From: Methylopila sp. 73B
GTDB taxonomy: Bacteria > Pseudomonadota > Alphaproteobacteria > Rhizobiales > Methylopilaceae
Assembly (NCBI RefSeq): GCF_000526315.1
Contig: NZ_JAFV01000001.1
Span: 434,001 to 498,000 of the forward strand
Direction of reading: 5' to 3'
Length of the DNA: 64,000 nucleotides
The translations under genes were made by a program, and so were the position numbers. Of this stretch, positions 1 through 64,000 are shown one piece after another. Position 1 is the stretch's first letter, and each line of letters opens with the position of its first letter. Below the pieces are notes generated by a model. It made no database searches and was not told where the DNA came from. It saw only the letters and a program-made list of their open reading frames with translations.

Positions 1-190
1 CAAGGGCGTCGACGGCGCCGCGACCAACCGTTTCATGGTGATCGGGCAGGTGGTCGGCGTTCACATCGAAGAGGCGTTCCTCACGGAGGGGCTGTTCGAT
101 CTCGCCAAGGCCGGAGCCTTGGCCCGCTGCGGCTACCTCGACTACGCCTCGGTGTTCGAGACCTTCGCGATGGAGCGGCCGAAGGGGTGA
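1..190 (+). CDS. flavin reductase family protein (C-terminal fragment)
   Basis: Only the last 62 codons lie in the window; the reading frame enters from the left edge and stops with TGA at 188-190. The tail contains an NRFMVIGQVVGVHI stretch, then a phenylalanine/leucine-rich segment and a CGYLDYASV segment. These are typical of the C-terminus of FMN-binding split-barrel flavin reductases (DIM6/NTAB type), which use NAD(P)H to reduce FMN or bind flavin for a partner oxygenase. The rest of the gene is upstream, so substrate and partner cannot be judged. Family call is from recognised residues; specific function is unknown. Confidence 0.75.
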   Translation, partial: KGVDGAATNRFMVIGQVVGVHIEEAFLTEGLFDLAKAGALARCGYLDYASVFETFAMERPKG

Positions 191-200
191 GGCCGAGCCG

Positions 201-818
201 TCAGCCCGCGATCTCCCGCACGATCCGAAGCTGCTCCGTAGTCGTCACGAGCTTGGCCGTGAAGCCGTCCCGCAGCGCTTCGCGGCACTCCTGACGAAAG
301 GCGTCGCCGTCCTCGGACGACGACGTATCGATCGCGGGGACGCCGGCGGCGGCCGCTGCGATCAGAACGAGGCTGCGGGCTTGGGCGAGCGGCGGGAGAA
401 GCCTTCCCTCGGCGTTGCGCAGGACGGCCGCGCCGAGATCGGCCCGCAGCGCGTCGGCGTCCCAGGCGAGCCCGGCCAGCCGCGGCGTGGCGCCGACGAG
501 GCTGCGAAGCTCCAGCAAGCCGTGCGCCGTCGTGACCTCCGCCACGACCCGCGTCGCGCCGTCCGCACGGCCCATGCGCGCCTCGGCGACCGCCAGCAGC
601 GCTGCGAGATGGCCGAGGTCGGCTCCCGTGCGGACGCCGCTAAGCAGCGCCGCCTGGGCTCCTGCGGCGACGCAGCGCTCGACGTCCGCGAAGGCGATCT
701 CGCCGGCGACCAGCGAGACAGGGACCAGCAGCGTTTCGACGCGAGTCTCTGCCGACGTCGCTGCGCCCGCCAGAACGCCGTCGGCATCCCGTGTCGGGAA
801 GGTCGCTATCACGGCCAA
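201..818 (-). CDS. CitE/HpcH-aldolase-like protein
   Basis: Encodes about 205 aa resembling the citrate-lyase beta/HpcH aldolase TIM-barrel family. It has an AEVTTAHGLLELRSL segment (family: IIET-x-GLLN), a GLAWDADALRADLG segment (family: GLAFGAEDLAADLG) and near the end ARSLVLIAAAAAGVPAIDT followed by the usual AFRQEC...GFTAKL tail. I chose a TTG start at 818 because GGGAGGA lies 5 bases upstream of it and family homology begins there. The frame stays open to an ATG at 960-962, but that codon overlaps the ATG of the divergent next gene and the extra residues look non-homologous. At about 205 aa it is short for the family, and the metal site is imperfect, so activity is uncertain. Confidence 0.6.
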   Translation of the reverse strand: MAVIATFPTRDADGVLAGAATSAETRVETLLVPVSLVAGEIAFADVERCVAAGAQAALLSGVRTGADLGHLAALLAVAEARMGRADGATRVVAEVTTAHGLLELRSLVGATPRLAGLAWDADALRADLGAAVLRNAEGRLLPPLAQARSLVLIAAAAAGVPAIDTSSSEDGDAFRQECREALRDGFTAKLVTTTEQLRIVREIAG

Positions 819-960
819 ACGAGGTCCTCCCGCGGCCCCGGACGGCCTCGGGCTCTTGGCCTCGTACGGGGCCGTTAAGGCGGGATTAACCATATCGGCG
901 CGATCTTCGCCAAGACGCTCGGACAGGGCGCCGGTTGCGTCGAGGGGGCGTACGAACGAC

Positions 961-2055
961 ATGGAGCTGTTGTCTCCGTCCGAGGCTGCCGGCCGGGTGA
1001 AGGCCGCGCTGAAAGGCGCCGCCGACGCGACGGGGGCGGGTTTTGATTATCTGCTCCGGACGGCGCAACGCGAGTCCTCGCTCAATCCCTCCGCCAAGGC
1101 GCCGACCTCGTCGGCCCGCGGGCTGTTCCAGTTCATCGACCAGACCTGGCTTCAGGTCCTGAAGGAGGACGGGCCGAGCCTCGGCCTCGCCGCCGAGGCC
1201 GCCGACGTGTCGAAGAGCGCGTCGGGCCGCTATGTCGTGGCGGATCCCACCCGCAAGGCCGAACTGCTGGCGCTGCGCGACGATCCGAACGCCGCGGCTT
1301 TGCTCGCCGGCGCCTTCACCCGCCGCAACGCCCAGACGCTGACGTCCGAGCTCGGCCGCGCGCCGACCGAAGGCGAGCTCTACGTCGCGCATTTCCTCGG
1401 CGCGCGCGGGGCGGTCGATCTGGTGAAGCTCGCGACCGCGACCCCGAACGCCTCCGCGGCCGACGCCTTTCCCCTGCAGGCGGGCAGCAACCGGGCGATC
1501 TTCTACGACCGCGGACGGGAGCGCACGGCCTCGGAGGTCTACGCCCGCCTGACGACCGGCGGAAGCGCCGTCGCCACGACCGCCGCAGCGCCCGCGACCG
1601 CCACGGCGGCGCTCGCTTTGCAGCAGACGGCCGACCCGACCGACTACGGCCCGTTCCGCGCGGAGAACGACGGCAAGGCGTTCCATTCGCTGTTCCAGAC
1701 GGGCCGGCGCTCGCCGGTCGCGGCCTATGTGTCCCAGACATGGTCGTCGCTCGGGGCGGCGGGCCTCGCCTCCGACGCCGGAAGCCGGACGGCCGCGCCG
1801 TCCGCGACGACCCAGCAGTCGGTCGCGCGCGCTTACGCGGCTCCCGCGCCGACCGCTGCGACGACCGCATCCGCCGCCGTGACGACTGACGTCCGGCCGG
1901 CGGACGTCGTCGCCGCCCAGGCCGCCACGAAGTCGCGCCGTCGGGCGGTGCGGGCGGCGCTCGCCGCCTCGGCGGCTCCGCTCGATCTCGCCAGCTTCCG
2001 CACGGCGGTCGATTCCACGCCCGTCGGCCGCGCCGCCCGGAGCGCACGCAAATGA
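961..2055 (+). CDS. transglycosylase SLT domain protein
   Basis: A 364-aa protein whose first ~150 residues form a lysozyme-like transglycosylase domain: FDYLLRTAQRESSLNP with likely catalytic Glu38, then SSARGLFQFIDQTWL and later GELYVAHFLGARGAVDLV. The C-terminal half is an Ala/Thr-rich low-complexity linker ending in basic residues. No clear signal peptide is seen. The family cleaves peptidoglycan glycan strands. The stop overlaps the next start by four bases (ATGA), so it is translationally coupled to the DUF2336 gene, a pairing I know from related Rhizobiales. Start ATG at 961 is preceded by a GAGGGGG stretch somewhat far upstream. Confidence 0.85.
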   Translation: MELLSPSEAAGRVKAALKGAADATGAGFDYLLRTAQRESSLNPSAKAPTSSARGLFQFIDQTWLQVLKEDGPSLGLAAEAADVSKSASGRYVVADPTRKAELLALRDDPNAAALLAGAFTRRNAQTLTSELGRAPTEGELYVAHFLGARGAVDLVKLATATPNASAADAFPLQAGSNRAIFYDRGRERTASEVYARLTTGGSAVATTAAAPATATAALALQQTADPTDYGPFRAENDGKAFHSLFQTGRRSPVAAYVSQTWSSLGAAGLASDAGSRTAAPSATTQQSVARAYAAPAPTAATTASAAVTTDVRPADVVAAQAATKSRRRAVRAALAASAAPLDLASFRTAVDSTPVGRAARSARK

Positions 2056-3191
2056 TCGTCGAGCGGTTCGTCGAATGGGCGCAGGACGCGCCGGCCGATC
2101 TGCGGGCGGACGCGGTGGCCGCGCTCGCGCGCTCCTACCTCCACGGCGATCTTGAACCTCACATTCGCGCCGACGTCGAGCAGTCCCTGGTCTACGCGCT
2201 CGACGACCGCAGCCTCGCGGTGCGCGCCGCGCTCGCCGACGTGCTCGCGGGCTCGCCCGACGCGCCGCACGCCGTCGTGCTGTCGCTGGCGAACGACGCG
2301 CCCGACGTCGCGACGCCCGTGCTGGAGCGTTCCCCGCTGCTGAGAGATGTCGAGCTGGTCGATCTGGTGGCCCAGGGCGGAGGCCGCGTGCAGGCGGCGA
2401 TCGCCCGCCGCCGCCCGCTGTCGGCGCCGCTGTGCGCCGCGATCGCCGAGGTGGGCGACCCCGAAGCCTGCGTCGCTTTGATCGCAAATCCCGGCGCGCG
2501 GCTCATGCGCTCCTCCGCGGCCCGGATCGCGACCCGGCACGGCGCCAACGGCGCGGTGCGCGACGCCCTGTTCGCGCGCGACGACCTGGGTGCCGAGTTG
2601 CGGCTGATCCTGATGCGCGCGGTCGCCTCCGCGCTGCAGGGCTTCGTCTCCGGCTGCGGCTGGCTTGCTCCGGACCGGGCCCGCCGCGCGGCGGACGAGG
2701 CGTGCGACCGCGGAGCGCTCGCGATCGCGGCCGGCGAGGCGGACCGTCGCGCCTTCGTCGCCCGGCTTGCGGCGCGCGGGGAGTTTTCGCCGAGCCTCGC
2801 CCTGCGCGCGCTGCTCGGCGGCGACGTTACGCTGTTTGAGGCGGCGCTGTCGGCTCTGTCCGGCCAGTCGCCGGCGCGGGTCTCCGGGTTCGTCCGGGAC
2901 TTCTCAGGCCGCGGCTTCGAGGCGGTGTACCGCGACAGCGGCCTGCCGCTGTCCGCGCTGCCCGTGTTCCGCGCCGCGCTGGCCGCGACGCGCGAGTTCG
3001 AATCCGCCGGCGGCGACAAGAGCGCGGAGCTGTCGCGCCGGATCGTCGAGCGGGCGCTCGCCGGCTGCCCCCCTTACGACCGCTCGATCGAACCGCTGCG
3101 CGCGATGCTGCGGCGCTTTGCGGCGGAGGCGGCGCGCGTCGAGGCGCGGCGCCTCTTCGACGCCCCCATGCCGAGCGCCGCGGCCGCCTGA
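2052..3191 (+). CDS. DUF2336 domain-containing protein
   Basis: A 379-aa, alpha-helical, Ala/Arg/Leu-rich protein that begins MIVERFVEWAQDAPADLRADAV, the characteristic start of DUF2336 proteins. Repeated segments such as DDRSLAVRAALADVLAGSP and ARLMRSSAARIATRHG look HEAT-like. DUF2336 proteins are confined largely to alphaproteobacteria and often sit near two-component or motility genes; biochemical function is unknown. The start overlaps the stop of the transglycosylase gene by ATGA, so both are probably one operon. It converges on the Hpt gene at 3359-3904 across a palindromic repeat. Confidence 0.85.
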   Translation: MIVERFVEWAQDAPADLRADAVAALARSYLHGDLEPHIRADVEQSLVYALDDRSLAVRAALADVLAGSPDAPHAVVLSLANDAPDVATPVLERSPLLRDVELVDLVAQGGGRVQAAIARRRPLSAPLCAAIAEVGDPEACVALIANPGARLMRSSAARIATRHGANGAVRDALFARDDLGAELRLILMRAVASALQGFVSGCGWLAPDRARRAADEACDRGALAIAAGEADRRAFVARLAARGEFSPSLALRALLGGDVTLFEAALSALSGQSPARVSGFVRDFSGRGFEAVYRDSGLPLSALPVFRAALAATREFESAGGDKSAELSRRIVERALAGCPPYDRSIEPLRAMLRRFAAEAARVEARRLFDAPMPSAAAA

Positions 3192-3200
3192 CGGCGCGCG

Positions 3201-3315
3201 GCTTCGAGACGCCCGTCAAGGGACGGGCTCCTCGGCATGAGAACGATGGTCTATCCGACGCGACTCACGCTTGCCTCATGGCTCGAGGAGCGGCCCAAAG
3301 GCGGCGTCTCGAAGC
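3201..3315. repeat. intergenic palindromic element, family A copy 1
   Basis: Outer arms GCTTCGAGACGCC (3201-3213) and GGCGTCTCGAAGC (3303-3315) are perfect inverted repeats. Inner parts, including GGGCTCCTCGGCATGAG and CTCATGGCTCGAGGAGC, form an imperfect second stem. A closely related copy lies at 46963-47091. It fills the gap between two convergent genes. Confidence 0.8.
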
Positions 3316-3358
3316 AGGCGGGTCGCTCGATCAGCCGGGTCTTGGTTCTCGAACGGCC

Positions 3359-3904
3359 TCAGCCCTTCTTGGCGGCCTCGGACCGCAGCTCGGCGAGACG
3401 GTTTGCCAGCTCCTTCCCGACGGGATGGCTGCGCTCCCGGACGTTCTCGCGCACCATCGCCCGGATCGCCTCCACGTGCCGGTCGATCAGCGCCTGGCGG
3501 GGGAGCGTGTCCGGCGTCGCATACTCGATCAGGTCGCAGAGCCCGTCAGCGATCTCGCCCGCAAGCGGATAGCCGAAGGTCGCCGACTGGCCGCGCAGGT
3601 CGTGGGCCGAGCGGAACAGCGCGGCGATGGTGGGCTCGTCGCGGCCGAGCGCGATGGCGGCGCGGCACGCCTCCAGCGTCTCGATCTCGGCGCGCATCCA
3701 GCCGTCGAACTCCGGCGACAGGCGCTCGAGCGCAAGCTCCGCCCGCATCACCGCCTGAGCCTCGGAATTGTCGCGGATGGGCGCCTGCCGGGTGGCGCGC
3801 TCTTTCAGCTTGTTCGGGGGACGCAGCACCATGTGGTCCTTGAAGGATTCCGCAGCGACCTCGGGGCTGAGCCGGAGGCCGTCCAGATGCGATGCTTCGG
3901 GCAT
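3359..3904 (-). CDS. histidine phosphotransfer (Hpt) domain protein
   Basis: A 181-aa protein with an Hpt four-helix domain in its C-terminal two thirds. The signature is LFRSAHDLRGQSATFGY with phospho-accepting His101. The preceding helix (AELALERLSPEFDGWMRAEIETLEACRAA) and following helices fit the fold. The first ~45 residues are probably disordered. Such proteins relay phosphate between a hybrid kinase and a response regulator. It lies 10 bases downstream of a CheY-like regulator on the same strand, so the two are probably co-transcribed partners. No histidine kinase is encoded nearby. Confidence 0.85.
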   Translation of the reverse strand: MPEASHLDGLRLSPEVAAESFKDHMVLRPPNKLKERATRQAPIRDNSEAQAVMRAELALERLSPEFDGWMRAEIETLEACRAAIALGRDEPTIAALFRSAHDLRGQSATFGYPLAGEIADGLCDLIEYATPDTLPRQALIDRHVEAIRAMVRENVRERSHPVGKELANRLAELRSEAAKKG

Positions 3905-3914
3905 GGGAGCGCCT

Positions 3915-4460
3915 TCATGACACCACGCTTTCGCGCAGGCGGTTGGGAGCGGAGTCCTCCACGACGTGATCGTTGTGCGTCCGCCGCTCGGGGCCGTTGT
4001 AGTTCGGGCTCATGCTCCGCCGCCGATCGGGACCGAAGTAGTCGCGCGTCTTGATGAACGGCCGGGGATTGAGCACGCAGTTCAGAAGCCGCTGATGCAG
4101 CGCCTTCGCGGAGATTGGTTTGCAGAGGAACTCGGTCACGCCCGCGTCGCGGGCGCGGATGACGCGGCTCTTCTCCGAATGTCCGGTCAGCATGATGATC
4201 GGCACATAAGGATTGATGGCGCTGTCCGGCTTGCGGATCATGTGAGTCAGCTCGACGCCGTCGAAGATCGGCATCGCCCAGTCGACGATGATGATGTCCG
4301 GCAGGTGGGTCGTGAACATTTCGAGGCCCGAGGCCCCGTCCTCCGCCTCGTAGACCTCGCGTGCGCCGAAGCCGTGCAGCAGCGTGCGGACGATGCGGCG
4401 CATGTGCGCGTTGTCGTCCACCACCAGGATGCGCAGCTTCGTGAAATCGACGCGGATCAT
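3915..4460 (-). CDS. CheY-like response regulator with GPDRR/GPERR tail
   Basis: A 181-aa protein with a single receiver domain (residues ~8-125). It has the acidic pair Asp15-Asp16 in ILVVDDN, phospho-acceptor Asp60 in IIIVDWAMP, Thr92 in IIMLTGHS and Lys114 in FLCKPIS. There is no DNA-binding output domain. The C-terminal tail carries two similar motifs, YFGPDRRRS and YNGPERRTH, which recur in alphaproteobacterial receiver proteins and may be an interaction site (inference). It precedes the Hpt gene by 10 bases. The neighbouring DUF2336 gene suggests a signalling cluster. Confidence 0.9.
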   Translation of the reverse strand: MIRVDFTKLRILVVDDNAHMRRIVRTLLHGFGAREVYEAEDGASGLEMFTTHLPDIIIVDWAMPIFDGVELTHMIRKPDSAINPYVPIIMLTGHSEKSRVIRARDAGVTEFLCKPISAKALHQRLLNCVLNPRPFIKTRDYFGPDRRRSMSPNYNGPERRTHNDHVVEDSAPNRLRESVVS

Positions 4461-4523
4461 CGCGCGGGACGCTCGGGGTTCGGAAACGCCTGCGAGGGTA
4501 AGGCCGACGCCCTTAACGCGGCG

Positions 4524-5285
4524 TCACCAGCCGAACTGCTCCGCGAGGATGCGTTCTTCCAGCCCGTGGCCGGGGTCGTGGAGCATCACCAGGCTGGTCT
4601 TGCGGTCGAGCGCGATCTCGACGCGGCGCACGTCGCGGAACTCGGTGTTGTCGGCGACCGCGGCCACCGGGCGCTTCTCGGGCTCGAGCACGTCGATCGC
4701 GACGGCCGCGCGGTCCGGCAGCAGCGCGCCGCGCCACCGGCGCGGGCGGAACGGCGAGATCGGGGTGAGCGCCAGAAGCGGGCTCGCGAGCGGCAAAAGA
4801 GGGCCGTGAGCCGAGAGGTTGTAGGCGGTGGAGCCCGCCGGCGTCGCCACCAGAACGCCGTCGCAGATCAGTTCGGGCAAGCGCGTCTTGCCGTCGACGT
4901 CGATCCGGAACTTGGCCGCTTGGTAGGTCTGCCGCCAGAGCGCCACTTCGTTGATAGCCTTCGAGACGTGAACGCCGCCCTGAACGTCGCGCGCCCGCAT
5001 GGTGAGCGGATGGATAACGGTGCGCTCGGCGGCCGCGATGCGCTCGGGCAAGTCGTCCTCGCGGTAGTCGTTCATCAGGAAGCCGACCGAGCCGCGGTTC
5101 ATGCCATAGATCGGCACCACGCGGCCCATGACGTCGTGCAGCGTGAGCAGCATCATGCCGTCGCCGCCGAGCGCGACGACCACGTCGGCCTGGTCGAGCG
5201 GGACGCCGCCGTAGCGCTCGCTCAGCTTTGCGCGGGCTTCGCGCGCATCGTCCGCGCCGCTCGCGACGAAGGCTATCCGGTCCAA
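4524..5285 (-). CDS. nadK: NAD kinase
   Basis: Encodes a ~253-aa ATP-NAD kinase, which phosphorylates NAD to NADP in the cytoplasm. Diagnostic motifs are the GGDG loop at residues ~40-43 ([12 protein letters not shown]), the INEV motif ([10 protein letters not shown]) and the glycine-rich [21 protein letters not shown] segment. I chose TTG at 5283-5285 as start because AGGA lies 11 bases upstream and the protein then begins [10 protein letters not shown], as expected for alphaproteobacterial NAD kinases. The open frame continues to an ATG at 5378, but that extension is Arg-rich and unlike the family. Confidence 0.92.
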
Positions 5286-5403
5286 GGTGCGTCCGTTCCT
5301 GCCGCGTCGTCGGGGCGACCGCCCGCGCGCCATCTGCGGGCGGTCGAGATGTACACGGGCCGGGCCGCGGGCGTCCATGGGCGCGACCGAGCGGAGGTTC
5401 GGG

Positions 5404-6378
5404 TCAGATCGCCGGGTTCCACATCGTCGGCATGAACATGAACTCCTTGTCCCGGCGGGCGATGTGGCCGACCGCGGGGAAGGGGAAGTGATAGCCCGCC
5501 ACCATCAGGCGGTCCGTGGTGGCCATGTCGAGCATGCGCCGCCGCGTCGCTTCGGCCTGCCGCGGGTCCATGTCGAACACCGCGTGCCAGCCGGGATTGC
5601 GCATGAAGAGCGCGGGGTGGTTGGTCGTGTCGGACCAGATGATGAGCTGCTCGGACCCCGAGGAGACGCGGAACGCGGTGTGGCCGGGCGTGTGGCCCGG
5701 CGCCGGGATCGCCGTCAGGCCGTGGGCGGGCTCGTCGTCGGGCTGGAAGCGACGGACGTCCTTGGCGATGGGTTCGAAGATCTTCCGGACCAGCTTGAAG
5801 GTGGGCTTCATCGCGTCCGGCGCCTGGCTCATGCGGCCGTCGTCCATCCAGAACGCCCACTCTGCCTCCGGCGCCACGATCTCGGCGTTGGGGAAGGCGA
5901 GCGCGCCGTCCTTCAGCCGAAGCCCCGAGATGTGGTCGGCGTGGAAGTGCGAGATCACGACGGTGTCGATCGCTTTCGGATCGATCCCGGCCGCGGCCAT
6001 GTTCTCCTGCAGCTGGCCGGCGGTCGGCGCCATCTGGCCGCCGGTGCCGGCGTCGATCAGGATGAGCTTGCCGCCGGTGTTGACGACGACCGAGGTGAAG
6101 CTGATCGGCACGCGCTCGGTGTTCAGGAAGGCGTCGTGCAGCGCGGCGCGGACGTCTTCGACGGAGGCGTTCTTGACGAAGTTCTCGTCGAGCGGGCGCC
6201 GGGCGACGCCGTCGGTGAGCGCGGTGATCTCGAAATCGCCGATGCGGTAGCGGTAGACGCCGGGCGACTGGCGGCCGGCGGCGGGGGCTGCGGCCCGGGC
6301 GCCTTCGCCCGTGGGGCTCACGGCCGCCGCCGCGACCGCGGCGCCTGCGAGGATGGTGCGACGGGTCAAGGCGGTCAT
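5404..6378 (-). CDS. Tat-exported MBL-fold metallohydrolase
   Basis: A 324-aa metallo-beta-lactamase-fold protein. The N-terminus [22 protein letters not shown] is a twin-arginine signal, so it probably acts in the periplasm. The metal-binding motif is HFHADH (His144, His146, Asp148, His149), with later ligands in [11 protein letters not shown] and [12 protein letters not shown]. The overall pattern resembles the AHL-lactonase/quinoprotein-relay side of the superfamily, but the substrate is unknown. The gene stands alone between nadK and the ssu operon, all on the minus strand. Confidence 0.85.
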
Positions 6379-6559
6379 CTCTCGCGTCTCCTGCGGAGGC
6401 TAAGGCGGTCGCTCGAAACGGCGCGGGAGACGGGGCGCGCCGTCCGCCGGCGGCGCCCTCGTCCCTCGCGGGGACCATGGGCTTAGGCCAGCGGCAAGCT
6501 TCGGGCAATCGCTTGGAAGCGTCACTCTTGCGTGACGGGGAGGCGAAAGCGCGGCGGCC

Positions 6560-7975
6560 TCAGGCGACCTCGCGCTCGTCCTCCCAGAGCAACTCGAGGA
6601 GCGCTTCCTTCGCGACCGCCTCGCCATGGCGCGCGACTTCAGGCAGCCCCATCAGCTCGCCGAGGGCGCCGCGCGCGAGGGGGCCGGCGATCAACAGACC
6701 GGGCGTGGGGACGCCGTCGGGACCGAGCGCCCGGCTGCGGTCGTCGGTCCAGAGACCAAGACCGACCTGATCGGGCGCCACAAGCCCCGTGTCGTAGAGC
6801 GCCGAGACCAGCGGATCGGTCTCGATCAGCGAACGGTGCGCCGGTCCTGTGGCGAGCGCCACGACGTCGAACGACCTGCGCTCCGCCGCGCCCCCCGCGG
6901 GCCGCAGCGTCACGAAGAGCTCGCTCCCCCCGGCCTCGGCGGCGAGGGTCTCGCCCCGGATCACGACGAGCGAACCGTCCGCCCGTCGCCGCGCCACCGC
7001 GGCCTCGACCTGCGGCGCGACGCGGAAGCGGTGGACGTCCCAGAACGGGCGCAGGCGGCGTACGATCCGCCGACGTTCGCCGAGCGGCAGGTTCGCCCAG
7101 ATCGCGGGCGCTTGGTTGCGCACGGCGTCGAGCACATGCTGCCACGGCCGGCCCTCGGCTGCGGCGGCGTCGATCGCTCGACGGATGCGGCGGACGAGCG
7201 TGGAGGCCCGGCGCTCCGGCGGGTCCGCGAAGGCGCCGAACTCGCCGGCGGGGCCATTGGGATGGCCGCGCGAGAGAAGCCCGCGGCGGGACGTCGCGAC
7301 GATCGGGCCGCGGTGTCCGCGCCGGTCCAGCGCTGCGACGATGTCGGCCATGGTGAGCCCCGTGCCGACGATCAGCACCCGCGCGTCGAGATCGACCTCG
7401 TTCAGCGCGTCGCCGCGTTGCGCGTCGACGATCACGCGCGGGTCGCCGACGAGAGGCGCGAGCGCGGGCGGCGCGTCGGGGCGGGGGTGGGTGGTCGCGA
7501 GCACCACGGCGTCCGCCGTAAGCGCGCCGCCGTCGCCAAGCGCCACGCGCCAGCGGTCGCCATCGCGGGCGAGGCCGGTCGCTCGCGCGACGACGTGTTC
7601 GATCGCGCCGGAGAGCAGGTAGGGCTCGAGCGTCTCGGACACGTAGCGGCCGAACACGGCGCGGGCCGGGAACGCCCGGCCGTCCGCGAGCTCGGCCGCG
7701 ACGTCCTCGTCCAGCACGCCGTCCCGCCGCAGCCAGCGGTCGAAATGGCAGGGGTCGGACGGCACGAAGGTCATCCGGGAGGAGGGCACGTTGATGCGGT
7801 GGGCGGGCTCGGCCGTGGAGTAGGCGAGGCCGGAGCCCAGCCGCTCGCGCGGCTCGACCACCGTGATGCGCAGCTCGCCCGGCCCGCGGCGGGCGAGCTG
7901 GTGCGCGACGACCGCGCCGGAAAAGCCGCCGCCGAGGATGACGACCGAGGGGACGCCGGAACCGGGACGGCTCAT
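6560..7975 (-). CDS. FAD/NAD(P)-binding oxidoreductase, end of ssu operon
   Basis: A 471-aa flavoprotein with an N-terminal Rossmann motif VVILGGGFSGAVVAHQL (residues 11-27) and an internal NAD(P)-binding segment VLIVGTGLTMADIVAAL. It belongs to the NAD_binding_9-type family (proteins annotated FAD/NAD(P)-binding protein) found near sulfonate or taurine utilisation genes. It begins 11 bases after the ssuD stop on the same strand, so it is the last gene of the operon. A role in supplying reduced flavin or oxidising a sulfonate-derived product is an inference; the reaction is not known. Confidence 0.8.
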   Translation of the reverse strand: MSRPGSGVPSVVILGGGFSGAVVAHQLARRGPGELRITVVEPRERLGSGLAYSTAEPAHRINVPSSRMTFVPSDPCHFDRWLRRDGVLDEDVAAELADGRAFPARAVFGRYVSETLEPYLLSGAIEHVVARATGLARDGDRWRVALGDGGALTADAVVLATTHPRPDAPPALAPLVGDPRVIVDAQRGDALNEVDLDARVLIVGTGLTMADIVAALDRRGHRGPIVATSRRGLLSRGHPNGPAGEFGAFADPPERRASTLVRRIRRAIDAAAAEGRPWQHVLDAVRNQAPAIWANLPLGERRRIVRRLRPFWDVHRFRVAPQVEAAVARRRADGSLVVIRGETLAAEAGGSELFVTLRPAGGAAERRSFDVVALATGPAHRSLIETDPLVSALYDTGLVAPDQVGLGLWTDDRSRALGPDGVPTPGLLIAGPLARGALGELMGLPEVARHGEAVAKEALLELLWEDEREVA

Positions 7976-7986
7976 CGTTGAGGTCC

Positions 7987-9159
7987 TCAGGACTGCGAGA
8001 CGCGCAACCGTGGGCGGGAATCGTTCGCGATGGTTTCGCCGAACGGGCCCATGTTGACCGTGGTCGCCGCCTCGCGCCCCTTGGTGGCCGTCGGGAGCAG
8101 CGGCAGCACGAGCTCGGCGAAGCGGTAGGACTCCTCAAGGTGCGGATAGCCCGACAGGATGAAGGTGTCGATGCCGAGCGCCATGTACTCCTTCATCCGC
8201 GCCGCGACCGTCTCCGGATCGCCCACCAACGCGGTGCCCGCGCCGCCGCGGACGAGGCCGACGCCCGCCCACAGGTTGGGGCTGACCTCCAGCTTGTCGC
8301 GGCGTCCGCCGTGGAGCGCCGCCATGCGCTGCTGGCCCACCGAATCCATGCGCGCATAGACCTTCTGCGCGGCCGCGATCGTCTCGTCGTCGAGGTGGCT
8401 GATCAGCTTGTCGGCGGCCGCCCAGGCCTCCGCGTTGGTCTCCCGCACGATCACGTGCAGGCGGATGCCGTAGGTCACCTTCCGGCCGGCGGCCTCCGCC
8501 AGCGTGCGCACGCCGGCGATCTTCTCGGCGACGTTCGCCGGGGGCTCGCCCCAGGTCAGATACTTGTCGATGGTGTTGGCCGCGACCTCGTTCGCCGCCG
8601 CCGACGATCCGCCGAAGTAGAGCGGGGGACCGCCCGCCTGATGGGACGGGAACAGCAGCCGCCCGTCCTCGATCCGGATGTGCTCGCCCTTGTAGTGAAC
8701 CGTCTCGCCGGCGAGCAGCCGGCGGTAGACGTCGAGGAACTCGCGGGTCACCGCGTAGCGTTCGTCGTGGTTCAGGAAGATGCCGTCGCCAGCGTTTTCC
8801 GCGGGGTCGCCGCCCGTCACGACGTTGATCAGCAGGCGGCCGTCCGAGATCCGGTCGAGCGTCGCCGTCATGCGGGCCGCCAGCGTCGGCGACTGCAGGC
8901 CGGGACGCACGGCGACGAGGAAGCGCAGCTTCTCCGTCAGCGGCGCGAGCGCCGAGGCCACCACCCACGAATCCTCGCAGGAGCGGCCGGTCGGCAGCAG
9001 CACGCCGTAGTAGCCGAGCTGGTCGGCCGCCTGCGCCACCTGGCGCAAGTAGCCAAGGTCGACGTGGCGGCCGCCCTTCGAGGTGCCGAGGTAGCGGCCG
9101 TCGCCGTGGGTCGGCAGGAACCAGAGGACGTTGGCGGTGTCTGCGGCGTGTCCGGTCAC
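7987..9159 (-). CDS. ssuD: FMNH2-dependent alkanesulfonate monooxygenase
   Basis: A 390-aa luciferase-like (LLM class) monooxygenase. It uses FMNH2 and O2 to cleave C-S bonds of alkanesulfonates, releasing sulfite and an aldehyde. Typical segments are [17 protein letters not shown] at the start, [52 protein letters not shown] and [16 protein letters not shown] near the end. GTG at 9157-9159 is the start; it overlaps the stop of the upstream ssuA copy by four bases (GTGA). The reduced flavin should come from SsuE encoded two genes upstream. Confidence 0.95.
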
Positions 9160-10124
9160 TGCGCGGCCTCCGCTGTCTTGATGGTCACGACCGCGTCCTG
9201 AACCACGATCGGTTTGGGAAGAAGCTTCAGTTCGAGGAAGGCGTCGGCGATGCGCTGCTGGGCGGCGATCACCTCCGGCTTGAGCGGGCCGACGCCGAGG
9301 CCGAGGCGCGAGATCGCGGTGGTGAGCAGCGGCGCCGGAATGCCGACCAGCGGCGACAGCTCCTCGGCGGCCGCCTTCGGGTCCTCGGCGACCCAGTCCT
9401 CGACCTTGCGCAGCTCGGCCAGCACGACGGCGAGCACGTCCTCGTTGTCCTTCACGTAGTCGCGCGAGCTCAGGAAGAACTGGTGGTTCTCGACGATTCC
9501 CTCGCCGGTGGTCAGCACGCGCGCGCCGGCGACTTCGGCCGCGGCGAAGAAGGGATCCCACACCGACCAGGCGTCGACCTTGCCGCTCTCGAACGCCGAA
9601 CGGGCGTCGGCGGGGGTGAGGAAGGAGAGCTTGACGTCGCCGTAGGACACGCTGGCCTTCTCGAGCGCCTTGACCAGCAGGTAGTGGCTGTTCGAGCCCT
9701 TGGCGACGGCGATGTTCTTGCCCTTCAGATCCGCGAGCGTCTGAAGGGTGCTGCCCTTCGGCACGAGGACCGCCTCGGCCTTCGGCGACGGCGGGTCGTA
9801 GGCGACGTAAGTCAGCTTCGTGCTGGCGGCCTGGGCGAAGATCGGCGGCGCTTCGCCTGTGGTGCCGAAGTCGATCGCGCCCGCGTTGACCGCCTCGAGC
9901 AGCGGCGGGCCGAACTGGAACTCCGACCACTTCACGGTGACGCCGAGCGGCTTCAGCTTCTCTTCGAGCGATCCCTTGCCCTTGAGCAGGATGAGGGTGC
10001 CGTACTTCTGGAACCCGATGCGCAGCGTGCGCTCGGCGGCGTCGGCGGCGGTGGCCGCGCCGAGCGAGGCGAGGAGCAGGGCGGCCGCGAGCGTTCTGCC
10101 CGCGCGAAGACCGATGGAGGACAT
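9156..10124 (-). CDS. ssuA: aliphatic sulfonate ABC transporter substrate-binding protein (second copy)
   Basis: A 322-aa periplasmic solute-binding protein with a Sec signal peptide ([27 protein letters not shown] split near Ala-Asp-Ala). The mature part starts [18 protein letters not shown] and has the SsuA-type segments [30 protein letters not shown] and [16 protein letters not shown]. It delivers sulfonates to the SsuBC permease. This is the second SsuA of the operon; the first (12384-13343) is clearly paralogous but well diverged. It sits between ssuE and ssuD, 46 bases after ssuE, and its stop overlaps the ssuD start. Confidence 0.93.
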
Positions 10125-10170
10125 TTCGAGGGTTCCTGAAGCGTAAGAGACCGAGACGGTGGTGCGGGGA

Positions 10171-10722
10171 TCAGGCGGCGATCGCGGCGGGGCGCGCGAG
10201 GGCGCCCGCGGCTTCGGCGATCAGGTTGTCGACGCGACGGGCGACGCCCTCGTTGACCACCCGGCCGTCGACGATGTCGCGGTCGACGACGAAGACGGCG
10301 GTCGGCAAGGTGTGGGCGTCGAACGAGCCGAACAGCGGCCGGAGCTGGTGCTCGACCGAGAGCGCGTGGCGGTCCGAGCCGCCGGTCGCGAGCAGGGCCA
10401 CGGGCACGCCGGCCAGCGCCTTGTAGTCGACAAGGTCGATCAGGTGCTTGAAGAAGCCGGTGTAGGAGCCCTTGTAGACCGGCGAGCCGGCGACGATTAG
10501 GTCGGCGCTTTCGATGGCCTTGAGGGCGGCTTCAAGCGCCGGCGAGGCGGCCGCGCGGCTGAAGGCCTGGCCGAGGTCGGGGCCGATCTCGGCCACGTCG
10601 ATCAGCGTGACGGCGCCGCCGGAGCGGGACTGGACGCGGCCCGCGACGTCCTCGACGAGCCGGCGGGTGCGCGACGGTTGGGACAGGCTGCCGGTGATCG
10701 CGACGATGGACTTGCGGCTCAT
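10171..10722 (-). CDS. ssuE: NADPH-dependent FMN reductase
   Basis: A 183-aa flavodoxin-like FMN reductase. It begins [22 protein letters not shown], the phosphate-binding loop of the NADPH-dependent FMN reductase family, and contains the conserved [20 protein letters not shown] segment. In the ssu pathway it supplies FMNH2 to the SsuD monooxygenase. ATG at 10720-10722 overlaps the ssuB stop by four bases (ATGA), so the two are translationally coupled. Confidence 0.93.
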
Positions 10723-11600
10723 GCGTAGACCTCCTGGCGCGCGCGCACCGGCGCGTCCTTGGCGTCGCCTGCGCGGGCGCCGGTGTTGAACAGCTGGTCG
10801 AGGATGATCCCCTCGAGTCGGGCGAGCTCGGGCGAGCCGCGGCGCCGAGGGCGGGGCAGGTCGACGGCGAGGTCGAGCGCGATGGCGCCGTCCTCGACGA
10901 GCACCACGCGGTCGGCGAGCGCGAGCGCCTCCGACACGTCGTGGGTCACGAGCACGGCGGTGAAGCCCTGCTCGCGCCAGATGCGCTCGACCAGCGCCTG
11001 CATCTCGATCCGGGTCAGCGCGTCGAGCGCGCCGAGCGGCTCGTCGAGCGCCAGCAGGCGCGGATGGCTGACGAGCGCGCGGGCGAGCGCCACGCGTTGC
11101 TTCTGGCCGCCAGACAGGGCGGAGGGCCATTCGCCGGCGCGGTCGGCAAGCCCGACCTCGGCGAGCGCGGCCTGCGCCGCCGCGCGGGCGGCGGCCTTGT
11201 CCGAGCGGTCGCCCACGCCGACGACGACGTTGTCGAGCACGCTGGCCCACGGCAGCAGCCGCGGCTCCTGGAACATGATGCGCGCCGACCGCACGTTCGG
11301 GGCCGCGTCCGCCACCCGAACGTCGCCGGAGGTCGGCGCTTCGAGGCCGAGGATCGTGCGCAGCAGGGTGGACTTCCCGCAGCCGCTCTTGCCGACCACG
11401 GCGACGAACTGGCCGGCGGGGATGTGCAGATCCACACCCTTCAGCACGGGCTTCGAGCCGAAAGCCTTCGACAGGCCGCGCAAGGTGACGGTGGCGCCCT
11501 GGCCGCCGGAGGCGAAGCGGTTCGCGGCGTCGGCGCGGCGTTCCGAGAGCGGCGAGAAGGCCGCAGCGAAGCCGCGGGAGGACAACGTGCGTGCGGTCAT
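10719..11600 (-). CDS. ssuB: sulfonate ABC transporter ATP-binding protein
   Basis: A 293-aa ABC ATPase. Walker A is [13 protein letters not shown], the Q-loop region is [16 protein letters not shown], the signature [15 protein letters not shown], Walker [13 protein letters not shown] and the H-loop [10 protein letters not shown]. The pattern is of the nitrate/sulfonate/taurine importer ATPases. It energises uptake through SsuC. It starts 12 bases after ssuC ends and overlaps ssuE by four bases. An N-terminal extension of about 40 residues precedes the ATPase domain. Confidence 0.95.
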
Positions 11601-11612
11601 GCGGATCGTCCT

Positions 11613-12380
11613 TCAGCGGGCGAGGTAGGCGGGGTGCCAGGAGAGGGTCGTGCGCTCGAGCCAGCGGGCGACGCTGTCGGCCAGCTTTCCGAGCAGGGCG
11701 TAGATGAGGATCGACAGCACCACGACGTCGACCAGCATGAACTCGCGGGCGTTCATGGCCATGTAGCCGAGGCCCGAGGAGGCCGAGATCGTCTCGGCGA
11801 CGATCAGCGTCAGCCACATGATGCCGAGCGCGTAGCGCAGGCCGACGAAGATCGAGGGCAGGGCGCCCGGCAGCACGACGCGGAAGAACAGCTCGCGGCT
11901 CGTCATGCCGTAGGCCCGGCCCATCTCGACGAGCTGGGCGTCGACGGTCCGCACGCCGTGCAGCGTGTTCAGATAGATCGGGAATGACACGCCCAGCGCC
12001 ACGAGGAAGATCTTGGCGGTCTCGTCGATGCCGAACCACAGGATGACCAGCGGGATCATCGCAAGGTGCGGGATGGTCCGGATCATCTGCAGCGTCGGGT
12101 CGGTCAGCCGCTCGGAGAGCTTGGACAGGCCGTTGGCGAGACCGAAGGCGAAGCCGATGCCGCCGCCGATCAGGAAGCCGACGCCGGCGCGCCAGGCGCT
12201 GATGGCGATGTTGCTCCAGAGCTCGCCCGAGGCGCCGAGCCGCCAGCCGGCGGCCACCACGTCGGTCGGCGCCGGCAGCACTTCAGGCGGCAGTTCGCCG
12301 AGCAGGGACAGGCCCTGCCACACGACGATCAGCCCGACGGGAATGACGAAGGCCAGCAGGTTTTTGGCGTCGAAGCGCAT
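11613..12380 (-). CDS. ssuC: sulfonate ABC transporter permease
   Basis: A 255-aa inner-membrane protein of the BPD_transp_1 family with about six membrane segments. The first is LAFVIPVGLIVVWQGLSLLG. The cytoplasmic EAA-loop, contacting the ATPase, is VEMGRAYGMTSRELFFRVVLPGALPSI. It forms the channel of the sulfonate importer together with SsuB. It follows the first ssuA copy by only 3 bases. Confidence 0.94.
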   Translation of the reverse strand: MRFDAKNLLAFVIPVGLIVVWQGLSLLGELPPEVLPAPTDVVAAGWRLGASGELWSNIAISAWRAGVGFLIGGGIGFAFGLANGLSKLSERLTDPTLQMIRTIPHLAMIPLVILWFGIDETAKIFLVALGVSFPIYLNTLHGVRTVDAQLVEMGRAYGMTSRELFFRVVLPGALPSIFVGLRYALGIMWLTLIVAETISASSGLGYMAMNAREFMLVDVVVLSILIYALLGKLADSVARWLERTTLSWHPAYLAR

Positions 12381-12383
12381 GGC

Positions 12384-13343
12384 TCAGGCTCCCGCGGTCC
12401 AGACCGCGTCGGCGACCACCACCGGCGTCGGGATCAGACCGAGCCGGTGGAAACGGTCGGCGTTGGCCTGCTGGGTCGCGACGACGTCCGGCGTCACGGT
12501 CCGCACGGCGTAGCCGGTGCGGGTCTGGGCGCGGCGCTGCGCCTCGGGCGGAGTCTTGGTGGCGGCGGCGAAGAGATCGGCCACTTCGTCCTTGTGGGCG
12601 TCGGCCCAGACGCCGACGCGGGCGAACTCGTCGATCACGGCCTTCAGCAGCGCTGGGTTCTCGGTCGCGAAGCCGCGGTTGGCGAGGGTGAAGCCGTTCT
12701 GCGGTCCGACGTCGTCGCTCGAGGCGAGCACGCGGGCGCCGAGCGTCTGCTCGGCGATGGCGAAGAACGGGTCCCACACCGCCCAGGCGTCGACCGCGCC
12801 GCGGGAGAAGGCGGCCTGTCCGTCCGCGGGCGGCAGGTAGGCGGCCGTCACATCGGCGAACGAAAGCCCTGCCTTTTCAATGAGCTGCACCGCGACGTTG
12901 TGGGCGCTGGAGCCCTTCGGGATTGCCATCCGCTTGCCCTTGAGCTCGGCGACGGAACGGAGCGGCGAGTCCTTCGGGACGAGGATCGCGGCGCCGGAAG
13001 CGGGGTAGGTCGCGGCGTAAACAAAGCGGGCGCGGGCGGCCTGGGCGAAGATCGGGGGCGCGTCGCCGGCGGTGCCGATGTCGATCGAGCCGACGTTCAA
13101 CGCCTCGAGCAGCGGCGGGCCGAAGGTGAACTCGAGCCATTCGATCGTCACGCCGTCGGCCGCGAACCGCTCTTCCAAAGCGCGGCGGGTCTTGGCGATC
13201 AGGAAGACGCCGTTCTTCTGCAGGCCGATCCGGATCGTCTTCGCGTCGGCGCGGGCGGGGCCGGCGAACGGGAGGGCGGATGCGGCGGCGAGCGCTCCGA
13301 GCGCGGTGCGGCGGGTCAACATGAGGTTAATCTCGGGTTTCAT
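12384..13343 (-). CDS. ssuA: aliphatic sulfonate ABC transporter substrate-binding protein (first copy)
   Basis: A 319-aa solute-binding protein and first gene of the ssu operon. The N-terminus LTRRTALGALAAASALPFAGPARADA looks like a twin-arginine or Sec signal. The mature region has [47 protein letters not shown] and AVDAWAVWDPFFAIAE. It shares these blocks with the other SsuA copy, yet the flanking sequence differs, suggesting different sulfonate preference (inference). An internal ATG at 13322 is an alternative start. Its promoter region is at 13473-13507. Confidence 0.93.
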   Translation of the reverse strand: MKPEINLMLTRRTALGALAAASALPFAGPARADAKTIRIGLQKNGVFLIAKTRRALEERFAADGVTIEWLEFTFGPPLLEALNVGSIDIGTAGDAPPIFAQAARARFVYAATYPASGAAILVPKDSPLRSVAELKGKRMAIPKGSSAHNVAVQLIEKAGLSFADVTAAYLPPADGQAAFSRGAVDAWAVWDPFFAIAEQTLGARVLASSDDVGPQNGFTLANRGFATENPALLKAVIDEFARVGVWADAHKDEVADLFAAATKTPPEAQRRAQTRTGYAVRTVTPDVVATQQANADRFHRLGLIPTPVVVADAVWTAGA

Positions 13344-13472
13344 GTCCGGAGCGGCGGGGCGCTCGATACGGACGGGGGCGGTTCAGGCGGAACGTAGGTC
13401 AGCGCGAAGGTCGACAGCGCATCGGATCGGGCCCTCGGCGGGGTTCGGTCGGCCGCGATCGTCGCCGCCACG

Positions 13473-13507
13473 TCGTTATAACCATCTAATTCCATAGAAC
13501 CTGTCAA
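13473..13507 (-). promoter_or_regulatory. candidate promoter/operator of the ssu operon
   Basis: Reading the minus strand towards ssuA, a perfect TTGACA (13502-13507) is followed 19 to 20 bases later by GTTATA/TTATAA inside the palindrome GTTATAAC (13475-13482). Between them lies GGTTCTATGGAATTAGATGG, with the short inverted pair TCTA/TAGA. This is an AT-rich island in a ~70% GC neighbourhood. The spacing is slightly long for a plain sigma-70 promoter, so an activator such as a Cys-type LysR regulator may act here (inference). Confidence 0.55.
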
Positions 13508-13666
13508 CATTAAATGCGGAGGCGGCCTCCGCGGGCTGTGAACCGCGTGCGACGGATGGCGGGCGCGCGCGGGCGCAGGGATGGGTTAGGAAGGAGACGA
13601 TGCGTTCGCGGCCACGAATCGCCGCCGGGCGCGCCCATCGCCATCGCTCGGCCAGGGAGGTCGTCC

Positions 13667-14953
13667 GTGCCCAATCCGCCGCCGCCGTCCCGGTCCGCCG
13701 GCTTCGGCCTGAAGCGCGTTTCCTCGGGCGTGCTAGGCTACGCCTCCGGCCTGCCGCTGCTGCTGGTCGGCAGCACCTTCGCGTTCTGGCTTCGTGAGTC
13801 GGGCGTCAGCGTGCAGGTCATCGGCCTTCTGTCCTGGGCCAGCATCGCCTACAGCCTGAAGTTCCTGATCGCGCCGGCGATGGACGCCTACAGCCTCGGG
13901 CCGCTCGGCCGGGCGCTCGGGCGGCGCCGGGCGTGGATCTTCGCGGCGCAGGTCTGCGTCGCGGCCGGGCTCGCCGCCATGGCCTTCGGCGATCCGGCGG
14001 CCAACCTTGCGCTCGCCGCCATCGGCTGCTTCGCCACCGCCGCCGCCTCCGCGACCCAGGACGCGGCCGTCGACGGCTGGCGCGTCGAGGCGGCGGGGCC
14101 GGACGAGCAGGGCCTGCTGGTCGCGGCCTACCAGCTCGGCTACCGGCTCGCGATGCTGACCGCCGGCGCCGGCGCGCTTTATCTGGCCACCGACCTCGGC
14201 TGGATCGGCGCCTACGGCGGCATGGCGGCCATCATGGCGCTGGTCGCCGCGCTGACGCTGACGATCATCCCCGCGACGGACCGCGACGCCGCGCGGCCTG
14301 AGCCCACGAGCGCCGGGTCCGCGCTCGCCGCTCCCGTGCGTGACCTCTTCGCGCTGGTCGCCGCCACGCCGCTCACGACGCTTGCGCTGATCGGCCTCTA
14401 CCGGGTGCCGGACCAGCTCGCCAACGTGATGTCGTCGCCGCTCTACAAAGACCTCGGCTTCACCAACGTCGAGATCGCCAACGTCACCAAGATCTTCGGC
14501 GTCGCGCTCGGCATCGCCGGCGCCTTCCTCGGCGGCTTCCTGTTGAAGAGCTTCAGCGTGCGGACGGTGCTGATCATGGGCATCGTCGCCTCGGCCACGA
14601 CCAACCTATTCTACACGGCGCTGTCGGCGGCAGGCCACAGCGTCGCGATGCTCACCGCCACCATCAGCTTCGACAACGTCGCCTCCGCGGTCGCGGGCAC
14701 CGCGCTCATCGCCTTCATGTCGAAGCTCGCGGCGTCCGAGTTTTCCGCGACCCGCTACGCGGTGCTGAGCTCGATCTACGCGCTGCCGGGCCATCTGCTC
14801 GCCGGCGGCTCGGGGTTCGGCGTGGCCGCGGTCGGCTATGGGCCCTACTTCGTCATCACCTTCCTGACGGGACTGCCGGCGCTCTTGCTTTGCCTGTGGC
14901 TTCCGCGCGAGAGCAGGGCGTCGACGAAGGCCGCGGCCGAAGCCGCGTCCTGA
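13667..14953 (+). CDS. AmpG-type MFS permease
   Basis: A ~428-aa membrane protein of the major facilitator superfamily, with about 12 hydrophobic segments. It resembles AmpG, the permease importing anhydro-muropeptides for recycling: GVLGYASGLPLLLVGSTFAFWLRE at the start, then FLIAPAMDAY, ATQDAAVDGWRVE and LYKDLGFTNVEIANVTKIFG. GTG at 13667 was chosen because AGGGAGG lies six bases upstream; the longer open frame from 13514 adds Arg-rich residues that do not fit. It is divergent from the ssu operon and 31 bases upstream of the Fae homologue, possibly in one transcript. Substrate is inferred from the family only. Confidence 0.85.
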   Translation: MPNPPPPSRSAGFGLKRVSSGVLGYASGLPLLLVGSTFAFWLRESGVSVQVIGLLSWASIAYSLKFLIAPAMDAYSLGPLGRALGRRRAWIFAAQVCVAAGLAAMAFGDPAANLALAAIGCFATAAASATQDAAVDGWRVEAAGPDEQGLLVAAYQLGYRLAMLTAGAGALYLATDLGWIGAYGGMAAIMALVAALTLTIIPATDRDAARPEPTSAGSALAAPVRDLFALVAATPLTTLALIGLYRVPDQLANVMSSPLYKDLGFTNVEIANVTKIFGVALGIAGAFLGGFLLKSFSVRTVLIMGIVASATTNLFYTALSAAGHSVAMLTATISFDNVASAVAGTALIAFMSKLAASEFSATRYAVLSSIYALPGHLLAGGSGFGVAAVGYGPYFVITFLTGLPALLLCLWLPRESRASTKAAAEAAS

Positions 14954-14984
14954 CGCCGTTCGAAACGTCTACGAGGAGATCCCC

Positions 14985-15533
14985 ATGTCCAACCGCATCG
15001 TCCTGCGCGCCGGCGAGGCGCTCGTCGCCGGCGGCCCTCCCGGCACCGCGGCCGAGCCCGAAGTCGTCATCGGCGAACTCGACGGTCCGGTCGGCACGGC
15101 GCTCGCGACGCTGACGGGCGACCAGGTCGCCGGCCACACCCGCGTGTTCGCGCTGCTGAACACCGACATCATGGTGCGGCCCGTGACGCTCTGCGTCTCC
15201 AAGGTCACCGTCGACAACCCGCGCTACACCAACATCCTGATGGGCACGGTGCAGTTCGCGATCGCCAACGGCGTGCTCGACGCGGTGCGCGAGGGGCTGA
15301 TCCCGAAGGAGAAGGCCAACGACCTCGGCATCATCTGCTCGGTCTGGCTCGCGCCCACCATCGTCGACGTCGAGAACCTCGACCACAAGGTCCTGTTCGA
15401 CATCCATCGCAAGGGCATGACCCAGGCGATCCGCAAGGCGATGTCGAACGAGCCGACGATCGACTGGCTGCTGGAGAACCAGGAGCGGATCACCCACAAG
15501 TATTATCAGATGGGCCTCGACGGTAAGGTCTGA
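14985..15533 (+). CDS. formaldehyde-activating enzyme (Fae) family protein
   Basis: A 182-aa protein of the Fae family, whose founder condenses formaldehyde with tetrahydromethanopterin in methylotrophs. Family features are RAGEALV at the start, VRPVTLCVSKVTVDN, GTVQFAIANGVLDAV, GLIPKEKANDLGIICSVWL and GMTQAIRKAMSNEPT. However, the histidine that acts as base in Methylobacterium Fae (His22, in AHIDL) appears replaced here (aligned AEPEV, Glu24). So it is probably one of the paralogous Fae-like proteins of uncertain role rather than the main enzyme. A good GAGGAGAT ribosome site lies upstream. Confidence 0.85.
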   Translation: MSNRIVLRAGEALVAGGPPGTAAEPEVVIGELDGPVGTALATLTGDQVAGHTRVFALLNTDIMVRPVTLCVSKVTVDNPRYTNILMGTVQFAIANGVLDAVREGLIPKEKANDLGIICSVWLAPTIVDVENLDHKVLFDIHRKGMTQAIRKAMSNEPTIDWLLENQERITHKYYQMGLDGKV

Positions 15534-15575
15534 GCCTGAGGGCGGCCGCTGCGCGCCGCCTCCGCCACCCGCGCC

Positions 15576-15663
15576 GTCATGGTCCGGCTTGACCGCACCA
15601 TCCATCTCCGACGTCGACACCGACGTCTGACGTGGGTCCTCCGCTCGAGCCGGAGGACGATGG
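15576..15663. repeat. degenerate palindromic intergenic repeat
   Basis: Contains GTCATGGTCCGGCTTGACCG at the left and GTCCTCCGCTCGAGCCGGAGGAC at the right, the latter itself a hairpin with arms GTCCTCCG and CGGAGGAC. The mix of CATGGTCCGG and CCGGAGGACGATG units resembles widespread Rhizobiales intergenic repeats. It lies between the Fae homologue and the convergent ferritin-like gene. Confidence 0.5.
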
Positions 15664-15716
15664 GGAGGGTGGCCTCCGCCGGGACGTGGACGACGCCGCG
15701 GCGGACGCCGTTTGGA

Positions 15717-16607
15717 TCAGGCGAAGGCGCCGTTGATGCCGGAGGGGAAGAAGCCGCCTTTCGCGCCGGTGGGCGACAGGTAGACGATGTTCTTCACCTG
15801 AGGGACCGAGCGGCTGAACGCGACGCCGAAGGCGTCGGTCGGAACGAGGTTCGCCTTGTTCGCCGTGCCGATCCCCTGGTCGATCTCGCTCGCGCCGTCG
15901 AGCGAGTCGCGGGCGTTCGAGATCGCCTGCGCGGCGTCGAACAGTCCGAGGCCGAACAGGATCGTGCGGATGACGCCTGCGTGGTAGGCCTCGACCGCGA
16001 GGATGCCGGCGGCGGTCTCGAGCAGCGCCTTGTTGGCGAGCAGCGGGGCCGCGCCCTTGTAGGCGGTCACGCCGACGTCCTCGAAGATGTAGGCCGCCAG
16101 CAGGAAATTGGTCTCGTTCGCGAAGGCGTCGAAGGTCTGGCCCTCGCCGATCAGGCCCGCGGCCTGGGCCGCGGCGGTGAAGCTGTCGGTCAGATTGATC
16201 GCCGGCCGCGCCACGCGCTGGGAGCCGAGGGCGCCGCGCAGCAGCTTGACGTGCTTCTCCTCGTCGTCCGCGATCTCTTCGGCGTAAAGGCGGATGTTCT
16301 TGGTGGCGAAGGTCACCTTGCGGCCGCCGATCACGCCGCCGAGGCGCCCCGTGCCGGAGATGTCGCCGCTCGCGAGGCCGCGACCGAAGGCGGCGCGGAC
16401 GTAGAACTCGGCTTCGAGATACTCGAGGTTCAGCGCGAAGTTGAGCACGTCGAGGTCGGTCGTCGCGGCGGCGGCGGGCGCAGCGCCCGTCGCGGCGAAC
16501 ACGGCGGCGCCGGCTGCGCCGAGACCGCAGGCGCGGATGAAGGCGCGGCGTCCGGCTTCGAGGTCGAGGACGGCGGGGCGCGGGGTCTTGTCGGTCGTGT
16601 GCGTCAT
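15717..16607 (-). CDS. Tat-exported ferritin-like domain protein
   Basis: A ~296-aa protein with a twin-arginine-type leader (GRRAFIRACGLGAAGAAVFAATG) and a ferritin-like four-helix domain. The helices carry LNFALNLEYLEAEFYVRAAFG, YAEEIADDEEKHVKLLRGALG, FEDVGVTAYKGAAPLL and GILAVEAYHAGVIRTILFG, placing Glu and His residues as in di-iron ferritin-like or desiccation-related proteins. I chose ATG at 16605-16607, preceded by AAGGGAG 11 bases away; the frame is open to 16667. It probably acts in the periplasm; the substrate is unknown. It follows the outer membrane protein gene on the same strand. Confidence 0.85.
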   Translation of the reverse strand: MTHTTDKTPRPAVLDLEAGRRAFIRACGLGAAGAAVFAATGAAPAAAATTDLDVLNFALNLEYLEAEFYVRAAFGRGLASGDISGTGRLGGVIGGRKVTFATKNIRLYAEEIADDEEKHVKLLRGALGSQRVARPAINLTDSFTAAAQAAGLIGEGQTFDAFANETNFLLAAYIFEDVGVTAYKGAAPLLANKALLETAAGILAVEAYHAGVIRTILFGLGLFDAAQAISNARDSLDGASEIDQGIGTANKANLVPTDAFGVAFSRSVPQVKNIVYLSPTGAKGGFFPSGINGAFA

Positions 16608-16763
16608 GGTCGGTCGGGCTCCCTTGAGGGCTTTGATCTGGCCGCGGGTCGGCGCGCGGCGTCCCACGCGGGACGCGGCGCTTTACGCAAACGAAGGCTC
16701 ACGCCGCCGCGCGGGGTCGCGCGGAGGCCAGTCGGCGAAGCCCTGCGGCTCGCGACGAAAAGG

Positions 16764-17498
16764 TCAGAACTTGTAGGCGAGGCCCGCGCGGACGAAGTGC
16801 GCGTCCTGTTCGATCTCGACCGGCTGGGTTCCGCCGACCGCGCTGCGGGACGTGAACTTCTCCTTGCCGAAGTCGACGTACTGGTACTCGGCGCGGACGA
16901 TCACGTTGTCGGTGACCGCATAGTCGACGCCGCCGCCCACGGCGTAGCCGTACCGGGTCCCGGAGGACTTCTTGCGGAAGTCGAACGGGGCCCCGAACGG
17001 GCTGTCACGCTTGAAGTCGACGTCGCCGCCGATCGCGAGGCCGCCGGTGCCGAACACCAGGATGCGATCGAAGGCGTAGCCGATCCGGCCGCGGACCGTT
17101 CCGAACAGGTCGTCGGCGTTTGCTTTGCAGGTGAAGGTGAACGGCGCGCCGTTGCCGCAGCCTTTCGACTTGCCGCCGAAGTCTCCGATCGTGACGTCCG
17201 CTTCCGCGCCGACCACGATCGCGTCGAACTGGTAGTTCACGCCGACGAACGCGGTGCCGGTCAGGCCGTCGAGCGAGTTCTTGTAGCTGAACCGGTCACC
17301 CAGCCCGCGGTTCTTCACGTCGAGGTCGCTGAAGGCGTAGCCGATCGCGCCGCCGACGTAGACGCCGCTCCAGGTGAAGCCGGACACGGCGATCGCCTCG
17401 GCGGGGGCTTCGAACGGCAGGTCGGCCGCGCGCGCCGGGACGGTCGAAGCCGCCAAGGCCGTCGCCAGAGCGAGGCATGAGGTCGTGAACAGGCGCAT
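16764..17498 (-). CDS. outer membrane beta-barrel protein (Omp25/Omp31-like)
   Basis: A 244-aa protein with a Sec signal peptide (cleavage near PARAADLP) and an eight-strand-type barrel. Marks are WSGVYVGGAIGYAFSD, GVNYQFDAIVVGAEADVTI, GTVRGRIGYAFDRILVFGTGGLAIG and YGYAVGGGVDYAVTDNVIVRAEYQYVDFG, ending in FVRAGLAYKF with a C-terminal aromatic residue. This is the OMP_b-brl/porin-like family abundant in Rhizobiales. It is the first gene of a likely two-gene unit with the ferritin-like protein, though 150 bases separate them. Function is structural or unknown. Confidence 0.9.
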   Translation of the reverse strand: MRLFTTSCLALATALAASTVPARAADLPFEAPAEAIAVSGFTWSGVYVGGAIGYAFSDLDVKNRGLGDRFSYKNSLDGLTGTAFVGVNYQFDAIVVGAEADVTIGDFGGKSKGCGNGAPFTFTCKANADDLFGTVRGRIGYAFDRILVFGTGGLAIGGDVDFKRDSPFGAPFDFRKKSSGTRYGYAVGGGVDYAVTDNVIVRAEYQYVDFGKEKFTSRSAVGGTQPVEIEQDAHFVRAGLAYKF

Positions 17499-17976
17499 GC
17501 GAAGACCCTCCAGTCAGGGCCGGTAGAATGGACCCGTCTTCGCTGCTGACAATCGCTACTTCAGTATCCTTGGAGTTGCGAAGTCGAGTCTGTGTCTAAA
17601 TCTCAACACGACTTTATAGCGTGGAATTTATGCACTGTGGATTTTGAAGAATTACGTGACGTCGGCCGAAGTAAAACTTCGCTGGGGCGGCGCGACCCCG
17701 GCCTCGCGACAGCGAAATCCGGCGATCATTGCAGACGCGCGCCAGTGAATACAGCTTCAAGTTGCGGCGGGAGGCGTTTGGTTACCTCGCGTGATCGGCG
17801 CGGCGCGTGGAAGGTTGCATCGCGCAGGGCGCCGGCCGCGGGGGATCTGCTGGATCTCGCCTGGGTTGTGCTGGCGCCGGCGCTCGCGTCATAAACCGCT
17901 TGGAAACCCGCCGGAAAAAATCGTTCGAGCGACACAACCAGAAGGGCGCTCCGCGCGTACGCGGCCGTCTCGCACG
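17499..17976. other. long intergenic region with an AT-rich core
   Basis: No convincing gene is seen in this stretch. About 17540-17680 is far less GC-rich than the surroundings and probably holds the promoter of the outer membrane protein gene (read leftwards). Small open frames exist on both strands, but they lack a ribosome site, family resemblance and normal codon use. The right part returns to high GC. Confidence 0.5.
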
Positions 17977-18007
17977 CGACGGGGCGGGTTATGGGCCCGC
18001 CCCGTCG
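17977..18007 (-). terminator. strong hairpin after the cstA-ybdD unit
   Basis: CGACGGGGCGGG (17977-17988) and CCCGCCCCGTCG (17996-18007) form a perfect 12-bp stem around a 7-base loop, just past the ybdD stop on the minus strand. No clear T-run follows, so termination is likely but not certain. Confidence 0.6.
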
Positions 18008-18014
18008 TGGCGCT

Positions 18015-18251
18015 TCAGCAGCAGCGCATCACGCCGGTCCGCCCGCCGCCGCCGTAGCGGCGGTCGGTGGCGTCCCGGAAGAAGGCGGAGCGGGTCATCG
18101 GCTCCGTCTCCGGATGGGTCGCCCGGATGTGGGCGACGTAGCGGTCGTAGTCCGGTACCCCGACCATCAGATGGGCGGTCTCCCGCGCGGCCCGGCAGGC
18201 GCAGACCAGCGGGTCGAGCTTGAGGCGGACGGACTGGAGCGCCTGTCGCAT
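18015..18251 (-). CDS. ybdD: YbdD/YjiX family protein
   Basis: A 78-aa protein of the YbdD/YjiX (DUF466) family. Recognisable blocks are LMVGVPDYDRYVAHIRATHPETEPMTRSAFFRDATDRRYGG, shown here only as the segment ends PDYDRYV and SAFFRD, and the terminal Cys-Cys pair. These small proteins are nearly always encoded right after CstA-type transporters and are thought to assist them. It starts 4 bases after the cstA stop, so it is in the same operon. Confidence 0.92.
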   Translation of the reverse strand: MRQALQSVRLKLDPLVCACRAARETAHLMVGVPDYDRYVAHIRATHPETEPMTRSAFFRDATDRRYGGGGRTGVMRCC

Positions 18252-18255
18252 CGGG

Positions 18256-20307
18256 TCACTCCGCCGGCGCGACGTGCGCGTCGTTGGCGGTGACGTCGTC
18301 GGATTTCAGGGCGATGAAGATCCACTTCAGCCCGAAGAACACCATGGCGATCACCACCGACATGAAGGCGATGGTGAGGCCGGCGTTGACGTAGTCGTTG
18401 AACACGATGCGGCCCATCTGCTCCACGGTCTTCGCCGGGGCGAGGATCTGGCCTCCGGCCGCCGCGTCGCCGAACTTCCGGGCGTGGGCCAGGAAGCCGA
18501 TGGCGGGCGAGGGGTGAAACAGCTTCTCGGCGCCTGCGGTGAGCGTGCAGATCAGCAGCCACACCGTCGGGACGATCGTGACCCAAGCGTAGCGCTGCCG
18601 CTTCATCTTGAACAGCGCGACCGTGCACAGCATCAGGGCGATCGCCGCCAGCATCTGGTTAGAGATGCCGAACAGCGGCCACAGCGTGTTGATGCCGCCC
18701 AGCGGATCGATGACGCCCTGGTAGAGGAAGTAGCCCCAGGCGGTCACCGCGATCGCCGTGGCGATCACGTTCGCCGTCCACGACTTGGTGTCGCGGAACG
18801 ACGGCACGGCGTTGCCGACGAGGTCCTGGATCATGAAGCGGCAGACGCGCGTGCCGGCGTCGACCGTGGTCAGGATGAACAGAGCCTCGAACAGGATGGC
18901 GAAGTGATACCAGAACGCCATCAGCGCCTCGCCGCCGATGAGCTGCGAGAGGATGTGCGACATGCCGACGGCGAGCGTCGGCGCGCCGCCGGCGCGGGAC
19001 AGGATGGTGCTTTCGCCGACCTGCTGGGCGATCAGCGTGAGGTCGGCGCGCGTCACGAGGAAGCCCCAGGCCGAGACGGCGGCGGCGGCGCTTTCGGGCG
19101 TCGTGCCGATCAGCGCGGCCGGGCTGTTCATCGCGAAGTAGACGCCGGGGTCCAGAACCGAGGCCGCGATCAGCGCCATGATGGCGACGAAGCTCTCGGT
19201 GAGCATCGCGCCGTAGCCGATGAAGCGGGCCTGGGTTTCGTTCTCGATCAGCTTCGGCGTGGTGCCGGAGGCGATCAGCGCGTGGAAGCCCGAGACCGCG
19301 CCGCAGGCGATGGTGATGAACAGGAAGGGGAACAGCGAGCCGGCGAACACCGGGCCGGTGCCGTCGACGAACTTCGTCACCGCCGGCATCTTCACGTCCG
19401 GCATCACCACGAGGATGCCGACGGCGAGACCGACGACGGCGCCGATCTTCAGGAAGGTCGAGAGGTAGTCGCGCGGCGCGAGCAGCAGCCACACCGGGAT
19501 CACCGAGGCCACGAAGCCGTAGCCGATGATCATCAGGGCGATGGCCTCGCCCTTGAAGGTGAACAGCGGCGCGAGCGTCGGGCTTTCCGCCACGTGCTGG
19601 CCGTAGACGATCGAGGCCATGAGCAGCACGACGCCGATCACCGAGATCTCGCCGACGTGGCCCGGGCGCAGGTAGCGCCCGTAAAGCCCCATGAACAGCG
19701 CGATCGGGATCGTCGCCGCGACGGTGAACATGCCCCAGGGCGAGCCCACCAGCGCCTTCACGACGACGAGCGCGAGCACCGCCAGCAGGATGATCATGAT
19801 GAGCAGGATGCCGATCTGGGCGATCATGCCTGCGGTCTGGCCCATCTCCTGGCGGATGATGTCGCCGAGCGAGCGGCCGTCCCGGCGGGTCGAGAGGAAC
19901 AGGACGATGAAGTCCTGCACCGCGCCGGCGAACACGACGCCGACGATGATCCACAGCGTGCCGGGCAGGTAGCCCATCTGCGCCGCGAGCACGGGGCCGA
20001 CCAGCGGGCCGGCGCCGGCGATGGCCGCGAAGTGGTGGCCGAACAGCACGTATTTGTTGGTCGGAACGTAGTCGAGGCCGTCGTTCAGACGGGTCGCCGG
20101 CGTCGCGTAGCGGGGATCGAGCCGCAGCACCTTGTTCGCGATGAACAGGCCGTAATAGCGGTAGGCGACGAGGTAGCTGCAGACCGCCGCGACGACGATC
20201 CAGAGCGCGCCGATCGATTCGCCGCGGTGGAGCGCGACGGTGCCGAGCGCGAAGGCGCCGATCAGCGCGAGCGCGATCCAGGGTGCATGGGAACGTATGG
20301 CTGTCAT
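18256..20307 (-). CDS. cstA: CstA-family carbon starvation / pyruvate-peptide transporter
   Basis: A ~683-aa integral membrane protein with about 16-18 hydrophobic segments. CstA hallmarks include VAYRYYGLFIANKVL, GHHFAAIAGAGPLVGPVLAAQMGYLPG, FVGSP/QDFIVLFLSTRRDGRSLG and SGFHALIASGTTPKLI. The family imports peptides or pyruvate, often upon carbon limitation. ATG at 20305-20307 is chosen because GGGAGGG stands five bases upstream; an in-frame ATG at 20325 lacks this. It is divergent from the formate dehydrogenase regulator gene. Confidence 0.93.
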   Translation of the reverse strand: MTAIRSHAPWIALALIGAFALGTVALHRGESIGALWIVVAAVCSYLVAYRYYGLFIANKVLRLDPRYATPATRLNDGLDYVPTNKYVLFGHHFAAIAGAGPLVGPVLAAQMGYLPGTLWIIVGVVFAGAVQDFIVLFLSTRRDGRSLGDIIRQEMGQTAGMIAQIGILLIMIILLAVLALVVVKALVGSPWGMFTVAATIPIALFMGLYGRYLRPGHVGEISVIGVVLLMASIVYGQHVAESPTLAPLFTFKGEAIALMIIGYGFVASVIPVWLLLAPRDYLSTFLKIGAVVGLAVGILVVMPDVKMPAVTKFVDGTGPVFAGSLFPFLFITIACGAVSGFHALIASGTTPKLIENETQARFIGYGAMLTESFVAIMALIAASVLDPGVYFAMNSPAALIGTTPESAAAAVSAWGFLVTRADLTLIAQQVGESTILSRAGGAPTLAVGMSHILSQLIGGEALMAFWYHFAILFEALFILTTVDAGTRVCRFMIQDLVGNAVPSFRDTKSWTANVIATAIAVTAWGYFLYQGVIDPLGGINTLWPLFGISNQMLAAIALMLCTVALFKMKRQRYAWVTIVPTVWLLICTLTAGAEKLFHPSPAIGFLAHARKFGDAAAGGQILAPAKTVEQMGRIVFNDYVNAGLTIAFMSVVIAMVFFGLKWIFIALKSDDVTANDAHVAPAE

Positions 20308-20519
20308 CGGGGCCCTCCCGGCCAAGCCGCGGGCGCCATCTTTTCAATTGTTCCGCCCGCTAACGTTCTTTCCTTAATCCCATCCGCAGCGGTACGTAAA
20401 CGCCGCGCAGCCCGCGTCCCCCGAAATAAGCTGTCCCGTTGAAGACGGATGCGCGCCTGTGCTCCTAAGGCTATGTTCGCGCTTGCGGACGCCCGGAGGT
20501 CCGCGCACCTGGACAGACA

Positions 20520-21416
20520 ATGCTCGACAAGCTGGATTTCCTTCTCGCCCTCGCACAGGAGCGGCATTTCGGGCGCGCCGCCGAGACCTGCGGCGTCACC
20601 CAACCCACGCTGTCCGCCGGCGTGAAGCAGCTCGAGGACGCGCTCGGCGTGCGGCTCGTCGAGCGCGGCTCGCGCTTCCACGGCTTCACGCCCGAGGGGC
20701 AGCGCGCGCTGGAATGGGCGCGCCGCATCGTCGGCGACGCCCGCGCCATGCGCCAGGACATCGACGCGCTGAAGCGCGGCGTCGTGGGGCACCTGCGGAT
20801 CGCGGTGATCCCGACCGCGCTGCCGATGGTGGCGCAACTCACTACGCCCTACCGCGCGCAGCACCCCGACGTCCGCTTCACGATCCTGAGCAGCACCTCG
20901 CTCGACATCGGCGCCGCGCTCGACAATCTCGAGGTCGACGCCGGCATCACCTATCTCGACAACGAGCCGCTGGGCCGGGTGTCCGTGACACCGATCTGGC
21001 GGGAGGGCTACCGCCTCATCACCGCCGCCGACGGCGAGTTCGGCGCGCGGGAGACGGTCACCTGGCGCGACGTCGGCCGGCTGCCGCTCTGCCTGCTGAC
21101 GCCGGACATGCAGAACCGCCGGATCGTCGAGACGCTTTTGCGCGAGGCCGGCGCTTCGCCTTCGCCGACGCTCGAATCGAACGATACGGTCGTCCTGCTC
21201 AGCCATGTCCGCACCGGCGCCTGGTCGAGCGTGCTGCAGCAGAGCTTCACCGACGTCATGGGCCTGCCGCCCAACATCCGGTCGATCCCGATCGTCGACC
21301 CGGAGGTGGTGCACACGGTGGGGCTGGTGGTGCCGCATCGCGACCCGACGACGCCGGCCACCACGGCCCTGGTCGCCACGGCGAAGGCGCTCGCCGCGCG
21401 GCTTGCGTCAGTGTAG
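20520..21416 (+). CDS. fdsR: LysR-family regulator of formate dehydrogenase
   Basis: A 298-aa LysR-type regulator. The winged helix-turn-helix covers residues ~3-60 (FLLALAQERHFGRAAETCGVTQPTLSAGVKQLEDALG, key segment RAAETCGVTQPTLSAG), followed by a periplasmic-binding-like effector domain. It lies directly upstream of and parallel to the fds genes, 142 bases away, the position held by fdsR in other bacteria. A palindrome in that gap (21454-21472) is the probable binding site. Effector is likely formate or a C1 metabolite, by inference. Confidence 0.85.
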   Translation: MLDKLDFLLALAQERHFGRAAETCGVTQPTLSAGVKQLEDALGVRLVERGSRFHGFTPEGQRALEWARRIVGDARAMRQDIDALKRGVVGHLRIAVIPTALPMVAQLTTPYRAQHPDVRFTILSSTSLDIGAALDNLEVDAGITYLDNEPLGRVSVTPIWREGYRLITAADGEFGARETVTWRDVGRLPLCLLTPDMQNRRIVETLLREAGASPSPTLESNDTVVLLSHVRTGAWSSVLQQSFTDVMGLPPNIRSIPIVDPEVVHTVGLVVPHRDPTTPATTALVATAKALAARLASV

Positions 21417-21453
21417 CCGGATACCGCTTTTTGGGCGCGCCGCGTCGCGTGCC

Positions 21454-21472
21454 CGATAGGAATGTTCTATCG
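21454..21472 (+). promoter_or_regulatory. candidate FdsR (LysR-type) operator
   Basis: CGATAGGAATGTTCTATCG is a perfect inverted repeat (6-base arms CGATAG/CTATCG, 7-base centre) between the LysR gene and fdsG. The T-N11-A pattern inside fits LysR-type binding sites. It is about 85-105 bases upstream of the fdsG start, a usual activator position. Confidence 0.55.
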
Positions 21473-21558
21473 CGTAACGGAACACGCCCATTGATGCGGG
21501 AGGGAGAAGGACCCACTCTTTAGAACAACAAGAATTCAATATGGAGGATGCGCGGACC

Positions 21559-22062
21559 ATGACGACGGGTCATATCGTCTCAGGATCGCGCCATGCGCAC
21601 GAAGCGTGGTCGCCGACCCGAGGACGCGAGATCATCGCGGACCACCTGCCGCTCGAAGGAGCGACGCTGCCCATCCTGCACGCCTTGCAGGAGACCTTCG
21701 GCTACGTGCCGCAGGACGCGATCCCCTTGATCGCCGACGCGATGAACCTGTCGCGCGCCGAGGTGCACGGCACCTTCACCTTCTACCATGATTTCCGGCA
21801 CGAGCCGGCGGGCAAGCACGTGGTCAAGATCTGCGTCGCCGAGGCCTGCCAGGCCGCCGGCGGCCACGTCACGTCGGCGAAGGTCGGCGAGGCGCTGGAC
21901 TGCGCCTACGGCGAGACCCGCGCCGACGGCCAGGTCACGCTCGAGCCCATCTACTGCCTCGGCCTGTGCGCCTGCGCGCCTGCGGCCATGGTGAACGGCC
22001 GCCTGATCGGCCGGCTCGACGACGAGGCGATCGACGAGATCGCCGCGGAGGTGCGCTCATGA
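21559..22062 (+). CDS. fdsG: NAD-dependent formate dehydrogenase gamma subunit
   Basis: A ~167-aa NuoE-like subunit with one [2Fe-2S] cluster. The ligands are the Cys pair CVAEAC and the pair CLGLC. Its thioredoxin-like fold passes electrons within the FdsGBAD complex that oxidises formate to CO2 and reduces NAD. I place the start at ATG 21559; an in-frame ATG at 21541 overlaps GGAGGATG, which is better read as the ribosome site for 21559. The stop overlaps the fdsB start by four bases. Confidence 0.93.
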   Translation: MTTGHIVSGSRHAHEAWSPTRGREIIADHLPLEGATLPILHALQETFGYVPQDAIPLIADAMNLSRAEVHGTFTFYHDFRHEPAGKHVVKICVAEACQAAGGHVTSAKVGEALDCAYGETRADGQVTLEPIYCLGLCACAPAAMVNGRLIGRLDDEAIDEIAAEVRS

Positions 22063-23618
22063 CGGCCCGCATTTACGTTCCCTGCGACGCCGCGGCGGTC
22101 GCGCTCGGCGCCGACAAGGTCGCCAAGACCTTCGCCGACGCCTTCGCGGCGCGCGGCCTTGACGTCCAGATCGTCCGCAACGGCTCGCGCGGCATGTTCT
22201 GGCTCGAGCCGCTGGTCGAGGTGGTGACCCCCTTCGGCCGCCGCGTCGGCTACGGCCCGGTCAAGCCGCGCGACGTCGACGCGCTGATCGACGGCGGGCT
22301 GCTCGAAGGGCAGGGCGGTCCGCTCTATCTCGGCAACGTCGAGAAGATCCCGTTCTTCGCCAAGCAGGAGCGCTTCACCTTCAAGCGCGTCGGCCTGACC
22401 GACCCGGTCTCGCTCGACGACTACCTCGCCCACGACGGCTACAAGGGCCTCGAGCGCGCCATCGCGATCGGCCCGTCCGAGACCGTCGAGCAGGTGTTCG
22501 AGAGCGGCCTGCGCGGCCGCGGCGGCGCCGGCTTCCCGACCGGCATCAAGTGGCGCACCGTCGCCGCCTGCGCGCCGGGCAAGAAGTACATCGTCTGCAA
22601 CGCCGACGAGGGCGACAGCGGCACTTTCGCCGACCGCATGATCATGGAGGGCGACCCCTTCCAGCTGATCGAGGGCATGACGATCGCCGGCGTCGCGGTG
22701 GGCGCGGACAAGGGCTACGTCTACTGCCGCTCCGAATATCCGCACGCCGTCGCCGCCATGAACAAGGCGGTCGCCGCGGCGCGCAAGGCCGGCTACCTCG
22801 GCTCCCGCATCGCAGGCTCCGAGTACGACTTCGACATGGAGATCCGCGTCGGGGCGGGGGCCTACGTCTGCGGCGAGGAGACCTCGCTGCTCGAGAGCCT
22901 CGAGGGCCGCCGCGGCCTCGTCCGGGCCAAGCCGCCGCTGCCGGCCCACAAGGGTCTGTTCGGCAAGCCGACGGTGATCAACAACGTCATCTCGCTGGCC
23001 TCCGTGCCCTTCATCATGGCCGAGGGCGCCAAGGCCTACGCCGACGTCGGCTTCGGCCGGTCGCGCGGCACCATGCCGATCCAGCTCGCCGGCAACGTCA
23101 AGTACGGCGGCCTCTACGAGATCGCCTTCGGCGTCACGCTGGGCGAACTGGTCGAGGAGGTCGGCGGCGGCACGTTCACCGAGCGCCCGGTGCGCGCGGT
23201 GCAGGTCGGCGGCCCGCTCGGCGCCTACTTCCCCCGCGAGCTGTTCGACACGCCGTTCGACTACGAGGCCTTCGCCAAGAAGGACGGCCTGATCGGCCAC
23301 GGCGGGATCGTGATCTTCGACGACAGCGTCGACATGGCCAAGCAGGCCCGCTTCGCGATGGAGTTCTGCTCGGTCGAGAGCTGCGGCAAGTGCACGCCCT
23401 GCCGCATCGGCTCCACCCGCGGCGTCGAGGTGATGGACAAGATCATAGCCGGCGTCGAGCGCGAGAAGAACCTCGCGATCCTGGAAGACCTCTCCCACAC
23501 GATGAAACTGGGCTCGCTGTGCGCTCTCGGCGGCTTCACTCCCTATCCCGTGATGAGCGCGCTCACCCACTTCCCCGAAGATTTCGGCCGCGGCGCGATG
23601 CCGTTGGCCGCCGAGTGA
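22059..23618 (+). CDS. fdsB: NAD-dependent formate dehydrogenase beta subunit
   Basis: A 519-aa NuoF-like diaphorase subunit carrying FMN, the NAD site and a [4Fe-4S] cluster. Motifs are GRGGAGFPTGIKW (NAD/FMN loop), GAGAYVCGEETSLLES and the cluster ligands ESCGKCTPCRIGSTRG with a further Cys in SLCALGGF. An N-terminal thioredoxin-like segment (IYVPCDAAAVALGADKVAKT) is typical of Fds/Hox-type subunits. It overlaps fdsG by ATGA and is 10 bases from fdsA. Confidence 0.95.
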   Translation: MTARIYVPCDAAAVALGADKVAKTFADAFAARGLDVQIVRNGSRGMFWLEPLVEVVTPFGRRVGYGPVKPRDVDALIDGGLLEGQGGPLYLGNVEKIPFFAKQERFTFKRVGLTDPVSLDDYLAHDGYKGLERAIAIGPSETVEQVFESGLRGRGGAGFPTGIKWRTVAACAPGKKYIVCNADEGDSGTFADRMIMEGDPFQLIEGMTIAGVAVGADKGYVYCRSEYPHAVAAMNKAVAAARKAGYLGSRIAGSEYDFDMEIRVGAGAYVCGEETSLLESLEGRRGLVRAKPPLPAHKGLFGKPTVINNVISLASVPFIMAEGAKAYADVGFGRSRGTMPIQLAGNVKYGGLYEIAFGVTLGELVEEVGGGTFTERPVRAVQVGGPLGAYFPRELFDTPFDYEAFAKKDGLIGHGGIVIFDDSVDMAKQARFAMEFCSVESCGKCTPCRIGSTRGVEVMDKIIAGVEREKNLAILEDLSHTMKLGSLCALGGFTPYPVMSALTHFPEDFGRGAMPLAAE

Positions 23619-23628
23619 GGAGGAACTG

Positions 23629-26469
23629 ATGTCCCTCGTCCATGAGACCGACTACGGCACCCCGCTTTCCAACTCCCAGAAGATGGTGACGCTCACCATC
23701 GACGGCGAAAGGATCACGGTGCCCGAAGGCACTTCGATCATGCGCGCCGCGATGGAGGCCGGAAACGCCATTCCGAAGCTCTGCGCCACCGACAGCGTCG
23801 AGGCCTACGGCTCCTGCCGCCTGTGCCTCGTCGAGATCGAGGGCCGCGGCGGCACGCCGGCGTCCTGCACCACCCCGGCCATGGACGGCCTGGTGGTGAA
23901 GACCCAGACCCCGCGGCTGAAGCAGCTCCGCAAGGGCGTGATGGAGCTCTACATCTCCGATCACCCGCTCGACTGTCTCACCTGCTCCGCCAACGGCGAC
24001 TGCGAGCTGCAGGAGCAGGCGGGCGTCGTCGGCCTGCGCGAGGTGCGTTACGGCTACGAGGGCGACAACCACCTCGTCTCCAAGAAGGACGAGTCGAACC
24101 CGTACTTCACCTACGACCCGTCGAAGTGCATCGTCTGTTCGCGCTGCGTCCGCGCCTGCGAGGAGGTGCAGGGCACCTTCGCGCTGACGATCTCGGGCCG
24201 CGGCTTCGAGAGCCGCGTGTCGGCCGGCATGAACGAGCCGTTCCTGCAGTCCGAATGCGTGTCCTGCGGCGCCTGCGTGCAGGCCTGCCCGACCGCGACG
24301 CTGCAGGAGAAGTCGGTCATCGAGATCGGCACGCCGGAGCACTCCGTCGTCACCACCTGCGCCTATTGCGGCGTCGGCTGCTCCTTCAAGGCCGAGATGC
24401 GCGGCGACGAGCTCGTGCGCATGGTCCCCTGGAAGGACGGCAAGGCGAACCACGGCCACTCCTGCGTCAAGGGCCGCTTCGCCTATGGCTACGCCAGCCA
24501 CAAGGAGCGGATCCTCAAGCCGATGATCCGCGCCAAGATCACCGATCCGTGGCGTGAGGTGTCGTGGGAGGAGGCGATCGAATACACCGCCTCCGAGTTC
24601 AAGCGCATCCAGGGCAAGTACGGCCGCTCGTCGATCGGCGGCATCACCTCCTCGCGCTGCACCAACGAGGAGACCTACCTCGTCCAGAAGCTGGTGCGCG
24701 CCGGCTTCGGCAACAACAACGTCGACACCTGCGCCCGCGTCTGCCACTCGCCGACCGGCTACGGCCTGAAGACGACCTACGGCACCTCGGCCGGCACGCA
24801 GGACTTCGACTCGGTCGACGACAGCGACGTGATCTTCGTGATCGGCGCCAACCCGACCGACGGCCATCCGGTGTTCGCGAGCCGCATGAAGAAGCGGCTG
24901 CGCGACGGCGCCCGGCTGATCGTGGCGGACCCCCGCAGGATCGACCTGGTGAAGAGCCCGCACATCCGCGCGGACTACCACCTGCCGCTGAAGCCCGGCA
25001 CCAACGTCGCGCTGGTCACCGCGATGGCCCACGTCATCGTCACCGAGGGCCTGATCGACGAGGCCTTCGTCCGCGAGCGCGGCGACCTGGAGACCTTCCA
25101 GGACTGGGCGGCCTTCGTCTCCGAGGAGCGGCATTCGCCCGAGGCGACCGAGAGCACCACCGGCGTGCCGGCGAACAGGGTGCGCGGCGCGGCGCGGCTC
25201 TACGCCACCGGCGGCGACGCGGCGATCTACTATGGCCTCGGCGTCACCGAGCACAGCCAGGGCTCGACCACCGTTATGGCGATCGCGAACCTCGCCATGG
25301 CGACCGGCAACATCGGCCGGCGCGGCGTCGGCGTGAACCCGCTGCGCGGCCAGAACAACGTGCAGGGCTCCTGCGACATGGGCTCGTTCCCGCACGAGTA
25401 CCCGGGCTATCGCCACGTCTCCGAAGACGGCGTGCGCGAGATGTTCGAGACGCTGTGGGGCGTGCCGCTGGACCCGGAGCCGGGCCTGCGGATCCCGAAC
25501 ATGCTGGACGCGGCCGTCGACGGCACGTTCAAGGGCCTCTACGTGCAGGGCGAGGACATCGCCCAGTCCGATCCGGACACCTATCACGTCACCTCCGGCC
25601 TCGCGGCCATGGAGTGCGTGGTGGTGCAGGACCTGTTCCTGAACGAGACCGCGAATTACGCCCACATCTTCCTGCCGGGGTCGTCGTTCCTCGAGAAGGA
25701 CGGCACCTTCACCAACGCCGAGCGCCGCATCCAGCGCGTGCGCAAGGTGATGGCCCCGAAGGCGGTCTACGCCGACTGGGAGGTGACGCTGCTCATCGCC
25801 AAGGCCATGGGCTACGAGATGGACTACAGCCATCCGTCCGAGATCATGGACGAGATCGCCGCCTCCACCCCGAGCTTCGCCGGCGTCTCGTTCGCGGCGC
25901 TCGAGGAGAAGGGCTCGGTCCAGTGGCCGTGCAACGAGGAGGCGCCGGACGGCACCCCGATCATGCACATCGGCCACTTCGTCCGCGGCAAGGGCAACTT
26001 CGTCATCACCGAATACGTCGGCACCGACGAGAAGGTGGGGCCGCGGTTCCCGCTGCTGCTCACCACCGGCCGCATCCTCAGCCAGTACAACGTCGGCGCG
26101 CAGACCCGCCGCACGGAGAACTCGCGCTGGCACGAGGAGGACCGGCTGGAGATCCACCCGGTGGACGCCGAGGATCGCGGCGTGCGCGACGGCGACTGGG
26201 TGGCGCTGCGCAGCCGCGCCGGCGAGACGAGCCTCCGAGCTCTGATCACCGACCGCGTGGCGCCGGGCGTGGTCTACACCACGTTCCACCACCCGAACAC
26301 GCAGGCCAACGTCATCACCACGGACTTCTCGGACTGGGCGACCAACTGCCCCGAGTACAAGGTGACGGCGGTGCAGGTGTCGCCCTCGAACGGCCCGAGC
26401 GCCTGGCAGGAGGGCTACGAAGAGCACTCCGATCTCAGCCGCCGGATCCTGCCGGTCGCGGCGGAGTAA
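23629..26469 (+). CDS. fdsA: NAD-dependent formate dehydrogenase alpha subunit (Mo/W)
   Basis: A 946-aa catalytic subunit that binds a molybdenum or tungsten bis-MGD cofactor. N-terminal iron-sulfur motifs appear in order: a [2Fe-2S] domain (AYGSCRLCLVEI), HPLDCLTCSANGDCELQ, two ferredoxin clusters (CIVCSRCVRAC, CVSCGACVQAC) and the [4Fe-4S] site CAYCGVGCSFKAE. The active site is ARVCHSPTG with Cys372 (not selenocysteine) and His373. The C-terminal dinucleotide-binding domain has QTRRTENSRW and NVITTDFSDWATNCPEYK. Length and domain order match soluble, oxygen-tolerant FDHs of Rhodobacter/Methylobacterium type. Confidence 0.97.
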   Translation: MSLVHETDYGTPLSNSQKMVTLTIDGERITVPEGTSIMRAAMEAGNAIPKLCATDSVEAYGSCRLCLVEIEGRGGTPASCTTPAMDGLVVKTQTPRLKQLRKGVMELYISDHPLDCLTCSANGDCELQEQAGVVGLREVRYGYEGDNHLVSKKDESNPYFTYDPSKCIVCSRCVRACEEVQGTFALTISGRGFESRVSAGMNEPFLQSECVSCGACVQACPTATLQEKSVIEIGTPEHSVVTTCAYCGVGCSFKAEMRGDELVRMVPWKDGKANHGHSCVKGRFAYGYASHKERILKPMIRAKITDPWREVSWEEAIEYTASEFKRIQGKYGRSSIGGITSSRCTNEETYLVQKLVRAGFGNNNVDTCARVCHSPTGYGLKTTYGTSAGTQDFDSVDDSDVIFVIGANPTDGHPVFASRMKKRLRDGARLIVADPRRIDLVKSPHIRADYHLPLKPGTNVALVTAMAHVIVTEGLIDEAFVRERGDLETFQDWAAFVSEERHSPEATESTTGVPANRVRGAARLYATGGDAAIYYGLGVTEHSQGSTTVMAIANLAMATGNIGRRGVGVNPLRGQNNVQGSCDMGSFPHEYPGYRHVSEDGVREMFETLWGVPLDPEPGLRIPNMLDAAVDGTFKGLYVQGEDIAQSDPDTYHVTSGLAAMECVVVQDLFLNETANYAHIFLPGSSFLEKDGTFTNAERRIQRVRKVMAPKAVYADWEVTLLIAKAMGYEMDYSHPSEIMDEIAASTPSFAGVSFAALEEKGSVQWPCNEEAPDGTPIMHIGHFVRGKGNFVITEYVGTDEKVGPRFPLLLTTGRILSQYNVGAQTRRTENSRWHEEDRLEIHPVDAEDRGVRDGDWVALRSRAGETSLRALITDRVAPGVVYTTFHHPNTQANVITTDFSDWATNCPEYKVTAVQVSPSNGPSAWQEGYEEHSDLSRRILPVAAE

Positions 26470-26476
26470 GACGCTC

Positions 26477-26583
26477 GTCATCCCGGACGACGCCGCAAGG
26501 CGTCGATCCGGGATCGTTTTCCGGACGAGACGCTCTTATCTGCGGACGATCCCGGCTCTGCGCTTCGCTCCGGCCGGGATGAC
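26477..26583. repeat. palindromic intergenic repeat inside the fds operon
   Basis: Outer arms GTCATCCCGG (26477-26486) and CCGGGATGAC (26574-26583) are perfect inverted repeats. Inside is the hairpin GACGCCGCAAGGCGTC and further CCGG-rich units. It fills the fdsA-fdhD gap and may modulate mRNA stability between the two genes (inference). Confidence 0.7.
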
Positions 26584-26593
26584 GCGAGACCAA

Positions 26594-27436
26594 ATGACCT
26601 CCCCTCCACCCCCCATCGTTCGCATCTCCCGCGCCGTCTGGCGCGACGGGACCCTGCGCGAGACGTCGGAGCGGGCGACGCCGGCGGAGACGCCGATCGC
26701 GCTGGTCTACGACGGCGGCACGCAGGCGGTGATGATGGCCTCGCCGACCGACGTCGAGGATTTCGCGATCGGCTTCAGCCTGACCGAGGGCATCGTCGGC
26801 TCGTCCGCCGAGATCGAGAGCCTCGAGGTCGTGGACCAGGGCATCGGGCTGGAAGCCCGGATGTGGCTCTCCAAGGACCTTGGCCGTTCGCTCAGCGCCC
26901 GCCGCCGGAGCCTCGCCGGCCCGACGGGCTGCGGCCTCTGCGGCATCGACAGCCTGGAGCAGGCGGTGAAGCCCGCGCGCCGGGTCTCCGCCGAGGCGGT
27001 CTTCACGGCGACGGACGTGCACGCGGCGCTCGAGGCGCTGTCGCGGGCGCAGACGCTGAACTTCGCCACCCGCGCGGTCCACGGCGCCGGCTTCTACCGG
27101 CCGGGGCAGGGCCTCGTCGCCGCGCGCGAGGACGTCGGCCGCCACAATGCGCTCGACAAACTCGCCGGCCATCTCGCCCGCGCGGGCGAGGACGCGGCGA
27201 CCGGCTTCGTGGCGCTCACCAGCCGCGTCTCGGTCGAGATGATCCAGAAGGCCTCCGTGATCGGCGTCGGCCTCGTGGTGGCGGTCTCCGCCCCGACGGC
27301 GCTCGGCGTGCGCATGGCGGAGGAGGCCGGGATCACGCTGGCCGCCATCGCCCGCGGCGACGGCTTCGAAGTCTTCACCCACCCCCATCGCATCGTCGCG
27401 GACACGGCGCCGGAGAGCGCCGTCCGCCTGAGCTGA
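26594..27436 (+). CDS. fdhD: formate dehydrogenase accessory sulfurtransferase
   Basis: A ~280-aa FdhD protein, which transfers sulfur from a cysteine desulfurase to the molybdenum cofactor and is needed for active formate dehydrogenase. The redox/sulfur-carrying loop is GPTGCGLCGIDSLEQ (Cys-x-x-Cys). Other marks are VEDFAIGFSLTEGI, REDVGRHNALDKLAGHL and VEMIQKASVIGV. An ATG at 26579 lies within the palindromic repeat, so I favour 26594. It sits between fdsA and fdsD. Confidence 0.95.
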   Translation: MTSPPPPIVRISRAVWRDGTLRETSERATPAETPIALVYDGGTQAVMMASPTDVEDFAIGFSLTEGIVGSSAEIESLEVVDQGIGLEARMWLSKDLGRSLSARRRSLAGPTGCGLCGIDSLEQAVKPARRVSAEAVFTATDVHAALEALSRAQTLNFATRAVHGAGFYRPGQGLVAAREDVGRHNALDKLAGHLARAGEDAATGFVALTSRVSVEMIQKASVIGVGLVVAVSAPTALGVRMAEEAGITLAAIARGDGFEVFTHPHRIVADTAPESAVRLS

Positions 27437-27446
27437 GGAAACCGCC

Positions 27447-27821
27447 ATGGCCCACGCCCATGAAGCCCGTCCGGGCGTCCCCGAGATCGAGGGCCGCGAG
27501 CACAAGAGCACGCTCGACCGCCTGATCTACATGGCGAACCAGATCGGCTGGTTCTTCAACAGCCAGCCCGAAGCCAAGCGCGTGCCCGGCCTCGTCGACC
27601 ACATCCAGCACTTCTGGGACCCGCGCATGAAGAGCGAGATCTTCGAGCACGTGGGCAACGGCGGTTCCGGCCTCGAGCCGGTTCCGCTGGAGGCGCTCAA
27701 GGTGCTGAAGGCCGCCCATGACGGGAAGCGACCCACCCGGGGCGAGGCGGAGCGCGTCCCGACGGCCGAGCCGCGCACGGGCGAGGCGCCGCTCGAAGTG
27801 ACCGAGAACGGCCGCGGCTGA
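27447..27821 (+). CDS. fdsD: NAD-dependent formate dehydrogenase delta subunit
   Basis: A 124-aa small subunit of the FdsGBAD complex. The family core is LDRLIYMANQIGWFF, then VDHIQHFWDPRMKSEIFEH and a LEALKVL helix. FdsD lacks cofactors and is thought to aid assembly or cofactor handling. This version has a Pro/Glu-rich tail of about 35 residues beyond the usual core. It starts 10 bases after fdhD and closes the operon. Confidence 0.93.
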   Translation: MAHAHEARPGVPEIEGREHKSTLDRLIYMANQIGWFFNSQPEAKRVPGLVDHIQHFWDPRMKSEIFEHVGNGGSGLEPVPLEALKVLKAAHDGKRPTRGEAERVPTAEPRTGEAPLEVTENGRG

Positions 27822-27841
27822 TCCTTACGGGGTCCGAAGCT

Positions 27842-27880
27842 CGCGCCCGTGTCCCGGACGTGATCCGGACTACGGGCGCG
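27842..27880. repeat. hairpin downstream of fdsD
   Basis: CGCGCCCGT (27842-27850) and ACGGGCGCG (27872-27880) form a 9-bp stem around GTCCCGGACGTGATCCGGAC, which is itself nearly self-complementary. It resembles a single arm of the CCCGG-type intergenic repeats and may end the fds transcript. No T-run is present. Confidence 0.5.
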
Positions 27881-28101
27881 CGGCGCGTCTCAGTAAAGCG
27901 CAAGGGTCGCGCGCCGCATCGGCGAAGACCTGCGTCGGCTTCACGCTTACCTCTAGGAGGCGCGCCACCGTTACCTCGCGCCGCAAAGAAAGTGGCCATT
28001 CGGCTACAATCTTTTCGTCGCGTTTGTTTCTAAGCATTTCCACGTAGCTCTTTCGGGCCCGGGATCCGCAATAAGCGGTGACTTGGTCCCGGAGACTTAC
28101 G

Positions 28102-28737
28102 ATGCGACTCATGCCGCCTCTCGCCGCCGTCGTCCTCGCGAGCGGTCTCGCCGCCTGCGTGAACCATCCGCCGCTCGTCGAGCGCGCGTCCTATGTAGAC
28201 AAGGTCGACGTCTCGGTCCGTCCTACCGTCAACTCGACGACGCTCGCGGAGGTGGTGCGGCAGCGCATGCGCGGGCAAGCGGGGCGCTTCGGCCGTACGG
28301 GCGCGCCGAAGGACATCCAGGTCGCGGTCACAAACCTGCACTACAAGGATCCGGCGCTCTCGCTGCTGATCGGCGACGCCAACCACATCGCCGCGCACGT
28401 GAGCGTCCGCGACGCGCAGAGCGGCAAGTCGCACGGCGAGTTCGACGTGACGGCGATGGACAACGCCGCCATCAACGGCGTGATCGGGGCGGCGATGGCG
28501 GCCACCCAGGACAAGGCCGAGGTCGACCGCGCGCTCGCCAACGGCCTTGCGCGCAACGTGCTGGAGCGGGTCTACGGCACCGACGTCTCGAAGCAGGTGT
28601 TCGCGCAGCCCTACGCCGAGCCGGTCGAGACGGCGCCCGCCGCCGCGCCCGCGGCGGTTCCCGCGGCTCCGAAGGCGGCTCCGGCCAAGCCCAAGGAGCC
28701 TAAGACGGCGATGGTCGAGGCTCCGGGCGCCCGCTGA
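28102..28737 (+). CDS. lipoprotein of unknown function
   Basis: A ~211-aa protein with a lipoprotein signal: [19 protein letters not shown] with the lipobox Cys at residue ~19. ATG 28102 is chosen because GGAG lies seven bases before it. The mature part is a compact domain ([44 protein letters not shown], segment joined by a Gly/Ala-rich helix) and a Pro/Ala/Lys-rich tail suitable to span the periplasm. I recognise no family. It follows an AT-rich gap and is 98 bases upstream of pccB. Confidence 0.75.
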
Positions 28738-28835
28738 CGGCCGCGCCGCCTCGATCCATTGTCGACGTTGCGGCGCAACAGGCCGCGGGGTACGCCGTCC
28801 TGACGATCCTCAAGACGGCGGAGCCTCGGGCGGAC

Positions 28836-30362
<1,527 letters not shown>

Positions 30363-30388
30363 GCTGACCTCGAGCTGCTGGACGAAGG

Positions 30389-30425
30389 AAAAAGGCCCGC
30401 GGCCGGGTTCGGCGCGGGCCTTTTC
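30389..30425 (+). terminator. rho-independent terminator after pccB
   Basis: AAAAGGCCCGC (30390-30400) pairs with GCGGGCCTTTT (30414-30424), an 11-bp stem whose 3' arm ends in four T. It sits 28 bases past the pccB stop. Confidence 0.85.
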
Positions 30426-30667
30426 GCGTTCCCCCGATCCCCCGGCAGGGCTTGCTTGTCCCGCTTTGAAACGGGGGAGGGGGAATGTGATTAACGCGAT
30501 CTCGCCAATTTTAACGTTTCGTTAACTTTCGACTCGATTCGCGCGCCCGTTAACGGCTCATTAGCTATGAGCGAGCGGGTGGACCTGTCACGTCCGAGCC
30601 TTGCGCCCCCACAAGGGGCGCGCGGCCCCGTCTCTCGCTCGTGTGGCGGTTGAGGCGAGGTACGATC

Positions 30668-31621
30668 ATGGTCGCATTGGATGCAGCATCCGGCGGCGGC
30701 GCACGCGAAAGCGCGCTGTCCCACCCGAAGGCGGGGATCAAGGTCGGCGGGCCCGACGCGCTCTGGAAGCGCCTGGAATACGGCACGCTGATCGGCGGCA
30801 TGGGCTTCGGCGCCATGCTCGGCGTGTGGTGGATGTTCACGCATGAGATGACGTGGATCGAGTGGACCTCGCTCGGCGTCGGCTACGTGATCATCAACGT
30901 CGGCGTCGGCATGGGCTACCATCGCTACTTCACCCACCGCAGCTTCGAGACCTCGACGCCGATGCGCTACGCGATCGGCATCCTGGCGCAGCTCTGCTGC
31001 CAGGGCTCGGTGCTGCGCTGGGTCGCCGACCACCGCCGCCACCATGCCCACGCCGACCAGTGCGGCGACGTCCACAGCCCCGTCGTTGACGGCCTCTGCA
31101 ACAACGAAGGCACGCTGAAGGGCCTGTTCCACAGCCACATCGGCTGGCTGGCGGACTCCACCACGACCGACCTCGACGTCTTCGCCCGCGACCTGCAGCA
31201 GGACCCGGTGATCATGTGGTGCCATCGCACCCGCTGGTTCTGGGCCTTCGTCTCCATGGCCGGCGCGCCGTTCCTGTTCGGCTACGCCTTCGGCGGCCTG
31301 GAGCACGGGATCGGGTCCATGCTGGTGGGCGGCTTCCTGCGGACCTTCCTGTTCCTCAACATCGTGCTGGCGGTGAACTCGATCGGGCACACCTTCGGGT
31401 CCGAGCGGTTCGACAACCACAGCCACGCCAAGAACAACTGGATCCTGGCGCTGCTGACCTTCGGCGACGGCTGGCACAACAACCACCACAAGCACCCACG
31501 CAACGCCTACGCCGGCCTCGCCTGGTACGAGATCGACGTCAACGGCTACATCATCTCGGGCCTCGAGAAGCTCGGGCTGGTGTGGAACGTGGTGCGCGTG
31601 CCCAACGCCCGGGCGGACTGA
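30668..31621 (+). CDS. acyl-CoA desaturase (membrane fatty acid desaturase)
   Basis: A ~317-aa membrane di-iron desaturase of the stearoyl-CoA delta-9 type. The histidine boxes are HRYFTH (His85-His90), HRRHHAHAD (His122, 125, 126) and HNNHHKHP near residue 270. Four hydrophobic segments lie between them. It introduces a cis double bond in acyl chains, supporting membrane fluidity. I chose ATG 30668, with GAGG eight bases upstream; the frame is open to 30641. The preceding 190 bases hold an AT-rich, TTAAC-rich stretch that is a plausible promoter region. Confidence 0.92.
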   Translation: MVALDAASGGGARESALSHPKAGIKVGGPDALWKRLEYGTLIGGMGFGAMLGVWWMFTHEMTWIEWTSLGVGYVIINVGVGMGYHRYFTHRSFETSTPMRYAIGILAQLCCQGSVLRWVADHRRHHAHADQCGDVHSPVVDGLCNNEGTLKGLFHSHIGWLADSTTTDLDVFARDLQQDPVIMWCHRTRWFWAFVSMAGAPFLFGYAFGGLEHGIGSMLVGGFLRTFLFLNIVLAVNSIGHTFGSERFDNHSHAKNNWILALLTFGDGWHNNHHKHPRNAYAGLAWYEIDVNGYIISGLEKLGLVWNVVRVPNARAD

Positions 31622-31745
31622 GCGCTCCCCTATGCGCGGCGGCGCGGCCCGGGTCTGGCGCCCGCGCGCCCCGCTTTCGCATCCCTTCGCAGTCGCGGTA
31701 GTGTGACGCCGTCACGACCGTCGGGTCGGCTAGGGCGTCACGCGT

Positions 31746-33005
31746 ATGCTTGTTCTGATCGTCGCCATCGGCACCTATGGCGACGTGCTGCCCTTCATCG
31801 CCGCCGGCGCGGAGCTGGTGCGCCGCGGCCACGAGGTCGCGCTGTGCGCGCCGGCGCCGTTTGGCGACGCGGCGCGGCGCGCGGGCCTCGACTTCGCGCC
31901 CGCCATGAGCGCCGCGGAGTACGAGAAGCGCTTCGGGCATCCGACGTTCTGGACGCCATGGCGCGGCGCGCGGCGGCTGTTCCGGCAGGCGGCGCGGTCG
32001 CTGCCCGAGACCTACCGCTTCGTCGCCGAACGCCGCCGGCCGGGCGAGACGGTCGTGGTCGGCTCGACGCTGGCCATCGGCGCCCGGGTGGCCTTCGACG
32101 CCTTCGGCGACCCGCTCATTTCCGTCCACCTCTCGCCGCTGACGATCCAGACCCGGCACGACGCGCCCCGCACGCCCGGCCTGCCCATGCCGCGCTGGCT
32201 CCATGCCGGCCTGAAGTGGGAGCTGCAGCTCGGGTCCGACGCCTACTTCGTCAATCCCGTCGTCCTGCCGCGCCTCAACGCGTTCCGCGCCACGCTCGGC
32301 CTCGGGCCGGTGCAGCGGCTGCGCTACTGGTGGAACTCGCCGGTGCGAGTCGCGGCGATGTTTCCAGCGTGGTTCCATCCCGCCCAGCCCGACTGGCCGG
32401 CGCAGACCGTGCAGATCGGCTTCCCCGAGGCCGGCCGCGAAGGCGGCGAGGCGAGGGGGCTCGATCCCGCGCTGGAGGCCTTTCTGGCCGCAGGCGAGCC
32501 GCCGGTGCTGGTGACATTCGGTTCGACCCGGCGCGACACCGAGCGGCTCTACCGCGTCGCGATCGCCGCCTGCGCGCGCCTCGGCCGCCGCTGCCTCGCG
32601 CTGTCCCAGACGCCGATCGAGGACGGCGGCGAGGGGCGCGCGGACGTCCATGTCGCCCGCTACGCGCCCTTGCCGGAGGTGCTGCCGCGCTGCGCCGCGA
32701 TCGTCCACCACGGCGGCGTCGGCACCATGGCGCAGGCCTTCGCGGCGGGCGCGCCCCAGCTTGTCGCGCCGCTCGCCTTCGACCAGGCCGACCATGCGGT
32801 CCGCGTCGCGAAGCTCGGCTGCGGCGCGGCGTTCCGCACCGGCTGGTTCGACGAGCGTCGGGCGGCGCGGCTTCTCGGCGCGCTGCTCCGTTCCGAGCGG
32901 GTGCGCGCCCGCTGCGCGGAGGTCGCCGCCGCCTGCGACGGACCGGGCGCGCTGGGGCGGCTCTGCGACGAGATCGAGAGCCTCGCCCCCGCGCGCGCAG
33001 CGTGA
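31746..33005 (+). CDS. GT1-family glycosyltransferase
   Basis: A 419-aa glycosyltransferase of the UDP-glycosyltransferase/macrolide GT-B type. The N-terminal domain begins VLIVAIGTYGDVLPFIAAGAELVRRGHEV, and the donor-binding C-terminal domain has VLVTFGSTRRDTERL, YAPLPEVLPRCAAIVHHGGVGTM and AFAAGAPQLVAPLAFDQADHA. Acceptors of the family include sterols, macrolides and glycolipids; the acceptor here is unknown. It follows the desaturase by 124 bases on the same strand, so a role in lipid modification is possible (inference). Confidence 0.88.
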   Translation: MLVLIVAIGTYGDVLPFIAAGAELVRRGHEVALCAPAPFGDAARRAGLDFAPAMSAAEYEKRFGHPTFWTPWRGARRLFRQAARSLPETYRFVAERRRPGETVVVGSTLAIGARVAFDAFGDPLISVHLSPLTIQTRHDAPRTPGLPMPRWLHAGLKWELQLGSDAYFVNPVVLPRLNAFRATLGLGPVQRLRYWWNSPVRVAAMFPAWFHPAQPDWPAQTVQIGFPEAGREGGEARGLDPALEAFLAAGEPPVLVTFGSTRRDTERLYRVAIAACARLGRRCLALSQTPIEDGGEGRADVHVARYAPLPEVLPRCAAIVHHGGVGTMAQAFAAGAPQLVAPLAFDQADHAVRVAKLGCGAAFRTGWFDERRAARLLGALLRSERVRARCAEVAAACDGPGALGRLCDEIESLAPARAA

Positions 33006-33109
33006 GGGCGGCCGGACCTTCGCCCTTAGTGTGTGTGGACGCTCGATGCTGCGGCGCCTAAGAACGTGACAAGTTCTCGCCCGCCGGTCCTTCGGGAGTC
33101 CCGATCTCG

Positions 33110-35128
<2,019 letters not shown>

Positions 35129-35181
35129 AGGCGGCGGCGAGAGCGCTTCCGCCAGCCCCTCCCGTCCTCTAACCTCGCCGC

Positions 35182-35643
35182 ATGCCTCACTATTTCGCTT
35201 ATGGCGCGAACATGTGCCGGCGGTCGATGGCCCGCCGCTGCCCGACGGCGGAGCCGGTCGGTCCCGCAGTCCTCGACGGCTGGCGGTTCGCGATCTCGCG
35301 GGACGGCTACGCCACGGTCCTGCGCGAGCCGGCGGCCGCCGCCCACGGCGTGCTGTGGCGGCTGACGGAGAAGGATCTGTGGGCGCTCGACGCCTTCGAG
35401 CGGGTCGCCATGGGGCTCTATCGCAAGGAGCGGCTGCGGGTGCGGTCTGCGGAGGGCGCGCGCGGCGCGATCGTCTACGTCTCGCGCCACGTCCAGCCGG
35501 GGATCGCGGTCTCCGGCTACATGAGCGAGATGGTGATCCCGGCGGCGGTCGAATGGGGGCTGCCCGAGCCCTATCTGGCCGAGCTCAGGCGGTTCTCGTC
35601 CGGCGCGCGGGGCGGGCCGGCGGCGCAGGGAGGGTTTCGATGA
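35182..35643 (+). CDS. gamma-glutamylcyclotransferase family protein
   Basis: A 153-aa protein with the GGCT-like fold: HYFAYGANMCRRSMARRCP contains the substrate loop YGANM, followed by EPVGPAVLDGWRFAISRDGYATV and GVLWRLTEKDLWALDAFE, where the Glu of the last segment is at the expected catalytic region. Members form 5-oxoproline from gamma-glutamyl groups or act on related amides. The stop overlaps the next start by four bases (ATGA), coupling it with acylphosphatase. Confidence 0.88.
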   Translation: MPHYFAYGANMCRRSMARRCPTAEPVGPAVLDGWRFAISRDGYATVLREPAAAAHGVLWRLTEKDLWALDAFERVAMGLYRKERLRVRSAEGARGAIVYVSRHVQPGIAVSGYMSEMVIPAAVEWGLPEPYLAELRRFSSGARGGPAAQGGFR

Positions 35644-35930
35644 CGGACGTCGCGGCGGAGATCGTGGTCACCGGGCGCGTGCAGGGCGTCGGCTACCGCG
35701 CCTGGGCGCGCAGCAACGCCAACGGGCTCGGGTTGCGTGGGCTGGTCCGCAACCGCGCGGACGGCTCGGTGCAGGCGCAGATCGCAGGCCCCGAGGAGCG
35801 GATCGCGGCCTTCGCCGCAGCCTGCCGGGCGGGGCCGACCGAGGCGAAGGTCGAGCGCGTGGAGCGCCGGGCGGCGACGCTCGACGCCATTCCCGAGGGC
35901 GCCCGCGTCGAGATCGCGCCCGACGCTTGA
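35640..35930 (+). CDS. acyP: acylphosphatase
   Basis: A 96-aa acylphosphatase, which hydrolyses acyl-phosphates such as acetyl phosphate or carbamoyl phosphate. The signature VTGRVQGVGYRAWAR provides the phosphate-binding loop and catalytic Arg, and GLRGLVRNRADGSVQAQIAG provides the catalytic Asn. ATG 35640 overlaps the stop of the preceding gene. Length is normal for the family. Confidence 0.92.
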   Translation: MTDVAAEIVVTGRVQGVGYRAWARSNANGLGLRGLVRNRADGSVQAQIAGPEERIAAFAAACRAGPTEAKVERVERRAATLDAIPEGARVEIAPDA

Positions 35931-35941
35931 GCTATCCTATC

Positions 35942-36060
35942 TCTTGTCCCGGCGAACGCCGGGACCCAGACGCTCGGACCCTTCCGTAAGTGGCTCCCAG
36001 CCGTCGCGCGTGGTCTTGGCACGCAGGCGGATCTGGGTCCCGGCTTTCGCCGGGACAAGA
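35942..36060. repeat. palindromic intergenic repeat (TTGTCCCGG type)
   Basis: TCTTGTCCCGG at the left and CCGGGACAAGA at the right are perfect outer arms. Each end is itself a hairpin: GTCCCGGCGAACGCCGGGAC and GTCCCGGCTTTCGCCGGGAC. CCCAGA/TCTGGG extend the arms inward. It separates the convergent acylphosphatase and lipB genes. Confidence 0.8.
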
Positions 36061-36077
36061 GGGCGAGGATTCGGAGC

Positions 36078-36821
36078 TCAGGCCCCCGAAAGCGCGATCG
36101 TCTCCACCCGTCGGGTGGGGCCGAACACCTCTTCAAAAGTCTCCTGCAGCGCCATGTCGACCTCGGTCATGCTCACCACCCGGCCGAGGTCGGCGAGGCT
36201 CGTCACGCCCTGGTCGCGCACGCCGCAGGGCACGATGCCGGCGTAGTGGCCGAGGTCCGGCTCCACGTTCAGGCTCACGCCGTGAAAGGTCGTCCAGCGC
36301 CGCACGCGCACGCCGATGGCGGCGATCTTGTCCTCCGACTGGGCCCCGCGGTCGGGCCGGCGCACCCAGACGCCGACGCGGTCCTCGCGGCGCTCGCCGC
36401 GCACGCCGAATCGGTCGAGCGCCGCGATCAGCCAGGCCTCCAGCGCCGCGACGTAGCGGCGCACGTCGGGCCCGCGGCGGTGGAGATCGAGCATCACATA
36501 GGCGATGCGCTGGCCGGGGCCGTGGTAGGTGTACTGACCGCCGCGCCCCGTCGCGAACACCGGCAGGCGGTCGGGCTGCACCAGGTCGGCTGCGTCCGCG
36601 CCGGTGCCGGCGGTGTAGAGCGGCGGGTGCTCCAGCAGCCAGACGAGCTCGTTCGCGCTCCCCTCGGCGATCGCGGCGGCGCGCGCCTCCATGGCGGCGA
36701 CGGCGGCGGGGTAGTCCACGAGCGCGTCGCTCACGAGCCAATCGACCGGAGCCGCGTCGTCCGGCGCGGGCAGCCGTGCGGCGAGGCCGTCGCGCAGGCC
36801 GGAGGGGGGACGCTCAACCAT
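36078..36821 (-). CDS. lipB: lipoyl(octanoyl) transferase
   Basis: A 247-aa LipB, which moves octanoyl groups from acyl carrier protein to lipoyl domains of the 2-oxoacid dehydrogenases and glycine cleavage H protein. Typical blocks are [38 protein letters not shown] (key part TYHGPGQ), [11 protein letters not shown] with catalytic Lys165 and [15 protein letters not shown] with catalytic Cys199. It is divergent from the FliN-like gene, 75 bases apart. Confidence 0.95.
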
Positions 36822-36896
36822 GCGTTAACCACGACTGTGTTGCACTTCAGGGGGCCGGCCGGCGTATCGGCCGCAGCCGCCCCCCGGAGACGTTTC

Positions 36897-37184
36897 GTGC
36901 CGCGCATCGACGAGGTCAACCTCGAGCTCACCATCGTGCTCGGCGCGGCGAAGATGCCGATCCATCAGCTGCTGCGCATGGGCCGCGGCGCGGTGATCGA
37001 GCTGACCACCGAGGACGACGACGCGGTGACCATTCTCGCCAACGACCACCCGATCGCGCGGGGCTCCGTGTTCGTCAACGGCGACCGTATCGGCGTGGAG
37101 ATCACCTCCATGATCACGCGCGACCAGAAGGGCCGGACCGACCGCCTCACGCCCGCGCCGGAGCCCGTCGCCACGGCGGCGTGA
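36897..37184 (+). CDS. FliN/SpoA-domain flagellar switch-like protein
   Basis: A 95-aa protein consisting almost only of the SpoA (FliN/FliM C-terminal) domain: NLELTIVLGAAKMPIHQLLRMGRGAVIEL, ILANDHPIARGSVFVNGDRIGVEIT (key pieces KMPIHQLLRMG and IARGSVFVNGD). In the flagellar C-ring this domain forms the switch complex. GTG at 36897 is the start, with CGGAGA seven bases upstream. No other flagellar gene is in the window, so it may be a stand-alone FliN paralogue with another job. Confidence 0.8.
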   Translation: MPRIDEVNLELTIVLGAAKMPIHQLLRMGRGAVIELTTEDDDAVTILANDHPIARGSVFVNGDRIGVEITSMITRDQKGRTDRLTPAPEPVATAA

Positions 37185-37287
37185 GGGGGTTCCGCCCGGG
37201 CGGTTTGTCCACAGCCGCGCGCCGGACGCGAAACCCGGCCGATCGCCCTTGTGGAGCCGACATCGATTTGTTATCAGCACCGCCGTC

Positions 37288-37372
37288 GCGGTCGTGGCGG
37301 AACTGGTAGACGCGCAGCGTTGAGGTCGCTGTGGGGCAACCCGTGGAAGTTCGAGTCTTCTCGACCGCACCA
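37288..37372 (+). tRNA. tRNA-Leu (anticodon GAG)
   Basis: An 85-base tRNA. The acceptor arms GCGGTCG (37288-37294) and CGACCGC (37362-37368) pair fully, and CCA is encoded (37370-37372). The anticodon stem CAGCG/CGCTG encloses loop TTGAGGT with anticodon GAG (37322-37324), reading CUC. A long variable arm and T-loop TTCGAGT are present. A strong terminator follows. Confidence 0.96.
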
Positions 37373-37408
37373 GACATACTGGTCGCACAATCTACCTCAT
37401 GCGATCGC

Positions 37409-37443
37409 AAAAGACCCCGGAAGCCCAGCTTCCGGGGTCTTTT
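37409..37443 (+). terminator. rho-independent terminator after tRNA-Leu
   Basis: AAAAGACCCCGGAAG (37409-37423) and CTTCCGGGGTCTTTT (37429-37443) form a perfect 15-bp stem with a 5-base loop, ending in T4. It could also work for the convergent DUF2235 gene from the other side, since the stem begins with A4. Confidence 0.9.
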
Positions 37444-37479
37444 GATTCGTGCGGCGGCCGTCGCGCTCGAAAGCCGACC

Positions 37480-39066
37480 TCAGGTGCGCGTCACCGTCAG
37501 CCGGACGCTGCCGCTGTTGTTGTCGTAGGTCTGCCAGGTGTCGTTGGCGAAGCAGTAGAGGTAGCCGGAGGCGCGCGGCGTGAAGGTCGCCTTCGCGCCG
37601 ATCAGGAAGGTCTCGTGCTGCAGGATCATCGGCTTCGCCTCCCGCCGCAGGGGCCGTCCGATCTCCTTGCCGCCTTCGTCGATCCACGCGCCGCTCGCGA
37701 CGACGCCGACGAGCGCGAACCAGCCGAAGGCGTCCTCGCGCTTCGTCAGCCAGAAGTCCGCCTGCTGGTTGCCGGTCAGCGTCTTGTAGAGCTGCTCGGC
37801 CTGGCCCCAGCCGGCGAGCAGCGCGTGCACCGCCTCGCCGAGATGAAAGTCGCCGTCGTCCGACCCCGCCGGTCCCGAGGGAATCGACTTGTCCAGCCAC
37901 TGGCCCGTCGCGGCGAAGGCGTAAGTCGCGCCCGCTTCCAGAAACAGGCCCGTGGCGTTCCAGGGCTCGCGCGCGAAGACGTCCACGGCCGCCGAGGACT
38001 TTGCGGCGGCTTTCGCCTTAGGCGCGGGTTTCGGAAGCGTGGTGGTCGGCCAGTACGAAAGCTGGGTCAGCGGCGGGTTCTCATGTCGATCCCGCGCGGA
38101 GGCGTGCAACGGCGCGGCGGCGTCGGCGAAGCTCGGGACCTCGCGCGGCCGCGACTTCAGCGTCTTGAACACGCCGGTGCGCGAATCGTGCAGCACGCCG
38201 CGCGCGTCCGGCTTGAGCTGCGCCTCGGCTCCGGCCCGGAAGGCGAGGCCCTCGGCCTTCGCCTCCGTGATCATCCAGGCGAGGGCGCCGTCGGACAGCC
38301 CGGTCTGGCCGTAACCGCCGCCGCCGTCGGCGTGGACCCCGGGAAACCAGCGCTGCGTCAGGTTCTGCTTCGGCGGCGTGTCGGACCACAGCGTCGGCGT
38401 GAAGCTCTGGCGGCGCTCGTCGATCGCGATCGCGTGGCGGGCGTGGACGACGTTCGGGCTGAGGTCGGTGTCGTGAAACTCGTAGCGCGACGGGTCGTCG
38501 ATCAGGTTGAGCAGCGCCATGTCGTCGGGAATGCCGAGGGCGCCGACCGTGTCCCACACGCCGATGAAGTGGATGGGCGTCTTGCCTTTCGCGGGCTGTC
38601 CCAAGGCGACGCCCTTCAAGGGACGCGTCTTGGTGGAGGTCACGTCGTCCTTGCGCGCGCGGTAGTCGTCGAAGGCGCCGTCCACCGCGGCCCAGATCGC
38701 GTCGTCCGAGAGTCCCTCGAGGTTAAGCAAACCGCAGCGCGAGATCATCCCGCTGAGCGAGCGGACGGTGAAGGCGCCCCGGCTGAAGCCGAACAGCCAG
38801 ATCCGGTCGCCGGGCTCGTAGACCTCGGCGAGCCATCGGTAGGCGCTCTTCACGTTCTTGGTCAGGCCGACGCCCGCGGCGCCGCCCGCGACCCGGGTCC
38901 ACCAGCCGCCGCCGGTTCCGACGCCCGGGTGGTAGTAGCGCTTGCGGGGGTCGGGATCGGCCAGGGCGCTGTAGATCTTGTGGACGTTCGTGGCGGCCGG
39001 AAGGCCGTCGTCGACGTCGTCCGGCGTGTTCCAGGTGCCGTCGCAGCACACCACCCGATCGGTCAT
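37480..39066 (-). CDS. DUF2235 hydrolase with C-terminal PA-IL-like domain
   Basis: A ~528-aa protein. Residues ~1-290 are a DUF2235 (Tle1-like) alpha/beta hydrolase: RVVCCDGTWNTP, nucleophile elbow GFSRGAF with Ser95, HFIGVWDTVGALGIP and the WFPGVHADGGGGY segment with Asp and His. Residues ~390-528 look like a PA-IL/LecA-type sugar-binding domain: ATGLFLEAGATYAFAATGQW at its start and FANDTWQTYDNNSGSVRLTV at its end. ATG 39066 is chosen because GGGAG lies eight bases upstream. Such lipases are often type VI effectors, but no T6SS genes are nearby. No signal peptide is seen. Confidence 0.82.
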   Translation of the reverse strand: MTDRVVCCDGTWNTPDDVDDGLPAATNVHKIYSALADPDPRKRYYHPGVGTGGGWWTRVAGGAAGVGLTKNVKSAYRWLAEVYEPGDRIWLFGFSRGAFTVRSLSGMISRCGLLNLEGLSDDAIWAAVDGAFDDYRARKDDVTSTKTRPLKGVALGQPAKGKTPIHFIGVWDTVGALGIPDDMALLNLIDDPSRYEFHDTDLSPNVVHARHAIAIDERRQSFTPTLWSDTPPKQNLTQRWFPGVHADGGGGYGQTGLSDGALAWMITEAKAEGLAFRAGAEAQLKPDARGVLHDSRTGVFKTLKSRPREVPSFADAAAPLHASARDRHENPPLTQLSYWPTTTLPKPAPKAKAAAKSSAAVDVFAREPWNATGLFLEAGATYAFAATGQWLDKSIPSGPAGSDDGDFHLGEAVHALLAGWGQAEQLYKTLTGNQQADFWLTKREDAFGWFALVGVVASGAWIDEGGKEIGRPLRREAKPMILQHETFLIGAKATFTPRASGYLYCFANDTWQTYDNNSGSVRLTVTRT

Positions 39067-39236
39067 TTCGCGTCTCCCCCCGAGAGTTGAACGATTGAGA
39101 GCTCCAGAATGTACACGCTTTGCGTGCAACGCAAGCCGGGCTGAGCCGTCCGTTTCGTCTTCCGGTTGCCGCGCCGCGGCAGAAGACCTAAACCCCGCGA
39201 GGATCTTCCAAATCCTGCAACCGGGTTCGAGGGCGC

Positions 39237-40652
39237 ATGATCGCTGACGTCGAAACGCGCGACCCCGAAGAGATCCCGGCCGAGACCGCGTTTCGCGACG
39301 AGGAGGGGCGGCTCTCCCACGCCTTCGTCGAAAGGGTCGCCGCGGCGATCGCGGCGGGCGACGAGGCGCGGCTCAAGGAGCTCGTCGGCGATCTCCATGA
39401 GTCTGACGTCGGCGACCTGATCGAAGCGCTGGAGCATGACGACCGGCCGAAGCTGATCGGGCTGCTCGGCAAGGCCTTCGACTTCACCGCGCTGACCGAG
39501 ATCGACGAGACGGTCCGCGTCCAGCTGCTCGAGGAGCTGCCGCCGGAGACCGTCGCCGAAGGCGTCCGCCTCATCGACTCCGACGACGCGGTCTACATCT
39601 TGGAGGACCTCGACGAGGTCGACCGGACCCGCATCCTCGACCAGATGCCGGGGGCGGACCGGGTCGCGCTCACGCGCAGCCTCGACTTTCCCGAGGAGAC
39701 CGCCGGCCGGCGCATGCAGACGGAGTTCGTCGCGGCGCCGCCGTTCTGGACCGTCGGCCACGTCATCGACTACCTCGCCGACACGCCCGGCCTGCCCGAC
39801 ACCTTCTACGAGATCTTCGTCGTCGACCCGGCCTACAAGCTGCTGGGAGCCGCGCCGCTCGACAAGCTGCTCAGGGCCCGGCGCACCTCGCTGCTCGCCG
39901 ACATCCTCGACGAGAACACGCGCACGGTGCGCGCGACCGCCGACCAGGAGGAGGCGGCGCGCATGTTCGAGCGCTACAACCTCGTCTCGGCGGCCGTCCT
40001 CGACGACGCTGATCGCCTTGTCGGCGTGCTGATGGTCGACGACATCCTCGACGTCATCGAGGAGGAGGCGGACGAGGACCTCCGCGCGCTCGGCGGCGTG
40101 ACCGGCGACGAAGAGATCTCGGACACCGTGCTCTACACCGCCCGCAGCCGCATTCCGTGGCTGGTGGTGAACCTCTGCACCGCGTTCCTCTCCGCGAGCG
40201 TGATCGGCCTGTTCGAGGCCACCATCGAGCACATGGTGGCGCTTGCGGTGCTGATGCCGATCGTCGCCTCCATGGGCGGCAACGCCGGCACTCAGTCCAT
40301 GACGGTGGCGGTGCGCGCGCTCGCGACCCGCGAGATCGGCGGCCACAACGCCCGCAGGCTGGTGCGACGCGAGGCGCTGGTGGGACTCGCCAACGGCTCG
40401 GTGCTCGCCGTGCTGCTCGGGCTCGCCGCCGGCGGCTGGTTCCTGAACCCGCAGCTCGGCGTCATCATCGCCACCGCCATGGTGGTCAACATGCTGTGCG
40501 CCGGCCTGTTCGGCATCCTGATTCCGCTCGCGCTCGATCGCCTGAAGGCCGACCCGGCCGTCGCCTCGGGCGTCTTTCTCACGACCGTCACCGACACCGT
40601 CGGCTTCTTCTCGTTCCTTGGCCTCGCGACCTGGTGGTTCGGCCTCGGCTGA
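39237..40652 (+). CDS. mgtE: magnesium transporter MgtE
   Basis: A 471-aa Mg2+ channel. Domains in order: an N-terminal MgtE helical domain (residues ~40-140; DLHESDVGDLIEAL), two CBS domains (~145-270; VVDPAYKLLGAAPLDKLL and VLDDADRLVGVLMVDDILDVI) and a C-terminal membrane region with five segments (~300-471), including LMPIVASMGGNAGTQSMTVAVRALA. The Asn-Ala-Gly-Thr of that motif is the conserved pore element. It is transcribed divergently from the DUF2235 gene. Confidence 0.95.
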   Translation: MIADVETRDPEEIPAETAFRDEEGRLSHAFVERVAAAIAAGDEARLKELVGDLHESDVGDLIEALEHDDRPKLIGLLGKAFDFTALTEIDETVRVQLLEELPPETVAEGVRLIDSDDAVYILEDLDEVDRTRILDQMPGADRVALTRSLDFPEETAGRRMQTEFVAAPPFWTVGHVIDYLADTPGLPDTFYEIFVVDPAYKLLGAAPLDKLLRARRTSLLADILDENTRTVRATADQEEAARMFERYNLVSAAVLDDADRLVGVLMVDDILDVIEEEADEDLRALGGVTGDEEISDTVLYTARSRIPWLVVNLCTAFLSASVIGLFEATIEHMVALAVLMPIVASMGGNAGTQSMTVAVRALATREIGGHNARRLVRREALVGLANGSVLAVLLGLAAGGWFLNPQLGVIIATAMVVNMLCAGLFGILIPLALDRLKADPAVASGVFLTTVTDTVGFFSFLGLATWWFGLG

Positions 40653-40750
40653 GCCCCGCTGCGCGACATGGTGAGCGCAGGATTAACGCTTTCGCCACGT
40701 TCTTGGCCTTTGCTGGTGACGGATGATTCACCAGACCCAGGGAGGACGGG

Positions 40751-40924
40751 ATGAGCGACAGCCCACGAGGGCGCCTGACGGGCGCGGCGGTGTTCGCGAC
40801 GCTTGTCCTCGTCCTGATGGTCGAGATCGACCGGGCGCCGGCCGTCTCCCCGGATGTCGCGGACGTCGTCGCGGCGGCCGCCCTGCAGGAGCATGCGGAC
40901 CGCGTGGCCGCGCTGCGTCCCTGA
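40751..40924 (+). CDS. small single-span membrane protein, 57 aa
   Basis: ATG at 40751 is preceded by AGGGAGGA at 5-base spacing, a strong ribosome site. The product has a basic N-terminus (MSDSPRGR), one hydrophobic helix (LTGAAVFATLVLVLMVEI) and an Ala/Asp/Val-rich tail predicted outside. I recognise no family. It has its own small gap upstream (40653-40750) and lies 62 bases before the lysozyme gene. Confidence 0.6.
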   Translation: MSDSPRGRLTGAAVFATLVLVLMVEIDRAPAVSPDVADVVAAAALQEHADRVAALRP

Positions 40925-40986
40925 TCGACGGATCACGGTTTTCATCCTAGAGTTTGCAACGCGTTCGGGACGAGGGTGAGAGCCGT

Positions 40987-41805
40987 ATGGGCCGCATCGG
41001 GGGATCGCTGGCGGGCCGCGCCTTGCGCGCAGGCCTCGCCATCGCCGTGGCGTCGGCGTTGAGCGCCTGCTCGACCGTCGGGCCGGAGATCGAGCGCACG
41101 GCGCTCCACACCGACATCGGGCCGAACGTCGGGCTCGGCTCGCCGCTCACCGGCGTCGTCACCACCCCCGACGACCACGCCATCCACGGCATCGACGTCG
41201 CGAAGTACCAGGGCTCGATCGACTGGTCGGGCGTCGCGGGCGCGGGCGCCAGCTTCGCCTACATCAAGGCGACCGAGGGCGGCGACCGGGTGGACGAGCG
41301 CTTCGCCGAGAACTGGGCGGGGGCTAAGGCCGCGGGCGTGCCGCGCGGCGCCTATCACTTCTATTATTTCTGCCGCACCGGCGCCGAGCAGGCCGCCTGG
41401 TTCAAGGCCAACGTGCCGGTGGACCCGAACGCGCTCCCCATGGTGCTCGACATGGAGTGGAACCCGGACTCGCCGAGCTGCAAGCGCCGGCCGCCGCGCG
41501 AAGAAATCCTCCGCGAGATGTCGGTGTTCCTCCGGACGATCGAGCGGCATTACGGCAAGCGGCCCGCGATCTACACCAGCGTCGACTTCCACCGCGACGT
41601 GCTGGTGGGGGCGTTCCCGGACTATCATTTCTGGCTGCGGAGCGTCGCGGGCCACCCGAGCATCCGCTACCACCTCTCGCGCAACTTCACGCTCTGGCAG
41701 CACACGGCGACCGGCCGCATCGGCGGCGTGACCGGCAACGTCGACCGCAACGTCTTCGTCGGCAACACCGCCGCCTGGCGCCGCTTCGCGGCGACGGGCC
41801 TCTGA
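40987..41805 (+). CDS. GH25 family lysozyme (lipoprotein)
   Basis: A ~272-aa glycoside hydrolase family 25 muramidase. The N-terminus RAGLAIAVASALSACST is a lipoprotein signal, with the lipobox Cys after LSA. Catalytic features are GIDVAKYQGSIDW (first Asp), AYIKATEGG and VLDMEWNPDS (Asp-x-Glu pair), followed by YTSVDFHRDVL and LWQHTATGRIGGVTGNVDRNVF near the end. It would cleave peptidoglycan from the periplasmic face. I take ATG 40987; the frame is open to 40954. Confidence 0.9.
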   Translation: MGRIGGSLAGRALRAGLAIAVASALSACSTVGPEIERTALHTDIGPNVGLGSPLTGVVTTPDDHAIHGIDVAKYQGSIDWSGVAGAGASFAYIKATEGGDRVDERFAENWAGAKAAGVPRGAYHFYYFCRTGAEQAAWFKANVPVDPNALPMVLDMEWNPDSPSCKRRPPREEILREMSVFLRTIERHYGKRPAIYTSVDFHRDVLVGAFPDYHFWLRSVAGHPSIRYHLSRNFTLWQHTATGRIGGVTGNVDRNVFVGNTAAWRRFAATGL

Positions 41806-41978
41806 GCGAGCCGGCGACGCGCGCATGCGTCGCATCATGGCGCGTCTGCGGCCTGCGGTCCTGATATTGGTCGGGGCCGCCCTAACTGTCGTCCTACATC
41901 GATCCCCGCCCAGGCCCCAGGCCCGCGCCGCCGCGCGACGCGCCCGTGACGCCAGGGCTGAACGGAAGGACGAGCCCG

Positions 41979-42821
41979 ATGCTCACCAAGACCGGAAAAG
42001 CGCCTCTCGTCGCCGCCAACGGCGCCTCGATCCCCGCTCTGGGCTTCGGGACCTGGCAGTTGAAGGGCGACGTCGCGCGCCAGATGGTCGCCGAGGCGCT
42101 GAAGCTCGGCTATCGGCACGTCGACACCGCGCAGGCCTATGACAACGAGGCGGAGGTCGGGCAGGGGCTGAAGGCGGGCGGCGTGCCCCGCGACGAATAC
42201 TTCCTGACCACCAAGGTCTGGACCGACCGTTTCCGCGCGGGCGATCTCGAGCGCTCGGCCGAGCAGAGCCTGAAGCGGCTGCACGTCGACCACATCGACC
42301 TGCTGCTGCTGCACTGGCCCAACCCCGAGGTGCCGCTGGCGGAGACGATCAAGGCGCTGAACGCCGTGCGCGCCTCCGGCATGACCAAGCACATCGGCCT
42401 GTCCAACTTCACGGTGGCTCAGGTGCGCGAGGCGGTCGCGCTTTCGGACGCGCCGCTCGTCACCAACCAGGTCGAGTTCCACCCGCTGATCGACCAGTCC
42501 AAGCTCAAGGCAGAACTTGATGCGCAGGGCATGGCGCTGACCGCCTACAGCCCGATCGCGCAGGGCCGGGTGAACGATGCGCCGGCCATCAAGGCGATCG
42601 CCGAGGCGCACCGCAAGTCGCCGCCGCAGGTGACGCTGCGCTGGGCGCTGCAGCTCGACGGCGTCATCGCCATCCCGCGCTCCTCCAAGATCGAGCGCGT
42701 GCGGGACAATTTCGACGTGTTCGACTTCACGCTCAGCGAGGAGGAGATGGCGACGATCTCGCTGCTCGGCACGCGCGAGGGACGGATCACTTCGCCCGCG
42801 TGGGCTCCGGTTTGGGATTGA
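41979..42821 (+). CDS. aldo/keto reductase
   Basis: A ~280-aa NADPH-dependent AKR with 2,5-diketo-gluconate-reductase-like sequence: IPALGFGTWQL, RHVDTAQAYDNEAEVGQGL (Asp and catalytic Tyr), FLTTKVW (Lys), DLLLLHWPNPE (His), GLSNFTVAQVREA and IAIPRSSKIERVRDNF (cofactor phosphate site). The start ATG 41979 has GGAAGGA eight bases upstream. Its 3' end overlaps the convergent acyltransferase gene by 35 bases. The substrate is not evident. Confidence 0.92.
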   Translation: MLTKTGKAPLVAANGASIPALGFGTWQLKGDVARQMVAEALKLGYRHVDTAQAYDNEAEVGQGLKAGGVPRDEYFLTTKVWTDRFRAGDLERSAEQSLKRLHVDHIDLLLLHWPNPEVPLAETIKALNAVRASGMTKHIGLSNFTVAQVREAVALSDAPLVTNQVEFHPLIDQSKLKAELDAQGMALTAYSPIAQGRVNDAPAIKAIAEAHRKSPPQVTLRWALQLDGVIAIPRSSKIERVRDNFDVFDFTLSEEEMATISLLGTREGRITSPAWAPVWD

Positions 42822-43953
42822 TCCAGCCGTCGCCGGGCGTCGGCCGGGGCGCGGCGTCCGTCGCGCGCCGTTCGGGCTCGACCCCTGGGGTCAGCCGGCG
42901 GAGGAAGGTCGTGATCGGGGCGGTCCACCCGAGCGACGGCCGTTCGACGACGCGCCATGACAGCCAGCCCGCGGCGAGCGCGAGGGGGAGGGCGGTCAGG
43001 AACACGGGCCAGCCCCCAAGCTGAGGCGCGGCGTAGGCCAGCGTCTGCTCGATCAGATAGCCCCAGACATAGAAGCCGTAGGACCAGACGCCGAGCGCGG
43101 CGAGCGGTCGGGCGAGCGGGACCGACGTGAACCCGACGCAGAGGATCGCGTAAGCGATCAGGATCATGCCCGCGAGGGCCGCGAGCGGCGTGAAGGCGAG
43201 GGGGATGCAGACGGCCGCAATCCCGGCGAGGATCCGGTTCGAAACCGGAATCCGGTCCGCGAAGACCGCCATGGCGACCCCCAGGCCGAAGGTCGAGCCG
43301 AAGCGGACGAGGTGATGCGGCGAGCCGAGCGCGAGATGGGCGGCCTCGCCGTTCCAGAACCAAACGACGTTGATCGCGAGGATCAGGCCGAGGCCCGCCA
43401 GCACCAGCGGCTTCCGCTTCAGCAGGCCGAGCGCGCCGACCACGCCGAGGGCGACGGCGAATACGAACTCGTAGTGCACCGTCCAGAGCGGGATGTAGAG
43501 CAGGCTGGGCTTGATGTTGCCGTCGAACACGCCTGGGAGCGTCGCGTTGACGTCGAGCAGCGTCGCGACCTTGAGCACGAACAGGACGGGGGCGGCTGAA
43601 CCGAAATAGTCGGCGAGGCTCAGCCGCGTCACGAGGGGCCCGAGCGCGAACGCCGCGACGAGCGCGGAGACCAGGATCGCCGGCACGTAGCGCACGACGC
43701 GCGCGACGACGAAGCGCAGGAGATCGGGCCGCGTGAGATAGCTGCGCGCGAGCAGCAGGCCGGAGAGCGCGAAGAACGCGTGCACCCCGTGGAAATCCAG
43801 CGAGAACGCGAACACATGGGCGTAGTCGCGCGTCGCGATTCCCGGCGTCGTCACGACCCAGGCGTGCGCCCACAGCACCGCGGAGGCGCCCAGCATGCGG
43901 ACCGCCGCCAGCGTGTTGTCGCGGCGCGCGAGACAATCGGCAAGGGTGGGCAT
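42787..43953 (-). CDS. acyltransferase family 3 membrane protein
   Basis: A ~388-aa membrane protein of the acyltransferase-3 (OafA/NodX-like) family with about ten hydrophobic segments. The start NTLAAVRMLGASAVLWAHAWVV carries the conserved Arg and His. HAFFALSGLLLARSYL and WTVHYEFVFAVALGVVGAL are also typical. These enzymes O-acylate cell-surface sugars. An upstream in-frame GTG (43983) is an alternative start. The C-terminus has a soluble Pro/Arg-rich tail that overlaps the aldo/keto reductase gene. Confidence 0.85.
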   Translation of the reverse strand: MPTLADCLARRDNTLAAVRMLGASAVLWAHAWVVTTPGIATRDYAHVFAFSLDFHGVHAFFALSGLLLARSYLTRPDLLRFVVARVVRYVPAILVSALVAAFALGPLVTRLSLADYFGSAAPVLFVLKVATLLDVNATLPGVFDGNIKPSLLYIPLWTVHYEFVFAVALGVVGALGLLKRKPLVLAGLGLILAINVVWFWNGEAAHLALGSPHHLVRFGSTFGLGVAMAVFADRIPVSNRILAGIAAVCIPLAFTPLAALAGMILIAYAILCVGFTSVPLARPLAALGVWSYGFYVWGYLIEQTLAYAAPQLGGWPVFLTALPLALAAGWLSWRVVERPSLGWTAPITTFLRRLTPGVEPERRATDAAPRPTPGDGWINPKPEPTRAK

Positions 43954-44089
43954 CGGGGCGAGGGGGTCCCTGGCGTCGGTCACGATCTCGGCGGGCGCGA
44001 TGGCGCGCGCCTCCGCGCACTCTAGACTCCGCCCGTGAACAAAGAGTCGCCGCGGTCCGTCGATCGCGCGGCAGTCCCGCGAGGCCCTG

Positions 44090-44881
44090 ATGTTCTTCGT
44101 CGCGTCCAAGATCCTGGGCTTCATCACCGCCCCGTCGAACGCGCTCGCCCTGCTCGGCCTGCTCGGGGCCGCGCTCGCCGCCTTCGGCTTTCGCGGCGCG
44201 GGCGCGGCGTTCATGGCCGTCTCCGTGCTCGGGGTCGCGATCGCGGGCCTGTCGCCGCTCGGCAATCTCCTGCTGCTGCCACTCGAGGAGCGTTTCCCCC
44301 GCGTCGAGGAAGGCCCGGCGCCGGCGGGGATCGTCGTGCTCGGCGGATCGTTCGACACTATCGTCGCAGGCTCGCGTCAGGACGTCGCGCTGACGGAGGC
44401 CGCCGAGCGCATGACCGTCGTCGCGGAGCTCGCACGGCGCTGGCCGCAGGCGCGCATCGTCTTCACCGGCGGCTCCGGCTCGATGCTGTTCGACGGGGCG
44501 ACGGAGGCCGACCTCGCGGAGCGCATGTTCGTCAGCTTCGGGATCGCGCGCGAGCGCATCACGCTGGAGGGCGCGTCGCGCAACACGGTGGAGAACGCGC
44601 GCTTCACCCGCGACCTGGTGACGCCGAAGCCGGGCGAGCGCTGGCTGCTCGTCACCTCCGCCTATCACATGCCGCGGGCGATCGGCTGCTTCCGAACGGC
44701 GGACTTCCCCGTCGAGGCCTGGCCGGTGGACTACCGCACCCGCGGACCGGAGGACGCGTGGCGTCCGTTCTCCTCGGTCGGCGCGGGCCTCCGGCGGGTC
44801 GACATCGCGGTCCGGGAGTGGGTCGGGCTTGTGAGCTACTGGCTGCTGGGATATGTGAGCGCCCCGTTGCCCCGCCCTTAA
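44090..44881 (+). CDS. YdcF family (DUF218) protein
   Basis: A 263-aa protein with two N-terminal membrane helices (LALLGLLGAALAAFGFRG and FMAVSVLGVAIAGLSPLG) and a DUF218 domain: AGIVVLGGSFDT, RIVFTGGSGSML, RITLEGASRNTVENARFT and LLVTSAYHMPRAIGCF. ElyC/SanA/YdcF members act in envelope biogenesis, but biochemical details are unknown. It is divergent from the acyltransferase gene and 78 bases before kup. Confidence 0.9.
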   Translation: MFFVASKILGFITAPSNALALLGLLGAALAAFGFRGAGAAFMAVSVLGVAIAGLSPLGNLLLLPLEERFPRVEEGPAPAGIVVLGGSFDTIVAGSRQDVALTEAAERMTVVAELARRWPQARIVFTGGSGSMLFDGATEADLAERMFVSFGIARERITLEGASRNTVENARFTRDLVTPKPGERWLLVTSAYHMPRAIGCFRTADFPVEAWPVDYRTRGPEDAWRPFSSVGAGLRRVDIAVREWVGLVSYWLLGYVSAPLPRP

Positions 44882-44959
44882 AAGACCACACATACTGCGA
44901 CGCAGCGTTTCGCCGTCCACAGGTCGCCCGCACCCCCGCAACGCGGCTCAAGGTTCTCC

Positions 44960-46939
44960 ATGACTGACAGTTCCAGCGCTGGCGCGGCCGGCCCGTCCGG
45001 GTCGCCCGAGGGGTCGGCCGGCTCGCTTACGCCCGGGGCGACGGGCACGCACGGCGCGAGCGTGGCGGAGGGCTCCGTCGTCCACGACAAGCGCCACGGC
45101 TTCTGGTCGCTGACCATCGGCAGCGTCGGCGTCGTTTACGGCGACATCGGCACCAGCCCGCTCTACGCCATGCGCGAGTCCCTGCTCCACCTCGGCCACG
45201 CGCCGAGCACGGAGGAGGTGATCGGCATCGTCTCGCTGCTGACCTGGGCGCTCGTCGTCGTCGTCACCTTCAAATACGTCTTCATCCTGCTGCGGGCGGA
45301 CAACCACGGCGAGGGCGGCACGCTTTCCCTGATGGCGCTCGCGCAGCAGGCGCTCGGGCGCGCCAGCACGCCGCTGCTCGCGCTCGGCGTCGTCGGCGCC
45401 GCGCTGTTCTACGGCGACGCCATCCTGACGCCCGCGATCTCGGTGCTGTCGGCGGTCGAGGGCCTCAAGGTCGCGACCCCGGTGTTCGACCCCTACGTGC
45501 TGCCGATCACCATCGGCATCATCGTCGCGCTCTACGCCGTGCAGTCCTCGGGCACGGGCAAGGTCGCGGCCTGGTTCGGGCCGATCACGGTCGTCTGGTT
45601 CATCACGCTCGCGGTGCTCGGCGCGATCCACATCTTCGACGCGCCGGTCGTCCTCCACGCGCTGAACCCCTATCACGCGGTGCTGTTCCTGGTGGAGCAC
45701 GGCTGGCTCGCCTTCATCGTGCTCGGCGCGACCTTCCTGGCCGTTACCGGCGCAGAGGCGCTTTACGCCGACATGGGCCACTTCGGACGCGGGCCGATCC
45801 GGCTGGCGTGGCTCGGGCTCGTGCTGCCCTCGCTCGTGATCAACTATCTCGGCCAGGGCGCGCTCGCGATCTCGGATCCGAGCGCGATCAAGGAGCTGTT
45901 CTTCCTCACGGCCCCGGAATGGTTCCGCCTGCCGCTGGTGATCCTCGCCTGCATCGCGACCGTCGTCGCCAGCCAGGCCGTGATCTCCGGCGCCTACTCG
46001 CTCACCCGCCAGGCCATGCAGCTTGGCCTGCTGCCGCATCTTGAGGTGCAGCACACCTCCGAGACCCAGGCCGGCCAGATCTACATGCCGAAGGTCAACT
46101 GGCTGATGCTGATCGGCGTGCTGGTGCTGGTGATCGTGTTCCAGACCTCGAGCGCGCTCGCCGCCGCCTACGGCATCGCCGTCACCGGCACGATGGTGGT
46201 GACCAGCATCCTCGCGGTCGTCGTCATCGCCAAGACCTGGGGCTATGGCTGGGCCACGGCGGCGGCGGTGATGACGCCGTTCCTGATCGTCGACTTCACC
46301 TTCCTCAGCGCCAACCTGCTGAAGCTGAAGGACGGCGGCTACATCCCGCTGATCCTCGGCGCCTTCGTCGTCATGCTGATGTGGACCTGGATCCGCGGCG
46401 TGCGCTTCGTCGAGGGCCGCATCAAGCGCGAGAGCATCCCGCTCGCCGAGTTCGCGAAGTCCATGAGCACGAGCTCGGCGACGCGCGTGAAGGGCACCGC
46501 GATGTATTTGACGTCCTCGCCCGACGTCGCGCCGCCCGCGCTGCTGCACAACCTCAAGCACAACAAGGTGCTGCACGAGCGGAACGTCATCCTCACGGTG
46601 CGCACCGAGCCGTTGCCGATCGTGCCGGACAACGAGCGGATCGAGCTGCACCGGGTGTCGGAGGAGTTCGCGACCCTCCACATCCGCTACGGCTTCATGG
46701 AGGACCCGAACCTGCCGCGGGCGCTCGCCCAGGCGAAGGAGTACGGCCTGCCGTTCGACATGATGAAGACGTCGTTCTTCGTCGGCCGCCGCTCGTTCCG
46801 CGCCTCCGCCAGCGTTGGCATGCCGCTGTGGCAGGACCACGTCTTCATCGGCCTCGTGCGCCAGTCCTACGACGCCACCGAATACTTCCGCATCCCCGCC
46901 GGCCGCGTGATCGAGCTCGGCAACCAGATGGTGGTGTGA
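44960..46939 (+). CDS. kup: KUP family low-affinity potassium transporter
   Basis: A 659-aa K+ symporter. The hallmark SVGVVYGDIGTSPLYAMRESL follows a hydrophilic N-terminus of about 50 residues. Twelve membrane segments include GALFYGDAILTPAISVLSAVEG and TFLAVTGAEALYADMGHFG. The cytoplasmic C-terminal part is TVRTEPLPIVPDNERIEL onwards. It imports K+ with H+. The downstream gap contains palindromic repeat copy A2. Confidence 0.96.
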   Translation: MTDSSSAGAAGPSGSPEGSAGSLTPGATGTHGASVAEGSVVHDKRHGFWSLTIGSVGVVYGDIGTSPLYAMRESLLHLGHAPSTEEVIGIVSLLTWALVVVVTFKYVFILLRADNHGEGGTLSLMALAQQALGRASTPLLALGVVGAALFYGDAILTPAISVLSAVEGLKVATPVFDPYVLPITIGIIVALYAVQSSGTGKVAAWFGPITVVWFITLAVLGAIHIFDAPVVLHALNPYHAVLFLVEHGWLAFIVLGATFLAVTGAEALYADMGHFGRGPIRLAWLGLVLPSLVINYLGQGALAISDPSAIKELFFLTAPEWFRLPLVILACIATVVASQAVISGAYSLTRQAMQLGLLPHLEVQHTSETQAGQIYMPKVNWLMLIGVLVLVIVFQTSSALAAAYGIAVTGTMVVTSILAVVVIAKTWGYGWATAAAVMTPFLIVDFTFLSANLLKLKDGGYIPLILGAFVVMLMWTWIRGVRFVEGRIKRESIPLAEFAKSMSTSSATRVKGTAMYLTSSPDVAPPALLHNLKHNKVLHERNVILTVRTEPLPIVPDNERIELHRVSEEFATLHIRYGFMEDPNLPRALAQAKEYGLPFDMMKTSFFVGRRSFRASASVGMPLWQDHVFIGLVRQSYDATEYFRIPAGRVIELGNQMVV

Positions 46940-46962
46940 GGGGCCTGGGTCCGGTCCCTGAC

Positions 46963-47091
46963 GGAGTGCGTGCTTCGAGACGCCCGCTGAAAAGCGGGCT
47001 CCTCAGCATGAGGAGGTTCTTGGTTTTAGGGCCAGAAACCTCCTCATGCTGAGGAGCCGACCAAGGGTCGGCGTCTCGAAGCACGCACTCC
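46963..47091. repeat. intergenic palindromic element, family A copy 2
   Basis: Outer arms at 46963-46984 and 47070-47091 are perfect 22-bp inverted repeats including TGCTTCGAGACGCC. Inner arms at 46999-47016 (CTCCTCAGCATGAGGAGG) and 47039-47056 are perfect 18-bp repeats. Small hairpins such as GCCCGCTGAAAAGCGGGC lie between. The whole can fold as a branched cruciform. It is related to copy 1 at 3201-3315. Confidence 0.9.
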
Positions 47092-47106
47092 CTTAGTTAG
47101 GCGCAT

Positions 47107-47126
47107 CGAGAGCTATTTAGCTCTCG
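47107..47126 (-). terminator. hairpin spanning the DUF3253 stop codon
   Basis: CGAGAGCT and AGCTCTCG form an 8-bp perfect stem around a 4-base loop that contains the TAA stop of the DUF3253 gene. No T-run follows on the minus strand, so a terminator role is only possible. Confidence 0.35.
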
Positions 47127-47440
47127 CCGCCGTCCGAACGTTCGGCGTCCGTGATCACAGCTTCGGCTTCCGGTTCGGCCGCCTCGGGGGCCGGCAGCCC
47201 GATGCGGTAGACGCCCTTGAACAGGTTGGGATCGACCGGCTTGCCCTTGCGATAGATCGCGAGCTTGCCGCGGCGGGAGAGCCGCACGGCGGCGGCGCGG
47301 ACGTCCGAGAGCCGGTCGTGCCAGTCCTCCTCGCCCCGCTGCTCGGCGACCGCGCGGGCGGCCTCCGTCGGGCAGATCGTCTTCGCCGGCCCGCGCTCGG
47401 TGGCGAGCCGCAGCACCAGATCCTCGATCGTCTCGCTCAT
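47117..47440 (-). CDS. DUF3253 domain-containing protein
   Basis: A 107-aa protein matching the DUF3253 family: [69 protein letters not shown] (key parts [10 protein letters not shown] and [10 protein letters not shown]). It has the look of a small winged-helix domain; function is unknown. A Glu-rich tail of ~20 residues follows. Its ATG overlaps the trmFO stop by four bases, so it is co-transcribed with trmFO. Confidence 0.85.
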
Positions 47441-48864
47441 TCCGCGGCCTCCGCCGACAGCTGTGATCCGCCCATCCACGCCGCGAGGTCGGCCCGCGCG
47501 CGGTCGGTCAGCATGCGCTTCTTCACCGCCGCCTTCTGGGCGCCCCGCGGGCGCGATCCATCGGGCAGGCGGAGCGGGCCCTCGACCGGCGGGAACAGGC
47601 CGAAGTTGACGTTCATCGGCTGGTAGCTCTTCGGGCCTTCGCCCTCGACGCTGAGGTGCCCGCCGGTAATGTGGCCAAGCAGCGCGCCGAGCGCGGTGGT
47701 GACGGGCGGCGGGGCGAAGGCGCGGCCGAGCCGCTCGCCGGCCGCGAACCGTCCGGCCATCAGGCCGACCGCCGCGCTCTCCACATAGCCCTCGCAGCCG
47801 GTGATCTGGCCGGCGAAGCGCAGCCGCGGCTGGGCCTTCAGGCGCAGCGTCGGGTCGAGCAGCTTCGGACTGTGCAGGTAGGTGTTGCGGTGCAGGCCGC
47901 CGAGCCGGGCGAACTCGGCGTTCTCGAGCCCCGGAATGGTGCGGAATAGCCGGACCTGCTCGGCGTGGCGCAGCTTCGTCTGGAAGCCGACCATGTTGTA
48001 GAGCGTGCCCAGCGCGTTGTCCTGGCGGAGCTGGACGACGGCGTAGGCCTTGACGTCGGGCTGGTGCGCGTTCGTCAGGCCCATCGGCTTCATCGGCCCG
48101 TGCCGCAACGTCTCCGGCCCGCGCTCCGCCATCACCTCGACCGGCAGGCAACCGTCGAAGTAGGGCGTCGTCGCCTCCCACTCCTTGAACGAGACCTTGT
48201 CGCCGGCGACCAGACCCGCGACGAAGGCCTCGTACTGCTCGCGCGTCATCGGGCAGTTGACGTAGTCCGCGCCGGTGCCGCCGGGGCCGACCTTGTCGTA
48301 GCGCGACTGCCGCCAGGCGATGGACATGTCGATCGAGTCGGCGTGGACGATCGGCGCGATGGCGTCGAAGAAGGCGAGCTCGCCTTCGCCGGTGAGGCCG
48401 CGCACCGCCTCCGCGAGCGCGGGCGAGGTGAGCGGGCCGGTCGCGACGATGACGCTGTCCCAGGCCTCCGGCGGCAGGCCGGCGATCTCGGCGCGCTCGA
48501 TCGTCACCAGCGGATGCGCCTCCAGCGCCGCCGTCACGGCGGCCGAGAAGGCGCCGCGGTCCACCGCGAGAGCGCCGCCCGCGGGCACCTGGGCGCCGTC
48601 CGCCGCCTGCATCACCAGCGAGTTCAGCCGCCGCATCTCCTGATGCAGCAGGCCCACCGCGTTCTGCTCGGCGTCGTCGGAGCGGAACGAGTTCGAGCAC
48701 ACCAGTTCGGCGAGGCCGTCGGTCTGGTGCGCGTCGGTCGAGCGCTCGGGCCGCATCTCGTGCAGCGTCACGGGCACGCCGGCGTTGGCGATCTGCCACG
48801 CGGCCTCGGAGCCGGCGAGGCCGCCGCCGATGACGTGGATGGGGGAGAAAGAAGCGTCTGTCAT
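47437..48864 (-). CDS. trmFO: methylenetetrahydrofolate-tRNA-(uracil-5-)-methyltransferase
   Basis: A 475-aa FAD-dependent enzyme that makes m5U54 in the T-loop of tRNA using methylene-THF. The FAD motif is [30 protein letters not shown] (core GGGLAGSEA). The two catalytic Cys are in [10 protein letters not shown] and [12 protein letters not shown]. Further family blocks are [24 protein letters not shown] (core GLHRNTYL) and [16 protein letters not shown]. Length is normal. Confidence 0.96.
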
Positions 48865-48915
48865 CGCGGGAACCTAGTCGCCGCGGCGGGGCGGAGCAAT
48901 GGACGCCGTTCCCAC

Positions 48916-49542
48916 TCAGCCCGCGATCACCGCCTTCACGCCGTCGATCGCGAACTGGACGGCGAGCGCCGCGAGGACGACGCCGAGCAGGCGGGTGAGC
49001 ACTAGGTTGCCGGTGCGGCCCAGCAGCCGATCGATCGGCTCGGCGAAACGGAAGGCGAGGTAGCAGGCGGCGGTGACCAGCGCGACCGTCCCGATCAGCA
49101 CGCCGAAGCGGACCGGATCGCCGCCGGCGCGGCCGGAGAACAGCAGCACCGCGGCGATCGCGCCGGGTCCGGCCATCAGCGGGATCGCCAGCGGAAAGGC
49201 GGCGAGGTCGTTGTAGTGCTCCTGCAGCGCCTGCTCCGCGGTCGAGGCCTTCCGCTCCATACGCAGCTGGAAGATCATCTCGAAGGCGATCCAGAACAGC
49301 AGGATGCCGCCCGCGATCCGGAAGGCCGGCAGGGTGATGCCGAGCTGGCGCAGCAGCCAGTCGCCGACCAGCGCGAAGCCCGCCAGGACGCAGAACGCGA
49401 TGATGACGGCGCGGAGCGCGATCCGCCGCCGCGCGCTCGCGCTCGCTCCCGGCGTGAGCGCCAGGAACACCGGCGCGAGGCCGACCGGATCCATCGTCAC
49501 AAGCAGCGTGACGAAGGCGGACGAGACGAAATCGAGGAGCAC
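48916..49542 (-). CDS. MarC family membrane protein
   Basis: A ~208-aa integral membrane protein with six hydrophobic segments: FVSSAFVTLLVTMDPVGLAPVF, ILLFWIAFEMIF and LAIPLMAGPGAIAAVLLFSG. These are the signatures of the MarC/YhgN family (UPF0056), whose transport role is unknown. GTG at 49540-49542 gives the normal family start; the open frame further upstream encodes Arg-rich residues lacking homology. It is divergent from gyrA. Confidence 0.87.
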   Translation of the reverse strand: MLLDFVSSAFVTLLVTMDPVGLAPVFLALTPGASASARRRIALRAVIIAFCVLAGFALVGDWLLRQLGITLPAFRIAGGILLFWIAFEMIFQLRMERKASTAEQALQEHYNDLAAFPLAIPLMAGPGAIAAVLLFSGRAGGDPVRFGVLIGTVALVTAACYLAFRFAEPIDRLLGRTGNLVLTRLLGVVLAALAVQFAIDGVKAVIAG

Positions 49543-49775
49543 GCGGGGATCCCGAGACGGCGCGGCGGGAGAGCCTCGGGAGCCTATCCGCAGTCGCCAC
49601 GGGGCGAAAGAGCGGTGGGCGCCGGCCGTGTTTCCGGCATGCGCGCCGCGCCGCGGCCATAAGTTATTGATCTGAATAAACTTTCGGCGCGCCCGAATCG
49701 GCGGTCGAAGTTGGCGTCGGCGCGTGGAATCGTCTAGTTTGCGGGCCGCAAGCAACGATCGAAAGCATTTCAATC

Positions 49776-52517
49776 TTGGCCGATCCTACCGATCCGACGT
49801 CCGGCGGCCCGTCCGACATCAAGCCCGTCTCCATCGCCGACGAGATGCGCCGCTCGTATCTCGACTACGCGATGAGCGTCATCGTCGCGCGCGCGCTCCC
49901 CGACGTGCGCGACGGCCTGAAGCCGGTGCACCGCCGCATCCTGTTCTCGATGAACGAGAACGGCTACTTCCCCGATCGGCCCTACCGCAAGTCGGCCCGC
50001 GTGGTCGGCGACGTCATCGGTAAGTATCACCCGCACGGCGACCAATCGATCTACTTCGCGCTCGTCCGCATGGCGCAGGAGTTCTCGATGCGGCTGATGC
50101 TGGCGGACGGCCAGGGCAACTTCGGCTCGATCGACGGCGATATGCCGGCCGCCATGCGGTACACCGAGGTGCGGCTGGCGAAGCCCGCCATGGCGCTGCT
50201 GGCGGACATCGACGAGGACACGGTCGACTTCCAGGACAACTACGACGGCTCCGAGAAGGAGCCTTCGGTCCTGCCGGCGCAGTTCCCGAACCTGCTGGTC
50301 AACGGCGCGGGCGGCATCGCCGTCGGCATGGCGACCAACATCCCGCCCCACAATCTCGGCGAAGTGGTCGACGCCTGCGTGGCGCTGATCGAGAAGCCCG
50401 AGATGGAGGTCGAGGAGCTGCTCGAGATCGTCCCCGGTCCGGACTTCCCGACCTCGGGCCTGATCCTCGGCCGCGGCGGCATCCGCTCCGCCTACACCAC
50501 CGGCCGCGGCTCGGTGATCATGCGCGGCCGGGTCGAGGTCGAGACGGTGCGCAAGGAGCGCGAGGCGCTCATCGTCTCCGAGCTGCCCTACCAGGTGAAC
50601 AAGGCGACTCTGGTCGAGAAGATCGCCGAGCTGGTCCGCGACAAGCGCGTCGAGGGCGTGTCCGACCTGCGCGACGAGAGCGACCGTCAGGGCATGCGGA
50701 TCGTGGTCGAGCTGAAGCGCGACGCGGTCGCCGACGTGGTGCTGAACCAGCTCTACCGGTTCTCCCAGCTGCAGGCGACGTTCGGCGTCAACATGGTGGC
50801 GCTCAACGGAGGCAAGCCGGAGCTGATGAACCTGCGCGACGTGCTCGTCGCCTTCCTCGCGTTCCGCGAGGAGGTGATCAGCCGCCGCACCAAGTTCCGC
50901 CTCAACAAGGCGCGCGACCGGGCGCATGTCTTGGTCGGCCTCGCGATCGCGGTCGCGAACATCGACGAGGTCATCCAGACGATCCGCACCGCGCCGGACC
51001 CGGCGACGGCGCGCGACCGCCTGATGGACCGCGACTGGCCGGCGATGGACGTCGCGCCGCTGATCGAGCTGATCGACGACCCGCGCCACAAGCTGGCCGC
51101 GGACGGCACCTATCGCCTCTCGTTCGAGCAGGCCCGCGCCATCCTCGAACTGCGGCTCGCCCGCCTCACGGCGCTCGGGCGCGACGAGATCGCGGAAGAG
51201 CTCGACAAGATCGCGGTCGAGATCGCCGACTACCTCGAGATCCTGCGCTCGCGCGAGCGGGTGCAGGCGATCGTGCGCGAAGAGCTGCTGGCCGCGAAGG
51301 CCCAGTTCGCCACGCCGCGGCGCACCGAGATCCTCGAGTCCGACGCCGACTTCGAGGACGAGGACCTGATCCAGCGCGAGGACATGGTCGTCACCGTGTC
51401 CCACGCCGGCTACGTCAAGCGCGTGCCGCTCGCGACCTACCGGGCGCAGCGCCGCGGCGGCAAGGGCCGCTCCGGCATGTCGTTCCGCGAGGAGGACTTC
51501 GTCGCCCGGCTGTTCGTGGCGAACACCCACACCCCGGTGCTGTTCTTCTCGTCCCGCGGCCAGGTCTACAAGGAGAAGGTGTGGCGTCTGCCGCTCGCGG
51601 CTCCCCAGGCCCGCGGCAAGGCGCTGGTCAACATGCTGCCGCTGGAGCAGGGCGAGCGCATCACGACCATCATGCCGCTCACCGAGAACGAGTCGGAGTG
51701 GGCGAAGTACGACGTGATGTTCGCGACCTCGGGCGGCACCGTCCGGCGCAACAAGCTGTCCGACTTCGTCAACGTCAACCGCTCCGGCAAGATCGCCATG
51801 AAGCTCGACGAGGGCGAGGCGATCGTCGACGTGCAGATCTGCACCGAGGACGACGACGTGCTGCTGACGACGGCCGGCGGCCAGTGCATCCGCTTCCGGG
51901 TCGACGACGTCCGCGTGTTCAAGGGCCGCGATTCGGTCGGCGTCCGCGGCGTGACGCTGGCGAAGGACGACAAGGTCATCTCGCTCTCGATCCTCCGCCA
52001 CTTCGAGGCGGAGCCGGCCGAGCGGCTGGCCTATCTCAAGCTCGCGAACGCCGTGCGTCGCGGCCAGGGCGAGAGCACGGCCGAGGAGACCACGGTCGAG
52101 GCGGACGAGGACGGCGCGGCTGAGGAGGTCGCGGTCACGCCGGAGCGCTACGCCGCGATGAGCGCGGCCGAGCAGATGATCCTCACGCTGTCGGAGAACG
52201 GCTACGGCAAGCGCTCGTCGTCTTTCGAGTACCGGGTCACCGGCCGCGGCGGCAAGGGCATCGTCGCCATGGTCACCAACGAGCGCAACGGGCCGCTGGT
52301 GGCTTCGTTCCCGGTTGAGGACGGAGATCAGATCATGCTGGTCACCAACGCCGGCCAGCTGATCCGCTGCCCCGTCGAGGGCATCCGTCTCGCGGGCCGC
52401 TCGACGCAGGGGGTGATCGTGTTCAACACCGCCGAGGGCGAGCGCGTGGTCTCCGTCGAGCACATCGGCGAGGAGGAGACCGCCGAGGCAGGCGACGAGG
52501 GCGACGCCGGCGCCTGA
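49776..52517 (+). CDS. gyrA: DNA gyrase subunit A
   Basis: A 913-aa type II topoisomerase subunit. The N-terminal breakage-reunion domain has [23 protein letters not shown] and the catalytic Tyr129 in [10 protein letters not shown]. The C-terminal beta-pinwheel holds the GyrA box QRRGGKG (near residue 565) that allows negative supercoiling. Start is TTG at 49776, without a strong ribosome site. Residues at the quinolone-binding positions are unusual: [14 protein letters not shown] has Gln90 and Phe94 where E. coli has Ser83 and Asp87. An acidic insert ([17 protein letters not shown]) and acidic tail are present in the C-terminal domain. Confidence 0.96.
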
Positions 52518-52594
52518 GCGGGGAAAGAAAGGCTTAAGCTTAACTTCCGGTCATCGTTGTGGTGCGCATTCGACCATGACATCGTCCGGACGTC

Positions 52595-52670
52595 GGCCCG
52601 GTGGGGGAATGGCTACTCTAGGAAGCGGGAACGCTTCTACATCCTGGTTCAAGTCCAGGCTGGGCCTCCA
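52595..52670 (+). ncRNA. tRNA-like gene without a normal anticodon loop
   Basis: A 76-base sequence with the tRNA plan. Acceptor arms GGCCCGG (52595-52601) and CTGGGCC (52660-52666, offset by one G-T pair) match, followed by a discriminator T and encoded CCA (52668-52670). D-arm GGGG/CTCT has A14, GG and A21. The T-arm is CCTGG-TTCAAGT-CCAGG, fully canonical. But the anticodon arm is GAAGCG-GGAA-CGCTTC, a 6-bp stem with a GNRA-type tetraloop; there is no U33 and no 7-base loop. It cannot decode in the usual way. A perfect 18-bp terminator follows, so it is probably transcribed. Confidence 0.6.
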
Positions 52671-52675
52671 AACTA

Positions 52676-52714
52676 CAAGACGGCGCGTCGCAGGCTCTGC
52701 GACGCGCCGTCTTG
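52676..52714 (+). terminator. strong hairpin after the tRNA-like gene
   Basis: CAAGACGGCGCGTCGCAG (52676-52693) and CTGCGACGCGCCGTCTTG (52697-52714) form a perfect 18-bp stem with a 3-base loop, beginning five bases after the CCA of the tRNA-like gene. The T-run is short (CTTG), but the stem is very stable. Confidence 0.75.
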
Positions 52715-52824
52715 CGTTCGGGAGTGGAAAGCCGCCCGGCCGCTCCCCAGGGGCCGGGCGTCCTCGCGCGCGTTCGGGACGAAGAGGGGCGGGATTTCGT
52801 CCAGACGCCGTTTCGCGGCGGGGG

Positions 52825-52995
52825 TCACCGCGCGAGGGGTTGGCTTTCGAGGGTGGTCGCGGCGCCCGACGTCCCGCCGCGCCCTGGAGCCGAGGCGGTC
52901 GCGAGCACCGCCAGCGACAGGACCGCGTAGAGCAGGGCGACGCCCGCGAGCGCCGTGCGGAGCCTTTGCGAACGCATCGTCGGTTCGGCGTTCAT
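52825..52995 (-). CDS. small single-span membrane protein, 56 aa
   Basis: ATG at 52993-52995 is preceded by GAGGAGGT at 4-base spacing, a near-perfect ribosome site. The product has a basic start (MRSQRLR), one hydrophobic helix (TALAGVALLYAVLSLAVLAT) and a Gly/Ser/Thr-rich tail. No family is recognised. It lies between the tRNA-like gene and coaD, on the opposite strand to both. Confidence 0.6.
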   Translation of the reverse strand: MNAEPTMRSQRLRTALAGVALLYAVLSLAVLATASAPGRGGTSGAATTLESQPLAR

Positions 52996-53169
52996 CACGA
53001 CCTCCTCGATGTTTCGACGGCGAGAATGGCGGCGGTTGACTGAACGTTTTCTGGGCCGGCCGTTCATGCCGCGTTCACCGGTTCGAAATCGGCCGGGCTT
53101 GCCGTCCGGACCGCCCGCGCGGTAAGCACGGCGCGCAATCCGCCCTCGGGTTCACGTCGCCGGTCGCCC

Positions 53170-53667
53170 ATGCCCCGCACCGCCTTCTACGCCGGCTCCT
53201 TCGACCCGGTGACCAATGGACACCTCGACGTGGTCGCGCGCGCGCTCACTCTCGCGGATCGGCTCGTCGTCGGAGTGGGGGTCCATGCCGGCAAGCAGCC
53301 GATCTTCCCGGCCGAGGAGCGCCGCGAGCTGATCGCCGCGACCTGCGGGCCGCTGGCCGAGACCGCGGGCGTCGCCCTCGAGATTGTCGCGTTCTCGGGT
53401 CTGGTCGTCGAGGCCGCGCGCGCGGCCGGCGCGACGCTGCTCGTCCGCGGGTTGCGGGACGCGACCGACTTCGATTACGAGATGCAGATGGCGGGCATGA
53501 ACGGCGAACTCGCGCCGGACGTGCAGACCGTCTTCCTGCCCGCCGGTCCCGCGTCCCGCTTCATCACCGCCACGCTCGTCCGCCAGATCGCGGCCATGGG
53601 CGGCGACGTCTCGGCCTTCGCGCCGCCCGAGGTCGCGCGCCGGCTCGCCGATCGGTTCCGTTCATGA
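53170..53667 (+). CDS. coaD: phosphopantetheine adenylyltransferase
   Basis: A 165-aa nucleotidyltransferase of coenzyme A synthesis; it joins AMP to 4'-phosphopantetheine to give dephospho-CoA. The start [22 protein letters not shown] has the NGHLD (HxGH-type) motif, followed by [22 protein letters not shown] and a [20 protein letters not shown] segment equivalent to the ISSTxVR motif. The stop region overlaps an in-frame ATG of the following cyclophilin gene, and gene order gyrA-coaD-ppi is typical of alphaproteobacteria. Confidence 0.95.
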
Positions 53668-53708
53668 GCGCGCCCCCGCGCCGCTCGATCCTCCCGAGGA
53701 TGCTGTCC

Positions 53709-54260
53709 ATGAAGCTGCTGCTCGCACTCGCCTTCGCGTTCGGCCTCGCCGCCGTCGCGCCCGCAGCGGCGCAGACCGCGCCGGCCAAGGCCGGGCCGTC
53801 GATCGTGCTCGAGACCACCAAGGGCGCGGTGACCATCCGCCTGCGGCCGGACCTCGCGCCGAAGCACGTCGAGCGCATCGTCAAGCTCGTGAGCGAGAAG
53901 TTTTACGACGGCGTGCCGTTCCACCGCGTGATCGCGGGCTTCATGGCCCAGACCGGCGACCCGACCGGCACCGGCACGGGCGGCTCGAAGTACCCGGACG
54001 TCGCGGCGGAGTTCTCCAAGGAGAGCTTCAGGCGCGGCGTGGTGGGCATGGCGCGCGCGGGTTCGCCCAACAGCGCCAACAGCCAGTTCTTCATCTGCTT
54101 CGCCGCGTCCCCCTGGCTGGACGGGCAGTACACGATCGTGGGCGAAGTCACCCAGGGCATGGACGTCGTCGACAAGCTCAACAAGGGCTCGGGCGCCGGC
54201 GGCATGGTTGCAAGCCCCGACAAGGTGACATCCGCCCGCCTCGTCGGCGCGGCGGGCTGA
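53709..54260 (+). CDS. periplasmic cyclophilin-type peptidyl-prolyl isomerase
   Basis: A ~183-aa cyclophilin with Sec signal peptide (MKLLLALAFAFGLAAVAPAAAQ). It catalyses cis-trans isomerisation of prolyl bonds in the periplasm. Core motifs: FYDGVPFHRVIAGFMAQTGDP (catalytic Arg), RGVVGMARAGSPNSANSQFFICF and WLDGQYTIVGEVTQGMDVV. I choose ATG 53709, with AGGA eight bases upstream; ATG at 53664, overlapping the coaD stop, would add 15 residues. It is directly followed by a second cyclophilin. Confidence 0.92.
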   Translation: MKLLLALAFAFGLAAVAPAAAQTAPAKAGPSIVLETTKGAVTIRLRPDLAPKHVERIVKLVSEKFYDGVPFHRVIAGFMAQTGDPTGTGTGGSKYPDVAAEFSKESFRRGVVGMARAGSPNSANSQFFICFAASPWLDGQYTIVGEVTQGMDVVDKLNKGSGAGGMVASPDKVTSARLVGAAG

Positions 54261-54299
54261 TCCCGCGCTCCGACCTCAACGACAACGAGAGGAACTGAT

Positions 54300-54761
54300 A
54301 TGAGCGATCCCGAGAACACGCTGGTTCTGGAGACGACCAAGGGCCGCGTCGTGGTGGCGCTGCGCCCCGATCTCGCGCCGGGCCATGTCGCCCGCGTGAA
54401 GGAGCTCGTCCGTCAGAAGTTCTACGACGGCGTGGTCTTCCATCGCGTGATCGACGGCTTCATGGCGCAGACCGGCGATCCCGAAGGCACCGGCCGCGGC
54501 GGGTCGGGCGTGAAGCTCAAGGCGGAGTTCTCCAAGGAGAAACACGTCCGCGGCACGGTCTCGGCGGCCCGTTCGATGGACCCGAACTCCGCCGACAGCC
54601 AGTTCTTCTTCTGCTTCGAGGACGCGCCGTGGCTCGACGGCCAGTACTCGGTGTGGGGCCAGGTCACCGAGGGCATGGAGAACATCGACAAGATCAAGCG
54701 CGGCGAGCCGGTGATCGATCCTGACAAGATCGTGTCGATCAAGGTCGCCGCGGACGCCTGA
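54300..54761 (+). CDS. ppiB: cytoplasmic cyclophilin-type peptidyl-prolyl isomerase
   Basis: A 153-aa cyclophilin without signal peptide. Motifs are FYDGVVFHRVIDGFMAQTGDPEGTG, HVRGTVSAARSMDPNSADSQFFFCF (the last part holding the Gln and Phe of the active site) and WLDGQYSVWGQVTEGMENI. It shares high similarity with the preceding gene, so the pair arose by duplication with one copy exported. A GAGAGGAAC ribosome site precedes ATG 54300. Confidence 0.94.
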   Translation: MSDPENTLVLETTKGRVVVALRPDLAPGHVARVKELVRQKFYDGVVFHRVIDGFMAQTGDPEGTGRGGSGVKLKAEFSKEKHVRGTVSAARSMDPNSADSQFFFCFEDAPWLDGQYSVWGQVTEGMENIDKIKRGEPVIDPDKIVSIKVAADA

Positions 54762-54775
54762 GGAGGCTTGCGACG

Positions 54776-55228
54776 ATGCTCTCGAAACTCCTGCTCGGCC
54801 TGCCGGTCCTCGCGGTCGGCGCCGGCGTGGCCCTCCAGAGCATCGTCAACTCCGGCCTCGCGCAGCGCCTGGGCTCGCCGGTGGCGGCGAGCGCGGTGTC
54901 GTTCTGGGTGGGGACGATCGCCCTCACCACGGCGGCCGTCGCGATGGGCGTCGTCGGGCCGGCCTTCGCCAGCGCCCGCGACGTCGCGCTCGGCTGGTGG
55001 ATCGGCGGCGGCCTGCTGGGCGCGGCCTTCATCGTCGTCGTCACCCTCTCGGTGCCGAAGCTCGGCGTCGCGGCGACGATCGCCTTCGTGATCGCGGGGC
55101 AACTTCTCTGCGCCGCGCTACTCGACCATTTCGGCGTGTTCGGCGTGCCGGTCCAGCCGCTCAGCTTCCTGCGCCTCGTCGGCATCGCGACGCTGTTCGT
55201 CGGCGCGCTGCTCGTGCGCCTGTTCTGA
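54776..55228 (+). CDS. YdcZ-type DMT family inner membrane protein
   Basis: A 150-aa membrane protein with five hydrophobic helices: [21 protein letters not shown] (an opening typical of DUF606/YdcZ), [60 protein letters not shown] and [17 protein letters not shown]. YdcZ proteins are half-size members of the drug/metabolite transporter superfamily; substrate unknown. It lies 14 bases after ppiB and 19 bases before queA. Confidence 0.88.
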
Positions 55229-55247
55229 GCGCGGACGCCGGACCGCG

Positions 55248-56339
55248 ATGGACGTCTCCCTGTTCGACTTCGATCTGCCGGAGGAGCTGATCGCGCTGCG
55301 GCCAGCGAGCCCCCGCGACAGCGCGCGCCTGCTCGTCGTGCGTCCCGGCGGGACCCCGGAGCTCGAGGATCGGCTGATCTCCGACCTGCCCGGCCTGCTC
55401 GCGCCCGGCGACGCGCTGGTGGTCAACGCCACGCGGGTGATCCCGGCCCGCCTCAGAGCCGTGCGGCTGCGGGGCGACAGCGCGGCCAGGGTCGAGCTGC
55501 TGCTGCACCAGCGCCTCGACGGCGCGCGCTGGAAAGCCTTCGCGCGCCCCGCCAAGAAGCTGCTTCCGGGGGAGCGGGTGGTGGTGGGGCCGGAGGGCGG
55601 CGCCTGCCTCCTCGGCGAGCTGGCTGCGACCGTCGAGTCCCGCGGGGAGGGCGGCGAGGTCACGCTCGCCTTCGATCTCTCGGGGCCTGATCTCGACCTC
55701 GCGATCGCCCGCGCCGGCGAGATGCCGCTGCCGCCCTACATCGAGGGCAAGCGCGCGACCGACGCCCGCGACGGCGAGGACTACCAGACGCTGTTCGCGC
55801 GCGAGCCCGGCGCCGTCGCCGCCCCGACCGCGGGCCTTCACTTCACGCCGCGTCTCATCGCGGCGCTCGACCGCCGCGGGGTCTCCCGCCACGAAACCGT
55901 GCTGCACGTGGGCGCCGGCACCTTCCTCCCCGTGAAGGTCGACGACACAGAGGACCACCGCATGCATTTCGAGAACGGCGTGCTGGAGGCCGGGACCGCC
56001 GCGGCGCTGAACGCCACGCGCGCCGCGGGCGGCCGGCTGGTCGCGGTCGGCACCACCTCGACGCGTCTGCTGGAGAGCGCGGTCGGCTCCGACGGGCGGC
56101 TTGCGGCCTTTGACGGCGCGACCGACATCTTCATCACGCCGGGTGTGCCCTTCCGGGCGGTGGACGCGCTGCTGACCAACTTCCACCTGCCGCGCTCGAC
56201 CCTGATGATGCTGATCGCGGCTTTCGCCGGCCTCGACGTCGTCAAGCGCGCCTACGCCCACGCCATCGCCGAGCGCTACCGATTCTACTCCTACGGCGAC
56301 GCGTGCCTGTTCCTGCCAGAGGCCTCGTCGTGTCGATAA
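55248..56339 (+). CDS. queA: S-adenosylmethionine:tRNA ribosyltransferase-isomerase
   Basis: A 363-aa QueA, which adds the cyclopentenediol ring precursor from SAM to the preQ1-modified tRNA in queuosine synthesis. Family blocks are [49 protein letters not shown] and [23 protein letters not shown] (core [10 protein letters not shown]). The next gene, tgt, catalyses the previous step. A repeat lies between them. Confidence 0.95.
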
Positions 56340-56364
56340 GCTCGAGCGGGGGAGAGAAGCGGGC

Positions 56365-56453
56365 GTCATGCCCGCTTTCGCGGGCATCCACGACTTGGCC
56401 GGGCGTAGCGCGCCTGGCGGAAGTCGTGGATGCCCGGCTGCGCCGGGCATGAC
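56365..56453. repeat. palindromic intergenic repeat (CATGCCCG type)
   Basis: GTCATGCCCG (56365-56374) and CGGGCATGAC (56444-56453) form the outer arms. GCCCGCTTTCGCGGGC is an inner hairpin and GCCCGGCTGCGCCGGGC another. The left GCATCCACGACTT and right AAGTCGTGGATGC are perfect inverted repeats. It separates queA and tgt. Confidence 0.8.
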
Positions 56454-56501
56454 AGCGGGCAGGCGACGACGTCGAGCCGAACACGAGCGTTGAAACGAGA
56501 A

Positions 56502-57626
56502 ATGAGCGCCATTCCCTTCACCGTCTCCGCGACCGACGGCGCCGCCCGGACCGGCGCGCTCGTCTTTCCGCGGGGCGCGATCCGCACGCCGGCGTTCATG
56601 CCGGTCGGCACCGCCGCCACCGTCAAGGCGATGTACGCCGACCAGGTGCGCGACACGGGCGCGGACGTGGTGCTGGGCAACGTCTACCACCTGATGCTGC
56701 GGCCGGGCGCGGAGCGGGTCGCGGCGCTCGGGGGGCTGCACAAGTTCATGGGCTGGTCCGGCCCCATCCTCACCGACAGCGGCGGCTTCCAGGTGATGTC
56801 GCTGTCCGCGCTGCGGAAGCTCGACCCGGACGGCGTCACCTTCCGCTCCCACATCGACGGCTCGCAGCATCGGCTGACGCCGGAGCGCTCGATCGAGATC
56901 CAGCGGCTGCTGGGCGCCGACGTCTCCATGCAGTTTGACGAGTGCGTGCGGCTGCCGGCCACCCCGGAGGAGGTCGAGCGCGCCATGCGGCTCTCGATCG
57001 CCTGGGGCGAGCGCTCGAAGGCGGCGTTCGGGACGCCTGAGGGCAGGGCGCTGTTCGGCATCGTGCAGGGCGGCGACGTGGGCGAACTCAGGAAGCAGTC
57101 GGCCCGCGCTTTGGTCGAGATCGGCTTCGACGGCTACGCCATTGGAGGGCTTGCGGTCGGAGAGCCGCAGGCGACCATGCTCGCCATGTTGGAGGAGACC
57201 ACGCCCGAACTGCCGACGGACTGTCCGCGCTACCTGATGGGCGTGGGCTCGCCGGACGACCTGCTGAAGTCGGTCGCGCGCGGCGTCGACATGTTCGACT
57301 GCGTGATGCCGACGCGCGCCGGACGCCACGGTCTCGCCTACACCCGCTTTGGCCGCATCAACCTCAAGAACGCCCGTCACGCCGACGACCCGCGCCCGCT
57401 CGACCCGGAAAGCGACTGCCCGGCCGCCCGCGACTACTCCCGCGCCTATCTCCACCACCTCGTCAAGGCCGGCGAGATCCTCGGGATGATGCTGCTGACC
57501 TGGGCGAACGTGGCCTACTACCAGAGCCTGATGGCCGGGGCGCGCGGCGCGATCGCCGAGGGACGCTTCGCCGACTACGCGGCGGAGACGTCAAAGGGCT
57601 GGGCGGACGGCGACGCGGGTTCGTAA
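56502..57626 (+). CDS. tgt: queuine/preQ1 tRNA-guanine transglycosylase, zinc site degenerate
   Basis: A 374-aa Tgt that exchanges G34 of tRNAs for preQ1. The core has [18 protein letters not shown] (catalytic Asp region), [17 protein letters not shown] and [15 protein letters not shown] (nucleophile Asp region). In E. coli-like enzymes the C-terminal zinc is held by C-x-C-x2-C and a distant His. Here the matching segment is [18 protein letters not shown] and the His position reads TWANVAY, so only one ligand (Cys306) remains; Ser304, Ala309 and Ala335 replace the others. ATG 56502 is the start; the frame upstream overlaps the repeat. Confidence 0.95.
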
Positions 57627-57776
57627 AATCGCTCGGGGTTCGTTATTGCACTGATATCCAGTTCGTTACCTTCCCAGGCTAGGTTCATGGATCGTAAGGG
57701 GCCGGGACACTACTAACTTGTCCCGAGGTGATCGTTTGGCCACAATGCGCCTTCGCGTCGGTTTGAGGGGACTCTG

Positions 57777-59525
57777 ATGAAGCGGGTGGAAGGGAAGGGA
57801 TCAGGCGCGGTCGCTCTGACGCGCGTGCGGACTGAGATCCGCGCCGCGCTCGGGCTGCTCGCGTTCTTCAGCGTCGCCATCAACCTGCTGCTGCTCGTCC
57901 CCTCGCTCTACATGATGCAGGTCTACGACCGCGTCCTGCGCAGCGGCGTGGTGGAGACGCTGATCTACATCACGCTGATCGCCGCGGCGTCGATCGCGGT
58001 CTACGCGGCGCTCGAGTCGCTGCGTCTGCGGACGCTCGCCCGCATCGGCGAGTGGATCGAGGACACGCTGTTCGAGCCGGTGTTCGCGGCGGCAATGGGG
58101 GCCGAGCGGGGGCTCGTGAAGTCCTCCACCGGCGCCTACGAGGGCACGCCGTTCAACGACCTGCGCGCGGTGCGCTCCTTCCTCTCGGGGCCGACGTTGC
58201 CGTCGCTGTGCGACACGCCGTGGATGCCGCTGTTCCTGCTCGGCTGCACCATCATCCATCCCTATCTCGGCCTGCTGGGCCTCGTGTTCTCGGTCCTCAT
58301 CATCGCGCTCGCGCTCGTCAACGACCGGGTGACGAAGCCGGCGACCGAAAAGGTCGCGCAGGGGCATCAGGAAGCGCAACGCGTGCTGGCGGAAGCCGCG
58401 CGCAACGTCGACACCGTCTCCGCCATGGGCCTCGGCCGGCCGCTCGCCGAGCGCGCCAGCCGGGCGAACAGCGCCTCAACCGCGCTGCTGGCGGACGCGA
58501 CCGACACCGGCACGGTGATGATCGGCGCCGGCAAGTTCCTGCGCGTCGTCGCCCAGATCGCGACGCTCGCGCTCGGCGCCTGGCTCTCGCTCGGCGGCCA
58601 CATCACGCCCGGCGGCATGATCGCGAGCTCGATCCTGCTGTCGCGCGCGCTCGCTCCGCTCGACCAGTCGATCGCCGCGTGGCGCGGCCTCCAGCAGGCG
58701 AGCGCGGCCTGGAAGCGCATCTCGGAGCTGCTGAACGCCTCCGAGGCCATCGTCGAGGAGCCGATCGCGCTGCCGCAGCCCGAGGGCCGCCTGACGCTCG
58801 CCGGCGTCACCGTGATGGCGCCGGGCGCCGAGCGCGCGATCATCGCGGGCGTCTCGCTCAACGTCGCCCCGGGCGAGACGCTCGCCTTCATCGGGCCGTC
58901 CGGCTCCGGCAAGAGCACGCTCTGCCGCGCGATGGTGGGGTCGCGCGCGGCGCACCGCGGCTCCGTGCGGCTCGACGGCGGCGACATCATGCACTGGCGC
59001 GACGACCAGCGCCGCCGCTTCGTGGGCTATCTCTCGCAGGGCACCGAGCTGTTCTCCGGCCGCGTCCGCGACATCATCGCCCGCTTCGACGAGCCCGACG
59101 ACGCCAAGGTGGTGGACGCGGCGAAGCTCGCCGGCTGCCACGCCCTGATCCAGGCGCTGCCGCAGGGCTACGACACCGTGCTCGTCAACGGCGGCGCGCC
59201 GCTGTCCGGCGGCCAGCGCCAGCGCGTCGCGCTCGCCCGCGCCGTCTACGGCGACGTGCGCATCGTCGTGCTGGACGAGCCCAACGCCAGCCTCGACGGC
59301 GAGGGCGAACGCGCGCTTGTCACCTGCATGGCGGCTTTGAAGCAGCGCGGCGTCACCGTGGTGCTCGTGACCCACAAGCCGGCGCTCGCCCAGCTCGCGG
59401 ACCGCGTCGCGGTCATGCAGAACGGCCAGATCTCGCGGCTCGGGCCGCCGACCGAAGTGCTGCGCGAACTGATGGCGCCGGTGCCGAACGAGCCGCGGAC
59501 CGCCGTGGCGGGAGCGGGACGATGA
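57777..59525 (+). CDS. type I secretion ABC transporter (PrtD-like permease/ATPase)
   Basis: A 582-aa exporter with an N-terminal six-helix membrane domain (LGLLAFFSVAINLLLLVPSLYMMQVYDRVL) and an ATPase domain. Walker A is IGPSGSGKSTLCRAMVG (~370-385), signature [15 protein letters not shown], Walker B IVVLDEPNASLDG and H-loop LVTHKP. This is the PrtD/HlyB-type type I secretion ATPase without a peptidase domain. Its stop overlaps the adaptor gene by four bases. Upstream 57627-57776 is less GC-rich and probably contains the promoter. The RTX protein downstream is a likely cargo. Confidence 0.93.
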   Translation: MKRVEGKGSGAVALTRVRTEIRAALGLLAFFSVAINLLLLVPSLYMMQVYDRVLRSGVVETLIYITLIAAASIAVYAALESLRLRTLARIGEWIEDTLFEPVFAAAMGAERGLVKSSTGAYEGTPFNDLRAVRSFLSGPTLPSLCDTPWMPLFLLGCTIIHPYLGLLGLVFSVLIIALALVNDRVTKPATEKVAQGHQEAQRVLAEAARNVDTVSAMGLGRPLAERASRANSASTALLADATDTGTVMIGAGKFLRVVAQIATLALGAWLSLGGHITPGGMIASSILLSRALAPLDQSIAAWRGLQQASAAWKRISELLNASEAIVEEPIALPQPEGRLTLAGVTVMAPGAERAIIAGVSLNVAPGETLAFIGPSGSGKSTLCRAMVGSRAAHRGSVRLDGGDIMHWRDDQRRRFVGYLSQGTELFSGRVRDIIARFDEPDDAKVVDAAKLAGCHALIQALPQGYDTVLVNGGAPLSGGQRQRVALARAVYGDVRIVVLDEPNASLDGEGERALVTCMAALKQRGVTVVLVTHKPALAQLADRVAVMQNGQISRLGPPTEVLRELMAPVPNEPRTAVAGAGR

Positions 59526-60835
59526 GCGGGACGCGTTCGCCAAAACTCTCCGCGCGGCTTCGCGGCGTCACCTTCGGCGGCTGCGTCGTGGTGTTCGGCT
59601 TCATGGGCGGCTTCGCCGTGTGGGCCACGACCGCGCCGCTCGCCGCCGGCGCCGTGGTGCGCGGCGTCGTCGGCCCCGAGGCCAGCCGCAAGATCGTGCA
59701 GCACCTCGAGGGCGGCATCGTCGCCGAGATCCTCGTTAGGGAAGGCGACCTCGTGAAGCGCGGCCAGCCGCTGCTGACGCTGGAGCGCGCGCAGGCGCAG
59801 GCGGCCTACGGGCAGTTCCGCAACACGCTGTCGCGCCGTCAGGCCGAGGCGGCCCGGCTCGCGGCCCAGCTGACCAAGGCCGAGACTATCGATTTTTCCG
59901 CCGCCTTCCAGGCCGACCCCAACGATCCGACGCTGCCGGCGTTCATCGAAGGCCAGCGCGCGCTGTTCGAGACCACCCGGCGCGACCAGGCGGAGCGGCT
60001 GGAGCTGCTGAAGGCGCAGATCGGCAAGCTGCAGGCGCAGATCGACGGCAACCGCGACCGCATCGGCGGCACGCTCGCCCAGCGCAACCTGATCGACGTC
60101 GAGATCGCCGACACGCAGGGGCTGTTCGACAAGGGCTTGGCCCGAAAACCGCAGATGCTCGCGCTGCAGCGCCGCCGGTCCGAGCTCGACACCGATGTCG
60201 CGGCCTTCAACGCCGACATCCGCCGCGCCGAGGCCGAGATCGTCGAGAAGCAGGTGACGCTCCGCAACGTCGTCACCCAGCACCTCAACGAGACCTCCAC
60301 CGACCTCGCCAAGGCCCGCTCCGAGATCGCGGGCCTCGAGGCCCGCGTGTCGGCGACCGGCGACATTCTCACGCGCACCGCGGTGATCGCGCCCGAGACC
60401 GGCTTCGTGCTGAACCTGCAGGCCAAGACGGTCGGCGGCGTCGTGCGGCCGGGCACGGAGATCCTCGAGATCGTCCCGACCGAAGGCGACCTCGTGATCG
60501 AGGGCAAGGTCACCCCGCAGGAGATCCGCAACATCGAGTCCGGCATGCCGGCGCGGGTGTCGTTCCTCACCTTCGCGCAGCGCGACATGCCGATGATCCC
60601 GGGCCACGTGCTGCAGGTCGCGGCCGACATCATGACCGACCCCCAGACGCGCGAGACCTACTACACCGCGAAGGTCACCGTCGACCGGGCGGCCTTCCTC
60701 GCCTACGCCCGGCCCGAGGACCTCAAGCCCGGCACGCCGGTCGAGGCCTATGTCGAGGCGAAGAAGCGTGTTGCGGCGGAGTATTTCCTCGACCCCATCG
60801 TGCACTCGTTCCGCCGCAGCTTCCGCGAGCAGTGA
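59522..60835 (+). CDS. HlyD/PrtE-type type I secretion adaptor
   Basis: A 437-aa membrane fusion protein. After a short cytoplasmic start it has one membrane helix (VTFGGCVVVFGFMGGFAVWATTAPL), a lipoyl-like domain (RKIVQHLEGGIVAEILVREGDLVKRGQPLLTLE), a long coiled coil (residues ~90-270) and a beta-barrel domain with PETGFVLNLQAKTVGGVVRPG and ILEIVPTEGDLVIEGKV. It connects the ABC exporter to an outer membrane TolC-type channel, not encoded here. It overlaps the exporter gene by ATGA. Confidence 0.93.
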   Translation: MSGTRSPKLSARLRGVTFGGCVVVFGFMGGFAVWATTAPLAAGAVVRGVVGPEASRKIVQHLEGGIVAEILVREGDLVKRGQPLLTLERAQAQAAYGQFRNTLSRRQAEAARLAAQLTKAETIDFSAAFQADPNDPTLPAFIEGQRALFETTRRDQAERLELLKAQIGKLQAQIDGNRDRIGGTLAQRNLIDVEIADTQGLFDKGLARKPQMLALQRRRSELDTDVAAFNADIRRAEAEIVEKQVTLRNVVTQHLNETSTDLAKARSEIAGLEARVSATGDILTRTAVIAPETGFVLNLQAKTVGGVVRPGTEILEIVPTEGDLVIEGKVTPQEIRNIESGMPARVSFLTFAQRDMPMIPGHVLQVAADIMTDPQTRETYYTAKVTVDRAAFLAYARPEDLKPGTPVEAYVEAKKRVAAEYFLDPIVHSFRRSFREQ

Positions 60836-61099
60836 TCGCGCAACGTCGCGCGAAGGTCGCCATGAGCTGAAGGCGCGGCGGCGCCGCGTAACGCGTGCGC
60901 CGTCTGCTGCGCGGCGGAGGCCAGGTCTTCCGCGCGACGCCGTCTCGGGGCCGGCGTGCTCGCCCGGCGCCGATCTGTTCGCCGACGCCGTCGCCCAGAT
61001 CTTGGTTCGCGCGCGCGGGGCGGAACCTCGGACGGGCCTCGGCGGTTTGCCCTGTCTGGGGCAATGAGCCTGTCTTCGGCAGGCGGAAGGTGACGACCG

Positions 61100-62320
61100 T
61101 TGGCCATCTCGGAGGAATTTTCGCAGCCGCTGCAGGTCACGGCCGGCAGCGAGCGGCTGACGCTCGCGCAGCGGCGCGGCGCGTCCATCGGCCGCCTGCT
61201 CGATGCCGGCGCCAAGGTCAGCCTGATCGGCCTGTTCGTCATCGTGCTGTCGACCGCGCTCAAGTTCGCCGCGGAAATCCTGATGCCGATGACGCTCGCG
61301 CTGATCCTCGGCCTGCTGCTCGGCCCCGGCATCGGCCGCATCGAGAAGAAGGGCGTGCCCTCGACGCTCGCCGCCCTCGTCGTGGTGCTGCTGCTGATCG
61401 CGCTGATCTATCTCTCGGCCTACGCCTTCTCGCTGCCGCTGCAGTCCTGGATCGACCGCGCTCCCGAGCTGTGGCGCGCGCTGCAGGTCAAGGTCATCGA
61501 ATTTCGCGCGACCTTTCTGCAGATCCAGCAGGTCTCGGAGTCGCTGGAGAAGGTCGCCAACATGGGCGACAAGCAGACGCCGAAGGTGGTGCTGGAACAC
61601 GCGGGGCTGCTGTCGAGCGCCGCGCTGTCCGCCCCGGCCCTGATCGGCCAGGCCGCTCTGTTCCTCTGCACGCTGTTCTTCTACCTCGCGACGCGCACCC
61701 AGATCCGCCAGGGGCTGCTCGGCCTCTGCCTCGGCCGCAAGGCGCGGCTGACGGCGGGCCGCGTGATGCGAGACGTCGAAGCCCGGGTCTCGGACTATCT
61801 CGTCACCATCACCGTCATCAACTTCGCGCTCGGGGTCGCGACCACGCTGCTGATGTGGGCGCTCGGCCTTCCCAGCCCCTCGCTCTGGGGCGCGCTCGCC
61901 TTCGTGCTGAACTACGCGCCGTTCCTCGGCCCCGCGCTGCTGACCCTGATCCTCGCGGGCGTCAGCCTGGTGAGCTTCGACACCACGCTCGCGGCCATGG
62001 CGCCGCCGCTCGCCTTCGTCCTGCTCACCTTCCTCGAGGGCAACATCCTGACCCCGATGGTGCTCGGCCATCGCTTCACCATCAACCCGCTGCTGGTCCT
62101 GCTGGCGCTGGCCTTCTGGCTGTGGCTGTGGGGGCCCGTCGGCGCCTTCCTCGCCGTGCCGTTGCTGGTGATCGCCCTGGTGCTGATGAAGCACCTGCTG
62201 CTGCCGCAGGTCGCGCTGAAGGAGGAAGCCGACCGCCGCGCGGTGCGGCGCTACCGCATCGTGCGCCGCCGCTCGAAGCGCGGCGGAGGCGTGGTCGGGC
62301 GTCCCGCGCCGGCGGAGTGA
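61100..62320 (+). CDS. AI-2E family transporter
   Basis: A 406-aa membrane protein of the AI-2E/UPF0118 family, with about eight hydrophobic segments. Blocks: FAAEILMPMTLALILGLLLGP (first pair), ALGLPSPSLWGALAFVLNYAPFLGP and FLEGNILTPMVLGHRFTINPLLVLLALAFWLWLWGPVGAFLAVPLL (core NILTPMVLG). The family includes AI-2 exporters and Na+/H+ antiporters; no role can be fixed. TTG 61100 starts the frame, with GGAAGG nine bases upstream. A highly basic tail ends the protein. The 264 bases before it hold nothing clear. Confidence 0.85.
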   Translation: MAISEEFSQPLQVTAGSERLTLAQRRGASIGRLLDAGAKVSLIGLFVIVLSTALKFAAEILMPMTLALILGLLLGPGIGRIEKKGVPSTLAALVVVLLLIALIYLSAYAFSLPLQSWIDRAPELWRALQVKVIEFRATFLQIQQVSESLEKVANMGDKQTPKVVLEHAGLLSSAALSAPALIGQAALFLCTLFFYLATRTQIRQGLLGLCLGRKARLTAGRVMRDVEARVSDYLVTITVINFALGVATTLLMWALGLPSPSLWGALAFVLNYAPFLGPALLTLILAGVSLVSFDTTLAAMAPPLAFVLLTFLEGNILTPMVLGHRFTINPLLVLLALAFWLWLWGPVGAFLAVPLLVIALVLMKHLLLPQVALKEEADRRAVRRYRIVRRRSKRGGGVVGRPAPAE

Positions 62321-62380
62321 GCGGAACGAAGCCGGCGCACTGCGGGTTAGCCCTGAGACGACCGTTCACAGGAGGACATC

Positions 62381-62566
62381 ATGTTCGCAGGCCCGAACGT
62401 CCCGAACCCGCCCATGCCCGGCGAGCCCGTGCGCCCGCCTATCCCCGACGAGGTCCCGGTGCAGGACCCGGATATCGTGCCGAACCCCGACCCGTCGATC
62501 GACCCCTCGATCGACGACGAACCAATTTCGCCGCCCGAGCCGCCGATGGTCGAACCGCCAATGTGA
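62381..62566 (+). CDS. proline-rich acidic 61-aa protein
   Basis: ATG at 62381 follows AGGAGG at 5-base spacing, so it is likely translated. The product is ~35% proline, with PNVPNPPMPGEP, a tandem DPSIDPSIDDEP and ending PPMVEPPM. It has no signal peptide, cysteine or hydrophobic helix and should be unfolded. I recognise no family. It lies between the AI-2E transporter and the RTX gene. Confidence 0.55.
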   Translation: MFAGPNVPNPPMPGEPVRPPIPDEVPVQDPDIVPNPDPSIDPSIDDEPISPPEPPMVEPPM

Positions 62567-62638
62567 GGGGCATCGTGTAGCTGCCCTTGCCTCGGCTTAA
62601 AACTCCGAGCAGGATTTGATCCTCGCGGAGTAGCTCGC

Positions 62639-64000
62639 ATGGCCGACGTTCTGATTCCCGCCGGGTCGACACGCAAGTCGTCGGTGGCTTTGGCTGGAGA
62701 TACCCTGGAGGTCGAGGGTCGGCTTGTCGTTCTCTCAGGCGTGGCGGCAGTACAGGCCGATGGCGGCGGGGCAGTGCTCAACAGCGGCGTCATTCGGTCC
62801 CAGGTCTCGGCAATCGACACGTTCGGCGCCGAAACGGGTTCCGTAAGCGTCGGCAATCTTGCATCCGGTTCACTGTCGTCCGTTGAGGGAAACGCGATTG
62901 ACGTCGCTGGTTCGGCGCAAATGCGCGTTTCGATCGCAAACGCGGGGGCGATTTGGTCCGCCGAGAACGACGCGATCTATCTGCGCGCTCGATTCGACCT
63001 TCTGAACTCCGGCTCGATCATTGGTGGACAGAGCGCGACAGCGACCTTGGCGGCGGGGATTGAAATCGACGCCGACAGTTTTGGCACGATCATCAATCGT
63101 GGCGCCGGCGCCCGGATTGCAGGCGACAGTTACGGTATTTTGCGGTCGAGCCTACCGGACGGAGCGACGCCGGCCGGATTGGTAATCAACAACGAGGACG
63201 GCGCTAGGATCGTTGGCCTAGGCGGGGCCGGCGTCGCCGGCGAGGAGGTGCTCGGACGGATTGAGAACAGCGGCGAGATCGTGGGACTGGCGGACCGGTT
63301 CGGCGTAAGCCGGGGCGTCGTCGTCTACCAAAGCGCGTCGTCGAAGTTCGGCGTGACGATCGTCAACGACGGTGACATCCGTGCCGGCGCCGGCTCGGAT
63401 TCAGTCGGCGTCGACACCGGCGCGGGATCGATCGAAAACCAATCCGACGGTCGGATCGTCGGCGGCGACGTTGGCGTCCGGAGTTCCGGCGACGCGGGTC
63501 TGGGCCTTCGCCTAGTGAACGACGGAGTAATCTGGGGTCGGTCTAGCTTCGGTCTCGAACTGACCTCCGGCTCGGACGACACGGTGACGAACGGCGGGCA
63601 TATCCACGGAGGCAACGGCGTCGCCATCGCCTTCGGCGCCGGCGACGACGTCTTCAACGTCCGCGACGGCTCCCGCACGACCGGCCTCGTCGACGGCGGC
63701 GACGACATCGACGTGTTGAGCTATGCCGCGTTCTCACGCGCGGTCAGCGTTGATCTCGCCGCTGGGAAGGCCCCGGGGACGGGCGGCGTTCGCGGATTCG
63801 AGAACGTGGTCGGGTCAGCCTATTCGGATCTCTTGAACGGCGATGCGGCGGGCAACCGGCTGGTCGGCGGCGCGGGCGACGATGTTCTCCGAGGGGCCGG
63901 CGGCAGGGACGTGCTGATCGGAGGCGCCGGCGCGGATACGTTCGTGTTTACGCGCGCAGGCGATGGCGCTGACGTGATTTCAGATTTTGAATCCGGCGAA
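62639..64000 (+). CDS. RTX calcium-binding protein with beta-helix repeats (N-terminal part)
   Basis: An uninterrupted frame of 454 codons runs off the right edge. GGAG lies eight bases before the ATG. No N-terminal signal is present. The first ~350 residues are repeats around asparagine-glycine turns (LNSGVI, ANAGAIW, LNSGSIIGG, INRGAGARIAG, IENSGEIVG, VNDGDI), a right-handed beta-helix pattern. From residue ~401 come glycine/aspartate RTX nonapeptides (GGAGDDVLRGAGGRDVLIGG, then GGAGADTFVF). The absence of a signal peptide and RTX repeats predict type I secretion by the exporter at 57777-60835. GC and codon use are visibly lower than neighbours. Confidence 0.85.
   Translation, partial: MADVLIPAGSTRKSSVALAGDTLEVEGRLVVLSGVAAVQADGGGAVLNSGVIRSQVSAIDTFGAETGSVSVGNLASGSLSSVEGNAIDVAGSAQMRVSIANAGAIWSAENDAIYLRARFDLLNSGSIIGGQSATATLAAGIEIDADSFGTIINRGAGARIAGDSYGILRSSLPDGATPAGLVINNEDGARIVGLGGAGVAGEEVLGRIENSGEIVGLADRFGVSRGVVVYQSASSKFGVTIVNDGDIRAGAGSDSVGVDTGAGSIENQSDGRIVGGDVGVRSSGDAGLGLRLVNDGVIWGRSSFGLELTSGSDDTVTNGGHIHGGNGVAIAFGAGDDVFNVRDGSRTTGLVDGGDDIDVLSYAAFSRAVSVDLAAGKAPGTGGVRGFENVVGSAYSDLLNGDAAGNRLVGGAGDDVLRGAGGRDVLIGGAGADTFVFTRAGDGADVISDFESGE

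What the first reader, a model, noticed from the sequence alone, without database searches (positions are those of the whole stretch)
52595..52714. tRNA-like gene with GNRA tetraloop in place of the anticodon loop, followed by its own perfect terminator
Seen: 76 bases with CCA, matching acceptor arms, normal T-arm (CCTGG-TTCAAGT-CCAGG) and D-arm, but the anticodon arm is GAAGCG-GGAA-CGCTTC. It has no U33 and no seven-base loop. An 18-bp terminator starts five bases after CCA. Such an element could be an aminoacylatable or CCA-tailed regulatory RNA, or a decayed tRNA kept for another use. Preservation of every tRNA element except the decoding loop is against simple decay.
Basis: partly seen in the sequence, partly recalled or inferred. 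Interest (0 to 1): 0.78.

Follow-up and report, generated by a model that had tools for sequence, protein, structure and literature searches.

The report
Cysteine tRNA relative without anticodon
This bacterium and its relatives keep an extra, separately encoded copy of their cysteine tRNA in which the part that reads the genetic code has been replaced by a sealed hairpin, so the molecule probably does a job outside ordinary protein synthesis that has not been identified.

Summary
Confirmed. Window 52595-52670 (+) is a complete tRNA body with encoded CCA; its anticodon arm is a 7-bp stem closed by GGAA, and an 18-bp hairpin follows. It occurs in 13 of 13 genomes of the genus, always with GGAA. 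The stem sequence drifts but stays fully paired, with two-sided changes in 4 of 7 pairs. The rest of the body is 97% identical against 46-57% for the flanks, so simple decay is excluded. It is a paralogue of tRNA-Cys: closest of 44 distinct tRNAs of its genome, with U73; an ordinary tRNA-Cys is also present in 13 of 13. Relatives occur patchily in Hyphomicrobiales with hexaloops that mostly keep GCA, GGCA tetraloops, or ordinary 7-base loops. With the anticodon arm left out, 30 second copies separate from 23 ordinary tRNA-Cys (97/99). Best reading: a non-decoding tRNA-Cys paralogue that works through acceptor and elbow, most likely carrying cysteine outside the ribosome, or else an uncharged tRNA mimic. 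Expression, charging and partner could not be tested. Nearest published kinds are the Bacillus cereus pseudo-tRNA and the staphylococcal cell-wall tRNA-Gly; nine searches of the held library showed no listing of this family.

The parts
52595..52670 (+). tRNA-Cys-like RNA gene: acceptor 52595-52601 with 52660-52666 region, D arm, 7-bp anticodon stem with GGAA loop, T arm, U73, encoded CCA at its 3' end
   Evidence: conserved in 13 of 13 genus genomes
52621..52638 (+). sealed anticodon arm: 7-bp stem closed by GGAA, in place of the anticodon loop
   Evidence: pairs 27-44 to 33-38 of the RNA; two-sided changes in 4 of 7 pairs
52676..52714 (+). 18-bp hairpin with 3-base loop, terminator-like but without a T run in this copy
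   Evidence: a stable hairpin follows CCA in 13 of 13 genus genomes; consensus scan negative
52557..52559 (+). TTG at -38, possible start of a -35 promoter box (inferred)
   Evidence: a TTG starts at -36 to -39 in 13 of 13 genus genomes, chance about 6.6% per window of five start positions; consensus scan negative
49776..52517 (+). gyrA, upstream neighbour (context, not part of the element)
   Evidence: NCBIfam NF004043 and TIGR01063; upstream in 12 of 13 genus genomes
53170..53667 (+). coaD, downstream neighbour (context, not part of the element)
   Evidence: NCBIfam TIGR01510; within 1.5 kb downstream in 11 of 13 genus genomes

Best explanation
The element is a functional paralogue of tRNA-Cys with its own transcription signals that no longer decodes. 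Shown by sequence: an intact acceptor, U73 and CCA end; D and T arms with the bases that normally make the elbow contacts (U8, A14, G18G19, TTC); and an anticodon arm turned into a sealed helix that is kept paired and kept capped by GGAA. Inferred: it is transcribed, trimmed like a tRNA, folds into the L shape, cannot read a codon, and works through its acceptor-elbow half off the ribosome. Mechanism I commit to (inferred): the cell's single CysRS charges it through U73 and the acceptor, probably weakly in this genus because GCA is gone, and it carries cysteine to an acceptor outside the ribosome; the sealed arm keeps this pool out of translation. Odds: some non-decoding function about 0.85; cysteine carrier about 0.45, the figure given below; uncharged mimic is the first rival.
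For: 13 of 13 genus genomes with identical GGAA cap. All 22 pairs standard in 100% of cells of 11 distinct sequences; 4 of 7 anticodon-stem pairs change on both sides. Mean identity 97% for the body, 69% anticodon region, 46% upstream 60, 57% downstream 45. TTG at -36 to -39 and a hairpin behind CCA in 13 of 13. Closest own tRNA is tRNA-Cys: score 29.5 against 15.0 for the next of 44 distinct tRNAs (which corrects). An ordinary tRNA-Cys stands beside it in 13 of 13, so decoding is covered. One full-length CysRS in 18 of 18 genomes tested. UGCA is invariant in 25 of 25 aligned f35-type copies although their stem drifts, and 54 of 63 pattern-found copies hold GCA in the anticodon region, which points to CysRS. 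U73 alone can give minihelices cysteine identity (passage of PMC9976931).
Against: No expression, processing or charging data. GCA, a major cysteine determinant (same passage), is absent in the whole genus and in G015, which speaks against efficient charging by CysRS. No dedicated synthetase and no partner gene was found. Consensus promoter and terminator scans are negative for this copy. RNAfold gives other minimum-energy folds for several of the 12 genus rows, though it also misfolds the ordinary tRNA-Cys. Presence is patchy: in 40 further order genomes only 4 showed a second Cys-like hit, so the function is dispensable for many.
Confidence: 0.45

Rival explanations
1. Uncharged tRNA mimic: the RNA binds a tRNA-binding protein (CysRS, EF-Tu, a nuclease or a modifying enzyme) through acceptor and elbow and regulates or titrates it.
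For: GCA is lost in this genus and in G015 (L337) while acceptor and T arm stay; the B. cereus pseudo-tRNA is poorly charged and proposed to act as a tRNA-like element in a regulatory RNA (passages of PMC3399842).
Against: Complete CCA and U73 are kept, which a pure mimic would not need; GCA is kept in most relatives found.
Confidence: 0.38
2. A tRNA that still decodes, for instance cysteine codons or a frameshift, through an unusual loop.
For: Some second copies have ordinary 7-base GCA loops (L243-L246 and L331), and f35-type copies keep UGCA.
Against: Here no U33 and no GCA; GGAA closed by G-C in 13 of 13. Ordinary tRNA-Cys, tRNA-Ser(gga) and tRNA-Phe(gaa) exist in the genome.
Confidence: 0.04
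3. Decaying tRNA pseudogene or remnant of an integration event.
For: The anticodon is destroyed; partial tRNA genes are commonly left by integrating elements (passages of PMC9897764).
Against: Body 97% identical against 46-57% in the flanks and full pairing; 13 of 13 genomes; a complete gene, not a fragment.
Confidence: 0.02
4. A cis element of the gyrA transcript: a tRNA-like structure in the 3' region that punctuates or stabilises the mRNA, or a DNA-level site.
For: It lies 78 bases behind gyrA here, and gyrA is upstream in 12 of 13 genus genomes.
Against: In G007 (L013, L155) gyrA is not found upstream; relatives outside the genus lie elsewhere; conserved TTG between gyrA and the element.
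Confidence: 0.06

Closest known systems
tRNAOther pseudo-tRNA of Bacillus cereus (PMC3399842, passages read)
   Same: A tRNA-like gene that does not function in translation and is kept beside the normal tRNA set; deletion changes a phenotype there.
   Different: It keeps a Trp anticodon, lies next to a genomic island and is embedded in larger RNAs (passages); ours has no anticodon and derives from tRNA-Cys.
Staphylococcal tRNA-Gly used for the cell-wall pentaglycine bridge (passage of PMC8007984)
   Same: An extra copy of a normal tRNA with changes that take it away from EF-Tu and translation toward a non-ribosomal use.
   Different: It keeps its anticodon and is charged efficiently; here the anticodon arm itself is sealed and charging is unknown.
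tmRNA
   Same: Aminoacylatable tRNA-like fold without an anticodon (listing abstract of PMC3985003).
   Different: No tag reading frame, not read as tmRNA by ARAGORN, and the anticodon arm is present as a capped helix.
Bacterial tRNAs with novel cloverleaf structures such as allo-tRNAs (recalled; paper not held)
   Same: Non-standard tRNAs found by genome mining, some related to tRNA-Cys (recalled).
   Different: Those alter acceptor and T-stem lengths and keep an anticodon (recalled).

Membership tests
canonical decoding tRNA | 7-base anticodon loop with U33 | tested here: not met
   GGAA tetraloop on a 7-bp stem
canonical decoding tRNA | cloverleaf with acceptor, D and T arms and a CCA end | tested here: met
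canonical decoding tRNA | match to the general tRNA model Rfam RF00005 | tested here: not met
   no RF00005 match up to E 10 in 301 bases, while the window's tRNA-Leu gives 50.3 bits in an equal-sized call; not among 44 RF00005 matches of the genome
tRNA-Cys | discriminator U73 | tested here: met
tRNA-Cys | anticodon GCA | tested here: not met
   GGAA in 13 of 13 genus copies; GCA present in 54 of 63 pattern-found copies of the wider family
tRNA-Cys | descent: nearest among the genome's tRNAs | tested here: met
   29.5 against 15.0 for the next of 44 distinct tRNAs
tRNA-Cys | charging by CysRS | not testable with these tools
   needs an assay
pseudo-tRNA with a role outside translation | tRNA-derived gene under selection although it cannot decode | tested here: met
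   conservation and covariation; inability to decode is inferred from the missing loop
pseudo-tRNA with a role outside translation | expressed, absent from polysomes, with a phenotype | not testable with these tools
   no transcript data available
tmRNA | tRNA-like domain joined to a tag reading frame | tested here: not met
   ARAGORN, which also looks for tmRNA, calls no tmRNA in the window

The most novel reading that the evidence does not exclude
Hyphomicrobiales carry one old second lineage of tRNA-Cys that has left the genetic code. Its decoding loop has been closed step by step (7-base GCA loop, GUGCAN hexaloop, GGCA, GGAA) while acceptor and elbow stay fixed, and it delivers cysteine from the ordinary CysRS to an unknown acceptor outside the ribosome. 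The window's genus is an end state in which the anticodon is gone altogether.
Probability: 0.3. Interest if true: 0.85.

Novelty: new variant of a known kind. Interest (0 to 1): 0.68.

Why it matters
tRNA-like RNAs kept for work outside translation are few, and the ones I could read about keep an anticodon. Here one bacterial order shows a natural series of anticodon-loop closures, in cultivable bacteria including Bradyrhizobium, which makes directly testable whether cells keep a cysteine tRNA that cannot decode and what uses it. It is also easy to miss: the general Rfam tRNA model does not report it and ARAGORN labels it 'tRNA-???'.

Tried and rejected
Consensus promoter and terminator scan of 52450-52800 found nothing; comparison across the genus replaced it. 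Rfam at gathering threshold over the whole window found nothing, not even the tRNA-Leu, so that negative carries no weight by itself; searches are the fair pair. A second CysRS was sought and not found in 18 genomes. The methyltransferase upstream of the f35-type copies was considered as a partner: same strand, within 150 bases, in 47 of 54 pattern loci outside the genus, but it matched in only 4 of 18 genomes with second copies and also in one of 17 without a detected one, so it is rejected as a general partner. Two papers on Bradyrhizobium transcripts were searched for passages: no 'tRNA' in the first, no term found in the held text of the second; supplements could not be read. Single-sequence folding was not used as evidence, because the ordinary tRNA-Cys also misfolds that way. 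Decoding, pseudogene decay and transcript punctuation are given as rivals.

58 were dropped: 2 cut at a locus end (L134, L174), 1 masked (L152), 1 ordinary tRNA-Cys on a viral contig (L213), the rest without a tRNA body by my reading. In one search three weaker extra hits (two in G020, one in G059) were not examined. In one search the hits below about 38 bits and some of those at 38-40 bits were not read. In one search seven extra hits of 86-89 bases were not fetched. Of 60 first hits re-read by ARAGORN 56 are tRNA-Cys(gca); 4 were not positioned and not examined. One search merged same-named tRNA genes in its table (tRNA-Met was compared as a joined string); one search redoes it with one record per gene, and the second-best score changes from 13.0 to 15.0.

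Full report
Observation. The sequence at 52595-52670 (+) is as described. ARAGORN calls it 'tRNA-???' with a four-base anticodon. The anticodon stem is 7 bp (outermost pair G.U) with loop GGAA, and an 18-bp hairpin follows after five bases. The folding energy of the 76-mer alone is not exceptional (z -1.66), and consensus scans find no promoter or terminator; the case rests on comparison.

Conservation in the genus. A 166-base search of 101 genomes matched 16; 13 of these are the 13 genomes of the genus, the own one included. All 13 carry the element with GGAA; ARAGORN labels 12 'ggaa' and reads one, L008, as tRNA-Pro. Nine named records with the GGAA form are Methylopila, Hansschlegelia, Chenggangzhangella and one labelled Chelatococcus sambhunathii. 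In 12 aligned sequences, 11 distinct, all 22 pairs are standard in 100% of cells. Four of 7 anticodon-stem pairs change on both sides, while the five T-stem pairs never vary; sliding the partners by one to three columns leaves 28-61% of cells paired. Mean pairwise identity over the 13 is 97% for the body (52 bases), 69% for the anticodon region, 46% for 60 bases upstream and 57% for 45 downstream. A TTG starts at -36 to -39 in 13 of 13, against a background of about 6.6% per window of five start positions, and a hairpin structure of -22 to -37 kcal/mol (z -3.5 to -7.9 against simple shuffles) lies in the 50 bases behind CCA in 13 of 13. gyrA is upstream in 12 of 13 and coaD within 1.5 kb downstream in 11 of 13 (names from NCBIfam).

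Source. With one record per gene, tRNA-Cys scores 29.5 against the element, the next (a tRNA-Met) 15.0, among 44 distinct tRNA sequences from the genome's RF00005 loci (correcting); that set may lack a few tRNAs, as no tRNA-Ile is in it. The genus has an ordinary tRNA-Cys in 13 of 13, 99-100% identical to ours. Eighteen genomes have one full-length CysRS each; other PF01406 matches are partial and at most 36 bits.

Relatives outside the genus. The pattern scan of named genomes gave 63 full-length copies, 36 distinct: 9 GGGAAC (the genus), 50 with UGCA and 4 with GCA without a U before it, namely two Afipia and the two GGCA tetraloops of CPCC 101076 and palsa_922. In 25 aligned f35-type copies UGCA is invariant, 99.6% of cells pair and 3 of 6 stem pairs change on both sides. 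A T-arm pattern matched 34 of 397 order genomes: 13 in the genus, 16 of 18 in f35 (14 of 14 in g37), 4 in f41 g91 and 1 in f6. It matched 2 of 385 genomes drawn from the class, both already known. Covariance models added copies in G015, G016 and G017 (f1 g3), G045 (f29), G220 (f24), G041 (f25), G052 (f36) and G022 (f6). Loops seen: ordinary 7-base GCA loops (L243-L246, L331), GUGCAUA (L335), CGGCAAA (L292), hexaloops GUGCAA, GUGCAU, GUGCAG and CAGCAA, AUGAAA without GCA (L337), and tetraloops GGCA and GGAA. In the 40 order genomes, 36 had a match and 4 a second Cys-like hit. In 40 genomes outside the order each has one strong hit; the two extra 74-base hits are tRNA-Gln, and seven longer extra hits were not fetched. 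So I saw no second copy outside the order, in a small sample.

One lineage. With the anticodon arm removed (53 columns) 23 ordinary tRNA-Cys lie on one side of a branch (97/99) and all 30 second copies on the other; an earlier tree of 59 rows separates 51 copies from 7 ordinary tRNA-Cys and L243 (99/98). Columns are few, most inner forks are unresolved and three rows have long branches, so one origin is allowed rather than proven. Place: CPCC 101076 and G015 have carB and a greA-like gene just upstream (carB by NCBIfam; greA by Pfam in L100, by resemblance in L337); G016 and G017 have a carB-like frame upstream by resemblance. In the f35-type loci read, carB lies downstream, and in L102 and L106 carA lies upstream (names tested on L106 and L204 only).

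Interpretation. Fixed acceptor and elbow, encoded CCA, its own conserved flanking signals and a sealed anticodon arm point to a non-decoding RNA that works through its upper half. GCA in most relatives points to CysRS; its loss here and in G015 shows that what is kept does not need it. U73 alone can give cysteine identity to minihelices (passage of PMC9976931), so weak charging is possible. I commit to a cysteine carrier outside the ribosome as the likeliest single mechanism, with an uncharged mimic close behind. Nothing here shows expression, charging or a partner.

Literature. Nine searches of the held library showed no listing that describes this family; most subscription papers are not held. 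I saw passages of PMC3399842, PMC9976931, PMC9897764, PMC4842269 and PMC8007984, no passage of PMC5082802, and listings only for the rest.

Noticed in passing
L106:2946-3647 and 46 other loci counted: A methyltransferase gene of unknown role (Pfam Methyltransf_11; far below the cut-offs of all NCBIfam models) stands within 150 bases upstream of the f35-type copies, same strand; in the f35 genomes tested it is present in the 4 with the copy and absent in the 2 without.
   Followed up: partly
L243-L246 (G206, G159, G318, G185; f41 g91): Second tRNA-Cys with an ordinary anticodon loop but the T arm of the odd family; in L243 and L244 a long frame that resembles an AMP-binding enzyme (recalled, no family search made) lies beside it on the other strand.
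   Followed up: no
L331 (G022), 835-908: A second tRNA-Cys with an ordinary loop but an A-C mismatch at the first acceptor pair.
   Followed up: no
window 37274-37447: Weak Rfam His_leader match (32.1 bits, gathering score 49) overlapping the tRNA-Leu(gag) gene; likely chance.
   Followed up: no
G000:C1:509967-510057 (L063): A selenocysteine tRNA (tca) among the genome's tRNA loci, weakest of the 44 RF00005 matches.
   Followed up: no
L213 (viral contig, 12.5 kb of 518 kb): 22 tRNA genes in 12.5 kb of a 518-kb viral contig, including an ordinary tRNA-Cys.
   Followed up: no
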